Below, one piece after another: positions 1-46,876 of a DNA stretch of 46,876 bases. Position 1 is the first letter of the stretch. Each line of letters opens with the position of its first letter. A program made the translations under genes and the position numbers. The stretch is from Bacteroidales bacterium (GTDB lineage Bacteria > Bacteroidota > Bacteroidia > Bacteroidales > Marinilabiliaceae): NCBI GenBank assembly GCA_024401355.1, contig JAKSLF010000023.1, forward strand, positions 1 through 46,876, in the 5' to 3' direction. A model generated the notes under the pieces. It was not told the origin of the DNA. It worked only from the letters and a program-made list of their open reading frames with translations, and searched no databases.

Positions 1-378
1 CATTTCTGGGTCCTGCATTTGGTCCAGACGCTGCGATGCCACTTGCGCCATCCATTGCTTGAACGGCTCTGCTTTTGGTGACGGAATAGATTGGATGATA
101 CGGAAGAGTTGTTCGGTTGTGGCAACATCGGTAAGACGCATTTTGCCATCTTCTGCCAGAAGTTTCAACTGGTTACAATTTGTAACCTGTTCGCAACCCT
201 CTTTTAAAAGTCTATGTTTCAAAACTTTCCAATAGTTGCGAGCATGGCTCAAGTCGGGTTGGTCTGTCAAAATGCAACAAACATCTACGATGCTAAAATA
301 CCACTGCTCCGTTTCCGAATCCCATACAGAGCGTACTTTTTTATCCTCAAATAGCTGTATTTCTTGCTTCTTAGTCAT
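1..378 (-). CDS. BRO-N / DinD-like protein, 3' end cut by window edge
   Basis: The first 126 codons of a minus-strand gene are visible; the rest lies beyond the window. The start ATG is the complement of 376-378 and the frame stays open to base 1. The sequence begins MTKKQEIQLFEDKKVRSVWD, followed by 'WYFSIVDVCCILTDQPDLSHARNYW' in the translation, which fits the BRO-N fold shared by phage antirepressors and DNA-damage-inducible protein D-like proteins. The later stretch with 'KMRLTDVATTEQLFRIIQSI' also matches that family. It starts 15 bp after the McrB-like gene ends and is probably co-transcribed. BRO/DinD genes are common next to type I restriction and other defence genes in Bacteroidota. 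What it does here is unknown; a regulatory or damage-response role is inference. Confidence 0.75.
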   Translation of the reverse strand, partial: MTKKQEIQLFEDKKVRSVWDSETEQWYFSIVDVCCILTDQPDLSHARNYWKVLKHRLLKEGCEQVTNCNQLKLLAEDGKMRLTDVATTEQLFRIIQSIPSPKAEPFKQWMAQVASQRLDQMQDPEM

Positions 379-393
379 AGTTTCACCTAACGA

Positions 394-1998
394 TTAATTT
401 TCTTCCGCCTCAGCCTTATCTTCGGTTGAAGAAGTATTTCCACTGCCCCCTATCTCAAGATTCTTGAGGATTGCCTCTACCTTTCCTTCATTGATACTAC
501 CATCAAAATTGTAGAAACTACGGAATGTAAGTTTCTTGTTGTCAGATTTATCGACAAAGAAATCCTCGTCGAAACCATAGTCTTTATAGACATCGTTGTA
601 GATGTAGAAGAGCACCTTGCCAACGAACTTTTCTGCACTTATGACGTTGTTTTCAGTCTTGCAGAAATAGAAGCCCAACTGTTTGTCCTCCGACTGCGTC
701 TTGGCATAAATCTTCTCGTTGATGATATCAAGGAAACTTGTCCAGCTATATTCCTTGCCATTAACCTTTATAGTCCATCTCTCTTTTGCAGTATCAATAG
801 GCACATACTTCCAATCCCACCTTCTCTTGAAAGCCGAGTCGATAGGGAACAAACTCTGGTCACTCGTGTTCATAGTCGCCCAAATGTAGAGGTTGTTTGG
901 CAGAAGCAACTCCTCGCCACTCTTCACGTTCTCTGGTATGTTGTCGAGGTTGACAAACTCATCAGCCAAAACCTTCCTGAGGTCTTCGTCTGCCTGGATA
1001 GGGTAGTCCGAATAACCTTCGTCATTGCGGTCGAGCAGCTGGAAGAGGTCGCCAAATATCTGTGCACAGTTACCACGATTTATCTCCTCAATCACTAAGA
1101 GGACATTCTCCCCTTTATCATGTCGCTTCCATGCCTCAATATATGCCTTGAGGAAGGCTTGCTTTACAAAGGTGTATGTGATTTTCTTGTAATCTGTTTT
1201 TGAGGCTAGCTCTTGACCAATAGATACCCCCTTGCCGACTTCAGTTGTCATGGAGTCTGTAAAGCCGCTTGCGTTTATAATTCGTTTTATTTCTGCTGCT
1301 GATAAATCTTTCAAAGATTCCCAGTATTGAGCTGAAAACTTATGACAAGGATAAGAAATGCCAGATTCCTTTATGGTCGTCAGTTTACCAATGAGTTCGT
1401 CTGCAGAGTATATTCTTTCTTTTGACGCCATCGTTGGCTTGTAAGCACCGACAAAAGTAGAGTAGTCACTATCTGGGTGGAATGTTGTTCTAATAACCTT
1501 CGAGAAATCTCCCTCTTTTTCTTTGATTCCATGTGACTTGCCGGTTCCTGGTGCGCCATAGAAGATTTGCTGGAGTGGAAGGATGTTAGTGGAAGGTTTC
1601 TTAGTAAAAGAAGGGCTATCTGTATTTGCAGAAAACAGTTGCATCGCGTTTAAGAAACGAATGAATGTTTTCAATGTATTGTGGTACTGTCCTCCACCTA
1701 TGTGAACAAAATCTTTATCTTTGTTTGACTTGTTGTCTTTGAATAGCTCGAAACTTTGAAAAGTGAGCAATTGGTCATATATTGTTTGCAGTTTATCAGC
1801 ATCAGAAACAGTACAAGTCTCAAGACCGTTAAAGTTTGAGTCGATACAACTTTTTATCAAATCATTGAGTCGTTTGAAGTCAGAATAATTCTCTACACTG
1901 TTTTTCGAATCAGTGCATCTCTTTATGAATTCTTTATATAGTTGTATTGTGTTATTCATTGTTTTATTTTGATTGATTTTGACATCTGCTTTGTTCAT
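394..1998 (-). CDS. McrB-like AAA+ ATPase/GTPase (no McrC seen)
   Basis: A 534-residue protein. The first ~140 residues are helical and of unknown function. An AAA+ core follows: Walker A GAPGTGKS at about 148-155, Walker B LLVIEE at about 300-305, TMNTSD at about 375-380 and an arginine-rich KRRWDW near 391-396. The MNxxD motif is typical of McrB-type motors, which hydrolyse GTP or ATP and drive a McrC nuclease in modification-dependent restriction. No McrC follows: the next gene downstream is BRO-like. The protein may work alone, with a distant partner, or with the methylase/kinase genes upstream. The assigned start gives MNKADVKINQ; an in-frame ATG 13 codons later (complement of 1957-1959) is an alternative. 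The region just upstream is the relic of a methyltransferase start, so the junction looks recombinant. Confidence 0.88.
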   Translation of the reverse strand: MNKADVKINQNKTMNNTIQLYKEFIKRCTDSKNSVENYSDFKRLNDLIKSCIDSNFNGLETCTVSDADKLQTIYDQLLTFQSFELFKDNKSNKDKDFVHIGGGQYHNTLKTFIRFLNAMQLFSANTDSPSFTKKPSTNILPLQQIFYGAPGTGKSHGIKEKEGDFSKVIRTTFHPDSDYSTFVGAYKPTMASKERIYSADELIGKLTTIKESGISYPCHKFSAQYWESLKDLSAAEIKRIINASGFTDSMTTEVGKGVSIGQELASKTDYKKITYTFVKQAFLKAYIEAWKRHDKGENVLLVIEEINRGNCAQIFGDLFQLLDRNDEGYSDYPIQADEDLRKVLADEFVNLDNIPENVKSGEELLLPNNLYIWATMNTSDQSLFPIDSAFKRRWDWKYVPIDTAKERWTIKVNGKEYSWTSFLDIINEKIYAKTQSEDKQLGFYFCKTENNVISAEKFVGKVLFYIYNDVYKDYGFDEDFFVDKSDNKKLTFRSFYNFDGSINEGKVEAILKNLEIGGSGNTSSTEDKAEAEEN

Positions 1999-2077
1999 GA
2001 AAGAAGGAATGAATGTGGATTTGTAGTTTTTTTTTCAATCTTGCAAACAAGTCAATGAATGTATATTGTTTCTTCAT
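1964..2077 (-). pseudogene. Relic of a C5-methyltransferase gene start
   Basis: The minus strand from 2077 reads MKKQYTFIDLFA, the canonical start and motif I entry of a Dcm-type methyltransferase. It then loses all similarity at a run of nine A residues and stops at 1964. The intact part is only 12 codons (2042-2077). A 17-bp stretch here (2051-2067) is identical to 6717-6733 in the second relic upstream. It overlaps the first codons of the McrB-like gene in another frame. I infer that mcrB was joined to the 5' end of a lost methyltransferase gene. Confidence 0.6.
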
Positions 2078-2093
2078 CAATACAATATAAGAG

Positions 2094-2660
2094 TTATTCA
2101 AAGCAAAGGCATTCCTTATTCTGAATTAGATATGCCTGAACAAATGGTGAAGTCGCTTTATCTATACATTCGTCATATTTCGCCAGCATTTTCTTTTTGG
2201 CTTCTTCTTTCGAATCGCCTGAAAGAAGGCTTTTCAAACCTGACATAGCGCATTCACGAAACGAATCATCAAATTCTACAATTGTTAATACATCATTATA
2301 TCCTACAAATATACCAAGTCCAATGCGCTTCAATTCCTGTTTCAGGTTCACACCGCATGAACAAGACACCGCATAGAATACCTTGTCAGCTAAGTCATAA
2401 TTCGCTGTATGAACAGTAATGACATCTTCATCATTGTTGTTATAAACACCATTGGCATCTCCATGTGCAGCAATGAAACAGACGCAATGATTGTTCATAT
2501 TTCCAACTACATTCTGCTCAGTAAGTTCAGGTGGACAAATATTGGTATACTGATGCCCATTGTCAACACAATACTGTTTTACTTCATCAGCGCATGATTC
2601 AAAGAACGAATGTAAACTTGTTTGACTATCGTTATCGTATGCTATCAATACATTCCCCAT
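2094..2660 (-). CDS. Clan CD (caspase-like) cysteine protease candidate
   Basis: A 188-residue protein. The sequence shows a hydrophobic strand ending in a His-Gly pair (CFIAAHGDANG, His66) and about 34 residues later a strand ending in Cys (VFYAVSCSCG, Cys100, with Cys102 close by). This His-Gly then Cys layout is the hallmark of clan CD peptidases (caspases, CHAT, gingipain-like). The rest of the fold cannot be judged by eye, and no signal peptide is present, so it should be cytosolic. The gene begins 1 bp after the receiver gene ends, so it is tightly coupled to the two-component genes. I infer that it is the effector of the cassette, released or activated by the receiver. It could instead be a non-catalytic member of the fold. 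The link to mcrB downstream is looser, with a methyltransferase relic in between. Confidence 0.6.
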   Translation of the reverse strand: MGNVLIAYDNDSQTSLHSFFESCADEVKQYCVDNGHQYTNICPPELTEQNVVGNMNNHCVCFIAAHGDANGVYNNNDEDVITVHTANYDLADKVFYAVSCSCGVNLKQELKRIGLGIFVGYNDVLTIVEFDDSFRECAMSGLKSLLSGDSKEEAKKKMLAKYDECIDKATSPFVQAYLIQNKECLCFE

Positions 2661-2661
2661 A

Positions 2662-3267
2662 TCATTTATTGTCTTTGAAGAAATTATATAAATAGTGTTG
2701 GTTCACCATTCGCTCAATTTCTTTCCCTATTTCAGTTTGCTGTCGTAGTTCTGACAATATGTCCTTCCACGTATAAGTACGACCTCCCGCTACGGAATAC
2801 GCCACTTTATTAGAATCTTCAGGATGTCTTACGAGCCACGCTTCAAGGACACAGTCAAAACGAGATTTCCATAAAGAACGAATTCTTTCCACTTTCTCAT
2901 GGGCAGCATCCTCATCATTGTTTTTTATAAAAAAGATATTTTCGGTATTTATTAACGCCGTCAAGTCGTTTGCTGTCAGTTGGTCTGCTGGATTAGCCGA
3001 CATCATTATAACATATATCAGTGCTGTCTTCTTTCTCAGCTTAAGAACTGCATCAATGCCTTGCCATACCGAACCAAATTTGCAATCCATAAACACTATC
3101 ATTCTTTCAGACATGTGCTCGTCAATGAATTTCATAGCGGGATCAACCTGCTCAAAATATACGACATTGGCAATGCCAGAATAATCCAACCTAAGATTGA
3201 CAACAAATGGATCCTTCTCCCCCATTGTATCATCAACAACTATTATATGAAACTTGTTATCTGTCAT
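2662..3267 (-). CDS. Response-regulator receiver protein
   Basis: A 201-residue protein with a receiver (REC) domain over residues ~5-125. The conserved residues are present: acidic pair Asp12-Asp13 (IVVDD), phospho-acceptor Asp61 (VFMDCK), Ser90 (MMSA) and Lys115 (FFIK). The remaining ~75 residues have no recognisable DNA-binding domain, so output is probably through protein contact and not transcription. The gene starts 2 bp after the GHKL kinase gene and ends 1 bp before the caspase-like gene, an arrangement that suggests balanced translation. The likely phosphodonor is the C-terminal kinase module of the upstream protein and the likely target is the protease candidate; both are inference from gene order. 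Confidence 0.82.
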   Translation of the reverse strand: MTDNKFHIIVVDDTMGEKDPFVVNLRLDYSGIANVVYFEQVDPAMKFIDEHMSERMIVFMDCKFGSVWQGIDAVLKLRKKTALIYVIMMSANPADQLTANDLTALINTENIFFIKNNDEDAAHEKVERIRSLWKSRFDCVLEAWLVRHPEDSNKVAYSVAGGRTYTWKDILSELRQQTEIGKEIERMVNQHYLYNFFKDNK

Positions 3268-3269
3268 AT

Positions 3270-5375
3270 CTATTTCTTGAAGGGTAATTCTATATGTATT
3301 GTTGCTCCTAACGGCGCAAATTCACTATCTTGTACTTTAACCATTCCATTGAGTGCTTTCACTCTCATACGCACTGCATAGAGACCAATTCCACCACCTC
3401 CATGTTCTGCAGTAGTGGTGTTGTAAATTCCAAATACCCACTCTCGCTTTTCAACAGGTATTCCACATCCTGTATCAGAAAAATCCATTACTAATTTATC
3501 GTCGTGTGCACTCACCGTACAACGATAAATTTTCGTTTCTGAATCTTTCATCGCTTTAATGGCATTGTTCGTCAAATTCTGAACAATATCATAGAAGAAC
3601 ATTTCATTACAATTAAGAATCAGATTATCTGCTATATTCATTTCTAACGTTATTCCCTCATTCTCAAATTGTTCAGAAAAAGAGAGCAGAAGATATTCCA
3701 CAAGCTGTTTGATATCAACATCAGTAAATGGTATATTCGTTTTAGAGTAATCAAATATTTCATTTGTAGCTCTATCCAAATTTTTCATTTCGTTGAATAT
3801 CTGCTTTGCATAAAATTGAAAATACTCATTCAAAGATTCATTTGGGAAACGGTTGTTAAAAAAATTAGCTTGCCGTTCTATTTTATGCATAGAAGTCTTT
3901 ACTGCATGAGTAACATTTATTGCATCCTCATGCCTACTCATTATCCGAAGATACATATTTTCGTGTCGGGCATTTTCTTCTTCTGCATCTTGCTGCTCTT
4001 TAACTGCAGTTTCAATACCCTTACCTGCTTGTAGCGCTATTGATTTCAGCTTGCTAAGCTGTTCTGCAAGTTCAGGGTTCGTCTTTATCAGTTCCTCTGT
4101 TTGTTGAACTATCTCAGCAACTTCTGATCCAATTTTCTGTATTTTCTTTGTCTGTTCAGAGCCTTGATGATTCCTTTGATACACTTTCTTCTGATCGAAA
4201 GCTTCAATTTGGTGAAGAATGAATTCTTTAAGTGCAGTATATTCTGGTGTAGCTGTAAAATCTTGTCGATTGGTTGCATCAATAATCTCTGGATTACCAT
4301 CTTTTGTTATATCAACAATACCAATGAGTTCACGTGTACTGACTTTGTCAAATAAATTTTTCCACATTCTTTTGTCTATTCCAAGAATGTCTCTCTTCTT
4401 ATCCGAATCTTCTTCCTGTTCTGCAAATGGAGTTGTTATAATGCCATCTCTATATATTTTAACTCCATCAATGGTTGCTTCTGGATATCTTTTTCTGAAA
4501 GAATTACGAGCATTGCCATTGAAATAGTACAATTGCATTGAAACTTCACCAAATATTTGCAAATCAGTCAATTTAACATCTATTTCTCCTGTAGCTTCAT
4601 TAAACAACAAACACTCCTGTTTTCCATCCCTTGCGGTTATTGTTGCAGACACCGTTGCCAAGTCCCTACCGTCTACTTTATACTCATCAGACCATGAATC
4701 AAGACTATATTCTGGAGAAAGCACATGTATATTAAAAGGATACTGTGTTTTTTCAAATGGTGACACAATACGAGAAGATTCACGAAGGAGTCGTATGATA
4801 TCCTTCTTCTCCCAAACATCTCTAACTCCTACTATCGTTAATATAGTACCATGATCATTTTCACTCTTTGCAGATATATAATCATAAGTATTTTCCACGT
4901 CGGTAAATAAACGGATCTTTTCCGATGGACCATAAGATTGGTTGAAATACTTTTTCCAATCTATATCTACACTGAGCCATGCCTTTGACAAGGTTTGCTT
5001 AGTACATATATTCAAATGGTCGCCAAGTTTATCTACAGCAAAACGACCTATGCCTTTTTCTCCTACACATCTACGTCTATAAGGATCTGGCGACAATGGA
5101 TTTCTGCGTTTATTTGAAGTTCCTATGACCATCCACTTATCACGAATATCTTCAAATGACATTCCTATACCATTATCCTTGATTGTAATTACGGAAGAAT
5201 CACTGTTTACTCCAACATTCTCAAATGTCACTGTCACTTCTGTTGCATTTGCATCATAGCAATTCTTAATTAGCTCAAACAAAGCAGTAACACGATCTGT
5301 AATCAAATCGCGTCCAATCAGACGAAATGTACTAACATCAAAACGCCATCTAAGTATGTTTGACTCATTACCCAT
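3270..5375 (-). CDS. Double-GHKL protein: MORC/Hsp90-type ATPase fused to histidine-kinase-type module
   Basis: A 701-residue protein with the start placed at the ATG giving MGNESNILRW. An upstream in-frame ATG at 5444 would add 23 residues inside the methylase gene and looks unlikely. The N-terminal GHKL ATPase has ELIKNCYDAN (Asn ~38), DNGIG (~67-71) and a GEKGIG lid (~105-110), as in Hsp90, MutL and MORC proteins. A long middle region with DUF-like strands and a probable coiled coil (~410-500) follows. The C-terminus has a possible H-box helix near 'RHEDAINVTHAVK', then a second GHKL module: QNLTNNAIKAM, SDTGCGIP and GGGGIGLYAV. It has no membrane segment. I infer an ATP-driven clamp/sensor that passes a phosphoryl signal to the receiver gene 2 bp downstream. 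Prokaryotic MORC relatives are known in restriction-modification neighbourhoods, which fits the methylase 7 bp upstream. Confidence 0.85.
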   Translation of the reverse strand: MGNESNILRWRFDVSTFRLIGRDLITDRVTALFELIKNCYDANATEVTVTFENVGVNSDSSVITIKDNGIGMSFEDIRDKWMVIGTSNKRRNPLSPDPYRRRCVGEKGIGRFAVDKLGDHLNICTKQTLSKAWLSVDIDWKKYFNQSYGPSEKIRLFTDVENTYDYISAKSENDHGTILTIVGVRDVWEKKDIIRLLRESSRIVSPFEKTQYPFNIHVLSPEYSLDSWSDEYKVDGRDLATVSATITARDGKQECLLFNEATGEIDVKLTDLQIFGEVSMQLYYFNGNARNSFRKRYPEATIDGVKIYRDGIITTPFAEQEEDSDKKRDILGIDKRMWKNLFDKVSTRELIGIVDITKDGNPEIIDATNRQDFTATPEYTALKEFILHQIEAFDQKKVYQRNHQGSEQTKKIQKIGSEVAEIVQQTEELIKTNPELAEQLSKLKSIALQAGKGIETAVKEQQDAEEENARHENMYLRIMSRHEDAINVTHAVKTSMHKIERQANFFNNRFPNESLNEYFQFYAKQIFNEMKNLDRATNEIFDYSKTNIPFTDVDIKQLVEYLLLSFSEQFENEGITLEMNIADNLILNCNEMFFYDIVQNLTNNAIKAMKDSETKIYRCTVSAHDDKLVMDFSDTGCGIPVEKREWVFGIYNTTTAEHGGGGIGLYAVRMRVKALNGMVKVQDSEFAPLGATIHIELPFKK

Positions 5376-5382
5376 TAGGATA

Positions 5383-6450
5383 TTATTTAATATGTTGTAT
5401 AATGCTTTCAGCAATAATCTCTCCCAATCTTGGAGGTACTGCATTCCCTATATAACGAGATGCTTTCGTTAACGACACCTCTTTTTCATTAGGGAAAAAT
5501 TTATATGTCTTTGGAAATGTCTGAAACAAAGCAGCTTCTCTAGCAGAAATAGCTCTATCCTGAACAGGATGGCCAAAACGACCATTACCATATCCAGTAC
5601 ATTGGGTCGTCATAGTTGGAGATGGCTTTTCCCACACCATTCGCCCATAAACACTACCAAAACTTTTTCCACCCTCCTTTTTGTGACAAGCCAACTTTAG
5701 TTCATCTGGCCAATCCTTCCACCCACCACCATATGGAGTTGCCTTAATTCTTTGCATATTTAGTGGTGTCAATGCTATGGCACGATGTAGAGGATCGTAT
5801 GCACAACTTTCTCCAGCTTTTAACGGAGGCAACTCCTTTATAGTATCTCCTACTGTTACATATTGTTCTGGAGTATGTGTAGGTGGTATCAATGATATTT
5901 CGCCATACTTGGAAGCCAAAAGAACTAATCTTTTTCTATTTTGTGGAATGCCATAGTCTGGACAATATACCTTGTTAACAGAAACTTGGTATCCCTCACT
6001 TTTAAGCAAGTCTACAAAATCTTGTAGTACAGGTTTCAATTTAAAGTTTAGTATTTGAGCAACATTCTCCATTGTTACAATGTCAGGATGAACCTCTTTT
6101 ACTAATCGACCAAATTCATAAAGCAAATCGTATTTGTTTGGGTCTTTCTCCTTTTTTGTATGAGAATATGACGAAAACGGTTGACAAGGTGCACAACCAG
6201 CAAGAACTTTTATTGCATTGGGAGAATACAAAGTATTTATTTCTTTTTTTGTTACCTTACGGATATCAGTGTCAAAAAACAAGGCATTGTTATTGTGTTC
6301 ATATGCAAATTTACATGTGGAATCAATATCAAATCCTGCTTTAATATTAAAACCTGCTGTTTTTAATCCATAACTAAGACCTCCTATGCCACAAAACAAA
6401 TCAACAACATCGACTATTTGTGATTGACGAGAATGCTTGTTACTTGCCAT
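5383..6450 (-). CDS. DNA (cytosine-5) methyltransferase
   Basis: A 355-residue, apparently complete Dcm/Dnmt-type methylase that transfers a methyl group from S-adenosylmethionine to cytosine C5. Visible motifs: I (VDLFCGIGGLSYG, residues 16-28), IV (GCAPCQPFSSY with nucleophile Cys89), VI (MENV, Glu128), VIII (QNRKRLVLLA), a target-recognition region with TMTTQCTGYGNGR, and IX/X (ISAREAALFQTFP, GNAVPPRLGEII). It heads the operon that continues with the double-GHKL protein. No restriction endonuclease gene is adjacent, so the methylase may mark self DNA for the MORC/kinase/protease genes; that is inference. Expression probably starts at the promoter near 6776-6805, which sits in front of an older methyltransferase relic. 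Confidence 0.95.
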   Translation of the reverse strand: MASNKHSRQSQIVDVVDLFCGIGGLSYGLKTAGFNIKAGFDIDSTCKFAYEHNNNALFFDTDIRKVTKKEINTLYSPNAIKVLAGCAPCQPFSSYSHTKKEKDPNKYDLLYEFGRLVKEVHPDIVTMENVAQILNFKLKPVLQDFVDLLKSEGYQVSVNKVYCPDYGIPQNRKRLVLLASKYGEISLIPPTHTPEQYVTVGDTIKELPPLKAGESCAYDPLHRAIALTPLNMQRIKATPYGGGWKDWPDELKLACHKKEGGKSFGSVYGRMVWEKPSPTMTTQCTGYGNGRFGHPVQDRAISAREAALFQTFPKTYKFFPNEKEVSLTKASRYIGNAVPPRLGEIIAESIIQHIK

Positions 6451-6493
6451 AATTACACACCCTATTAAGATATCAACAATCCTTTCTTATCTC

Positions 6494-6610
6494 TCAATAA
6501 ATAGTCTTTTTGTTAAAATCAGTTTCTGTTTCTGGACGCAATTCTACGACTTTATTCTTTTTTGTCAAATTTGAATAGTCATATCCTGTTTTATTAAATA
6601 CTTTTGTCAT
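6494..6610 (-). CDS. Possible 38-residue small protein upstream of the methylase
   Basis: An ATG-initiated frame (MTKVFNKTGYDYSNLTKK and onwards) of 38 codons lies 43 bp upstream of the methylase start, in the same direction. The peptide is charged and shows no helix-turn-helix pattern that I can recognise. It could be a leader peptide, a small regulator, or the residue of a deleted gene between the two methyltransferase starts. No clear ribosome binding site is visible. Confidence 0.3.
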   Translation of the reverse strand: MTKVFNKTGYDYSNLTKKNKVVELRPETETDFNKKTIY

Positions 6611-6632
6611 AATAGAGTTAATGTTAATATAA

Positions 6633-6746
6633 TTAAACTAACATTTCAACATGGGCAACAGGTTTAAAGCCAGCCTGAACAAATCCTTCGCTCAAACCGC
6701 CGCAACCTGCAAAGAGGTCAATGAATGTATATTTTTTATTTGCCAT
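6633..6746 (-). pseudogene. N-terminal fragment of a second C5-methyltransferase
   Basis: Reading from the ATG at 6746, the frame gives MANKKYTFIDLFAGCGGLSE followed by GFVQAGFKPVAHVEM, the complete motif I and the start of motif II of a Dcm-type methylase, then stops at 6633 after 37 residues. Everything downstream (motifs IV-X) is missing. The sequence is distinct from the intact methylase (VVDLFCGIGGLSYG) but resembles the shorter relic at 2042-2077. It retains its own promoter, which now precedes the intact operon. Confidence 0.8.
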
Positions 6747-6775
6747 TACATTACGCCATTATATCCAATGGACTG

Positions 6776-6805
6776 TAAAGATAATGATTTATCGTGATAT
6801 GCCAA
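6776..6805 (-). promoter_or_regulatory. Predicted promoter of the defence operon
   Basis: On the minus strand a TTG (complement of 6803-6805) is followed after exactly 19 bp by TATCTTTA (complement of 6776-6783), one mismatch from TAnnTTTG. It lies 30 bp upstream of the methyltransferase relic start and about 325 bp upstream of the intact methylase. It is the only good match I found ahead of the operon. Confidence 0.5.
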
Positions 6806-7175
6806 TGTTTTTTTTGATTTATTTTGAAGTGTATGTGGGTTGTTCGTGTCCGTCGATGCAAATTAAATGCTTTCATCGTCAGTTGTTGTGGTTGTTTTCG
6901 TCTGACTGATTCTGCAGCAATGTCATGGAATTTGTACATGACTATATTGGCCGTATGTTAAAATCTTATCCCAATGGCAGAAAAAAAAGAAAATGAGATA
7001 ATTTTGTGAAAAGCAAAACCAATGTTGGTTACATAGCTTGTGATGCAGTGAACTTATAATGTGCTTATCTGTCCGTTATATGATAATATTGTATAGCCTA
7101 GGTTAGGTAATGCTTTGTTAATCAGATACGTGACTGAATGTGGATGAATATAGGAACAGTAGTAATTTATATTGT

Positions 7176-8201
7176 ATGATAGACAGAACAGAATTTGAGA
7201 AAATAATAGATGGCTTAAAATTGCCAGAGACATATAGCAGTGAAGAATTGGCAGAGAAGTGCCAACCTTTATATCAAGTGATTCATAAGATTCTGCCAGA
7301 AAAACTGTTCCGTTATCGGATGTGTTCATTGAGGAATGTTGAAGCGTTCAATTGCGATGATGTGTATGCAGTGACGACTGATATGTTCAACGACCCATAT
7401 GATGGTTTGGTGAAATACAATACAGACGGACTAAAACAGTTCTTTGCTATGATGACAAATCCAGAAAACTTTGCTGCGTACCAAAATATGGTAAAGTCAG
7501 GATCCATAGTTCCAGACAATATAAAACCATATCTAAAATATTTACCACAATCTTTTGTCGAGGATGTCATTACTAATGTTTTGTCTGTAAAACAAGGTGA
7601 ACAATTAGATGAGAAGTTAAGGTCGCTTTATAAATCATTTGAGACGTTCATAGAAACTCAATTGCCTTTTTATGCGACATTGAGCAAGCAATGTTCAACT
7701 GTTGCTTGCTTCTCAGAAACTATTTGTTCCGTTACGATGTGGAGCCATTATGCGGACTATCATAAAGGTTTCGCTTTGGAATATGATGTAAGAGAATGTC
7801 TGGGTAAGCCAGGAAACTCAACGATATTTTTACCTGTAATATACGATGACAAACGTATTGACGCTACAGACTTTTTGTTGTGGCAATGTATAAAATCTAT
7901 GAATATAAACATTCCCAATCCCGATATGCTTTCTCACATAAGATGTTTAATACATAAATCAAGGCAATGGGAATACGAACAGGAGTGGCGTATGATTGAT
8001 ACTGCAAAGGGTATTTCCGATAGCGGTTCTCGAATAACCAAAGTGACACTAAAACCTAATGCGATCTATTACGGCAACTCTATATCTCTAAATGACAAAT
8101 CTTTCCTCCATGATATCGCAGTAAAAAAAGGCATTGCTGAATACGAAATGTATATGGACTTCACATCAGATATATATGAGATGAAATATAAAAAGATTTA
8201 A
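7176..8201 (+). CDS. DUF2971 family protein
   Basis: A protein of 341 residues from the ATG at 7176; a GTG at 7140 would add 12 residues. DUF2971 hallmarks are present: LFRYRMCSLRN followed by TDMFNDPYDGL near the N-terminus, MWSHYADYHKGFALEYD in the middle and an EQEWRMI motif towards the C-terminus. The biochemical role of this family is not established; its members are frequent in defence and mobile islands. Here it faces away from the methylase operon, about 430 bp from the methyltransferase relic. There is no signal peptide, so it should be cytosolic. The AT-rich composition matches the rest of the island. Whether it belongs to the same system as the divergent operon cannot be told from the sequence. 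Confidence 0.88.
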   Translation: MIDRTEFEKIIDGLKLPETYSSEELAEKCQPLYQVIHKILPEKLFRYRMCSLRNVEAFNCDDVYAVTTDMFNDPYDGLVKYNTDGLKQFFAMMTNPENFAAYQNMVKSGSIVPDNIKPYLKYLPQSFVEDVITNVLSVKQGEQLDEKLRSLYKSFETFIETQLPFYATLSKQCSTVACFSETICSVTMWSHYADYHKGFALEYDVRECLGKPGNSTIFLPVIYDDKRIDATDFLLWQCIKSMNINIPNPDMLSHIRCLIHKSRQWEYEQEWRMIDTAKGISDSGSRITKVTLKPNAIYYGNSISLNDKSFLHDIAVKKGIAEYEMYMDFTSDIYEMKYKKI

Positions 8202-8202
8202 T

Positions 8203-8535
8203 ATGGTGCTTTTGCTTCATCCTACTCATAGAAAATTCATTAGATTGCTTCGCTCGTATGCAGACTGAGGTGCAACAATTAATATTACGGACTTAGATCG
8301 CGAGCGTTTTTTAGAGTTGTTTAATCGAACAAGCAACGCCCTAGAAAGGCATAAATCAATATACAAGTTGATCCTCGAAATATTAAACAGAAATACTTCG
8401 TCAGAAGATGACGTTCTGTTTACTCAAGAGTTCGTTGACTTTATTGAGCAGCACTTTGCTCGTGCAGAACGTAGGAAGCCCTGCAATACTCTTTGTGGAA
8501 TAGCAATTCACGCATTGGTGCAACTTTTAAAATAG
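8203..8535 (+). pseudogene. Small gene interrupted by an in-frame TGA
   Basis: Starting 1 bp after the DUF2971 stop, an ATG frame runs 21 codons (MVLLLHPTHRKFIRLLRSYAD), meets TGA at 8266-8268, and continues open in the same frame for 89 more codons to TAG at 8533-8535. The second part is helical and charged (LDRERFLELFNRTSNALERHK) and looks like real protein, but has no ATG; a TTG at 8317 is the only possible start. The simplest reading is a small, probably DUF2971-coupled gene inactivated by one base change. The product family is not recognised. Confidence 0.45.
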
Positions 8536-8541
8536 TATTCT

Positions 8542-9045
8542 CTAGCAAGCCTGCTTTTTGCCAATACACTCCATGACGTTATGGTCACGGTGCCTTCCTA
8601 TCCCTTGATAATATCCCTTTTTTTCAACTCCAACTCCTCTCGCCACTGCCAATTGTCGACTCGCTGCGTCAACTTTTTCAAAAAGTGGACTCACTGCGTC
8701 CACTTTCCCCGATTGTCGACTCACTGCGTCGACAATCTGAGGAAACAATTGGTAAAACTTGATGTAAGTGTATAAATCTCGTCTATCAAACCCCTTGCCA
8801 TATTTTTTTGTCAACGCGGCTGCAAGTTGCTCAATAACGTGTTTCCCATATTCAGCTCGGCCATCATCGTCAAGATGCTCACGAGTGATACGCTCTCCAA
8901 GTTTCCAGTTACGCAAAGTGAGAGCTACATTTACAGCACGATAAGCAAACTGACGCGCCTCGTCAATAATGACGCACGCATCTTTGTATAGCTCACCATC
9001 GAGCACATCACTTTCTCTATATGTCTGAATAACTTTATCTTCCAT
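8542..9045 (-). CDS. YhcG/DUF1016 N-terminal domain protein, truncated
   Basis: The first ~110 residues match the DUF1016 (YhcG-type) N-terminal domain: YKDACVIIDEARQFAYRAVN, LRNWKLGERI, YGKHVIEQLAAALTKKYGKGFDRRDLYTYIKFYQLFP. Full-length members are about 350 residues with a PD-(D/E)xK nuclease domain, which is absent here. After a repetitive VDAVSRQ/VDAASRQ stretch the frame ends in an unrelated basic tail. The neighbouring frame at the same place reads WREELELKKRDIIKG then stop, which resembles a YhcG C-terminus. I therefore read this as an internal deletion with a frameshift. It ends 6 bp from the convergent pseudogene. Confidence 0.7.
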   Translation of the reverse strand: MEDKVIQTYRESDVLDGELYKDACVIIDEARQFAYRAVNVALTLRNWKLGERITREHLDDDGRAEYGKHVIEQLAAALTKKYGKGFDRRDLYTYIKFYQLFPQIVDAVSRQSGKVDAVSPLFEKVDAASRQLAVARGVGVEKKGYYQGIGRHRDHNVMECIGKKQAC

Positions 9046-9069
9046 GTCTAAACAATCAATAATCTGGAG

Positions 9070-9198
9070 TTAAAGTGCGACAACTTGTTTCTCAATTTTG
9101 TATGCCTGTAGTGTTTGTTGTTGCAACATTGCCGTCGAAAGTGTCTTTTGTTCCCCCACAAAGTTAATAAATGTTTCCGTCCCCTCCAACCCTTTTAA
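9070..9198 (-). pseudogene. Possible C-terminal remnant of a type I specificity subunit
   Basis: A minus-strand frame of 42 codons without a clear start ends at TAA (9070). It contains ETFINFVGEQKTLSTAMLQQ and a coiled-coil-like tail ending KIEKQVVAL. This is reminiscent of the last conserved helix of HsdS proteins. The call rests on a short segment and is weak; the rest of an hsd operon is not present. Confidence 0.25.
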
Positions 9199-9273
9199 TC
9201 ATCAATTATTAATCATCAATTATTAATCATCAATTATCAATCATCAATTATCAATTTTCAATTTTCAATTCTC
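9197..9273. repeat. AT-rich 14-bp tandem repeat
   Basis: Four copies of a 14-bp unit (AATCATCAATTATT or -TATC) are followed by three 7-bp copies (AATTTTC, AATTTTC, AATTCTC). Such intergenic repeats are common in Bacteroidales. No open frame crosses it. Confidence 0.85.
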
Positions 9274-9290
9274 ACTCCTCCTTCACTCTC

Positions 9291-9323
9291 CCGTAGGGAT
9301 ACCGTAAGGATACCGTAGGAATA
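9291..9323. repeat. 11-bp tandem repeat
   Basis: Three copies with single-base differences: CCGTAGGGATA, CCGTAAGGATA, CCGTAGGAATA. An inverted version of part of it (GGTATCCCTACG) occurs again near 33695 in another intergenic region. Confidence 0.8.
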
Positions 9324-9399
9324 AGAAACCCAAAAAACAAAAAAAAACACCACCAGTCTTCACCTACAAGAACTGTAAAATCCACCCTCAATGTTCACA

Positions 9400-9498
9400 A
9401 AGTGCACCAGCAAGTGCACCAGCAAATGCACCAGTAAGTGCACCAGCAAGTGCACCACAGAATAGAATAGAAAAAGAAATATATAAAGAAAAAGAAAT
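9400..9498 (+). repeat. Repeat module 1: five 12-bp units plus 28-bp core
   Basis: Five 12-bp units based on AAGTGCACCAGC (9400-9459) are followed by a linker and a purine-rich 28-bp core at 9470-9497. In frame this reads as SAPA-type tetrapeptides, QNRIEKEIYKEKE and a tail ending at a TGA near 9578. It looks like the 3' end of a gene whose 5' part is missing; the frame is closed upstream at 9305. Confidence 0.75.
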
Positions 9499-9590
9499 AT
9501 TACAGTTGTGTCGACATTCGTCGACGACACTCAAAAAACCACAAGAAAAAAATGATCATGATTGGTTGTCAGGATTGTGAAGGTAGTCCG

Positions 9591-9690
9591 CCTACAGGAC
9601 AACCTACAGGACAACTTACAGGACAACCTGCAGGACAACCTACAGGACACCAGAATAGATTAGAAAAAGAAATATATAAAGAAAAAGAAA
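9591..9690 (+). repeat. Repeat module 2: five 12-bp units plus the same core
   Basis: Five 12-bp units of a different sequence (CCTACAGGACAA, 9591-9650) precede a core at 9663-9690 that is identical to modules 1 and 3. An ATG frame from 9552 to 9731 spans it and would give 59 residues with TGQP repeats and QNRLEKEIYKEKE. Whether this is translated is unknown. Confidence 0.75.
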
Positions 9691-9779
9691 GAGAGAGTGA
9701 CTCTACGCACACGCACGAGAAAAAACGATGATACATAACTAGCCCGACGATGGCGAAATACTTCTTCTGCCATAATATT

Positions 9780-9920
9780 TAGCACGCAAGCTAGCACGCA
9801 AAGTAGCACGCAAGCTAGCACGCATTGTAGCACGCAAGCTAGCACGCATTGTAGCACGCAAGCTAGCACGCAAGAAATAGAAAGATATAGAAGAAAAAGA
9901 AATATATAAAGAAAAAGAAA
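9780..9920 (+). repeat. Repeat module 3: eight 12-bp units plus the same core
   Basis: Eight 12-bp units (TAGCACGCAAGC with variants, 9780-9875) precede the core at 9893-9920. The reading frame that matches the other modules (ARKL-type repeats, then EEKEIYKEKE) is broken by a TAG. The sequence after the core, TTACAGTTGTGT, is shared with module 1. Confidence 0.75.
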
Positions 9921-9952
9921 TTACAGTTGTGTGTGACCACACTCACACAACT

Positions 9953-9984
9953 CTTGGATTTTTCAAAAAAAATTCGTAACTTTG
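9953..9984 (+). promoter_or_regulatory. Predicted promoter of the beta-helix surface protein gene
   Basis: A TTG at 9954-9956 is followed after 20 bp by TAACTTTG at 9977-9984, a full match to the Bacteroidota -7 box. It lies 43 bp before the start codon, just behind repeat module 3. Confidence 0.75.
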
Positions 9985-10027
9985 CACTACAAATCATTAA
10001 ATCGATAATCTCAGACAAAGGAGTTTT

Positions 10028-12409
10028 ATGATGCGCATTACACGATATGTCTTATTCCTCGCATTCTTCTTGGCTGCAGTGAGTGGATCACTGGCCCAGC
10101 CCCATGTGTCCTCCTTGGCAGATCTCAAGACCGCGCTCGCCTCGGCGTCTTCCGAACTCATCATTGTCGACAACTCCATAACACTGACCGACGGAACTTC
10201 GCTCGACGGACATGGAAAGACTGTCTCTGTCCTTTCCCCTTACCTTTCCGCCGAAGGCACCATCAATAAAACATATTCCAATTACAGGGTTTTCACCGTC
10301 GAAAGCAATGCCAACGTCACCATTAAGAACATCACTATTCTGGGCGGCTACGAAATAGGCGATATCACCTACGAAAAGGGCGCCGGCGGAATCCTCGTGG
10401 GTGCTGAAGCTATACTCAATGCCGAAAATGTTACCATCACCAGAGCTTTCCGTGCTGTCTTCTTGAGTGCAAAATCCAAAGGACTCTTCAAAAACTGCAA
10501 TATCGTCAGAAATGCTTGTGATTGGGGCGCCGGCATCGAAATCTATAACTCGGCAACTGCCCTCTTGGATGGATGTTCGCTCTCCGAAAACCGTGCGTAT
10601 ACTTCCGGAGGAGGAGCTGTCGAAGTTAAGGATCGCTCTGTCCTATATGCCAACAACACAATCTTCGCCAACAACAGTTCCGTCGAGATCGGCGGCGCTG
10701 TCAACAACTATGGCTCTACTGTCTATTTGATGAACTCTACCATGACGGGCAATCTTACTGTCAACCAAACTTCTCGCTATGGTGGCGGCATAGGATCCAA
10801 TGGCGGCTATTTCTACATCGTCAACTCTGTACTTGTCGACAATTTTAGCGTGTCCAGCAGCAAGACTATGACTCGCTCTGATATCGCATTCTTCAGCGGT
10901 ACCCAAAACAATAGCATCTATAATTCTGTCTGTAGCACTGTCGTTAACAATAGTGGCAATATCGCCGACGTCAACAATGTCTGGGTCACCAGCGAGAATA
11001 ACAATGAGGTCTTCGCCAATTATGACAGTTACGGAATAGCATATTCTCGCACCAACGTGACTGACAATTTCGAACATAGTGTGCTGGTCTCCAAGTCCGA
11101 CAACCCTTATGAACTCTATGCCCCTCTCGGCGAACTGTGTCTGACTGGAGGAACTGACACATACTTTGAGTATGACAACACACTCTCAACCATCAAGATG
11201 GGCTTCTGGGATGGTGAAAAAATCGCCCCGCTCGGCAATCTCACCGCACCCGACGAGTCTAGGAAGGTCACTGTCAACTACGACGGTTCGCCTAAGCTCG
11301 GTGGAGCCATCGGCGGCTCGTTCGTCAAGCCGCTCAACGACTCTTTCTCCAGCAGTGAATGTCTCTACCTCACCTCGCCCAATGTCTCTTTCGACACCGA
11401 CTCCGACCCCGACGATGCCTCGGTTCGTTTCGTCCTCAAGAATGAGCTTACCGCCGGCAGCCGACTTTCGCTCGACGATTTCATCTCCTGCCAGGTCTAC
11501 TTCAACGGTGAAAAGACCATCCTCGAGGCCGACATCACAGTCGAAGAGGGTAGCGCAAAAGGTGCTTTCCTCCTCAAGGGCACCATCTATACTCTCGGAC
11601 TTGATCTCCAGATTAATCTCGAAAGCGTCGTCATCGACAATTTCTTGACTTATACAGCCAGTCAGCCACTCTCCGGACTCGACTCTGACAAGTTCAGCGC
11701 TAAGCTCGTCAGCAGCCAGTTCGACCCTCAGACCAATGTCGGTACTCTCGCATTCAAGGGCAAACTGACACGTATTGACAACGAAGCATTCGACCCATCA
11801 TCCAGCATCACTTCTATCACCATACCCGATGGAGTGACAGTCATCGGATCCTCTGTTTTCGACGGTTGTTCTTCACTCAAAGTCGTCTACACCGACAATC
11901 ACAATCCCGACCTTTTCGTCAACTCAATAGGGAAAGACGTTACCTATGTCGTACCTTGCTCATTGTTCGACAGCTATATGGCTGCAGGACTTACCGCCAA
12001 GCGCGATGCCATGGTCAAGATCGATGCTGCAGAAGTCACTTGCCACACCGATGGCATCATCGAACACTTTACCTGTCCTTGCGGCAAACATTACAGCGAC
12101 CAACTCGGCATTCATGAAATCGCAGAAGGCAGTTGGGTCATCCCATCTGGACACATCTTCACATCCTATATCTACAACGAAGACGCCACAACTGAAGCCG
12201 ACGGCACCGAAACCGCCTCATGCCAACGTGAATGCGGCGCCACTGATACACGCACAGCAGAAGGCACCAAGCTCATCGCAACACCTGTCGATCACAACCA
12301 TCCGAACAACACCGACAAAACCCCAGCCATCATCAAATTCGTCAAAGACGGCAAACTCCTCATCCGCCAAGACCGCACAATCTACGACCTCTCCGGCCAC
12401 AAACTCTAG
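10028..12409 (+). CDS. Secreted beta-helix/LRR surface protein
   Basis: A 793-residue protein. Residues 1-23 form a signal peptide (hydrophobic run then SLAQ). Residues ~30-300 look like a right-handed parallel beta-helix, with repeated turns such as 'NVTIKNITI', 'NAENVTITRA', 'LFKNCNIVRNA' and 'LLDGCSLSENRAYTSGGGAV'. After a beta-rich middle, residues ~600-660 hold a BspA-type leucine-rich repeat (LTRIDNEAF, SITIPDGVTVIGSSVFDGCS). A Cys-rich segment follows with CPCGKHYS and CQRECGATDTR. The last ~30 residues (FVKDGKLLIRQDRTIYDLSG) resemble the short C-terminal tails of Bacteroidales surface proteins. The likely role is adhesion or glycan contact outside the cell, inferred from fold type. 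The coding strand is strikingly C-rich compared with its neighbours, which may reflect transfer or strong codon selection. Confidence 0.85.
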   Translation: MMRITRYVLFLAFFLAAVSGSLAQPHVSSLADLKTALASASSELIIVDNSITLTDGTSLDGHGKTVSVLSPYLSAEGTINKTYSNYRVFTVESNANVTIKNITILGGYEIGDITYEKGAGGILVGAEAILNAENVTITRAFRAVFLSAKSKGLFKNCNIVRNACDWGAGIEIYNSATALLDGCSLSENRAYTSGGGAVEVKDRSVLYANNTIFANNSSVEIGGAVNNYGSTVYLMNSTMTGNLTVNQTSRYGGGIGSNGGYFYIVNSVLVDNFSVSSSKTMTRSDIAFFSGTQNNSIYNSVCSTVVNNSGNIADVNNVWVTSENNNEVFANYDSYGIAYSRTNVTDNFEHSVLVSKSDNPYELYAPLGELCLTGGTDTYFEYDNTLSTIKMGFWDGEKIAPLGNLTAPDESRKVTVNYDGSPKLGGAIGGSFVKPLNDSFSSSECLYLTSPNVSFDTDSDPDDASVRFVLKNELTAGSRLSLDDFISCQVYFNGEKTILEADITVEEGSAKGAFLLKGTIYTLGLDLQINLESVVIDNFLTYTASQPLSGLDSDKFSAKLVSSQFDPQTNVGTLAFKGKLTRIDNEAFDPSSSITSITIPDGVTVIGSSVFDGCSSLKVVYTDNHNPDLFVNSIGKDVTYVVPCSLFDSYMAAGLTAKRDAMVKIDAAEVTCHTDGIIEHFTCPCGKHYSDQLGIHEIAEGSWVIPSGHIFTSYIYNEDATTEADGTETASCQRECGATDTRTAEGTKLIATPVDHNHPNNTDKTPAIIKFVKDGKLLIRQDRTIYDLSGHKL

Positions 12410-12613
12410 CATAAGCCCCCCAAACCCACCCTCACTTATTCTGTCTATACACGGTAGTGCTCAGTGCTCTGTCTGGTTGTGAACTGTGCTCTGTGCTGGC
12501 CTGAAATATGAGATTCGTCCATTAGGCCCGTCTGAACCATGCACTAATTTTTTCCTAAGAAGCCGCCTTAGGATGCGGTCGTATACGCCCAGAATAAGTT
12601 ACCCGAAATATCT
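12410..12613. other. Intergenic stretch, nothing recognised
   Basis: 204 bp between convergent genes. Only a weak GCCGCCTTAGGATGCGG-type inverted repeat near 12560 is visible. There is no strong terminator, RNA gene or small open frame. Confidence 0.5.
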
Positions 12614-13078
12614 TTAGTCACAAATGTCTGTCGTCCAGTTGGCCGACTGTATCTCCACCTCCAGCAGACGTAGCTCCTCCGAATGTGAATCACACTGTTT
12701 GCGTAGCGAAGGAATGTCTACCGTACGTACCATCTTTATCTCCGTGCGTGAGAAACGGTCGTTCAGCTGCAACGCATTGTTCAGCGCCGAGCGGAGAATA
12801 TTCACCTTGCGTGTCAGCACCTCGCGACGCGCCATCTTGCGAGTCAGCGTCTCACCATCCGAAAGGGTAGTGCTGCTGTTGGTCACATTGATGCGATATA
12901 TAAGGTCCTCCAGTTGCTTCACAAGCCCATTCAGCTCGGCAAACAACTTTTCTGGGTCCTCTGCTGGAGAATCACCCTCCTGAACCTTGACCGACTGGTC
13001 CAGTCTGACCTGCATCTGGTCGATACGCTTTTGAATGTCTGCTCTGAGACTAAGTGCTTCAGCTAGTTTCATCGGCAT
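12614..13078 (-). CDS. DIP1984 family protein
   Basis: A 154-residue, largely helical protein. The opening MKLAEALSLRADIQKRIDQM, the 'KVQEGDSPAEDPEKLFAELN' segment, 'LEDLIYRINVTNSST' and 'LTRKMARREVLTRKV' are characteristic of the DIP1984 family, whose function is not established (older names mention septicolysin). Heptad-like spacing suggests coiled coils. There is no signal peptide. The assigned start encodes MPMKLAEAL; the second ATG (complement of 13070-13072) is equally plausible. It is divergent from the ATPase gene, with the 33-bp repeat block between them. Confidence 0.88.
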   Translation of the reverse strand: MPMKLAEALSLRADIQKRIDQMQVRLDQSVKVQEGDSPAEDPEKLFAELNGLVKQLEDLIYRINVTNSSTTLSDGETLTRKMARREVLTRKVNILRSALNNALQLNDRFSRTEIKMVRTVDIPSLRKQCDSHSEELRLLEVEIQSANWTTDICD

Positions 13079-13227
13079 TAAATATTAATGGTATTAAATC
13101 AAATGACTCTTCCGTGAAAAATTATCTCCGTAAAGATAATGATTATTTCCATATCTTGTCCGAAAAACACAACTTCTCATCCCCAATCGTTAACTCCACT
13201 TACCTTTTTTATTATCTTAACGCCCCC

Positions 13228-13341
13228 GAATTTGGGGATTCCATACAAAAACTTCCATTTGAATTTGGGGATTCCATACAAAAATCCTTATTTGAATTTG
13301 GGGATTCCATACAAAAACTCCCAATCTAATTTGGGGATTTT
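13228..13341 (+). repeat. 33-bp direct repeats upstream of the ATPase gene
   Basis: Units start at 13228, 13261, 13294 and (degenerate) 13327, so the period is exactly 33 bp. Each unit begins with GAATTTGGGGATTCCATAC; the last has TAATTTGGGGATTTTG. The block ends in the ATPase promoter. A shorter version with the same first and last units follows the ATPase gene at 14760-14806. Confidence 0.95.
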
Positions 13342-13361
13342 GACAAAAGTGTCTATATTTG
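13330..13361 (+). promoter_or_regulatory. Predicted promoter of the AAA_14/DUF4143 gene
   Basis: TTTG at 13330-13333, inside the last 33-bp repeat unit, is followed after 20 bp by TATATTTG at 13354-13361. The start codon is 27 bp further on. The -33 box is therefore part of the repeat, so a protein bound to the repeats would control this promoter. Confidence 0.75.
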
Positions 13362-13388
13362 CATCCGTAATAATCGTATTATGTCGCT

Positions 13389-14729
13389 ATGAACCACGTC
13401 TTTAAGCGTAAAATATATGAAAAGATGCTCCATTGGAAACATACCAAGGATGGAGCAACGGCTCTGCTGATAAAAGGCGCTCGCCGCATTGGCAAGTCAA
13501 CCATTGTTGAACAATTTGCAAAAAATGAGTATAAGAGTTATATACTTGTCGATTTCGCAGATGCACCTGCCGCATTGTGGGAAGCTGTCAAAAACATATC
13601 AGACAGAAACAATTTCTTTGTCCAGCTGCAATTCATATATGGCGTAAAATTATTTGAGAGACAGTCTGTTATCATTTTTGATGAAGTTCAGAAATGTCCA
13701 CAGGCACGTGAGGCTATAAAATATCTGGTCAAAGATCACAGGTATGACTATATAGAAACAGGCTCGTTGTTGTCCATACGCAAGAATACACAGAACATTG
13801 TTATACCTAGCGAAGAAACACGCATAACGATGTATCCGATGGACTATGAAGAGTTCCGTTGGGCTCTGGGCGACGAGGTGATCGTGGCGATGCTGAGAGA
13901 AGCCTTTGCAAAGCGTCGCTCGCTTGGTGACGAGCTGACACGGAAGCTGATGCGTGACTTCCGCCTCTACATGTTGGTTGGAGGCATGCCTCAAGCCGTA
14001 GCTACATATATCGACTCTAACAACCTCTCTGATGTCGATGCAACAAAGCGTGAGATCATTGAGCTCTATCTCGATGACTTTCTCAAGATAGATCCTTCTG
14101 GCAAAACATCCAAGCTCTTTAGTTCCATACCGGCACAGCTCAACAAAAATGCGTCAAGATACAAGCCAACCAGTGTCCTCGGCCGTAGCGAGACTGTTAG
14201 TGTGATGGATGAAATGCTGCGTGGACTGGAAGATAGCCTGACAGTAAACTTCGCTCACCATGCCGACAATCCTACTGTCGGCCTGCCTATGCATTCCGAC
14301 TACAACAAGTACAAGATGTATCTGTCCGATACCGGTCTTTTTGTCACATTGGCATTCTGGGATAAGGATATTACAGACAACGTCATTTACGGTAAACTTC
14401 TGAGTGACAAGCTGTCGGCCGACCTTGGATATGTATATGAAAATGTCGTCGCACAAATGTTTGTCGCTGCCGGCAACCGACTGTTTTACCACACGTGGAA
14501 CTCTGAAACGTCAAACCATCTTTATGAAATAGATTTTCTCTTGTCCAGAGGCAGCAAGTTGTGTCCTGTTGAAGTGAAATCTTCAGGTTATCAGACACAC
14601 AAGTCGTTCGACACGTTTTGTGAAAAATACTCTGGACATGTCGGAGATAAATATATCGTCTATACAAAAGATATCCGACGCGATGAAGATATCTTGCTCC
14701 TGCCTGTAATGATGTCTATGTTTATGTGA
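13389..14729 (+). CDS. AAA_14 / DUF4143 ATPase
   Basis: A 446-residue protein. The N-terminal AAA domain has Walker A GARRIGKST (30-38), a Walker B-type strand SVIIFDEVQKCPQA and a sensor-like IETGSLLSI. The DUF4143 part follows (LPMHSDYNKYKMYLSDTGLF, 'LGYVYENVVAQMF') and ends in a PD-(D/E)xK-like patch: EIDFLLSRG then CPVEVKSS. Members are widespread in Bacteroidota and archaea; their role is unsolved, and the nuclease-like motif hints at DNA or RNA handling. The gene is a self-contained cassette with its own promoter, flanked by nearly identical direct repeats. It is not co-oriented into the sugar operon by tight spacing: 120 bp separate it from the mutarotase gene. Confidence 0.92.
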   Translation: MNHVFKRKIYEKMLHWKHTKDGATALLIKGARRIGKSTIVEQFAKNEYKSYILVDFADAPAALWEAVKNISDRNNFFVQLQFIYGVKLFERQSVIIFDEVQKCPQAREAIKYLVKDHRYDYIETGSLLSIRKNTQNIVIPSEETRITMYPMDYEEFRWALGDEVIVAMLREAFAKRRSLGDELTRKLMRDFRLYMLVGGMPQAVATYIDSNNLSDVDATKREIIELYLDDFLKIDPSGKTSKLFSSIPAQLNKNASRYKPTSVLGRSETVSVMDEMLRGLEDSLTVNFAHHADNPTVGLPMHSDYNKYKMYLSDTGLFVTLAFWDKDITDNVIYGKLLSDKLSADLGYVYENVVAQMFVAAGNRLFYHTWNSETSNHLYEIDFLLSRGSKLCPVEVKSSGYQTHKSFDTFCEKYSGHVGDKYIVYTKDIRRDEDILLLPVMMSMFM

Positions 14730-14759
14730 ATAAAGCCGTAAATTAATCTTAACGCCCCC

Positions 14760-14806
14760 GAATTTGGGGATTCCATACAAAAACTCCCAATCTAATTTGG
14801 GGATTT
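14760..14806 (+). repeat. Downstream copy of the 33-bp repeat block
   Basis: One full unit (from 14760) and one degenerate unit (from 14793) repeat the upstream block, including the preceding ATCTTAACGCCCCC. It matches the upstream block as if two internal units had been removed. Together the two blocks form direct repeats around the ATPase gene. Confidence 0.95.
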
Positions 14807-14827
14807 TGATAGAACTATTTATATTTG
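14796..14827 (+). promoter_or_regulatory. Predicted promoter of the mutarotase gene
   Basis: TTTG at 14796-14799, within the repeat, lies 20 bp before TATATTTG at 14820-14827. This is the same arrangement as the ATPase promoter, so both genes may answer to the same factor. Confidence 0.75.
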
Positions 14828-14849
14828 CTCCATAAAAATCTTAATCTCT

Positions 14850-16040
14850 ATGAAAGTACAGAAAATCGCTCTTGGCGCTATGGCTGCAATGTTGGTAGCT
14901 TGTGCGCAACCAGCACAGAAAGAATGCAACGAAGGCTGCAACGATAAGGTCGGCCTCTGCGCAAAATCATTTGGCGAAGCCGTTGTTAATGGCGACACTG
15001 TTAAGCTCTTTACACTCCGCAACGACTCAACTGGCATGGTCGCTCAGTTCACCAACATCGGAGCTAAACTCGTATCACTCTATGTTGCCGACAAAGATGG
15101 TAACCTCGGCGACGTGGTTTGTGGATATGCTACTGCAGCAGAATATGCAGCTTGCGACAACGCTGCTGGCAAGGGCGAACCATTCTATGGCGCTACTATC
15201 GGTCGTTATGGCAACCGTATCGCTGGTGGCAAGTTCTCTATCGACGGCACTGAATATCAGATTGATGTCAACGAAAATGGCGTCAACTCACTCCATGGCG
15301 GTCACCTCGGATACTACTCTGTAGTTTTCAACGCCAACAAGGTTGACGACAAGACTATCGAATTCACATACAAGTCGGCTGACGGCGAAATGGGTTATCC
15401 TGGCAACCTCGACGTGAAGGTGACATACTCACTCTGCGACTGCGGCTCTATCAAGATCGCATACGAGGCTACTACTGACAAACCTACTGTTGTCAACCTC
15501 ACTAACCACTCGTTCTTCAACCTCGCTGGCGAAGGCGATACTACTATCGTCGACGAGCAGATTCAGATCCTTGCTGACCAGATCACTCCTGTCGACAAGA
15601 ACCTTATCCCTACTGGCGAATTCATGAACGTTGAAGGCACTCCATTCGACCTCCGCGAACTCACTGTTATCGGTGACAAGATCAACGAAGACCACGAGCA
15701 GATCAAGCTCGGCGGCGGTTTCGACCACAACTGGGTCCTCTCTTCTGAGATTAACCCTGAGACTGGTCTCCGCACTGCTGCTAAGGTTGTCGACCCACAG
15801 AGCGGACGCGTTATGACTGTACTCACCAACGAGCCTGGCATCCAGTTCTATGCTGGCAACTTCATGAACGGCTCACAGACTGGCAAGTGTGGCAAGCCTG
15901 CACCTTACCGTTCGGCTCTCTGCCTCGAGACTCAGCACTTCCCTGATTCGCCTAACCACGCAAACTTCCCATCTACTGTACTCCGCCCTGGAGAAACTTA
16001 CAATAGCGTTTGCGTTTACAAGTTCGAAGTTGTGAAGTAA
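14850..16040 (+). CDS. galM: Aldose 1-epimerase (mutarotase), lipoprotein
   Basis: A 396-residue galactose-mutarotase family enzyme that interconverts alpha and beta anomers of aldoses. The N-terminus has a lipoprotein signal (AAMLVACAQ, lipidated Cys near 18), so it should sit in the periplasm or on a membrane. Family motifs include 'YGNRIAGGKFSIDG', 'NGVNSLHGG', the catalytic-His region 'NLTNHSFFNLAG', 'GGFDHNWVL' and 'LCLETQHFPDSPNHANFPS' with the C-terminal acidic base. It leads a group with hydroxyacid dehydrogenase, xylulokinase and sugar symporter genes. Anomer conversion before uptake would fit that setting. A short hairpin follows, so the group may not be one transcript. Confidence 0.95.
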   Translation: MKVQKIALGAMAAMLVACAQPAQKECNEGCNDKVGLCAKSFGEAVVNGDTVKLFTLRNDSTGMVAQFTNIGAKLVSLYVADKDGNLGDVVCGYATAAEYAACDNAAGKGEPFYGATIGRYGNRIAGGKFSIDGTEYQIDVNENGVNSLHGGHLGYYSVVFNANKVDDKTIEFTYKSADGEMGYPGNLDVKVTYSLCDCGSIKIAYEATTDKPTVVNLTNHSFFNLAGEGDTTIVDEQIQILADQITPVDKNLIPTGEFMNVEGTPFDLRELTVIGDKINEDHEQIKLGGGFDHNWVLSSEINPETGLRTAAKVVDPQSGRVMTVLTNEPGIQFYAGNFMNGSQTGKCGKPAPYRSALCLETQHFPDSPNHANFPSTVLRPGETYNSVCVYKFEVVK

Positions 16041-16070
16041 TTTCATCCGCAACAATTATATTGAAGAATC

Positions 16071-16093
16071 AGCCATAGCTAACCACTATGGCT
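16071..16093 (+). terminator. Possible terminator after galM
   Basis: AGCCATAG (16071-16078) pairs perfectly with CTATGGCT (16086-16093) around a 7-base loop. It is followed by GTTTCTG, a poor T run, so termination may be partial. Confidence 0.45.
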
Positions 16094-16142
16094 GTTTCTG
16101 CGTTATATAAATAAAGTTACCATATTAATATAGTCACGAAAA

Positions 16143-17093
16143 ATGAAGATAGTTGTGCTCGACGGCTATTGCCTCAATCCTGGCGACCTCCAGTGGGACG
16201 CATTCAGGGCAATGGGCGATTTCGCCGTATATGACCGCACCTCACCCGACAAGCTGCTCAAGCGTGCCGAAGATGCTGAAGTGCTACTGACCAACAAGAC
16301 CATCATCGACGCCAAGGCAATGGACTCGCTTCCTTCCCTGAAGTATATCGGTGTACTCGCTACCGGCTACAATGTGGTCGACATAGCTGCTGCCAAGGCA
16401 AGAGGAATCATCGTGACTAACATACCTGCTTACAGCGGTCAGTCCGTAGCACAGATGGTCTTCGCTCATCTCCTCAACATTACACAAAGTGTTGGCCATT
16501 ATGCTGCCGAAAACACTAACGGACGTTGGAGCAACTGCGCCGATTTCTCATATACCGACACCACTCTTATCGAACTGGCTGGCAAGACTATGGGCATCGT
16601 CGGACTTGGCGACACAGGAATGCGTGTGGCTCGCATTGCTCTGGCCATGGGAATGAAGGTCGTGGCTCTCACTTCCAAGACCTCTTTGCCCGAAGGCATC
16701 GAAAGTGTCAGCAGGGAGACTCTTTTCAAGACATCTGATGTCCTCTCGCTCCACTGCCCACTGACTGAGGATACACGACATATTATTGATGCCACAACTC
16801 TGGCAATGATGAAACCAACGGCTATCGTGATAAACACAGGACGCGGACCACTCATCGACGAAGATGCACTCGCCGAAGCTCTCAACAGCGAAAGGCTCTT
16901 TGCTGCCGGACTCGATGTGTTGGCTATCGAACCACCTAAGGCCGACAATCCACTGCTCACCGCACGCAACTGCTTCATCACTCCACACATAGCTTGGGCC
17001 ACACGTGAAGCTCGACAGCGCCTCATGAAAATTGCCGAAGACAATTTGAAAGCCTTCGCCGCCGGATGTCCTATTAACAACGTCGCTCTCTGA
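16143..17093 (+). CDS. D-2-hydroxyacid dehydrogenase (glycerate dehydrogenase-like)
   Basis: A 316-residue NAD(P)-dependent dehydrogenase. The Rossmann motif GLGDTG sits in 'MGIVGLGDTGMRVARIALA'. The catalytic triad of the family is visible: Arg234 (INTGRGPL), Glu263 (AIEPP) and His282 (TPHIAWA). Similarity is closest in feel to hydroxypyruvate reductase/glycerate dehydrogenase (HprA-type), which reduces hydroxypyruvate to glycerate, but substrate cannot be fixed from sequence. Length is normal and no signal peptide is present. It lies about 100 bp after galM and 150 bp before xylB, whose promoter is separate. Confidence 0.93.
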   Translation: MKIVVLDGYCLNPGDLQWDAFRAMGDFAVYDRTSPDKLLKRAEDAEVLLTNKTIIDAKAMDSLPSLKYIGVLATGYNVVDIAAAKARGIIVTNIPAYSGQSVAQMVFAHLLNITQSVGHYAAENTNGRWSNCADFSYTDTTLIELAGKTMGIVGLGDTGMRVARIALAMGMKVVALTSKTSLPEGIESVSRETLFKTSDVLSLHCPLTEDTRHIIDATTLAMMKPTAIVINTGRGPLIDEDALAEALNSERLFAAGLDVLAIEPPKADNPLLTARNCFITPHIAWATREARQRLMKIAEDNLKAFAAGCPINNVAL

Positions 17094-17119
17094 CAAGGCA
17101 AAATTAGGCCGGTTTTCCT

Positions 17120-17150
17120 TTGTCATGTTAAAAACTATTTTTAACTTTGT
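17120..17150 (+). promoter_or_regulatory. Predicted promoter of xylB
   Basis: TTTG (17120-17123), 19 bp, TAACTTTG (17143-17150): a complete match to the Bacteroidota consensus, about 97 bp upstream of the xylB start. It suggests that xylB and the transporter are transcribed independently of the dehydrogenase. Confidence 0.8.
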
Positions 17151-17246
17151 AAACTAGTTAGAATGGCTTTTTGCGATACAGAAAACCATACCAGTACAAC
17201 GAAAACAATAAACTTATATACAGTAACTTACATTATTTGAAACGAA

Positions 17247-18737
17247 ATGTATACATTAGGTGTAGACGTCGGAAGTAGCTCTGTTAAGGCCAGCCTCGTT
17301 AACGTAGAGACTGGTAAGTGTGTGGCTACAACTTTCTTCCCAAAGACTGAGGCGAAGATTATTGCTATCAACCCAGGCTGGGCTGAGCAGGATCCTGAAA
17401 TGTGGTGGGAAAACCTCAAGCTCTCTGTCAACACAATCATGAAGGAGAGCGGTGCAAACCCTGCTGAAGTTAAGGCTATCGGTATCTCATATCAGATGCA
17501 CGGTCTTGTTTGTGTAGACAAGAACCAGCAGGTGCTCCGTCCATCAATCATCTGGTGCGACTCACGCGCTGTCCCATACGGACAGAAGGCATTCGAGACT
17601 ATCGGACAGGAAAAGTGTCTTTCTCACCTTTTGAACTCTCCTGGTAACTTCACAGCTTCTAAGCTCGCTTGGGTCAAGGAGAACGAACCACAGATTTTCG
17701 AGAAGATCTACAAGATAATGCTTCCTGGCGACTTCATCGCTATGAAGATGACTGACGTTATCAGCACTACTGCCAGCGGCCTCTCTGAAGGCATGATGTG
17801 GGACTTCGCTGAAAATAAGGTCGCTAAGTTCCTCCTCGACTACTATGGCATACCTGAAAGCTTCATCCCTGAGATTAAGCCTACTTTCTCTGAACAGGGA
17901 CAGTTGACTTCTAAGGCTGCTGCTGAACTCGGACTCAAGCAGGGTACTCCTGTCACTTACCGTGGCGGCGACCAGCCTAACAACGCTCTCTCATTGAACG
18001 TATTCAACCCAGGCGAAATCGCTTCTACTGCTGGTACTTCTGGTGTCGTTTATGGTGTCAACGGTACTGTAGACTTCGACCCTAAGTCACGTGTCAACAC
18101 TTTCGCACACGTCAACCATACTGCTAAGGATACTCGTTGCGGTGTTCTCCTCTGCGTTAACGGTACTGGTATCCTCAACTCATGGATCAAGAGAAACGTT
18201 GCTCCAGAAGGCATCTCATACAACGAGATGAACGAGCTCGCTGCTAAGGCTCCTATCGGTAGTGCTGGACTCTCTGTCCTCCCATTCGGTAACGGCGCTG
18301 AGCGTATGCTCGAAAACCGCGAGATCAACTGCTCTATCCGTGGCTTGAACTTCAACACTCACTCTAAGCACCACATCATTCGTGCTGCACAGGAAGGTAT
18401 CGTATTCTCTTTCAAGTATGGTATCGACATCATGAAGGAGATGGGCATGAAGGTCAACAAGATTCACGCTGGACATGCCAACATGTTCCTCAGCCCTATT
18501 TTCCGCGATACTTTGGCAGGTGTAACAGGTGCTGTTATCGAGCTCTATGATACCGACGGTTCAGTTGGTGCTGCTAAGGGCGCTGGTATGGGCGCTGGTA
18601 TCTACAAGGACAATAGCGAGGCTTTCGCTACTTTGGAGAAACTCGACGTTATCGAGCCTAACCAGAGCAAGGCACAGGAGTATGCTGATGCTTACGCTAA
18701 GTGGAAGTATCGCCTCGAGAAGTCTATGAGCAAGTAA
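17247..18737 (+). CDS. xylB: Xylulokinase
   Basis: A 496-residue FGGY-family carbohydrate kinase that phosphorylates D-xylulose with ATP, feeding the pentose phosphate pathway. The N-terminal phosphate-binding loop is GVDVGSSSVKASLV. 'GISYQMHGLVCVD', 'SIIWCDSRA' and the catalytic-Asp region 'TYRGGDQPNNALSLN' follow. The C-terminal domain has 'GVLLCVNGTGILNSW' and 'GAAKGAGMGAGIY'. The MHG sequence is the usual sign of xylulose over glycerol specificity. It is followed after about 100 bp by the sugar symporter. No xylose isomerase (xylA) is within the window. Confidence 0.95.
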   Translation: MYTLGVDVGSSSVKASLVNVETGKCVATTFFPKTEAKIIAINPGWAEQDPEMWWENLKLSVNTIMKESGANPAEVKAIGISYQMHGLVCVDKNQQVLRPSIIWCDSRAVPYGQKAFETIGQEKCLSHLLNSPGNFTASKLAWVKENEPQIFEKIYKIMLPGDFIAMKMTDVISTTASGLSEGMMWDFAENKVAKFLLDYYGIPESFIPEIKPTFSEQGQLTSKAAAELGLKQGTPVTYRGGDQPNNALSLNVFNPGEIASTAGTSGVVYGVNGTVDFDPKSRVNTFAHVNHTAKDTRCGVLLCVNGTGILNSWIKRNVAPEGISYNEMNELAAKAPIGSAGLSVLPFGNGAERMLENREINCSIRGLNFNTHSKHHIIRAAQEGIVFSFKYGIDIMKEMGMKVNKIHAGHANMFLSPIFRDTLAGVTGAVIELYDTDGSVGAAKGAGMGAGIYKDNSEAFATLEKLDVIEPNQSKAQEYADAYAKWKYRLEKSMSK

Positions 18738-18835
18738 GCTCGTGACTTTATAATAAAATGATTTTTCAATATGTGGAGACGGTATCCATTCCGTCTCTAC
18801 ATTTTCTTATTCCACCTTTTATATATCTATCCAAA

Positions 18836-20290
18836 ATGTCTACGAATTCAAATCAAGGCAGTCGTTCATATCTGTTTGGCATCGTTCTCGTTGCTGTGTT
18901 GGGCGGTTTGCTTTTCGGTTATGATACCGCAGTAATTTCGGGCGCCGAGAAGGGCCTTCAGGCTTTCTTCATGGGTGCCAAGGATTTCACTTATACAGAC
19001 TTCTGGCACGGATTTACTAGTTCCAGTGCACTTATTGGCTGTATTATCGGTTCGGCAATTTCTGGTATTCTTGCTTCCAACTGGGGTCGTAAGAAGTCTC
19101 TTATCTTTGCCGGCGTAATGTTCTTCATCTCGGCTTGGGGTTCTATGTGTCCAGAGTCGATGATTCTCGACGGCGAACCAAACATGACTCTTCTTGTTGT
19201 CTTCAACATCTATCGTGTCATCGGTGGTGTCGGTGTTGGTCTCGCTTCTGCCGTTTGTCCTATGTATATCGGCGAAATCGCTCCTAGTAGCATCCGTGGT
19301 ATGCTCGTGTCTTGGAACCAGTTCGCCATCATCTTTGGTCAGCTTGTTGTCTACTTCGTCAACTTCTTCATCCTTGGCGACCATGTAGCTCCACTCATCC
19401 AGAGCATTGGAGAAGGCGTAAACCAGATTTTGAATATTGATGATGCACAGTGGAGCATCAACGAGGGCTGGCGTTACATGTTCGGCTCGGAGATGGTTCC
19501 TGCTGGTCTCTTCGCTCTTCTTATCTGCTTCGTACCTGAGACTCCACGCTACCTCGCTTCTATCGGTGAGGACGCACAGGCTGAAGGTATCCTTGCACGC
19601 ATAAACGGCGCTGACAAGGCTAAGGAGATTTTGAAGGAAATCAAGGAGACTATGTCTGTGAAGACTGAGCCACTTTTGACTTATGGTCTTCTCTGCATCT
19701 TCGTCGGCATAATGCTTTCTGTATTCCAGCAGGCTGTAGGTATCAATGCTGTGCTCTACTACGCTCCACGTATCTATGAAGCAATGGGCTTCGACAACCC
19801 AATGGTATTGACTGTCTTTAACGGCATCGTAAATCTCGGTTTCACTTGCGTAGCAATTTTCACTGTTGAGAAACTTGGTCGTAAGCCACTGCTCATCACT
19901 GGTTCGCTCGGTATGGCTATCGGTGCAATCGGTGTCGCTTGCACTTTTGGCAACCCTGACCTTCAGTTGCTCTGCATGATCTCTATTATGGTTTACTCTG
20001 CTAGCTTCATGTTCTCATGGGGTCCTATCTGCTGGGTACTCATTGCTGAGGTCTTCCCTAACACTATTCGTGGCGCTGCAGTTGCTATCGCTGTCGCTTT
20101 CCAGTGGATTTTCAACTGGATCGTGTCTACATCGTTCGTACCAATGGCCAACAGCCTCGGCTACTGGTTCACATACGGACTCTATGGCGTCATCTGCATC
20201 ATTGCTGCTATCTTCGTTTGGAAGCTTGTTCCTGAGACTAAGGGCAAGACACTCGAGGACATGACTGAGTTGTGGAAGAACCGCAAGTAG
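18836..20290 (+). CDS. xylE: MFS sugar:proton symporter (XylE-like)
   Basis: A 484-residue inner-membrane sugar transporter with about 12 membrane segments. Family signatures are GLLFGYDTAVISGA in segment 1, 'NWGRKKSLIFAG', 'RVIGGVGVGLASAVCPMYIGEIAP', 'PETPRYL', 'QQAVGINAVLYYAP', 'EKLGRKPLLITGS' and the terminal 'PETKGKTLEDM'. I chose the ATG at 18836 (MSTNSNQGSRSYLFG), because the upstream ATG at 18758 adds a hydrophobic leader unlike this family. Coupling with xylB suggests xylose uptake, though related proteins carry arabinose or galactose. A strong terminator follows. Confidence 0.92.
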   Translation: MSTNSNQGSRSYLFGIVLVAVLGGLLFGYDTAVISGAEKGLQAFFMGAKDFTYTDFWHGFTSSSALIGCIIGSAISGILASNWGRKKSLIFAGVMFFISAWGSMCPESMILDGEPNMTLLVVFNIYRVIGGVGVGLASAVCPMYIGEIAPSSIRGMLVSWNQFAIIFGQLVVYFVNFFILGDHVAPLIQSIGEGVNQILNIDDAQWSINEGWRYMFGSEMVPAGLFALLICFVPETPRYLASIGEDAQAEGILARINGADKAKEILKEIKETMSVKTEPLLTYGLLCIFVGIMLSVFQQAVGINAVLYYAPRIYEAMGFDNPMVLTVFNGIVNLGFTCVAIFTVEKLGRKPLLITGSLGMAIGAIGVACTFGNPDLQLLCMISIMVYSASFMFSWGPICWVLIAEVFPNTIRGAAVAIAVAFQWIFNWIVSTSFVPMANSLGYWFTYGLYGVICIIAAIFVWKLVPETKGKTLEDMTELWKNRK

Positions 20291-20330
20291 TCTTGAAATA
20301 GTCAGATTATTGACTCGACTTATACTGAGA

Positions 20331-20364
20331 GGGTCGTCTTGAAAAAGACGGCCCCCTTTTTTTT
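20331..20364 (+). terminator. Rho-independent terminator after the transporter
   Basis: GGGTCGTCTT (20331-20340) pairs with AAGACGGCCC (20345-20354) with one T:G wobble across a GAAA loop. A run of eight T residues follows at 20357-20364. Confidence 0.92.
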
Positions 20365-20392
20365 GTGATGTGACAAAAAACTATTAATTTAG
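20362..20392 (+). promoter_or_regulatory. Possible promoter of the GH13 gene
   Basis: TTTG at 20362-20365 is 19 bp from TAATTTAG (20385-20392), which differs from TAnnTTTG at one base. The same TAATTTAG variant occurs at 42238. It overlaps the end of the preceding terminator. Confidence 0.45.
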
Positions 20393-20419
20393 TGTCCTCA
20401 AACGAAACAGTATACACAA

Positions 20420-22090
20420 ATGGCTAAAACTCTCATTTACCAGATATTTACACGTCTATTCAGCAATACGAACACTAGTCGTTCGTTTGACGGCACAATT
20501 GAGCAGAACGGAACGGGTAAGTTCAACGACATCAACGACGCTGCACTTGACCGAATCGCATCGATGGGTTTCACTCACGTGTGGTATACAGGTGTGATAC
20601 GTCATGCTTCGACTACCGACTATCCGTTCATCACTCACAAGGCAAATGCCAATGTTGTGAAGGGACGTGCTGGAAGTCCTTATGCCATTTGTGACTACTA
20701 TGATGTCGACCCAGATTTGGCTTGTGATGTCGCTCATCGAATGGACGAGTTCAAGGCTTTGATTGAGAGAACGCATAAGCATGGACTGAAGGTGATTATT
20801 GACTTCGTACCAAACCATGTCGCTCGAAACTATCACTCCAATGTGCGTCCTGCACCTCAGATTGGTGGCTCGGATGACTGCTCTGTGGCATTTTCTCCTC
20901 TTAACAACTTCTACTATCTGCCAGGACAAAAGTTCCAGAGTCCGGTCAATGACAGAGACAAGGAGTATGTTGAAGAACCAGCCAAGGTGTCGGGTAATGA
21001 TGCCTTCACGGCTTCTCCATCTGTCAACGACTGGTATGAGACTGTCAAGCTCAACTATGGTGTCGACATTATGAACGGACGACGCAACTGCTTCTCGCCT
21101 CAGCCTGACACTTGGTACAAGATGCGTGACATATTGCACTATTGGGCTGAGATGAACATCGACGGATTCCGTGTCGACATGGCAGAGATGGTGCCTGTTG
21201 AGTTCTGGCATTGGTGTATTGCACAGATAACAATGCGTCATCCGAAGATTATTTTCATAGCTGAAACATACGATCTGAATCAGTATCGTAATTATATTGG
21301 TGCTGGTTTCAACTACCTCTATGATAAGGTTAATTTCTACGATACGGTCAGAAGTGTCATCTGTGGCCAGGCTCCAGCCAACATCATTGGTGACATTTGG
21401 CGTAGAACTGAGGGAATAGGGCAGAGAATGCTCTACTTCCTGGAAAACCATGACGAACAGCGAATTGCTTCAGACTACTTTGCTGGCGATCCTTTCAAGG
21501 CTCTGCCTGGAGTAGTGTTGACTATGACCATGGGCAAGGGTGGTGCAATGACATATTTTGGCCAGGAACTTGGCGAACGTGGTATGGATCATGAAGGATT
21601 CAGTGGAGTCGACGGACGCACTACAATATTCGACTATTGGGGTATTGAGCGAGTGCAGCAGATGGTGAACGACCATAAGTATGATGGTGCAAAACTGCCT
21701 GAAGATGCCAAGCGCCTTGACGCATTCTACCAGAAGATTGGACGTCTGGTGCACGACCATGATGCATTTGCCACTGGAGAAATGTACGACCTTATGTGGA
21801 ACCAGCATATTTCAGTTGACGCAACGAAGATATATGCATATCTCAGATATGACGCCAAGAAACGTTACATGATAGTTTGCAACTTCTCTGACGATGTCGT
21901 GACAACATCTATAAAGATTGGTGATGATGCATGGAAACTTATGGGTGCTACATGGAACGAGTGCATTGTACCATACGATGTTATAAACGAAAGAGCATTG
22001 TCGGCATCAAGAGCATCGATAGACGTCATAAAGACAACTGGTCTGCCTGTAGAGGTAGAGCCACACAATGTTTTGATCGTAAGACTTTAA
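20420..22090 (+). CDS. GH13 alpha-amylase family enzyme
   Basis: A 556-residue glycoside hydrolase family 13 protein acting on alpha-glucosidic bonds. The four conserved regions are present: DFVPNH (128-133), GFRVDMAE with nucleophile Asp253, FIAETYD with acid/base Glu282 and LENHDEQR with Asp345. The barrel starts directly at residue 3 (LIYQIFTRLF) and there is no signal peptide, so it should act in the cytoplasm on imported or stored oligosaccharides. A beta-sandwich domain probably fills the last ~90 residues. The exact activity (amylase, glucosidase or a transferase) cannot be assigned. It is convergent with the dacB gene, 25 bp apart. Confidence 0.92.
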   Translation: MAKTLIYQIFTRLFSNTNTSRSFDGTIEQNGTGKFNDINDAALDRIASMGFTHVWYTGVIRHASTTDYPFITHKANANVVKGRAGSPYAICDYYDVDPDLACDVAHRMDEFKALIERTHKHGLKVIIDFVPNHVARNYHSNVRPAPQIGGSDDCSVAFSPLNNFYYLPGQKFQSPVNDRDKEYVEEPAKVSGNDAFTASPSVNDWYETVKLNYGVDIMNGRRNCFSPQPDTWYKMRDILHYWAEMNIDGFRVDMAEMVPVEFWHWCIAQITMRHPKIIFIAETYDLNQYRNYIGAGFNYLYDKVNFYDTVRSVICGQAPANIIGDIWRRTEGIGQRMLYFLENHDEQRIASDYFAGDPFKALPGVVLTMTMGKGGAMTYFGQELGERGMDHEGFSGVDGRTTIFDYWGIERVQQMVNDHKYDGAKLPEDAKRLDAFYQKIGRLVHDHDAFATGEMYDLMWNQHISVDATKIYAYLRYDAKKRYMIVCNFSDDVVTTSIKIGDDAWKLMGATWNECIVPYDVINERALSASRASIDVIKTTGLPVEVEPHNVLIVRL

Positions 22091-22115
22091 AATCGGAAAT
22101 AATAAGAGGGCAATA

Positions 22116-23495
22116 CTACTTGATGTAGTTGGCAAGCCATGAAGCTATCTGTTGTCTGACTTCAGACGACGAGGTGTTGTAGTGGTTGACGATAATGCAG
22201 AATACATATTTGTGGCCGTTAGTACCGTTGATGATGCCTGCATAGCCAAGGACGCCAGTCATGCTACCGCTTTTCCCGACAACCTTACCTTCGATAGGTG
22301 TGCCTTTGCCAAGTCGACGTAGTGTACCGCTGATACCAGCCGTAGCAAGAGAATTTTCATATTGGCGACCATATTGCGACTTGAGAGTTCGAAGCACTAC
22401 TGAAGCAATCTGACGTGGTGAGAGTGCGTTCATTGGCGATAATCCTGAACCGTCGTAGAGATGGGGCTTCGAACCAGAAGCTGATTCGACAAAACGTCGG
22501 AGGACAGACATTCCTTTGTCAATAGATGTGGTGGCATCAGTTGCGATGTCTGGTGTCGCAAGATGAAGCATCATTGCATCGGCAAAGAGATTGACACTTT
22601 CGTGATTGGTTGTCTTGATGATACTTTCGACCGAAGGCGAGAATGACGTGGCTATGAGTTGTGTCTTCCCATAGTTGACATCGGATAGGGTAATATCAAT
22701 TTTGCCTATGGTGATTCCGTGGGCTTCAATCTGTTTTCTTATTAGTCTGGCAAAGAAAGATGCCGGATTGGGCATTGCGGCTTTAACGTTGAATCTTTTC
22801 TTGTTGGCAGGCATTGCTCCCGACGCATACCATGTGTCGCCGTATCCATAGACGTAGACGCTGTCTGCATTTTTGGTATATGAATGTACGTGGCAATTAA
22901 CACTTATTCCACAATCAGGTTGCATTCCAACGACAGAGCAAGGTGCATTGACCGTTGATGGTGACGAAAGGATAAGCGTCGCCGTGTTGTCGTAGATATT
23001 GAAAGCTTCGGGTGAAGCTCCGAAGTAGTTTCCCATGTCCTCCCACAGACGTTTCGACGTGATGGTTGGTCCTGCGATGTAGCTCGCATCGAGGCAAAGA
23101 GTGTTGAGGCGTGTGACATTGTGATTTGCGAGTGCCGTAGCAATCTGGTCAGCAAAAGCCTCGGCACTATGCCAAGTGTAATAGCTCGAACCCATGGTCG
23201 GGTCGCAAAAGCCTTTTATGATGAGTGAAGAATTGTCTAGGTCGAGAAAAGCTCGTGTTTCGAACTTTGTTTTAGGTCCAAGAACATCAAGAGCTGCTGC
23301 TGTGGTCATTAGTTTTGTCAGAGATGCTGGAGTCAGGAGTCTGTCGGCATCATGCTCTTCGACAACATTGCCAGTCTGATAGTCTATAACGACAGAGGCA
23401 ACAGTTGCCTCGTTGCTTAAATTGAGTTGCGAGGATACATCTGTTGCAGATATAAAAGCTAGACAAGCTATGAGATATCTGTCAAGAAATGCCAT
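22116..23495 (-). CDS. dacB: D-alanyl-D-alanine carboxypeptidase/endopeptidase (PBP4, S13)
   Basis: A 459-residue S13-family penicillin-binding protein that trims peptidoglycan peptides in the periplasm. A signal peptide covers about residues 1-22. The serine motif is PASLTKLM (Ser58, Lys61), the second motif lies in YDGSGLSPMN, and the third is GKSGSM near the C-terminus. 'YAGIINGTNGHKYVFCIIVN' is the usual last strand region. The start codon overlaps the stop of the upstream DUF6340 gene by one base (TAATG), so the two are translationally coupled. That links cell-wall turnover with a lipoprotein of unknown function. Confidence 0.94.
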   Translation of the reverse strand: MAFLDRYLIACLAFISATDVSSQLNLSNEATVASVVIDYQTGNVVEEHDADRLLTPASLTKLMTTAAALDVLGPKTKFETRAFLDLDNSSLIIKGFCDPTMGSSYYTWHSAEAFADQIATALANHNVTRLNTLCLDASYIAGPTITSKRLWEDMGNYFGASPEAFNIYDNTATLILSSPSTVNAPCSVVGMQPDCGISVNCHVHSYTKNADSVYVYGYGDTWYASGAMPANKKRFNVKAAMPNPASFFARLIRKQIEAHGITIGKIDITLSDVNYGKTQLIATSFSPSVESIIKTTNHESVNLFADAMMLHLATPDIATDATTSIDKGMSVLRRFVESASGSKPHLYDGSGLSPMNALSPRQIASVVLRTLKSQYGRQYENSLATAGISGTLRRLGKGTPIEGKVVGKSGSMTGVLGYAGIINGTNGHKYVFCIIVNHYNTSSSEVRQQIASWLANYIK

Positions 23496-24544
23496 TATTC
23501 ACCCATCTGACGGTCTAGAATATCCTTTTCGTGCTGTCGGTCGATAGAACGTTTGAAGAGCATGTCGACTCTAGGTTTGATGCTTTGAATCTTTTTGTTA
23601 TCGGGGTTTGCCTCGATAATATCCAGAGCTTTGGAGAACCACATGGCAGATTCGAGAACATTGTCTTCGCGTTCGTAATATAGACCAAGATTGGCTGTCG
23701 CACAAGCGGCGTCGAGTCCTTTGCCTTTGCTCTTGGTTATTACCTCGGCCCAAATGTCTCGTGCCTTGTCCCATTCGCCTTTTTCAACGCAAGTAGTTGC
23801 CATGATCATTGTATTTGAAGAGGTGCCGAAGGCAGAACGGTGACGTCGTTCCCATGATGGAGTGAGCTGAATGCTGATGTGCTTGGCTGCCTGTTCTGAA
23901 ATACTATAGTACAATTCCTTGTAGTCGGGGAATAAGTCTTTCAGTTCTTGGACATGCCCTTGTTCCATATCGAGATTGGCAACCCATCTTAGAGTGTCGC
24001 GTTGAGTTTCAAAACGACGTGATTCACCGTTGCTGTTGATGAACACGAGTCGGTTGTTGAGTGTACTCATGAGAACAATGCTGTTGGAGTAAGCCTGTCC
24101 CTTTGCGGTCTCGAAATATGAACTATATCGGCTGCTTTCCAGAACTATGATAGCCTGTGCATCGTGTTTCTTGCATAAATCTTCGGCATTGACCTCGATG
24201 GCAGCCACTGACTTGTACTCTGTATTGACAATCTCGTTAGGGAGGAACTTGCTGTTGTTGAGTTCGGTCGAGAGAATAGAGCAGAGCATTGAAGGCATGT
24301 TTTGGGCATAGCTGAGTCGTTCGGCAGTATACTTTGGGTCGGAATATGTGAAACTACTGTCGGCTACATTGATGTCGGCAGTTGTCGTGATGATAACCTT
24401 CTGAACATCCTTAGGAAGAATGTAGTCGGCAGCACGAAGCTGGTCGAACATGTATGGTGTATAGGAAACTGACTCGCAAGCCGAAAATGAGATTGCAAGA
24501 GCGCCTGCAATGGCAGCGGTTATTAATCCTTTAATCATCTTCAT
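23495..24544 (-). CDS. DUF6340 family lipoprotein
   Basis: A 349-residue protein with a lipoprotein signal (AISFSACES, Cys ~23). The conserved opening of the mature part (YMFDQLRAADYILPKDVQKVIITTT) and 'QAIIVLESSRYSS' fit DUF6340, a Bacteroidota family of unknown function. Residues ~235-320 contain two TPR-like helix pairs ('CVEKGEWDKARDIWAEVI', 'YYEREDNVLESAMWFSKAL'). It is probably anchored in the outer membrane facing the periplasm. It sits between a nitroreductase and dacB in a four-gene minus-strand group; the TAATG overlap with dacB suggests a shared envelope role. Confidence 0.85.
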   Translation of the reverse strand: MKMIKGLITAAIAGALAISFSACESVSYTPYMFDQLRAADYILPKDVQKVIITTTADINVADSSFTYSDPKYTAERLSYAQNMPSMLCSILSTELNNSKFLPNEIVNTEYKSVAAIEVNAEDLCKKHDAQAIIVLESSRYSSYFETAKGQAYSNSIVLMSTLNNRLVFINSNGESRRFETQRDTLRWVANLDMEQGHVQELKDLFPDYKELYYSISEQAAKHISIQLTPSWERRHRSAFGTSSNTMIMATTCVEKGEWDKARDIWAEVITKSKGKGLDAACATANLGLYYEREDNVLESAMWFSKALDIIEANPDNKKIQSIKPRVDMLFKRSIDRQHEKDILDRQMGE

Positions 24545-24608
24545 AGTAGTAAATTTAGATGATACATTACGCAGTAATACGTTTTGTTGTGAAGGACGAG
24601 TTGTTAGT

Positions 24609-25133
24609 TTAGAACTTGTCTGTATGTATTTGTTCCCAAGGGAGCTTCTCGTCAGTATATGTTGAGCGTTGCTGGTCCTTGTGTCCGATGCCGATAAGAC
24701 ATTCGACCTCCATGTAGTCGGGAGCGCCGAGTAGAGACTTCACGATATCTGAAGCCTTGCGTCCGTCGCTGAAACCACGGAGACGAATCTGTGCCCAGCA
24801 TGAACCCAGTCCGAGAGCCTCAGCCTGCAGCTGGATGAAAGTAGCGGCAATTGAAGCGTCTTCAATCCAGACGTCAGTCTTGTCGGTATTGGCCATTACG
24901 GCAATTACAAGCTTAGCACCTTCGATAAACTGTGCTCCTGCATCCTTACACTCTGAGAGCGCCTTGATGGTGTCGGGATTAGTGATGAAGACAAACTCCC
25001 ATGACTTACAATTTTTGGAAGTTGGTGCACAAAGTGCAGCACGCTGCAATTCCTTTATATGTTCATCAGAAACTGGTTCGTCAGTAAACTTTCGAATGCT
25101 ACGACGCTGGTAGAGAAGTTCTGTAATAGACAT
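24609..25133 (-). CDS. Nitroreductase family flavoprotein
   Basis: A 174-residue FMN-dependent oxidoreductase of the nitroreductase fold. The N-terminal RRSIRKFTDEPV motif binds the FMN phosphate. 'APTSKNCKSWEFVFI' and 'EALGLGSCWAQIRLRG' are the other family signatures. Length is that of the small subfamily. The natural substrate is unknown; quinones, flavins or nitro compounds are typical. It follows dedA by 35 bp and precedes the DUF6340 gene by 64 bp, consistent with one transcript. Confidence 0.93.
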   Translation of the reverse strand: MSITELLYQRRSIRKFTDEPVSDEHIKELQRAALCAPTSKNCKSWEFVFITNPDTIKALSECKDAGAQFIEGAKLVIAVMANTDKTDVWIEDASIAATFIQLQAEALGLGSCWAQIRLRGFSDGRKASDIVKSLLGAPDYMEVECLIGIGHKDQQRSTYTDEKLPWEQIHTDKF

Positions 25134-25168
25134 GACTGAATTATTAAAGTTAGTAGTTTGACATCTGT

Positions 25169-25816
25169 TTACTTATTGCCGGCAGAAGTTGTCTTTTTTG
25201 TAGAGAAGAACTTGTAGGCAAGGAAGCAGATGACGATGGCGATAACAGAGAAGCAGACGATCTTGAACTCGGAGCTGTATTCTTCAATCTTAGCCATCAT
25301 CTGGTCTTCGGGGTAGACAGATGCCATATAATATCCGGCGCAGGCGAGGACTGTATTCCATATTCCGGCACCGAGAGTTGTAAACAGGAGGAACTTGCCG
25401 AGATGCATTTTAGCGAGTCCGGCAGGTATAGATATTAGTTGTCGCACGGCAGGGATGAGACGTCCGATGAAGGTGGAGATAGCTCCATGTCGTGCAAAAT
25501 ATTCTTCAGCATTGCGAACCTTGTCTTCATCGAGGAGGCAGAGGTGACCGAATCGGCTATTGGCGAACTTGTATATTACTGGTCGTCCAACATAGAAAGC
25601 GAGATAGTAGTTTACAAGTGAGCCGATGTTGGCTCCGACAGTAGCAGCAATGATGAGTATGAAAAGAGCGGAACCATCGGCACATCGGTAGGCGGCTGGT
25701 GGTACAACGATTTCAGATGGGAACGGAATGAATGAACTTTCGATTGCCATCAGGAACATTACTGTCCAGTTGTCGAGGTGATTGAGGCACCATTGTATGA
25801 ATTCTACTGATTCCAT
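25169..25816 (-). CDS. DedA family membrane protein
   Basis: A 215-residue SNARE-associated/DedA family protein with about five hydrophobic segments. The family segments 'FIPFPSEIVVPPAAYR', 'GSLVNYYLAFYVGR' and 'FIGRLIPAVRQLISIPAGLAKM' are clear. DedA proteins are implicated in undecaprenyl-phosphate or phospholipid flipping and proton-motive-force balance. It leads the group dedA > nitroreductase > DUF6340 > dacB, so a link to wall-lipid recycling is plausible but inferred. Confidence 0.93.
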   Translation of the reverse strand: MESVEFIQWCLNHLDNWTVMFLMAIESSFIPFPSEIVVPPAAYRCADGSALFILIIAATVGANIGSLVNYYLAFYVGRPVIYKFANSRFGHLCLLDEDKVRNAEEYFARHGAISTFIGRLIPAVRQLISIPAGLAKMHLGKFLLFTTLGAGIWNTVLACAGYYMASVYPEDQMMAKIEEYSSEFKIVCFSVIAIVICFLAYKFFSTKKTTSAGNK

Positions 25817-25859
25817 TATAGTCTGTTGTTGTTCTGAATCTGCTAGTAATAGTACTTTG

Positions 25860-25889
25860 CAAATGTAATAAAAATAAGTGAGAACACAA
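25860..25889 (-). promoter_or_regulatory. Predicted promoter of the dedA group
   Basis: On the minus strand TTG (complement of 25887-25889) is 19 bp before TACATTTG (complement of 25860-25867). The gene starts 43 bp further downstream. Confidence 0.7.
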
Positions 25890-25955
25890 TAATACCTTTA
25901 TTAATAATAGGAGAGTATTAGCGGTTGAAAATTGTGATGTGAGGTGCTGGAATTA

Positions 25956-26492
25956 TTAGGCGTGATGGTCGGAAAGAAGTTCGAATTCGGGAAATGGGTT
26001 GTAGTTGAATTCGACAGGTTTGCCGAGTTTGAGTGATTTCTTGGCATCGAGTATGCGTTGGTTGCTGCTTCCTCGGAAGAGGAGATCTTCGTTTTTGAGT
26101 TCGATGACGAAGCGACCGTCGACAATGACATCGACTTCGGCCATGAGTGCTTTTTTTGCTTCGTCGTTGAGTATCTCTTCGAAAGTGTAGCCTGTATAGC
26201 ACCAGATGTTGAGGTGGAGTTCGTTATGAATTCTTCTGGCGAGTTCGGTGAATGCTGACGCCTGCAACATTGGGTCGCCGCCGCTGAATGTTACGCCGTG
26301 TGACTCGTCATTACGTATTGCTTTGACAATGTCGTCGATATCGGTGCGTATACCATTCTCTATAGCCCATGATTGTGGGTTGTGACAACCTTTACATCCA
26401 TTGACACATCCGGCACAATAGATGGAAGTTCGTATGCCTGGTCCATCTACGGTAGTGCTTTCGACAATCTTGAGAAGAGAAATCTTTGGCAT
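25956..26492 (-). CDS. nrdG: Anaerobic ribonucleotide reductase activating protein
   Basis: A 178-residue radical-SAM activase that installs the glycyl radical on NrdD. The 4Fe-4S ligands are Cys29, Cys33 and Cys36 (CVNGCKGC), followed by HNPQSW. VTFSGGDPMLQ is the SAM-binding GGDP motif. It follows nrdD by 5 bp, so the two are co-transcribed. The length is usual for the family. Confidence 0.96.
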   Translation of the reverse strand: MPKISLLKIVESTTVDGPGIRTSIYCAGCVNGCKGCHNPQSWAIENGIRTDIDDIVKAIRNDESHGVTFSGGDPMLQASAFTELARRIHNELHLNIWCYTGYTFEEILNDEAKKALMAEVDVIVDGRFVIELKNEDLLFRGSSNQRILDAKKSLKLGKPVEFNYNPFPEFELLSDHHA

Positions 26493-26497
26493 TGATA

Positions 26498-28705
26498 TTA
26501 ATCGTGAGTTACGCGGTCCTTGAGCTCAGCAAGTTTAGCGCTGTTCCAACGGTCGGTGGTACCGACGAGGTAACCAGTGATACGCTGCAACTTGTCGATG
26601 TTCTGGCTTCCGCACTTAGGGCATCGATCGATTTCGGCATCGGCATTTTCGTATCCGCAGTCCATGCAACGGTTGCGATTGTGGTTGACAGAGCCGTAGC
26701 CGATATTGTACTTGTCGATGAGGTCGACAAAATTCATCACAGCGTCAGGGTTGTGAGTAGCGTCACCGTCGATTTCGATATAGAAGATGTGTCCACCGCG
26801 AGTGAGGATATGGTAAGGAGCCTCAATCTGTGCCTTGTGGCTGGCAGAGCACTTGTAATATACAGGTACGTGGTTAGAGTTAGTATAGTATTCGCGGTCG
26901 GTTATGCCAGGCAGAGTACCGAAGCTCTTGCGGTCCTTTTTAGTGAACTTGCCAGAGAGTCCTTCAGCTGGAGTTGCGAGGATACTATAGTTATGCTGGT
27001 ACTTTTCGCTATATTCGAGAGAGCGGTCACGCATGTGAGTGATGATTTCGATGCCGAGCTTTTGAGCCTCTTCACTTTCGCCGTGGTGTTTGCCAACGAG
27101 TGCGACGAGACATTCAGCAAGTCCGATGAAACCTATGCCGAGAGTTCCCTGGTTGATAACGCTTTCGATAGTATCAGAAGGCTTGAGCTTTTCAGAGCCG
27201 AGCCAGAGAGCTGACATGAGCAGAGGGAACTGCTTAGCCTTGGCAGTCTTCTGGAAATTGTAGCGTTCGTTGAGCTGTTTTGCAGCGATGTCCATAATCT
27301 CGTCGAGGCGAGCGAAGAAGTGCTTGATACGCTCTTCCTTGTCGACGTAACCCATGCTTTCGATAGCGATGCGGACGATGTTGACAGTAGTGAACGAGAG
27401 GTTACCACGTCCGATAGAAGTCTTAGGTCCGAACTTGTTTTCGAAAACGCGTGTACGGCATCCCATTGTAGCGATTTCGTATTTGTAGCGTTCTGGGTCG
27501 TCGGCACGCCAATCCTCGTGCTGGTTGAAAGTAGCGTCGAGGTTGAGGAAATTAGGGAAGAAACGGCGTGCGCTCACCTTGCAGGCGAGAACGTAGAGGT
27601 CGTAGTTGCGGTCCTCAGGGAGGTAGCTAACTCCACGCTTCTTCTTCCAGATCTGGATAGGGAAGATAGCAGTAGATCCGTTGCCGACACCTTCGTAGGT
27701 GCTCTTGAGGATTTCGCGTATGATGCATCGGCCTTCAGCCGAAGTGTCAGTACCGTAGTTAATAGAGCTGAACACCACCTGGTTGCCACCACGCGAGTGG
27801 ATAGTGTTCATATTGTGTATGAAAGCCTCCATAGACTGATGGACGCGAGCGACAGTCTTGTTGATAGCATGCTGCTTGATGCGATCGTCGCCGGTAAGTC
27901 CGTCGAGTTCGAGGGTGATATAGTCATTTATTTCGACATCGTAGAGACGGCTGAAATCTTCGCCATAGAGTTGTTCGAGATACTTAATCTCCTCGATGTA
28001 GCTTTTACGTACGAATGGAGCGAGGTAGAAATCGAAAGCAGGGATAGCCTGTCCGCCGTGCATTTCGTTCTGTGCGGTCTCCATAGAAATACATCCGAGA
28101 ATAGAAGCCGTTTCGATGCGCTTAGCAGGTCGGCTTTCTCCGTGTCCAGCAAAGAAACCGTGCTTGAGAATCAGATCGAGAGGATGCTGAACGCAAGTGA
28201 GACTCTTTGTAGGGTAGTAGTCTTTGTCATGAATGTGGATATAGTTCTGTTCGACAGCCATACGAACATCTTCAGAGAGCAGGAAGTCATCGACGAAAGG
28301 TTTAGTAGTCTCGCTGGAGAACTTCATCATCATGCCGGCAGGTGTGTCGGCATTCATGTTGGCGTTTTCGCGAGTTACATCGTTGCTCTTAGCCTCGATG
28401 ATTTCGAGGAAGATGTCGCGAGTCTTGGCCTTACGTGCGATGTTACGCTGGTTGCGGTACTGGATGTAACGCTGAGCGACCTCTTTACGAGGGCTCTTCA
28501 TGAGTTCCATCTCGACGCAGTCCTGAATACTTTCAACAGTCATCTTCTCCTTACCGGAGATTTCGATCTTGTCAGCGATTTTACAAATAAGGCTATCGTC
28601 CTCACCTTTTTCGGTGTGGAGCATAGCGCGGCGGATAGCGGCGCATATTTTTTCCTTGTTGAAGCCGACAACTCGGCCGTCTCGCTTGATGACAGTAACT
28701 ATCAT
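26498..28705 (-). CDS. nrdD: Anaerobic (class III) ribonucleoside-triphosphate reductase
   Basis: A 735-residue enzyme that makes deoxyribonucleotides without oxygen. An ATP-cone regulatory domain covers residues ~3-90 (VIKRDGRVVGFNKEKICAAI). The catalytic barrel includes 'FSSINYGTDTSAEGR' and 'GCRTRVFENKFGPKTSIGRG'. Near the C-terminus are a zinc-binding pair (CMDCGYEN, CPKCGSQN) and the glycyl-radical site RITGYLVGTTDRW (Gly ~711). The gene has its own promoter. Its presence shows that the organism can make DNA precursors under anoxia. Confidence 0.97.
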   Translation of the reverse strand: MIVTVIKRDGRVVGFNKEKICAAIRRAMLHTEKGEDDSLICKIADKIEISGKEKMTVESIQDCVEMELMKSPRKEVAQRYIQYRNQRNIARKAKTRDIFLEIIEAKSNDVTRENANMNADTPAGMMMKFSSETTKPFVDDFLLSEDVRMAVEQNYIHIHDKDYYPTKSLTCVQHPLDLILKHGFFAGHGESRPAKRIETASILGCISMETAQNEMHGGQAIPAFDFYLAPFVRKSYIEEIKYLEQLYGEDFSRLYDVEINDYITLELDGLTGDDRIKQHAINKTVARVHQSMEAFIHNMNTIHSRGGNQVVFSSINYGTDTSAEGRCIIREILKSTYEGVGNGSTAIFPIQIWKKKRGVSYLPEDRNYDLYVLACKVSARRFFPNFLNLDATFNQHEDWRADDPERYKYEIATMGCRTRVFENKFGPKTSIGRGNLSFTTVNIVRIAIESMGYVDKEERIKHFFARLDEIMDIAAKQLNERYNFQKTAKAKQFPLLMSALWLGSEKLKPSDTIESVINQGTLGIGFIGLAECLVALVGKHHGESEEAQKLGIEIITHMRDRSLEYSEKYQHNYSILATPAEGLSGKFTKKDRKSFGTLPGITDREYYTNSNHVPVYYKCSASHKAQIEAPYHILTRGGHIFYIEIDGDATHNPDAVMNFVDLIDKYNIGYGSVNHNRNRCMDCGYENADAEIDRCPKCGSQNIDKLQRITGYLVGTTDRWNSAKLAELKDRVTHD

Positions 28706-28793
28706 GACAGTTGAAAAATGATAAGTTTATTGTTTCGATTAGTTCTCTTATGACATTATGAAAATTTTGGCTGTCTTTTCATATTGACGATTG

Positions 28794-28824
28794 CGAAGAT
28801 ACAAACTTATTTCTATCTTCCAAA
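28794..28824 (-). promoter_or_regulatory. Predicted promoter of nrdDG
   Basis: On the minus strand TTTG (complement of 28821-28824) is 19 bp before TATCTTCG (complement of 28794-28801), one mismatch from consensus. The leader to the nrdD start is about 80 bases. Confidence 0.7.
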
Positions 28825-29026
28825 GAAATAGTTTTTAACAACATGTTCATAACTATATAGAAAGTGTTGATAATCAATGTGGCGGATAAGGTCGTCGAAA
28901 AACGAAAATAAATTTAAAAAAAAATGCTCAAAAAATTTGCGTTTTTGGAGTCTTAGGCGGAGTAAGGTCTTTAACATTTCGGCAAAATTTAGACTAGTTA
29001 CAGACAAGGGAGTCGGCAGTCGAAAA
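28825..29026. other. AT-rich intergenic stretch, nothing recognised
   Basis: The 321-bp gap between nrdD and the metallophosphatase gene holds the nrdD promoter. The rest (28825-29026) is A-rich on the plus strand near 28910-28945 and shows no convincing open frame, terminator or RNA gene. Near 28850 an imperfect palindrome, CTATATAG followed by AAAGTGTT, vaguely recalls an NrdR box but is not a match. Confidence 0.45.
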
Positions 29027-30007
29027 TCAAGCCATAAGTTGTGGCAAAGAATTGCTGAAAGAGATGTCGACGGAATTGTCTGTGGAATCGTTTGCAGAAG
29101 CGAGGAGACCAGTTGTGATGTCGATATCGATGCGTCCGACATTGATGCCGGCATAGCCTACTTGATTGATTAACACGTCTTTATTGTTTTTGTTGCGAAC
29201 AAAGACAGGTTGTGGGAGGAACGTATGTGAGTGTCCTCCGAGGATCATGTCGATGCCGGTAGTGTATGCGGCGAGCTTGATGTCATCGATCTTTTCGTTC
29301 ATGGAATATCCTATGTGAGTAAGGGCGATAACCATCTGGCACCCCATCTTTCTGAGCTTGTCGGCATAGGTCTGAGCGCACTTAACAGGGTCGTTGTAAG
29401 TAGTGCCTTTCAGGTTGGCAGTAGTGACGAGTCCTTCGACCTCGACACCGAGTCCGAAGACTCCAATCTTTATACCGCAGCGTTCAAAAATTTTATACTT
29501 ATTAACAATGCGTTGTGCTCGGCGGTCGGTAAAAGAGTAGTTGGCATTGAGGAAAGGGAACTGTGCTTCCTCGATGCGGTCGCAAAGAATATCCAGTCCG
29601 TTGTCGAACTCATGGTTGCCGATAGTGACAGCATCGATGCCCATTCGGTTCATGAGTGAAATTTCGAGTTTACCTTTATAGAAATTGAAATAGGGTGTAC
29701 CTTGAAACATATCGCCGCATTCGAAGACGAGAGTGTCGTTGCCTTCGGCTCGGACCTTTTCGATGAAAGCCTGACGGCGAGCGTAGCCTCCGAGTCCGGG
29801 ATATTTTGGATCGTCGGCAGGGAAAGGATCGATATGGCTATGGACATCGTTGGTGTGGAGAATAGTGAGACGTCGGGTAGTGCGGTCGCTAGACTGGGCG
29901 TGTTTGTCACCGGTCAGTTTTGCTGCACGAGTCCAAGTACCTTCGCCAGTTCCGGCAAGGCAGAGGGCCAAAGCTCCCATTCTTTTTATGAAATCGCGTC
30001 TGTCCAT
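29027..30007 (-). CDS. 5'-nucleotidase-type metallophosphatase domain protein
   Basis: A 326-residue calcineurin-like phosphoesterase of the UshA/5'-nucleotidase type. The N-terminus (MDRRDFIKRMGALALCLAG) is Tat-like, with a twin Arg. Metal-binding motifs are LHTNDVHSH, 'FECGDMFQG', 'TIGNHEFDNG', 'VIALTHIGY' and 'DMILGGHSHT'. The usual C-terminal substrate-binding domain is absent and is encoded by the gene immediately upstream, 4 bp away. The two products probably work together in the periplasm to release phosphate from nucleotides. Confidence 0.93.
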   Translation of the reverse strand: MDRRDFIKRMGALALCLAGTGEGTWTRAAKLTGDKHAQSSDRTTRRLTILHTNDVHSHIDPFPADDPKYPGLGGYARRQAFIEKVRAEGNDTLVFECGDMFQGTPYFNFYKGKLEISLMNRMGIDAVTIGNHEFDNGLDILCDRIEEAQFPFLNANYSFTDRRAQRIVNKYKIFERCGIKIGVFGLGVEVEGLVTTANLKGTTYNDPVKCAQTYADKLRKMGCQMVIALTHIGYSMNEKIDDIKLAAYTTGIDMILGGHSHTFLPQPVFVRNKNNKDVLINQVGYAGINVGRIDIDITTGLLASANDSTDNSVDISFSNSLPQLMA

Positions 30008-30011
30008 AGTT

Positions 30012-30803
30012 TTACTTCTTAATAATACGTATGTTGCCTGGGTCGTGAACCTTAATACCCTTGGCAGTAAGTCCCTCGATATGTCGGATGAGTAGATCGC
30101 GGATGAAGAAACCAGTATCGTGGATCTCGCATTCGGTCATAGTTGAGAAACCGTCGCCACCTTGAGCAATGTAGCTGTTTGTGGCGATCCAGTATATTTT
30201 GTTATTGTCGACGGGGTGTCCGTTGACAGTAGCACTTTCGAGTTTGTCGTCGTTAATGACAATTTGAACACCACTTAGTGGTTCTCCTCCACGTTCGGCA
30301 ACGTGCTGTAGTATTGAGATGAGTTGTTGTCCTGTTGCACCAGCGATGACCACAGAATTCTCGAAAGGTGAAATTTCGAAAATATTCTGAACAGTCAGTA
30401 TTGTACCTGGAAGTGTAGCTCGGATGCCGCCAGTATTTTGGAGACAGATTACAGGCTGTGGAAGGTTGAGTTCGCGGCAGACCTGTTGTGCTTCATGGAG
30501 GAGAGCGTCGGCCATGAAACGCATGAGATCGCTTTCAGGTCGTAGGGCTTCCATGTCTTTGTCGCAATGGCCGATAGGACGAGCCATGAGTTGCTTCAGT
30601 TTGATACGATATGGTTCGATGATAGCGTTGGTAGTGCTATCAGCGGGTCCGTCCATGTGTATCTGTTGCTTGGACACGATGTGGCTATCCAGAGGCAAAT
30701 TGGATGTAGAACGGCAACCGCATAGGAAGATTGTTGTCGCAATAGTGAGAAAAGCTGTGACAACGAATCTGTGTGTGAACCTATATGTAATAGTCTGATT
30801 CAA
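30012..30803 (-). CDS. 5'-nucleotidase C-terminal domain lipoprotein
   Basis: A 263-residue protein made of a lipoprotein-type signal (TIFLCGCRSTS, Cys ~30) and a 5'-nucleotidase C-terminal domain. Signatures are 'DLMRFMADALLHEA', 'ICLQNTGGIRATLPG', 'TVQNIFEISPFENSVVIAGATG' and 'IATNSYIAQGGDGF'. In UshA-type enzymes this domain binds the nucleoside and is fused behind the metallophosphatase domain. Here it is separate and comes first in the operon, 4 bp before the phosphatase gene and 28 bp after the S9 peptidase gene. Confidence 0.92.
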   Translation of the reverse strand: MNQTITYRFTHRFVVTAFLTIATTIFLCGCRSTSNLPLDSHIVSKQQIHMDGPADSTTNAIIEPYRIKLKQLMARPIGHCDKDMEALRPESDLMRFMADALLHEAQQVCRELNLPQPVICLQNTGGIRATLPGTILTVQNIFEISPFENSVVIAGATGQQLISILQHVAERGGEPLSGVQIVINDDKLESATVNGHPVDNNKIYWIATNSYIAQGGDGFSTMTECEIHDTGFFIRDLLIRHIEGLTAKGIKVHDPGNIRIIKK

Positions 30804-30831
30804 ATTGAAGTCTTATTATAAGTATAGAAGT

Positions 30832-32973
30832 TTATTTGAGGTGCTTATCGAGCCACTTGTAGAACTCGCGGTGCCAGAGAATACTATTTTGTGGATGTTG
30901 AACCCAGTGGCACTCGTCGGGGAAGTAGAGGAATCGAGCCTCGATACCTTTAATAATAGCGGTATTGAAAGCAGCCATACCTTGAGTGTAAGGGATTCGG
31001 AAATCCTTTTCGCCATGGATGACCATGATAGGAGTGTCCCAGTTGTTGACGAAGAGGTGAGGAGAATTGGCGTAGCTTTTTTGAGCTGCGGCATTCTGCT
31101 TGTCCCATGGAGCGCCCTTGAGGTCCCAGTTGACGAAGAACATCTCTTCGGTAGTAGGATACATCTGTTCGAGGTTGAAGATACCACAATGTGCGATGAA
31201 CGCCTTGAAACGTTTTTGGTGGTGTCCGGCGAGCCAGTAGACAGAGAAGCCGCCATAGCTGGCTCCTACAGCTCCGAGTCGGTTTTCATCGACGTAAGGT
31301 TCGGCAGAAACGGCATCGACAGCCGAGAAATAGTCGAGCATATTTTGTCCACCATAGTCGCCGCTAATCTGTTGGCACCATTCGGTTCCGAAACCGGGAA
31401 CGCCGCGTCGGTTAGGAGCGATGACGATATATCCGTTGGCGGCCATGAGCTGGAAATTCCATCGAGTGCTCCAGAACTGGCTTACGGTACTTTGTGGTCC
31501 GCCCTGGCAATAGAGCAGAGCAGGATATTTCTTTGCAGGGTCGAAATCGGGTGGGAAGATGACCCAAGTGAGCATCTTCTTGCCGTCGGTAGTAGTAATC
31601 CAACGTTCCTCGATATTACCCATCTTGAGTTTGGCGAGAGCCTCGGTATTGACATTAGAGATATTGCGGGCCTCGCCAGTTGCCTTGTCGACAGAGTAGA
31701 GTTCGACAGGTGAGCTCATGCTCATGCGTGAAGCGATGAGGTGAGATCCAGCATCCTGGATAGACGTATAGTCGCAAAGATCGTTGGTGAGACGAGTGAA
31801 AGCTCCGTCGGTCGTGCTTACCTTAAATATAGCGTCGCGTCCGTTTTCGTTCATTATCACCCAAGCAAGATTGTCGGTAGCAGAAGGGAAGAAATCGTTG
31901 ATGCTGAGGTCGGTCTGTTGGGAGAGGTTGGTAATCAGTCCGGAAACAGGATCGAACATCATCAGCTGGTTCTTGTCGCTTTCGTAGCCATCGTGTTCCA
32001 TGCTGAGGTAGAAGAAGCGTCCGTCGCTTGCGTTGAAGCGAGGGTTTGTGTTGTAGCCCTTTGCAGTAGTTGTCATGTTGACAGTCTCGAGAGTTGTCAC
32101 ATTGCACAGGTAGACACAAGAGTTGGTGCTAAAAGCGGCATCCTTGCCAGTAAGTTTTTTTGAAGTGTAGGCGATGTGTGAATCGTCGTTGTCCCAAGCG
32201 ATTTGGCTCACGTCGCCGAAAGGCTGAAGTGGTGAGTCGAAACGTTCGTCCATCATGAGGTCGACAGGTTCGCCGTCCTGCTTACCATTCTTGAGATGTA
32301 GGTAGAAGACGTGGCTGTAAGTGCCGTCGCTCCAGGAATTCCAGTGGCGATACATGAGATCGTTTTCGATGCGAGCGGTAGCCTTGGGAAGGTCGGGATA
32401 GATATCGTTGACCGACTGGTCGAGCTTGACACGTCGAATGATAGCGATATTGTCGGCATTATGTCCGTAGAGGAAACCTTCGACGCCACCTTTGAGTGAA
32501 GTGACCTGTACGAGGTCGGAGCCGTCGGGTTTGATAGTCCAGACCTGCTGGTCGTCGTCTTTGGCAGCGATGAAAGCGATGCGTCCGTCGGGAGTCCAAG
32601 CAACCGAGTGTTCGTTGACGCGAGTGTCGGTCAGTCGGTGTGGGTTGGAACCGTCGACATTGACTATATATATATCGGAGTAGTTTTTGTCTTCAGCAAT
32701 GTCGGTGTAAGTGACCGTGTAGGCGACAGAATTATTGTCGGGTGAGACAGCGAATCCGCCAACGCGTCCGAGTCTCCAAAGGTTGAGTGGGTCGAGTTTG
32801 TCGCCGATAATTTCGTTGTTGATAGAATCCATTGGGTTGCGGTCGATGATATTATTAGTGCATCTGGTAGTTGCAAGAACAAGAGTGGTAGTTGCGATAA
32901 TCCAGAGAGTAAACGTCTTAATATAGGTAAAAGTCTTAAATTGTTCCATATCTTGGGACATGACTCGGATCAT
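30832..32973 (-). CDS. S9 family prolyl oligopeptidase-type peptidase
   Basis: A protein of up to 713 residues with an N-terminal hydrophobic export signal. Alternative starts at the fifth and ninth codons (both Met) exist, and the ninth gives a more typical signal. A WD40/PD40-like propeller covers residues ~50-430 (NSVAYTVTY, 'HSVAWTPDGRIAFIAA', 'DSHIAYTSKK'). The C-terminal alpha/beta hydrolase has the nucleophile in GAVGASYGGFSVY, the region 'MVIHGEKDFRIPYTQG' with the catalytic Asp, and the catalytic His in 'DECHWVQHP'. It probably cleaves dipeptides or acylated residues from imported peptides in the periplasm. It leads the operon with the split 5'-nucleotidase. Confidence 0.93.
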   Translation of the reverse strand: MIRVMSQDMEQFKTFTYIKTFTLWIIATTTLVLATTRCTNNIIDRNPMDSINNEIIGDKLDPLNLWRLGRVGGFAVSPDNNSVAYTVTYTDIAEDKNYSDIYIVNVDGSNPHRLTDTRVNEHSVAWTPDGRIAFIAAKDDDQQVWTIKPDGSDLVQVTSLKGGVEGFLYGHNADNIAIIRRVKLDQSVNDIYPDLPKATARIENDLMYRHWNSWSDGTYSHVFYLHLKNGKQDGEPVDLMMDERFDSPLQPFGDVSQIAWDNDDSHIAYTSKKLTGKDAAFSTNSCVYLCNVTTLETVNMTTTAKGYNTNPRFNASDGRFFYLSMEHDGYESDKNQLMMFDPVSGLITNLSQQTDLSINDFFPSATDNLAWVIMNENGRDAIFKVSTTDGAFTRLTNDLCDYTSIQDAGSHLIASRMSMSSPVELYSVDKATGEARNISNVNTEALAKLKMGNIEERWITTTDGKKMLTWVIFPPDFDPAKKYPALLYCQGGPQSTVSQFWSTRWNFQLMAANGYIVIAPNRRGVPGFGTEWCQQISGDYGGQNMLDYFSAVDAVSAEPYVDENRLGAVGASYGGFSVYWLAGHHQKRFKAFIAHCGIFNLEQMYPTTEEMFFVNWDLKGAPWDKQNAAAQKSYANSPHLFVNNWDTPIMVIHGEKDFRIPYTQGMAAFNTAIIKGIEARFLYFPDECHWVQHPQNSILWHREFYKWLDKHLK

Positions 32974-33028
32974 TTATAAGAAATGATGAAAAGGGTTAGA
33001 ATGTGACAATTGAAGTGGTGAGAAAAAG

Positions 33029-33065
33029 CAAAGGTTGGCTGGCGCGGAGGCTAGCCTTACCTTTG
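33029..33065 (-). terminator. Possible terminator after the 91-residue gene
   Basis: CAAAGGT (33029-33035) pairs with ACCTTTG (33059-33065), and GGCT with AGCC forms the inner stem. On the minus strand the stem is followed by a CTTTTTCT tract; on the plus strand by a TTTTTG tract, so it may work in both directions. Confidence 0.6.
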
Positions 33066-33126
33066 TTTTTGTTTTTTGTATCTCGGCGCGGCCGGATGGC
33101 CGGAGTGAGAACGGTAAGTGTAGAGA

Positions 33127-33402
33127 TTAGAGTTTGTTAATCTCTTCAGTTACAGCCTGAACCTCAGCGACGAAATCGTCATCGAACTGGCGGAAGAAAG
33201 CCTTAACAGCCTTGCGGTCGCTCTTCTTGTCGATGTGGTTGGCGCGTGCGATGAACTCAGACTTGATGCGAGCAGCGCGGACGATAAGTTCAGCAGCCTT
33301 TTCGTTGTTAGTTCCTTCTACAGCGTTCTTGTAGTAGATAGTAGTGATGAGGTCGTCGGTCCAGTAACCGATACCTTTTTTGAGGTCTCTCTTGTTTGCC
33401 AT
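33127..33402 (-). CDS. Small conserved-looking helical protein
   Basis: A 91-residue cytosolic protein (MANKRDLKKGIGYWTDDLIT at the start) rich in Lys and Glu, with three or four predicted helices and no recognisable motif. It has a clear promoter and a terminator of its own, which supports it being real. The function is unknown. The length and basic helices would suit a small protein- or nucleic-acid-binding factor, but nothing in the sequence proves this. Confidence 0.8.
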   Translation of the reverse strand: MANKRDLKKGIGYWTDDLITTIYYKNAVEGTNNEKAAELIVRAARIKSEFIARANHIDKKSDRKAVKAFFRQFDDDFVAEVQAVTEEINKL

Positions 33403-33475
33403 ATTTGAAAATTTAATTTTATGGTTCTAGAAAAAATGAAGTGTGATGTGATGAATAAATCATATAACATCCATG

Positions 33476-33483
33476 CAAAGTTA
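33476..33483 (-). promoter_or_regulatory. -7 box of the 91-residue gene
   Basis: TAACTTTG on the minus strand (complement of 33476-33483), 73 bp ahead of the start. A -33 TTG is present but at 22 bp, longer than usual. Confidence 0.55.
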
Positions 33484-33807
33484 TAAAAATAAATCAGAAA
33501 ATAGACAAGGGAGGAAGAAAAAACGCAGGTGTGTTGCCGTGTAAGAGTAAAAAAAATAAAAAAAGCGAGAGTGTGGCGGAGAATGTGAAATAACAGATTG
33601 TAAGTAAAAGTAGCGATAAGTAGAAAAAGTGTAATCTGAAAAATGTGGTCTAAGGGTACGGTATGGTTATCTTAAGGGTATCTCAAAAGTATGGTATCCC
33701 TACGAATGATAAAAAAGAGGGAAAAATGCGAATTGACTTACAAAATGTAAGTTGGGTAAAAAACGAAAATAAATTAGCTGTGTTGATTGTTTTTGGCTTG
33801 GAATTTG
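33484..33807. other. Intergenic stretch between divergent genes
   Basis: A/G-rich on the plus strand, with no gene seen. It contains GGTATCCCTACG near 33695, the inverse of the 11-bp repeat at 9291, and several related GGTATGG/GGGTATC words between 33655 and 33705. Confidence 0.5.
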
Positions 33808-33815
33808 TATCTTTG
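33808..33815 (+). promoter_or_regulatory. -7 box of the DUF1573 operon
   Basis: TATCTTTG at 33808-33815, a full consensus match, 50 bp before the start at 33866. The -33 box is unclear. Confidence 0.65.
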
Positions 33816-33865
33816 CACCTATATATATCTATGAAAAAACAAACAGGCAATAAAAAAACGTGATT

Positions 33866-34951
33866 ATGAAGAAGATATTATCTATAGCGATGATGCTGTT
33901 CTGTGTAATGGCAGCAGCTCAGAAGCCGGTGTTGAAATTTGACACTATGGTGCATGACTTTGGTGAGATACAGGAAGCCAATGGTCCTGTGACGTTTGAG
34001 TTCAAGTATAACAACGGTGGCAAGACACCGCTTGTGTTGCATCAGGTTCAGGCGTCGTGTGGATGTACGACACCAGAGTGGACAAGAACACCAGTTCAGC
34101 CAGGCAAGTCGGGTTCTATAAAGGTGACATTTAATCCTCAGAACCGTCCGGGTCAGTTTAACAAGACAATAACAGTACAGTCGAATGCGGAGACTCCAGC
34201 TGTGACATTGCGCATTTCGGGCAACGTGCTTCAGAAGCCAAAGACAATGGAGGACGAGTATCCTGTAGTGTTGGACAAATTGAGACTTTCGGACAGTCAT
34301 TTGTCATTTACGAAGATGGTTCCAGGCGAAGTGAAGACAGCAGAAGTTAAGGTTTGGAACAATACATCGGAGGATGTGACTCCGGAATTTATTAACCTTC
34401 AGAACCACATAAAGATAGCCGCAAATCCTGCGACAATCAAGGCAGGTGAGACAGGTGTTATTGTAGCGACATACGATGCAGCCTTGAAGGGTGACTGGGG
34501 ATTTGTGAGTGACCAGGTGTATGTAATATATGATGGTCAGAAGAAATATAGCAACCGCTTGACATTGACTGGTACGATAGCAGAGGACTTCTCGAAGATG
34601 AGTGAAGCAGAGATGGCGAATGCTCCGGTGATTGCGGTTGACGACAAGGAATTTGACTTTGGCGTAGTTGGTCAGGGTTCGAAAGTGGAGCATGACTATG
34701 TTGTGACAAACAACGGTCAGGACAAGCTCATCATTCGTAAAGTGAAAGCATCATGTGGTTGTACAGCAGTAACACCAGCGAAGACAATACTGGAGAAGGG
34801 TGAGAGCACAACGATACATACAGTATTTGACTCGAGGGGTAAGAGTGGTCGTCAGCAGAAGACAATCACCGTGATAAGCAACGACCCAAAGCAGTCGAAC
34901 ATACTGCTTCGCATATCGGGAACAGTCTCGGTGCCATCGAATGGCAACTAG
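33866..34951 (+). CDS. DUF1573 protein with two copies of the domain
   Basis: A 361-residue exported protein; I use the ATG at 33866 (MKKILSIAMMLFCVMAAAQ), as the GTG at 33860 only adds two residues. Two DUF1573 Ig-like domains are clear, at ~20-110 and ~250-355. Each has the Phe-Asp-Phe/Gly start (VHDFGEI, FDFGVVG), the Cys-Gly-Cys turn (ASCGCTTPEW, ASCGCTAVTP) and a C-terminal 'LRISG' strand. The middle ~130 residues form a related beta domain without the CGC. The family is abundant in Bacteroidota and of unknown function, probably a periplasmic scaffold. It is followed after 43 bp by the TlpA-like gene. Confidence 0.92.
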   Translation: MKKILSIAMMLFCVMAAAQKPVLKFDTMVHDFGEIQEANGPVTFEFKYNNGGKTPLVLHQVQASCGCTTPEWTRTPVQPGKSGSIKVTFNPQNRPGQFNKTITVQSNAETPAVTLRISGNVLQKPKTMEDEYPVVLDKLRLSDSHLSFTKMVPGEVKTAEVKVWNNTSEDVTPEFINLQNHIKIAANPATIKAGETGVIVATYDAALKGDWGFVSDQVYVIYDGQKKYSNRLTLTGTIAEDFSKMSEAEMANAPVIAVDDKEFDFGVVGQGSKVEHDYVVTNNGQDKLIIRKVKASCGCTAVTPAKTILEKGESTTIHTVFDSRGKSGRQQKTITVISNDPKQSNILLRISGTVSVPSNGN

Positions 34952-34994
34952 GAAAAAGGGAAACAACAGGAAGTAGAATACAAAAAAGAGAAAT

Positions 34995-36134
34995 ATGAAT
35001 AGAACTCGAAAGACGACAATGGGCAAAATGGCCGTGATGATGTCGGCACTTGCCATGGTAGGATGCGGCAAACCAAGTCTGCACCTGACTGGTGAGATAG
35101 CCAACATGGAAGACGGCAAGATATATGCGGCAGTCTTGGACTCGTCGCTTCAGTCGCTGGAGTTTATTGACACCCTTGAGGTGAAAGGCGGCAAGTTGGA
35201 ACACAGGGGAATATCGCTTGTGGACCCAGAGTGCATATTGTTGTTTTTTGACGATCCGAATAGTGGTCGCCAGGGAACTAGGAGCATGACTCTTTTTGTG
35301 GGTAATGAGGATGTGAAGATCGTAGGTGACGTGAACAAACCAGAAGAATTTGTCGTTACGGGATCGGAATATAATCATCTGGTGGAGAACTATCAGGACA
35401 GCATTCCTGGAGTAGCTCAGCTTGACAGTCTTTATAGAGTGCTTCAGGGCATAGAGAATGACCAGGACCTGAGAGACGAAGTGAAGGGTCAGATGATGCA
35501 GATACAGGTGGAACAGAAGGAGTTTATTGACAAGATGATAAACGCCAACATAAACAATCCGGTTGGTGCCTTCCTGTTGTGCAACAACCTATATATGTAT
35601 AGCTTCGACCAGGTGGACGAGATGACATCGCAGATGGAGAAGTGGATGCCAAAGCACAAGTATGTGGCAGGTTTGAGGAATCAGATAGAATTGGCGCGTC
35701 CGGAGCATGACGCGATACAGCGAGTGCAGATAGGCAGACAGGCTCCAGACTTTGAGTTGCCGAACATCAATGGTGAGCAGGTGAAATTGAGTGACCTGCG
35801 AGGCAAGGTGGTTCTGATAGACTTCTGGGCATCGTGGTGTGCACCATGTCGCAGGAACAACGAGGGACTTGTCGAGACATACAAGAAATTCTCGCAGAAG
35901 GGCCTTGAGATAGTCAGCGTATCGGTAGACACACAAGTTGATGAGTGGAAGAAAGCCGTCAAGGAAGATGGATTGCTTGGTACATTGCTGATAGACTCGG
36001 TGAACCTTGTTGCGTCGACATATTGTGTGAAGACAATACCATGTGCATTCCTTATAGATCCGGATGGAGAGATAGTGTCTCGTGACTCTCAGGTAGAGGA
36101 CCTTTTTGCGGATATAGAGAGAATGTTGAAGTAG
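34995..36134 (+). CDS. TlpA-like thioredoxin lipoprotein with DUF4369-type N-terminus
   Basis: A 379-residue lipoprotein (signal ending AMVGCGKPS). Residues ~28-235 have the beta-rich DUF4369 opening (LHLTGEIANMEDGKIY) and then helices. Residues ~240-379 are a thioredoxin/AhpC-TSA domain with the redox motif WCAPC (281-285) in 'LIDFWASWCAPCRRNNEG' and the cis-Pro in KTIPCAFLID. It is expected to reduce or rearrange disulfides in the periplasm. Multiple paralogues of this architecture are usual in Bacteroidales. The DUF1573 gene directly upstream encodes conserved CGC motifs, a possible substrate; that pairing is inference. Confidence 0.92.
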   Translation: MNRTRKTTMGKMAVMMSALAMVGCGKPSLHLTGEIANMEDGKIYAAVLDSSLQSLEFIDTLEVKGGKLEHRGISLVDPECILLFFDDPNSGRQGTRSMTLFVGNEDVKIVGDVNKPEEFVVTGSEYNHLVENYQDSIPGVAQLDSLYRVLQGIENDQDLRDEVKGQMMQIQVEQKEFIDKMINANINNPVGAFLLCNNLYMYSFDQVDEMTSQMEKWMPKHKYVAGLRNQIELARPEHDAIQRVQIGRQAPDFELPNINGEQVKLSDLRGKVVLIDFWASWCAPCRRNNEGLVETYKKFSQKGLEIVSVSVDTQVDEWKKAVKEDGLLGTLLIDSVNLVASTYCVKTIPCAFLIDPDGEIVSRDSQVEDLFADIERMLK

Positions 36135-36178
36135 GAATTTTAGTGTTTAATATATAGTTCTAAGCTTAACGTCGTTTT

Positions 36179-37561
36179 ATGTCACTTATAAAATCGATAT
36201 CTGGAATCAGAGGAACGATAGGTGGAAAGCCAGGAGATGGACTTTCGCCACTTGATATAGTAAGATTTGTTTCGGCATACGCCACATTTATAAAGAAAGG
36301 TCGCAAGAAAGCCAAAGTAGTGGTGGGTCGAGATGCCCGTATATCGGGTACGATGGTTAGAAACGTTGTAGTCGGCACATTGCAGGGCATGGGAGTTGAC
36401 GTAGTGGACATAGACCTTGCGACAACACCTACAACCGAGATAGCCGTTACTGCGGAGAAAGCGGATGGTGGAATCATATTGACAGCATCGCATAATCCGT
36501 TGCAGTGGAATGCGTTGAAGCTGTTGAACAAAGACGGCGAATTCTTGTCGGCAAAGGATGGTCAGGAAGTGCTTGCCATGGCGGCAGCGGATGCATTTGA
36601 GTATGCCGATGTAGAAGAACTTGGAAGTGTAGAATTCAAGAACTATACAGAATACCATATAAATAAGGTGCTCGACCTTAAGCTGGTTGACGTAGAAGCC
36701 ATCAAGAAGGCGGACTTCTGCGTGGCGATAGACACCGTGAACTCGGTAGGTGGCATAGTGTTGCCTGAGTTGCTTGCGGCACTTGGCGTGAGAAGATTTA
36801 AATATCTGAACACAGAAGCGACAGGTCGATTTGCACATAATCCGGAGCCAATCCCACAGAACCTGACAGACATATCGTCGCTCATGGCAAAGGGTGGAAT
36901 AGACGTTGGCTTTGTGGTAGACCCTGATGTGGACCGTCTGGCGATAATCTGCGAAGACGGAAGCATGTTCAACGAAGAGTATACGATAGTTGCGGTGGCT
37001 GACTATGTGTTGGAGAATACAGTAGGCAATACCGTGACGAATCTGTCGTCGTCGAGAGCGTTGAGAGACGTGACAGAGGCGAAGGGTGGAAAATATACAG
37101 CTGCGGCCGTTGGTGAAGTGAACGTAGTCACAGAGATGAAGCGCGTAGGTGCGGTTATTGGTGGTGAGGGCAATGGTGGTGTGATCTATCCAGAGAGCCA
37201 TTATGGTCGTGATGCACTTGTCGGCATAGCATTATTCTTGAGTCATCTGGCTCACAAGAAGATGAAAGTGAGCGAGCTGAAGAAGACATATCCGGAGTAT
37301 TTCATCTCGAAGAACAGGATAGACCTTTCGCCTGCGGTAGATGTAGATGCAGTATTAGTGAAAGTGAAAGAGAAATATGCTCAGGAGAAAGTTACAGACA
37401 TCGATGGAGTGAAAATAGACTTCAAGGAGTCGTGGGTACACCTGAGAAAGTCGAATACAGAGCCAATTATCAGAGTATATTCAGAAGCGCACAGCATGGC
37501 CGAGGCAGAAAAACTGGCAAAGGACGTGATGGCAGTTGTAGAAGAATTGAGCCGCAAGTAA
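36179..37561 (+). CDS. glmM: Phosphoglucosamine mutase / phosphohexomutase
   Basis: A 460-residue alpha-D-phosphohexomutase. The phosphoserine loop is LTASHNPLQWN (Ser near 104), the Mg2+ loop is DPDVDRLAI, the sugar-binding loop is GGEGNGG and the C-terminal phosphate loop is 'RKSNTEPIIRVYSEA'. The length and the start (LIKSISGIRGTIGG) suit the Bacteroidota GlmM group, which converts glucosamine-6-P to glucosamine-1-P for wall precursors. A phosphomannomutase/phosphoglucomutase role cannot be excluded. It is 44 bp after the TlpA-like gene. Confidence 0.88.
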   Translation: MSLIKSISGIRGTIGGKPGDGLSPLDIVRFVSAYATFIKKGRKKAKVVVGRDARISGTMVRNVVVGTLQGMGVDVVDIDLATTPTTEIAVTAEKADGGIILTASHNPLQWNALKLLNKDGEFLSAKDGQEVLAMAAADAFEYADVEELGSVEFKNYTEYHINKVLDLKLVDVEAIKKADFCVAIDTVNSVGGIVLPELLAALGVRRFKYLNTEATGRFAHNPEPIPQNLTDISSLMAKGGIDVGFVVDPDVDRLAIICEDGSMFNEEYTIVAVADYVLENTVGNTVTNLSSSRALRDVTEAKGGKYTAAAVGEVNVVTEMKRVGAVIGGEGNGGVIYPESHYGRDALVGIALFLSHLAHKKMKVSELKKTYPEYFISKNRIDLSPAVDVDAVLVKVKEKYAQEKVTDIDGVKIDFKESWVHLRKSNTEPIIRVYSEAHSMAEAEKLAKDVMAVVEELSRK

Positions 37562-37654
37562 AGTGGTTTGATATATAACATGCTGAATAATAGGGTGGTG
37601 CAATAAATTCTTATTTGGAAAGCATTCAAATAGACAATTGTGGCACAGAAATTG

Positions 37655-37685
37655 TTTGATAATTGGAAAAATGAATATATTTTTG
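37655..37685 (+). promoter_or_regulatory. Predicted promoter of the ferredoxin gene
   Basis: TTTG (37655-37658), 19 bp, TATTTTTG (37678-37685): a full match to the consensus, 42 bp before the ATG. Confidence 0.8.
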
Positions 37686-37727
37686 CAATAACAAAAACAG
37701 AACGATAACCAATTAAAAAGAACGAAT

Positions 37728-37898
37728 ATGGCTTACGTAATTAGCGATGACTGCGTTTCATGTGGATCATGCGCAGGTGAGTGCCCAGTAGAGGCAATCT
37801 CTGAAGGCGAAGGCAAGTATGTAATCAATGCAGAAGCATGCATGTCTTGCGGTACATGTGCGGGTGTTTGCCCAACAGGTGCAATTTCAGAGGCATAA
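37728..37898 (+). CDS. 2[4Fe-4S] ferredoxin
   Basis: A 56-residue clostridial-type ferredoxin carrying electrons at low potential. Two clusters are ligated by Cys9, 12, 15, 19 and Cys38, 41, 44, 48 (CVSCGSCAGECP and CMSCGTCAGVCP). It is a single-gene unit with a consensus promoter and a strong terminator, which suggests high expression. It supports an anaerobic lifestyle and may serve pyruvate:ferredoxin oxidoreductase or similar enzymes encoded elsewhere. Confidence 0.97.
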   Translation: MAYVISDDCVSCGSCAGECPVEAISEGEGKYVINAEACMSCGTCAGVCPTGAISEA

Positions 37899-37924
37899 TC
37901 GAGAGGCTTCCTCAAGATAAAAGG

Positions 37925-37956
37925 AGACCCTTTCTCAGTAGAGAAGGGGTCTTTTT
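37925..37956 (+). terminator. Terminator after the ferredoxin gene
   Basis: AGACCCTTTCTC (37925-37936) pairs with GAGAAGGGGTCT (37941-37952), 12 bp with a T:G wobble, loop AGTA, followed by a T run. Confidence 0.93.
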
Positions 37957-38077
37957 GTGTTTGTGAGAGAATGATGCTAGTGAAACATAAAAAAGTCAGT
38001 CGTTTTGTAGGAAAAAAGGTAAAAAATTAGTATTTTTACGTGCTTAAAATATGCAAAGAAAAACAGTTGAGTAATTG

Positions 38078-40108
38078 ATGAAAAGATTAAGGATATTAAT
38101 GATGGCGGCAGGTGTCGCAGCTGCAAGTGTTGTGGCTTCGGCGGAAGAGACTGTAGCCATGACGACGACAGGCAGTTGGGATAATGTGGTCAGCTTTTCC
38201 ATAAATCCAACAGAGGATCACATAGTGATGACCATGATCGATGATGCTGGTGCAGAGCGTGCGTATGAGACGAACAAGAGGAACGGCCAGTGGGAAGAGT
38301 TGAAAGCCATAAGTGCATTGAATGACAAGTGTGGCGTAGGCGAGGATGTCGGTGGAATCTTCATGACAGACAATGAGCAGAGAATATACTTCCATGCGAA
38401 CTATGCTGGTGGTGAGGGTGGATATGATATCTATTATAGTGAACTTACTGCAGATGGATGGGGCGAACCTCAGCTAGACAAGAAAATATCATCGACAGGT
38501 GACGATACATATCCGACATTGACAAACGGACTTGAGACAATTTATCTGTTGCGTCATCAGGCAGTGAGCGACGTGAAGAAAGAGAAGAAAGAGTCGGACA
38601 AGCAGAGCATATACTATAGCGACAGAAATGCAAAGGGCGAGTGGGCTAGAGCTCTGCCAGCAAACGTAGCGTTGAACTATGGATATGTGATGGACGTGAA
38701 CATTGCGTTGGATGGAAAGACAATGTATTATTCGATAAGGGAGGACAAGAAAGACGAATCGAGAATAATATATTCATACACGATGTTGAAGAACGAGTGG
38801 ACATTGCCAGTAAAGGTATTCAATGACGACTCGGGCTATGACTATTATTCACCAAGGTATGCAGGTGGAAAAGTGTATGTGATAAAGAGCAACAACAAGA
38901 AGAGAATCAGAGCAGGCAAGATAATGTCGTTTGATTGTCCAGAAGCGAACCGTCCGAAGGCGACAGTCAATGAGCTCGGTGAAGTGATAAAGAAAGGTGC
39001 GAAGACACCTGTAGCAGCAGACATAGTAGTGTATGACCCTACGACAATGAACGTCATTGGACGTTATGAGAGCAGCGGGTTCAGTGGCATCTATGACCTG
39101 ACGAACCGTTCAAAGAGCAGATATATCGTAGACGTGAGAAGCAAGGGATATTCGTATGCTTCGTATCAGATAGACTATAACGAAAGTGAGAAACCTCAGA
39201 TGCCAAGAGCGATAGTGCTGTTTGATACGATACAGTTGGTGATGAGCGTGTATGATGCGGAAGTGTTCCGTCCGCTTGACGGCAAAGTGATAGCCGTAAG
39301 ACAGTCGGACAAAGCCATAATACGATCGACAAAGAGGTCGGATGGAAAATATGTAATGTCGTTGCCACTTGGAAGCAACTATAACATCATAGCGACAGCG
39401 AATGGATTTGAGGAGAACAAATTCATGTTCAAACTTGAGGGTGACATTGTATTCTCGGAATTTGAACGAGAGTTGGCGCTTGTGCCACAGAAGACAGACA
39501 TGGTAGTTAGCGTAGTGGACGCAGAGACCAAGGCTCCGTTGAGTGCAGAAGTAGAGTTGAGGAACCTGAAGCGAGAGGAGACTATAAGGATAAAGCCATC
39601 GGAGATGGTTGGTGGCGAGGCCAAAGTGAAATTGAGGACAGGTGACAAATATGACATGACAGTCAGTGGCGTTAAGAGCTATTCGTTCCACAACAGGAAA
39701 GTGGAAGTGAAGACCAAGGATGCCATGAAAGAAGTGGTAGAGCTTATAGCCTTGAGAGCCAACTCGGCAGTTCGCCTGAACAATATAAACTTTGAAACAG
39801 CATCGGCAGAGATAATGCCGGAATCGTATGAAGAACTTGATCGACTGGTAGAACTTATGGAGCAGAATCCTGGTTTGAGATTTGAAGTGTCGGCTCATAC
39901 GGACAACGTTGGTGCTGCATCGTATAACATGACATTGTCGAACAGGCGAGCTCAGTCGGTTGCTGACTATCTTGTAGAGAGTGGCATCAGAGCAGACAGG
40001 CTTGTGACAAAGGGTTATGGAATGAGCAAACCTATTGTGCCAAACGACAGCGAAGAGAATAGAGCTCAGAATAGACGAGTAGAATTCCAGATGATAGGCG
40101 AAGAGTAA
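38078..40108 (+). CDS. PD40 / carboxypeptidase-regulatory-like / OmpA protein (PorE-like)
   Basis: A 676-residue exported protein (signal MKRLRILMMAAGVAAASVVASA). Residues ~30-290 are a PD40-type propeller (VVSFSINPTEDHIVMTM, 'DTYPTLTNGLETIYLL'). Residues ~300-460 hold two carboxypeptidase-regulatory-like beta folds (TPVAADIVVYDPTTMNVIG; RPLDGKVIAVRQSDKAI), and a third beta repeat is near 470-550. The C-terminal OmpA domain has NINFETASAEIMPESYEELD and the peptidoglycan-binding HTDNVG...NRRAQSVADYL. This order resembles PorE of the type IX secretion system, but the N-terminal TPR of PorE is missing. It probably links the outer membrane machinery to peptidoglycan. The partner gene follows after 18 bp. 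Confidence 0.85.
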   Translation: MKRLRILMMAAGVAAASVVASAEETVAMTTTGSWDNVVSFSINPTEDHIVMTMIDDAGAERAYETNKRNGQWEELKAISALNDKCGVGEDVGGIFMTDNEQRIYFHANYAGGEGGYDIYYSELTADGWGEPQLDKKISSTGDDTYPTLTNGLETIYLLRHQAVSDVKKEKKESDKQSIYYSDRNAKGEWARALPANVALNYGYVMDVNIALDGKTMYYSIREDKKDESRIIYSYTMLKNEWTLPVKVFNDDSGYDYYSPRYAGGKVYVIKSNNKKRIRAGKIMSFDCPEANRPKATVNELGEVIKKGAKTPVAADIVVYDPTTMNVIGRYESSGFSGIYDLTNRSKSRYIVDVRSKGYSYASYQIDYNESEKPQMPRAIVLFDTIQLVMSVYDAEVFRPLDGKVIAVRQSDKAIIRSTKRSDGKYVMSLPLGSNYNIIATANGFEENKFMFKLEGDIVFSEFERELALVPQKTDMVVSVVDAETKAPLSAEVELRNLKREETIRIKPSEMVGGEAKVKLRTGDKYDMTVSGVKSYSFHNRKVEVKTKDAMKEVVELIALRANSAVRLNNINFETASAEIMPESYEELDRLVELMEQNPGLRFEVSAHTDNVGAASYNMTLSNRRAQSVADYLVESGIRADRLVTKGYGMSKPIVPNDSEENRAQNRRVEFQMIGEE

Positions 40109-40126
40109 AAAGCAAAACGGAGAAAG

Positions 40127-42169
40127 ATGAAAATTACACGATATATAAATATTCTGGTTGCCGTAGCCATGGTGTGGTCGGCGACGATAGCCAATGCCCA
40201 GAAGAAATATGACGACATCTATAACGAGTTGCCAAATTTGAGTTTGGACCAGGCGTATTCGATGCTTTTGGCCTTTCAGAAGCAGAATCCATATTTCGCA
40301 AACACATATCTGCAGCTTGGTGTGATATGTGAGCACAAGATGGTATTGACAGATCCGTTGCGAGACATCAACAGCGCCCAGTTCTGGTCGGATCAGGCAC
40401 ATTTGTTCTATGGCAACTTCAACGTATTCTATAAAGAAGGAGACTACCGGTCGAACGAAGAGTACTATGAAAACCTCAGGATACCTCACGAAGGTGAGAA
40501 AGTGAAAGAGAGTGACATCAAAGAGTTCGTGAACAAGCATGAAGCAAAATGCAAGGGCTTCAAGGACACGACCATGATGATATATGAATCGTTGGAAAAG
40601 TCGAAGGCAGCATACGACCGATGCATGAAGAGCTATATGGCTATGTGTGAGAAGTATGCGAACTACAATGAGTTGCTGCTGGGCTATGACAAGAAATTGG
40701 AAGAGCGAATGTCGACACTTGTAGGAGACATAGCAGAGTGTGAGAAAGAATTCAAAAATTACAAGAGTCTGATTACAGCATATCCTCTGCTCAACTACAG
40801 ACAGTTGTATGAGAAGAAAGAGATAGAGACATTCAGACTTGATGGACTTACGAACTCGGACTTCCTTGAAAACAGGTTTGCAATATGGGACTTCAAAAAG
40901 TGGGTTGACCAGTACAAGAACGCCATAGAGGGAGCGATAATGCCATTGAGAAAAGAGATAGAAAAGATAAATGCCCAATATGCGAATCGTAAATCGCAGA
41001 TGACGGAATCGCCATTGGATGAGCGATTTATATATAGACTTGGCAAATACGACAACAGTTCGCTGGTGAGAGAATTGTTTGCGTATCTTGAATCGCGTCG
41101 AGAATTGGTAGTGATGGGTAACGACAGCATAGCGTTGAATGTAGACTCGTCGTATGTAGTGATGAATAGAAAGATGCGTCATATATACAACATGTCGGCA
41201 GCAGAAAACGAAGTGAAGCGAATGCTCGAGAACATGCAGAGCAGCGTGACGCAGGATAGAGTGAACAGATTCGTGGAGTTCTTTGACAAGAACTATGGCG
41301 GAATAGACGGACTCAAAGCCTTGAAAAACAGTGAGATTCCGTATGTAGAGCAAGTCATGGACCAGGCGTTGGACAACTTTGCGAAATATCGTAAAGCAGC
41401 AGAGGTGAAAGCTTTGCAGCCTGCATATAGTGGAAAGACAGCCAAAAACGCTGCATTGCCATTGTGGAAAGTTGGTGACTATGAGATAGGAAACCTCAGC
41501 GGAAACTACGTGACAAGCATCGTGGCCCGTGACGTCTATGGTCGTCCGGCGTATGTAGCAGGTGTGAAGAAAGCAGACTTGAAGAGCGTCTTTGTAGCAA
41601 AGATAGACGAGAGTGGAAACACAGCATGGCTGATAGAAGCGAAGAAAGTGGAGAACGTGAAAACGCTTATGTCGACAGCAGACGGATGTGTGATGACCGC
41701 AGAAGTGGAAGGTCGTCCGACAGCCATAAGTTATTCGGATGCGGGCAAGGAGATGTTGAGATTTGAACTTGGCTCGGGAGAATTGACGACCATGAGGAAG
41801 GGATCTGTGACGAAGCAGATAAAATATGCATACACAGGAGAGAGTGGTAAAGCGACATATTATGTAGTGGACTCACTTGGTGTGAAGGAATATTCGGAGA
41901 CATTTAGTGACATAGAGAGAGTGGATAACATCCAGGAAGTGTCGGCAGGAACAATGCTGATAGGAACGCAAAGTGGGAAATTGGCAGTGAAGATTGTAGG
42001 TGACGGAACAGCAAGAGATGCGAAAATAGTAAAAGAAGGAAGTGGTATAAGAGTAGAGAGAGTGTTTAGAGCATCGGCGCGTGAGATATGTATCTTTGTG
42101 TCGGATGGTCAGGGGAAGCAAGGTTTGGTGATAGTGAGTGATGGAGGAGAAGTCGTCAAGACGATATAA
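40127..42169 (+). CDS. Exported 680-residue protein, function unknown
   Basis: A signal peptide (MKITRYINILVAVAMVWSAT..NAQ) precedes a helical half (residues ~25-400) with TPR-like opening segments ('LSLDQAYSMLLAFQKQNPYFANTYLQLGV') and long Lys/Glu helices. The C-terminal half (~430-680) has repeated short beta strands typical of a propeller ('YVTSIVARDVYGRPAYVAGV', 'SVFVAKIDESGNTAWLIEA', 'AREICIFVSDGQGKQGLVIV'). The family is not recognised. It starts 18 bp after the PorE-like gene, so the two should be made together. The TPR-like front of this protein could supply what the PorE-like protein lacks; that is inference. Confidence 0.85.
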   Translation: MKITRYINILVAVAMVWSATIANAQKKYDDIYNELPNLSLDQAYSMLLAFQKQNPYFANTYLQLGVICEHKMVLTDPLRDINSAQFWSDQAHLFYGNFNVFYKEGDYRSNEEYYENLRIPHEGEKVKESDIKEFVNKHEAKCKGFKDTTMMIYESLEKSKAAYDRCMKSYMAMCEKYANYNELLLGYDKKLEERMSTLVGDIAECEKEFKNYKSLITAYPLLNYRQLYEKKEIETFRLDGLTNSDFLENRFAIWDFKKWVDQYKNAIEGAIMPLRKEIEKINAQYANRKSQMTESPLDERFIYRLGKYDNSSLVRELFAYLESRRELVVMGNDSIALNVDSSYVVMNRKMRHIYNMSAAENEVKRMLENMQSSVTQDRVNRFVEFFDKNYGGIDGLKALKNSEIPYVEQVMDQALDNFAKYRKAAEVKALQPAYSGKTAKNAALPLWKVGDYEIGNLSGNYVTSIVARDVYGRPAYVAGVKKADLKSVFVAKIDESGNTAWLIEAKKVENVKTLMSTADGCVMTAEVEGRPTAISYSDAGKEMLRFELGSGELTTMRKGSVTKQIKYAYTGESGKATYYVVDSLGVKEYSETFSDIERVDNIQEVSAGTMLIGTQSGKLAVKIVGDGTARDAKIVKEGSGIRVERVFRASAREICIFVSDGQGKQGLVIVSDGGEVVKTI

Positions 42170-42214
42170 GTCGAGACGAGAAATCTTCAGAATGATAAAA
42201 AAGGTGATAAAAAG

Positions 42215-42245
42215 TTGCATATAACAAAAAAAACGTCTAATTTAG
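42215..42245 (+). promoter_or_regulatory. Possible promoter of the cyclase-HD gene
   Basis: TTG (42215-42217), 20 bp, TAATTTAG (42238-42245). The -7 box has one mismatch, the same variant as at 20385. Confidence 0.4.
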
Positions 42246-42267
42246 TCGTTATATAGTAAATTAGGAA

Positions 42268-43689
42268 ATGGCACCCGTAAACGAAAACGTCCTCAAGCAA
42301 CTCAAGGAATTGGGTAAGCGAAGCGAGAAATTAGGAGACTCGCTGCAATGGCTATTGAGCCAGTATGAGAGCCAGAACACTTATGATGAGCAGTATCAGA
42401 AACTCATCAAAGAGTTTGGTTTGGAGGACGAATTGCGCAAAGTCCAGAAGGGCGTTAAGCGCTTTGAGATGGTGTCGATGCTGTATATTGTCATCCATGG
42501 GTTCAATGAGTTGATGCATAGAGAAGATGCCCAAGAGCAGATGGATTGTCTTGATGAGATATACTTTAATATACAGGACATAGCTCAGAAATATGGCTTG
42601 ACAAAAGTGCCTACAATCGGAGACAACATAATGCTTGCTGGTGGTATTGCTACTCAGAACAAGACGAATCCGATAGACGCAACACTTGCAGCATTTGAGA
42701 TAGTAAACCGCATCAATAGACGTAAAGACGAGACCAACTCGATATGGGAAGTTGGAATCGGAATACATACAGGACCTATCTTGGGCAGGTTCCTTCCGGG
42801 GAAGAATTTGCCATATACCTTGTCGGGCAGTAACGTGTTGGCAGCGGCGAGACTTGGTTCTGCGGCTCCGAAGGGTCATGTGTCGGTGTCGCTTATGACA
42901 TACGAATTGATAAAGGAGTTCTTCGAAGTGAACCAGGCAGGAAAAGTGCCAGTGAAGTACAGCGGACTTATGGACGTGTATGACCTGATAGACATAGTGC
43001 CTTCGTTGAGAAGTGACGAGCCTGGCAAGTTGGTGAATGAAGAATTCGACTTGGCATATTCACGTCTTCAGTTTATGGATATTCAGGAGTATATGCTGGA
43101 TATGCTTGAAGAGAAACTTCCGAAATATCTGCATTATCACAGTGTGAAACACACAATAGACGTGACAACAGAAGTGGAGTTGATCGGTTGGGCTGAAGGT
43201 TTGAGTGAGTCGGACATCATGCTATTGAAAGTGGCTGGTCTGTTCCATGATTCGGGTCATATAGTGACATACGCAGGTCATGAGGAAGAGAGTTGTAACT
43301 TTGCGCAGGAGATATTGCCAAGATTCAACTATCCGCAGGAGAAGATAGACAAGATTAAGAGGATGATAATGGCGACTAAGTTGCCTCATACACCTACAGA
43401 TATACTGGAAGCTATCATACAGGATTCGGACCTTGACTATCTTGGCAGAACAGACTTTGTGCCAGTGAGCAACATGCTGTATCAGGAGTTGCTTGATAGG
43501 GGTGCGAACCTTACGATAGACCAGTGGAATGAGAATCAGATAAAATTCATTTCGGCACATCAGTATTATACGAACACGGCGAGAAATCTGCGAGAGGTGA
43601 ACAAGCAGAGCCAGATAGAACATTTGCATGAGCTGCTTGGGCACAAGCGTCCGTCGGCAGAGAACGTGCAGGGTGGTCAGCAGGCATAA
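42268..43689 (+). CDS. Degenerate class III cyclase domain fused to an HD phosphohydrolase domain
   Basis: A 473-residue cytosolic protein. Residues ~65-245 follow the nucleotide cyclase homology fold: 'YIVIHGFNELM', 'TIGDNIMLAGGI' and 'GIGIHTGPILG', then 'TLSGSNVLAAARLGSAA'. However, the first metal Asp is replaced (Val75), the substrate Lys before the GD pair is Pro, and the catalytic Asn is Leu191; Asp119 and the Arg of AAARL remain. Residues ~285-420 are a metal-dependent HD domain: YHSVKHTIDVT, LFHDSGH and later 'IIQDSDLDYLGR'. I infer an inactive cyclase domain that binds a nucleotide and controls a phosphodiesterase. The N-terminal 60 residues are helical and may dimerise. It is upstream of smpB by 42 bp. 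Confidence 0.82.
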   Translation: MAPVNENVLKQLKELGKRSEKLGDSLQWLLSQYESQNTYDEQYQKLIKEFGLEDELRKVQKGVKRFEMVSMLYIVIHGFNELMHREDAQEQMDCLDEIYFNIQDIAQKYGLTKVPTIGDNIMLAGGIATQNKTNPIDATLAAFEIVNRINRRKDETNSIWEVGIGIHTGPILGRFLPGKNLPYTLSGSNVLAAARLGSAAPKGHVSVSLMTYELIKEFFEVNQAGKVPVKYSGLMDVYDLIDIVPSLRSDEPGKLVNEEFDLAYSRLQFMDIQEYMLDMLEEKLPKYLHYHSVKHTIDVTTEVELIGWAEGLSESDIMLLKVAGLFHDSGHIVTYAGHEEESCNFAQEILPRFNYPQEKIDKIKRMIMATKLPHTPTDILEAIIQDSDLDYLGRTDFVPVSNMLYQELLDRGANLTIDQWNENQIKFISAHQYYTNTARNLREVNKQSQIEHLHELLGHKRPSAENVQGGQQA

Positions 43690-43731
43690 TAGGCTAGAAG
43701 TTAGAAAGCTAGTTGGGTAGGAAAAAAGACA

Positions 43732-44187
43732 ATGGGACAGCAGGAGATAAATATAAAGAACAAGAGAGCTCTGCATAACTACGAGCTCGTCGATAAATAT
43801 ATAGCAGGAATCCAGCTATTCGGAACGGAGATAAAATCGTTGAGAGGTGGACATGCGAGTCTGGTTGACTCGTATTGCTTCTTCAACAAGGGTGAGTTGT
43901 GGGTCAAGGGAATGAGAATCTCGGAGTATTTCTATGGCACATTCAACAATCATGCACCAGAGCGAGAGAGGAAGTTGCTTCTACAGAAGAAAGAGCTTGT
44001 CAAGCTGGAGCGCAAGGTAAAGGAGAGTGGTTATACCATAGTGCCATTGCGTTTGTTTATCAATGACCGAGGTCTGGCGAAAGTGGAAATATATATGGCC
44101 AGAGGTAAGCGAGAATATGACAAGCGCGAGACTCTGAAAGAGAAAGATACGAACAGGGATTTGGACCGTGCGAGAAAACGCTTTTAG
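43732..44187 (+). CDS. smpB: SsrA-binding protein
   Basis: A 151-residue SmpB that brings tmRNA to stalled ribosomes for trans-translation. Family segments: [18 protein letters not shown], '[19 protein letters not shown]', '[15 protein letters not shown]' and '[20 protein letters not shown]', with the basic C-terminal tail ([10 protein letters not shown]). Complete and of normal length. The tmRNA gene itself is not in the window. Confidence 0.97.
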
Positions 44188-44234
44188 AGAAAAAATAAAC
44201 CACTTAAAAACAAGGTCTTTTCAATAGTTTTTGC

Positions 44235-44242
44235 TATCTTTG
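44235..44242 (+). promoter_or_regulatory. -7 box of gyrB
   Basis: TATCTTTG at 44235-44242, 25 bp before the gyrB start. No -33 TTG at the usual distance is visible. Confidence 0.6.
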
Positions 44243-44267
44243 CAACACTATAAACCATAGCAATAAA

Positions 44268-46283
44268 ATGAACGAAGAACAGAACGTTAACGGCGCAAGC
44301 AATGATCAGTATGGCGGCTCGAGCATCGTAGTGCTCGAGGGTCTTGAGGCAGTTCGCAAACGTCCGTCAATGTATATCGGCGATACGAACGAGAAGGGAT
44401 TGCACCATTTGGTGTATGAGGTTGTAGATAACTCGATAGACGAAGCGTTGGCGGGTTATTGTACAAAGATAAATGTCAGCATAAACGAGGATGACTCGAT
44501 CACGGTTGAGGATAATGGCCGTGGTATACCAGTTGACATGCATCCGAAAGAGCATCGTTCGGCGTTGGAAGTTGTTCTTACTGTGCTGCATGCGGGCGGT
44601 AAGTTTGACAAATCGTCGTATAAGGTGTCGGGTGGTTTGCATGGTGTAGGTGTATCGTGTGTAAATGCATTGTCGACATACTTGAAAGCCACAGTACGTC
44701 GTGGTGGAAAGATGTATGAGCAGGAGTATAGCCAGGGTAAGCCACAGTATGCAGTACGTGAAGTAGGTCCTGCGGATGGTACCGGTACAACAGTGACATT
44801 CAAGCCAGACGAGTCGATATTCACATATACAACAAGATATAAGTGGGGTACATTGGCCAACCGTTTGCGTGAGTTGGCGTTCCTTAACAAGGGGATCGAG
44901 ATTACGCTCACAGACAAGCGTACGACAGACGAGAATGGTGCGCCACAGGAACCACGTTCGAAGAGATTCTACTCGGAGAAGGGTTTGGTTGACTTTGTGA
45001 ACTACATGAATCAGGGCAATGCAAGTCTGTTCTTGAATCCTATATATATAACAAAGCAGGATGGTGAGATACCTATTGAAGTAGCGTTTGTGTATAGCAA
45101 GGATTCGTACAAGGAAGACGTGTTGAGCTATGTGAACAACATTCATACGATAGAAGGTGGTAAGCATCTTGATGGATTCCGCAGAGGCCTGACACGTGCT
45201 ATCAAGGCTTGGGCAGAGAAGAATCATAAAGAATATATAAAAGCCACAGACAAGAGCAAGAGCAACAGCAAAGAAAAGGAAGTTGCCATCTCAAATGACG
45301 ACTTCAAGGAAGGCTTGACGGCTGTAGTGTCAGTAAAAGTCATGGAGCCTCAGTTTGAGGGTCAGACCAAGACGAAACTTGGTAACCTTGAGGCTGATAA
45401 GGCAGTAGCAGACGCAGTAGGCGAAGCTATGGAGAACTTCCTTGAGGAGAACAAGGAGCAGGCTTCGGCAATAGTAGACAAGGTATTGTTGACAGCGACA
45501 GCTCGACTTGCGGCTCAGAGGGCTCGTAAGCAGGTGATATCGAAGTCGCCATTGCGTAGTTTTGGTTTGCCAGGCAAGTTGGCGGACTGTTCGGATAAGG
45601 ATCCAGCAGTCAGGGAGTTGTTCCTCGTCGAGGGTGATTCGGCAGGTGGTTCTGCTAAGCAGGGACGTGACCGTCACTATCAGGCTATATTGCCATTGCG
45701 TGGTAAGATTCTGAATGTAGAGAAGGCACAGTGGCACAAGGCATTTGAAAGTGACGAAATCAAGAATATATATACAGCGCTTGGCGTGACGATGAATGAT
45801 GATAAGTCGTTGAATATCGATAACTTGAGATATCATAAGGTGGTTATCATGACCGATGCCGATGTGGATGGTTCGCATATCGCAACACTTATCTTGACAT
45901 TCTTCTTCAGATATATGCGTCGACTCATTGATGAGGGACATGTATATATAGCAACTCCTCCATTGTATCTCTGCAAGAGCAAGAAAGGTCAGAAGCATGA
46001 GGAATATTGTTGGACAGAAGACCAGCGACTTAATTTCATAAGAATGTATGGTGACGGAACCAATGATTCAGTCAATGTACAGCGATTCAAAGGTCTTGGA
46101 GAAATGAATCCTGAGCAGTTGTTTGACACGACAATGAATCCGGAGAAGAGAACAATGCGCCAGGTACACATTGAGGATGCTGTTGAAGCAGACCATATAT
46201 TCACAATGCTCATGGGAGATGATGTAGAGCCTCGTCGAGTATTCATCGAAGAGAATGCTACATACGCTAATATTGACGCATAA
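44268..46283 (+). CDS. gyrB: DNA gyrase subunit B
   Basis: A 671-residue type II topoisomerase subunit that powers negative supercoiling. The GHKL ATPase has VVDNSIDEALAGY, DNGRGIPV and HAGGKFDKSSYKVSGGLHGVG. The transducer ends before the TOPRIM domain, LFLVEGDSAGG through PLRGKILNVEKA and the metal site DADVDGSHI. The C-terminus has RFKGLGEMNPEQL. The sequence fits GyrB better than ParE (RGKILNVEKA). It stands alone with its own promoter, not beside gyrA or dnaA here. Confidence 0.97.
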   Translation: MNEEQNVNGASNDQYGGSSIVVLEGLEAVRKRPSMYIGDTNEKGLHHLVYEVVDNSIDEALAGYCTKINVSINEDDSITVEDNGRGIPVDMHPKEHRSALEVVLTVLHAGGKFDKSSYKVSGGLHGVGVSCVNALSTYLKATVRRGGKMYEQEYSQGKPQYAVREVGPADGTGTTVTFKPDESIFTYTTRYKWGTLANRLRELAFLNKGIEITLTDKRTTDENGAPQEPRSKRFYSEKGLVDFVNYMNQGNASLFLNPIYITKQDGEIPIEVAFVYSKDSYKEDVLSYVNNIHTIEGGKHLDGFRRGLTRAIKAWAEKNHKEYIKATDKSKSNSKEKEVAISNDDFKEGLTAVVSVKVMEPQFEGQTKTKLGNLEADKAVADAVGEAMENFLEENKEQASAIVDKVLLTATARLAAQRARKQVISKSPLRSFGLPGKLADCSDKDPAVRELFLVEGDSAGGSAKQGRDRHYQAILPLRGKILNVEKAQWHKAFESDEIKNIYTALGVTMNDDKSLNIDNLRYHKVVIMTDADVDGSHIATLILTFFFRYMRRLIDEGHVYIATPPLYLCKSKKGQKHEEYCWTEDQRLNFIRMYGDGTNDSVNVQRFKGLGEMNPEQLFDTTMNPEKRTMRQVHIEDAVEADHIFTMLMGDDVEPRRVFIEENATYANIDA

Positions 46284-46309
46284 AATAGTAACAGAAATAA
46301 TAACTGTGG

Positions 46310-46335
46310 TGGCCGTTGGATAATTCTGACGGCCA
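46310..46335 (+). terminator. Hairpin after gyrB, weak terminator
   Basis: TGGCCGT (46310-46316) pairs with ACGGCCA (46329-46335) across a 12-base loop. It is followed by TCTTTC, so it is at best a weak intrinsic terminator. Confidence 0.45.
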
Positions 46336-46360
46336 TCTTTCGCTAATATAAAGATAGTAT

Positions 46361-46876
46361 ATGAGTGCAAATACATCTGGAGTGAAAATGCTGCTGCTGT
46401 GTGGTATGTTGTTGCTGTTGAATGTGATAGCAAGTGCGCAGAGAATAGTGTCGTTGGTGCCGTCGGTTACACAGACATTGAAGCAGATGGGAGCAGATGA
46501 TAAAGTAGTTGCCAGGACATCATATTGCCCGAAGAGTGAAAGTGGTGAAACAGTTGTGATTGGTGACGTGTTGAGCGTGAACGTGGAGAAGATAGTGTCG
46601 ATGCGTCCGACAGCAGTAGTGACAATGGGATTCACGAAGCCTGAAGTGATAGAGAAGCTGAGGAAGATGAAAGTTAATGTAGTCGAGCTGACAACACCGT
46701 CAACCTTTGAGGAGATGTGTGGGCAGACATTGAAACTTGGAGAACTGGCTGGATGTGAAGAGAGTGCAGAAAAGATGGTGGAGAAAGCAAGAATAAGGCT
46801 GGAGGAAAAAGAGAAGATAGAGAGTGAAGGCAAGAAAATGTTTATTGAAATAGGAGTGAGGCCATTATGGGGAGCG
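46361..46876 (+). CDS. BtuF-like periplasmic binding protein, 3' end cut by window edge
   Basis: The first 172 codons of a helical-backbone metal-receptor (Peripla_BP_2) protein. A signal peptide (MLLLCGMLLLLNVIASAQ) is followed by RIVSLVPSVTQTLKQMGADD, the typical opening of BtuF/FhuD-type proteins. 'GDVLSVNVEKIVSMRPTAVV' and 'KLRKMKVNVVELTTPSTFEEM' follow. It probably delivers cobalamin or another metal chelate to an ABC importer encoded downstream of the window. A start at the second Met (codon 10) is also possible. Confidence 0.88.
   Translation, partial: MSANTSGVKMLLLCGMLLLLNVIASAQRIVSLVPSVTQTLKQMGADDKVVARTSYCPKSESGETVVIGDVLSVNVEKIVSMRPTAVVTMGFTKPEVIEKLRKMKVNVVELTTPSTFEEMCGQTLKLGELAGCEESAEKMVEKARIRLEEKEKIESEGKKMFIEIGVRPLWGA

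Follow-up and report, generated by a model that had tools for sequence, protein, structure and literature searches.

A conserved, mobile cassette of a C5 DNA methylase, a paraMORC-type histidine kinase, a receiver and a predicted caspase-like protease

Four adjoining minus-strand genes in a Bacteroidales genome encode a C5-cytosine DNA methyltransferase, a sensor histidine kinase with an additional MORC-type ATPase module, a receiver protein and a small protein with a predicted caspase fold. We found the last three genes together in the same order at 82 of 82 loci, and the four genes with a small regulator are the entire cargo of a transposon-like element present in two bacterial families. We lean towards reading the cassette as a self-contained, mobile, restriction-modification-like immune circuit that distinguishes self from non-self and whose output would be proteolysis rather than DNA cleavage. 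In the window, by which we mean the whole 46,876-nucleotide stretch of DNA analysed, the genes are located as follows:

5383..6450, minus strand: C5-cytosine DNA methyltransferase, 355 aa, the first gene of the cassette (PF00145, E 6e-63)
3270..5375, minus strand: paraMORC-type sensor histidine kinase, 701 aa (PF13589 and PF02518)
2662..3267, minus strand: receiver protein, 201 aa, with a CheY-like domain (residues 5-137) and a C-terminal extension (138-201)
2094..2660, minus strand: caspase-like (clan CD) protein, 188 aa, predicted dyad H66/C100

A sequence-only reading of this DNA had described four minus-strand genes separated by gaps of 7, 2 and 1 bp (methylase to kinase, kinase to receiver, receiver to caspase-like gene), and position and strand proved correct for all four open reading frames. 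The 701-residue kinase starts with the ATG at 5375, while the longest open reading frame begins at 5444, within the methylase gene. That reading's Dcm-type methylase was borne out by the Pfam match to PF00145, and its two GHKL modules in one protein by matches of kinase residues 30-147 to PF13589 (HATPase_c_3, E 3e-19) and of residues 591-700 to PF02518 (E 2e-24).

At E 1e-10, the N-terminal half of the kinase matched 46 of 393 genomes of the order, counting that of the window. In the four closest others (G407, G386, G173 and G403, whose full-length kinases are 40-51% identical to it), a methylase, a kinase, a receiver and a protein related to the 188-residue one follow each other in the same order. 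A kinase-alignment scan of a species-genome collection returned 164 relatives, of which the best 80 were kept. Together with the window and G403, these 80 make up the 82 loci (81 distinct) counted below, three further loci that duplicate members of the 80 having been excluded; the source genomes are in many cases metagenome bins and in others isolates. At all 82, the kinase, receiver and caspase-like genes were adjacent on one strand with no open reading frame between them, and kinase identity to the window ranged from 35 to 66% (the closest relative being L068) across four phyla; the neighbourhood on which the earlier reading had staked its case thus recurs elsewhere. A methylase was linked to the cassette at 81 of the 82 loci, lying directly upstream in 78, one gene upstream in L111, and convergent to and adjoining the protease gene in L138 and L144; no methylase was visible in L087, whose contig begins inside the kinase gene. 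The caspase-like genes of L078 and L110 were cut short near contig ends. By record title, 74 loci belong to Bacteroidota, 3 to Spirochaetota, 1 to Campylobacterota and 1 to Pseudomonadota, with 3 ungrouped. The genes flanking the cassette were not conserved across the 82 loci, nor was any substrate gene. The distribution of the cassette is rare and patchy; a receiver search of 71 genomes of the family found it in the window's own genome only, and a single-sequence search with the receiver alone found nothing in plasmids. Beside the cassette in L075 (3040-4914, 624 aa) and L111 (3954-5972, 672 aa) there is a second GHKL protein.

The 188-residue protein had been placed among the clan CD proteases by a His-Gly/Cys pattern, with structure prediction named as the deciding check. 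Prediction with a family alignment gave a caspase fold (pLDDT 97), and His-Gly, Cys and one Gly are the only residues fixed throughout the family. In clan CD, the His follows strand 3 and the Cys follows strand 4, as they do in the predicted model. The best solved structural matches of the model include gingipain, SAVED-CHAT, separase, legumain and caspases, with SAVED-CHAT the first match by Foldseek and the second by Z with a second aligner, in whose 50 listed matches every entry is either a clan CD protease or the anti-sigma factor DdvA. The flavodoxin-like WrbA, two chains of which score above the first caspase in Foldseek, is absent from those 50 and was rejected; its scores presumably reflect a doubly wound core in common.

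Family databases gave nothing above the curated cut-off in Pfam, no match in NCBIfam and only a weak match in PADLOC (Csn2, E 0.002), so the identity of the small protein rests on structure and conservation. Csn2 and a FAD-binding-like Pfam family (E 0.006) were both rejected as short chance matches. Against PDB sequences, the single protein matched only a histidine-kinase fragment (E 0.6), while an 80-member profile matched lectins (E 0.04), which we took as chance, and an ancestral caspase-6 (E 0.6). Pfam scanning of the 80 members recovered Peptidase_C25 in 3 only, with a best E of 6e-4. Single-sequence searches with the 188-residue protein found no match in plasmids at E 1 and none in viral contigs, and two further caspase-like queries had no plasmid matches. 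The census profile was iterated three times on its own hits, so the strength of its scores is partly circular; gene order is unaffected. It found only the window's own genome among 395 genomes of the phylum, and 9 of 334 genomes of the order at a loose cut-off (E <=1e-4), the window's own among them; since few candidates were scored per genome in these scans, distant members can be missed. Of these nine, the match in G240 is part of a protein of 760 aa, and neither a kinase nor a receiver adjoins the gene in G224. The latter gene (L194, 2696-3823, minus strand) encodes a caspase-like protein of 375 aa, the N-terminal part of which bears a weak resemblance to the receiver C-terminal extension. 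For a fusion of the extension to a caspase this match is too weak, the domain reaching E 0.003 in a one-sequence search and a wide search giving none at E 1, and the resemblance serves as a lead only, a possible hint at an adaptor domain in common.

The kinase consists of an N-terminal GHKL ATPase, a central region, a HisKA-like helix with H490 and a C-terminal GHKL kinase domain. Residues 12-196 match NF050001 (BbrUII/HgiDII restriction enzymes; NCBIfam, E 2e-19), and the ATP-binding motif residues expected of a paraMORC module (E34, N38, D67, G69, G71, G105, G108 and G110) are fixed in all 82 kinases, as is H490. Beyond the GHKL domain, where paraMORC ATPases have an S5 domain, K335 is likewise invariant in all 82. 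Of the 82 kinases, 68 were scanned with Pfam: the HATPase_c_3 and HATPase_c models both match all 68, and HisKA (PF00512) matches 19. The residue following H490 is A in 45 kinases, I in 18, M in 13, V in 2, G in 2, L in 1 and S in 1, and is acidic in none of the 82. HisKA kinases and HEF_HK retain a Glu or Asp directly after the phospho-histidine (PMC8011034); its absence suggests that the chemistry of this kinase may differ or be weak. The receiver matches PF00072 at E 7e-4, below the Pfam cut-off. Of the full set of phosphorylation residues credited to it by the earlier reading, D12, D13, D61 and S90 are present, while the beta-5 lysine (K115 in the window) is only loosely conserved, lysine or arginine occupying the neighbouring column in 59 of 82. 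The proposed relay from kinase to receiver therefore held in its expected, invariant residues but not in the acidic residue after the histidine or in this lysine. In the methylase, the PCQ, ENV, QxRxR and GNAV catalytic-motif residues are fixed in all 78 directly adjacent copies.

Kinase relatives were also found on plasmids (395 records), 17 of them spanning at least 80% of the kinase and all of these below 60% identity. Among eight plasmid neighbourhoods, a DNA methylase lay within about three genes of the kinase in five (L010, L011, L012, L015 and L017) and no DNA methylase lay within that distance in L013, L014 and L016. In L013 (6001-10777, a Pseudanabaena plasmid), downstream of the kinase relative come a hypothetical gene and one of metallo-beta-lactamase fold, which an IS982 insertion appears to have split; this is possibly a Canu-like output. 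A single-sequence kinase search of viral contigs gave no match, an alignment search gave three loci (L148-L150), and two relatives in phage records were 24-25% identical over 95% of the kinase.

A receiver-alignment search added two loci, both from G139, in which the sensor differs. The kinase of L182 (G139:C243) has 1,172 residues, of which only 895-1172 match the family profile (206 bits) and 21-132 match sacsin (E 4e-6); a receiver and a caspase-like gene follow downstream, and no methylase was present within the 12 kb examined. L183 (G139:C325), a short contig, bears the end of a kinase, a receiver and a caspase-like gene interrupted by a stop. Judging from this one genome, the swap in L182 marks the kinase domain, the receiver and the protease as the core, with the methylase apparently tied to the MORC-type sensor. 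In four distant loci (L054, L056, L058 and L195), a methylase, a kinase of 774-868 residues, a receiver-like protein and a His-Gly/Cys protein of 230-250 residues stand in the same order, the receiver-like proteins being assigned by place, with weak or no profile match, and the L054 caspase-like protein being recognised by motif only. In four others (L052, L060, L064 and L150), an HNH-like gene (by the HNH_2 profile in L060, by eye in the rest) follows the receiver-like gene in the place of the caspase-like gene, so effectors also seem interchangeable. Separately, L184 (4659-6251, minus strand) encodes, beside a 308-aa gene, a 530-aa protein with a receiver-like N-terminus and an apparent OLD/AbiEii-type ATPase, perhaps another receiver-driven defence effector.

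That the cassette moves as a unit is seen from two loci from different families, Hoylesella timonensis (L086) and Parabacteroides goldsteinii (L088), which have 8.6 kb in common at 94.7% DNA identity. The element of about 8.7 kb (L086 1-8716, the entire contig; L088 4483-13212) has inverted ends of 102 and 97 nt and carries a 66-aa HTH gene, the four cassette genes and three genes labelled by eye as tyrosine-recombinase-like. At 17 of the 78 loci with a directly adjacent methylase, a small HTH gene immediately precedes it, assigned by profile in 11 and by eye in 6, and the HTH profile found none in this position in the window.

The output could instead run through a nuclease, as in Canu: the caspase-like protein would cleave and so activate a pro-nuclease, whose gene would be adjacent at some loci and lie elsewhere at the rest. 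This principle has been demonstrated experimentally for Canu (PMC12799240), and the protease gene is followed on its strand by a Vsr-type gene at 7 of the 82 loci (one a fragment), by an HNH-like gene at 4 (L071, L073, L108 and L115) and by an McrB-like gene at 5, the window among them, with McrB-like genes anywhere in the flanks examined at 16 of 82, again including the window. Yet no nuclease is conserved as a partner of the unit, a motif test for HxHxDH (metallo-beta-lactamase-type nuclease) found no gene of at least 120 aa in the flanks examined of the 82 loci, and no nuclease was recognised in the 8.7-kb element. We regard a Canu-like output as unlikely; with no nuclease in the unit, the protease is the only conserved candidate effector.

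Co-occurrence with defence islands, which the earlier reading had proposed as a check, was upheld only in a mild enrichment of flank families. DNA_methylase was found in 14 of the 140 nearest flank genes versus at most 1 of 120 control genes, AAA_5 (McrB-type) in 6 versus 2, Phage_integrase in 4 versus at most 1, and AAA_21 in 4 versus 4, where the 140 include near-copies such as the recombinase from each copy of the common element. A PADLOC census did not separate flanks from control, and the defence-island signal is therefore modest.

In the window, PADLOC candidate-defence matches were noted at 7140-8201 (plus strand; DUF2971, PDC-S31) and 8542-9045 (minus strand; DUF1016, N-terminal domain only, PDC-S02). 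On each side, the cassette is also bordered by the dead start of another C5 methylase, of MxxxYTFIDLFAG type (6746-6633 and 2077-1964, both minus strand). Downstream of the cassette of L068, a longer methylase with an MxxxYTFIDLFAG-type start is followed by an McrB-like gene, and to judge by this arrangement the McrB-like gene of the window (1998-394) has perhaps been deprived of its methylase partner.

Carriage by a transposon-like element, patchy occurrence and controller-like HTH genes at some loci would also suit a mainly selfish addiction module, in which loss of the methylase leaves host DNA unmethylated, the kinase fires and the protease kills the cells from which the element has gone, with phage defence secondary or absent. 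Such a role is compatible with defence rather than exclusive of it, and a logic based on methylation would fail at L182, which is without a methylase in the stretch examined. We consider it improbable that addiction is the main function.

The earlier reading knew of no described system with this exact set. The association of methylase, MORC-type kinase and receiver is not itself new: Bellieny-Rabelo et al. described the HEF_HK (PF19191)/Response_reg_2 (PF19192) pair beside C5 methylases in 2021, with 644 regions and 91.6% pair linkage (PMC8011034). As in our cassette, a kinase with HATPase_c_3, a phospho-histidine helix and HATPase_c adjoins a receiver-like gene and C5 methylases, often with Vsr, in that account (PMC8011034). 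Unlike that pair, the window kinase and receiver have no PF19191 or PF19192 match at E 1, and no acidic residue follows the histidine. PF19191, confirmed to be present in the library, lies outside the 25 commonest families of the 68 kinases, so at most 2 match; PF19192 lies outside those of 75 receivers, so at most 1 matches, and it had no hit in any search. The main text of the paper is without the words caspase, protease, peptidase, phage and abortive, and our literature search, which covered open-access papers, found no paper that adds a protease to the three. The chassis is already in print for a sister family, and the effector and wiring appear new.

The same authors speculate that the pair controls restriction-modification systems (PMC8011034), which would make the present set an ordinary regulatory two-component system governing a neighbouring restriction-modification system, with the protease a regulator of protein turnover. 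A whole-protein Pfam scan of 75 receivers recognised no DNA-binding output domain, the flanking genes are unconserved and the unit stands alone in the mobile element, all of which leave this explanation little probability. Chance neighbourhood without joint function is refuted by synteny: across four phyla, and with kinases 35-66% identical to that of the window, all 82 loci keep the same order.

Other known systems share parts of the cassette. Like SAVED-CHAT and Craspase TPR-CHAT, the CRISPR-linked caspase-like proteases, the small protein has the same predicted fold, but those proteases are triggered by cyclic oligoadenylate or target RNA, whereas the linked input here is a kinase and a receiver. 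Canu likewise uses a caspase-family protease as the executing protease of phage defence but pairs it with a gated metallo-beta-lactamase-type nuclease (PMC12799240), none of which was found here by motif. Detocs also feeds two-component signalling into a defence effector; it differs in being a three-gene family whose best-described member has an ATP-cleaving PNP effector, with no methylase in its description (PMC11249213). Pfam found no PNP domain in the four window proteins, PNP being the one Detocs effector compared. The N-terminal GHKL module beside C5 methylases recalls BbrUII/HgiDII (NF050001) and the MORC/paraMORC restriction-modification operons, which use endonucleases and helicases (PMC2292703), in place of which we find a kinase domain, a receiver and a protease. 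With Type II restriction-modification the cassette shares a DNA methylase that has the catalytic motifs, but it lacks a cognate endonuclease as a conserved partner, given the Vsr, HNH and McrB counts above.

In the self-contained immune circuit that we favour, the methylase, judged by its family, would mark the host's own target sites, and the N-terminal MORC-type ATPase of the kinase would clamp DNA and report DNA that is unmethylated or otherwise abnormal. This module would switch on the C-terminal kinase, which would autophosphorylate at the invariant H490, and D61 of the receiver would accept the phosphate. Once phosphorylated, the receiver would free or assemble the caspase-like protease, probably by way of the conserved extension at its C-terminus, and the protease would cleave host or phage proteins, stopping the infected cell. 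What we observe is the composition, conservation, predicted fold, mobility and sensor swap of the cassette; phosphotransfer, proteolysis and a role in defence we infer. More tentatively, the cassette might be a missing-self cell-death circuit, in which a MORC ATPase reads an absent methylation mark and signals through a His-Asp phosphorelay to a caspase: a death protease would serve as restriction, and sensors (methylase plus MORC, or sacsin-like without a methylase) and effectors (caspase-like, HNH, Vsr) would be interchangeable on one chassis.

If this reading is true, it would join DNA-methylation self-marking, two-component phosphorelays and caspase-type proteases, hitherto separate subjects, and would explain what MORC-like histidine kinases do next to methylases where there is no nuclease. 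Protease-based systems would then include some of the methylases now assigned to restriction-modification systems, and the cassette would offer a genetically simple, mobile model in which to study the reading of methylation by an immune sensor and the switching of a caspase by phosphate.
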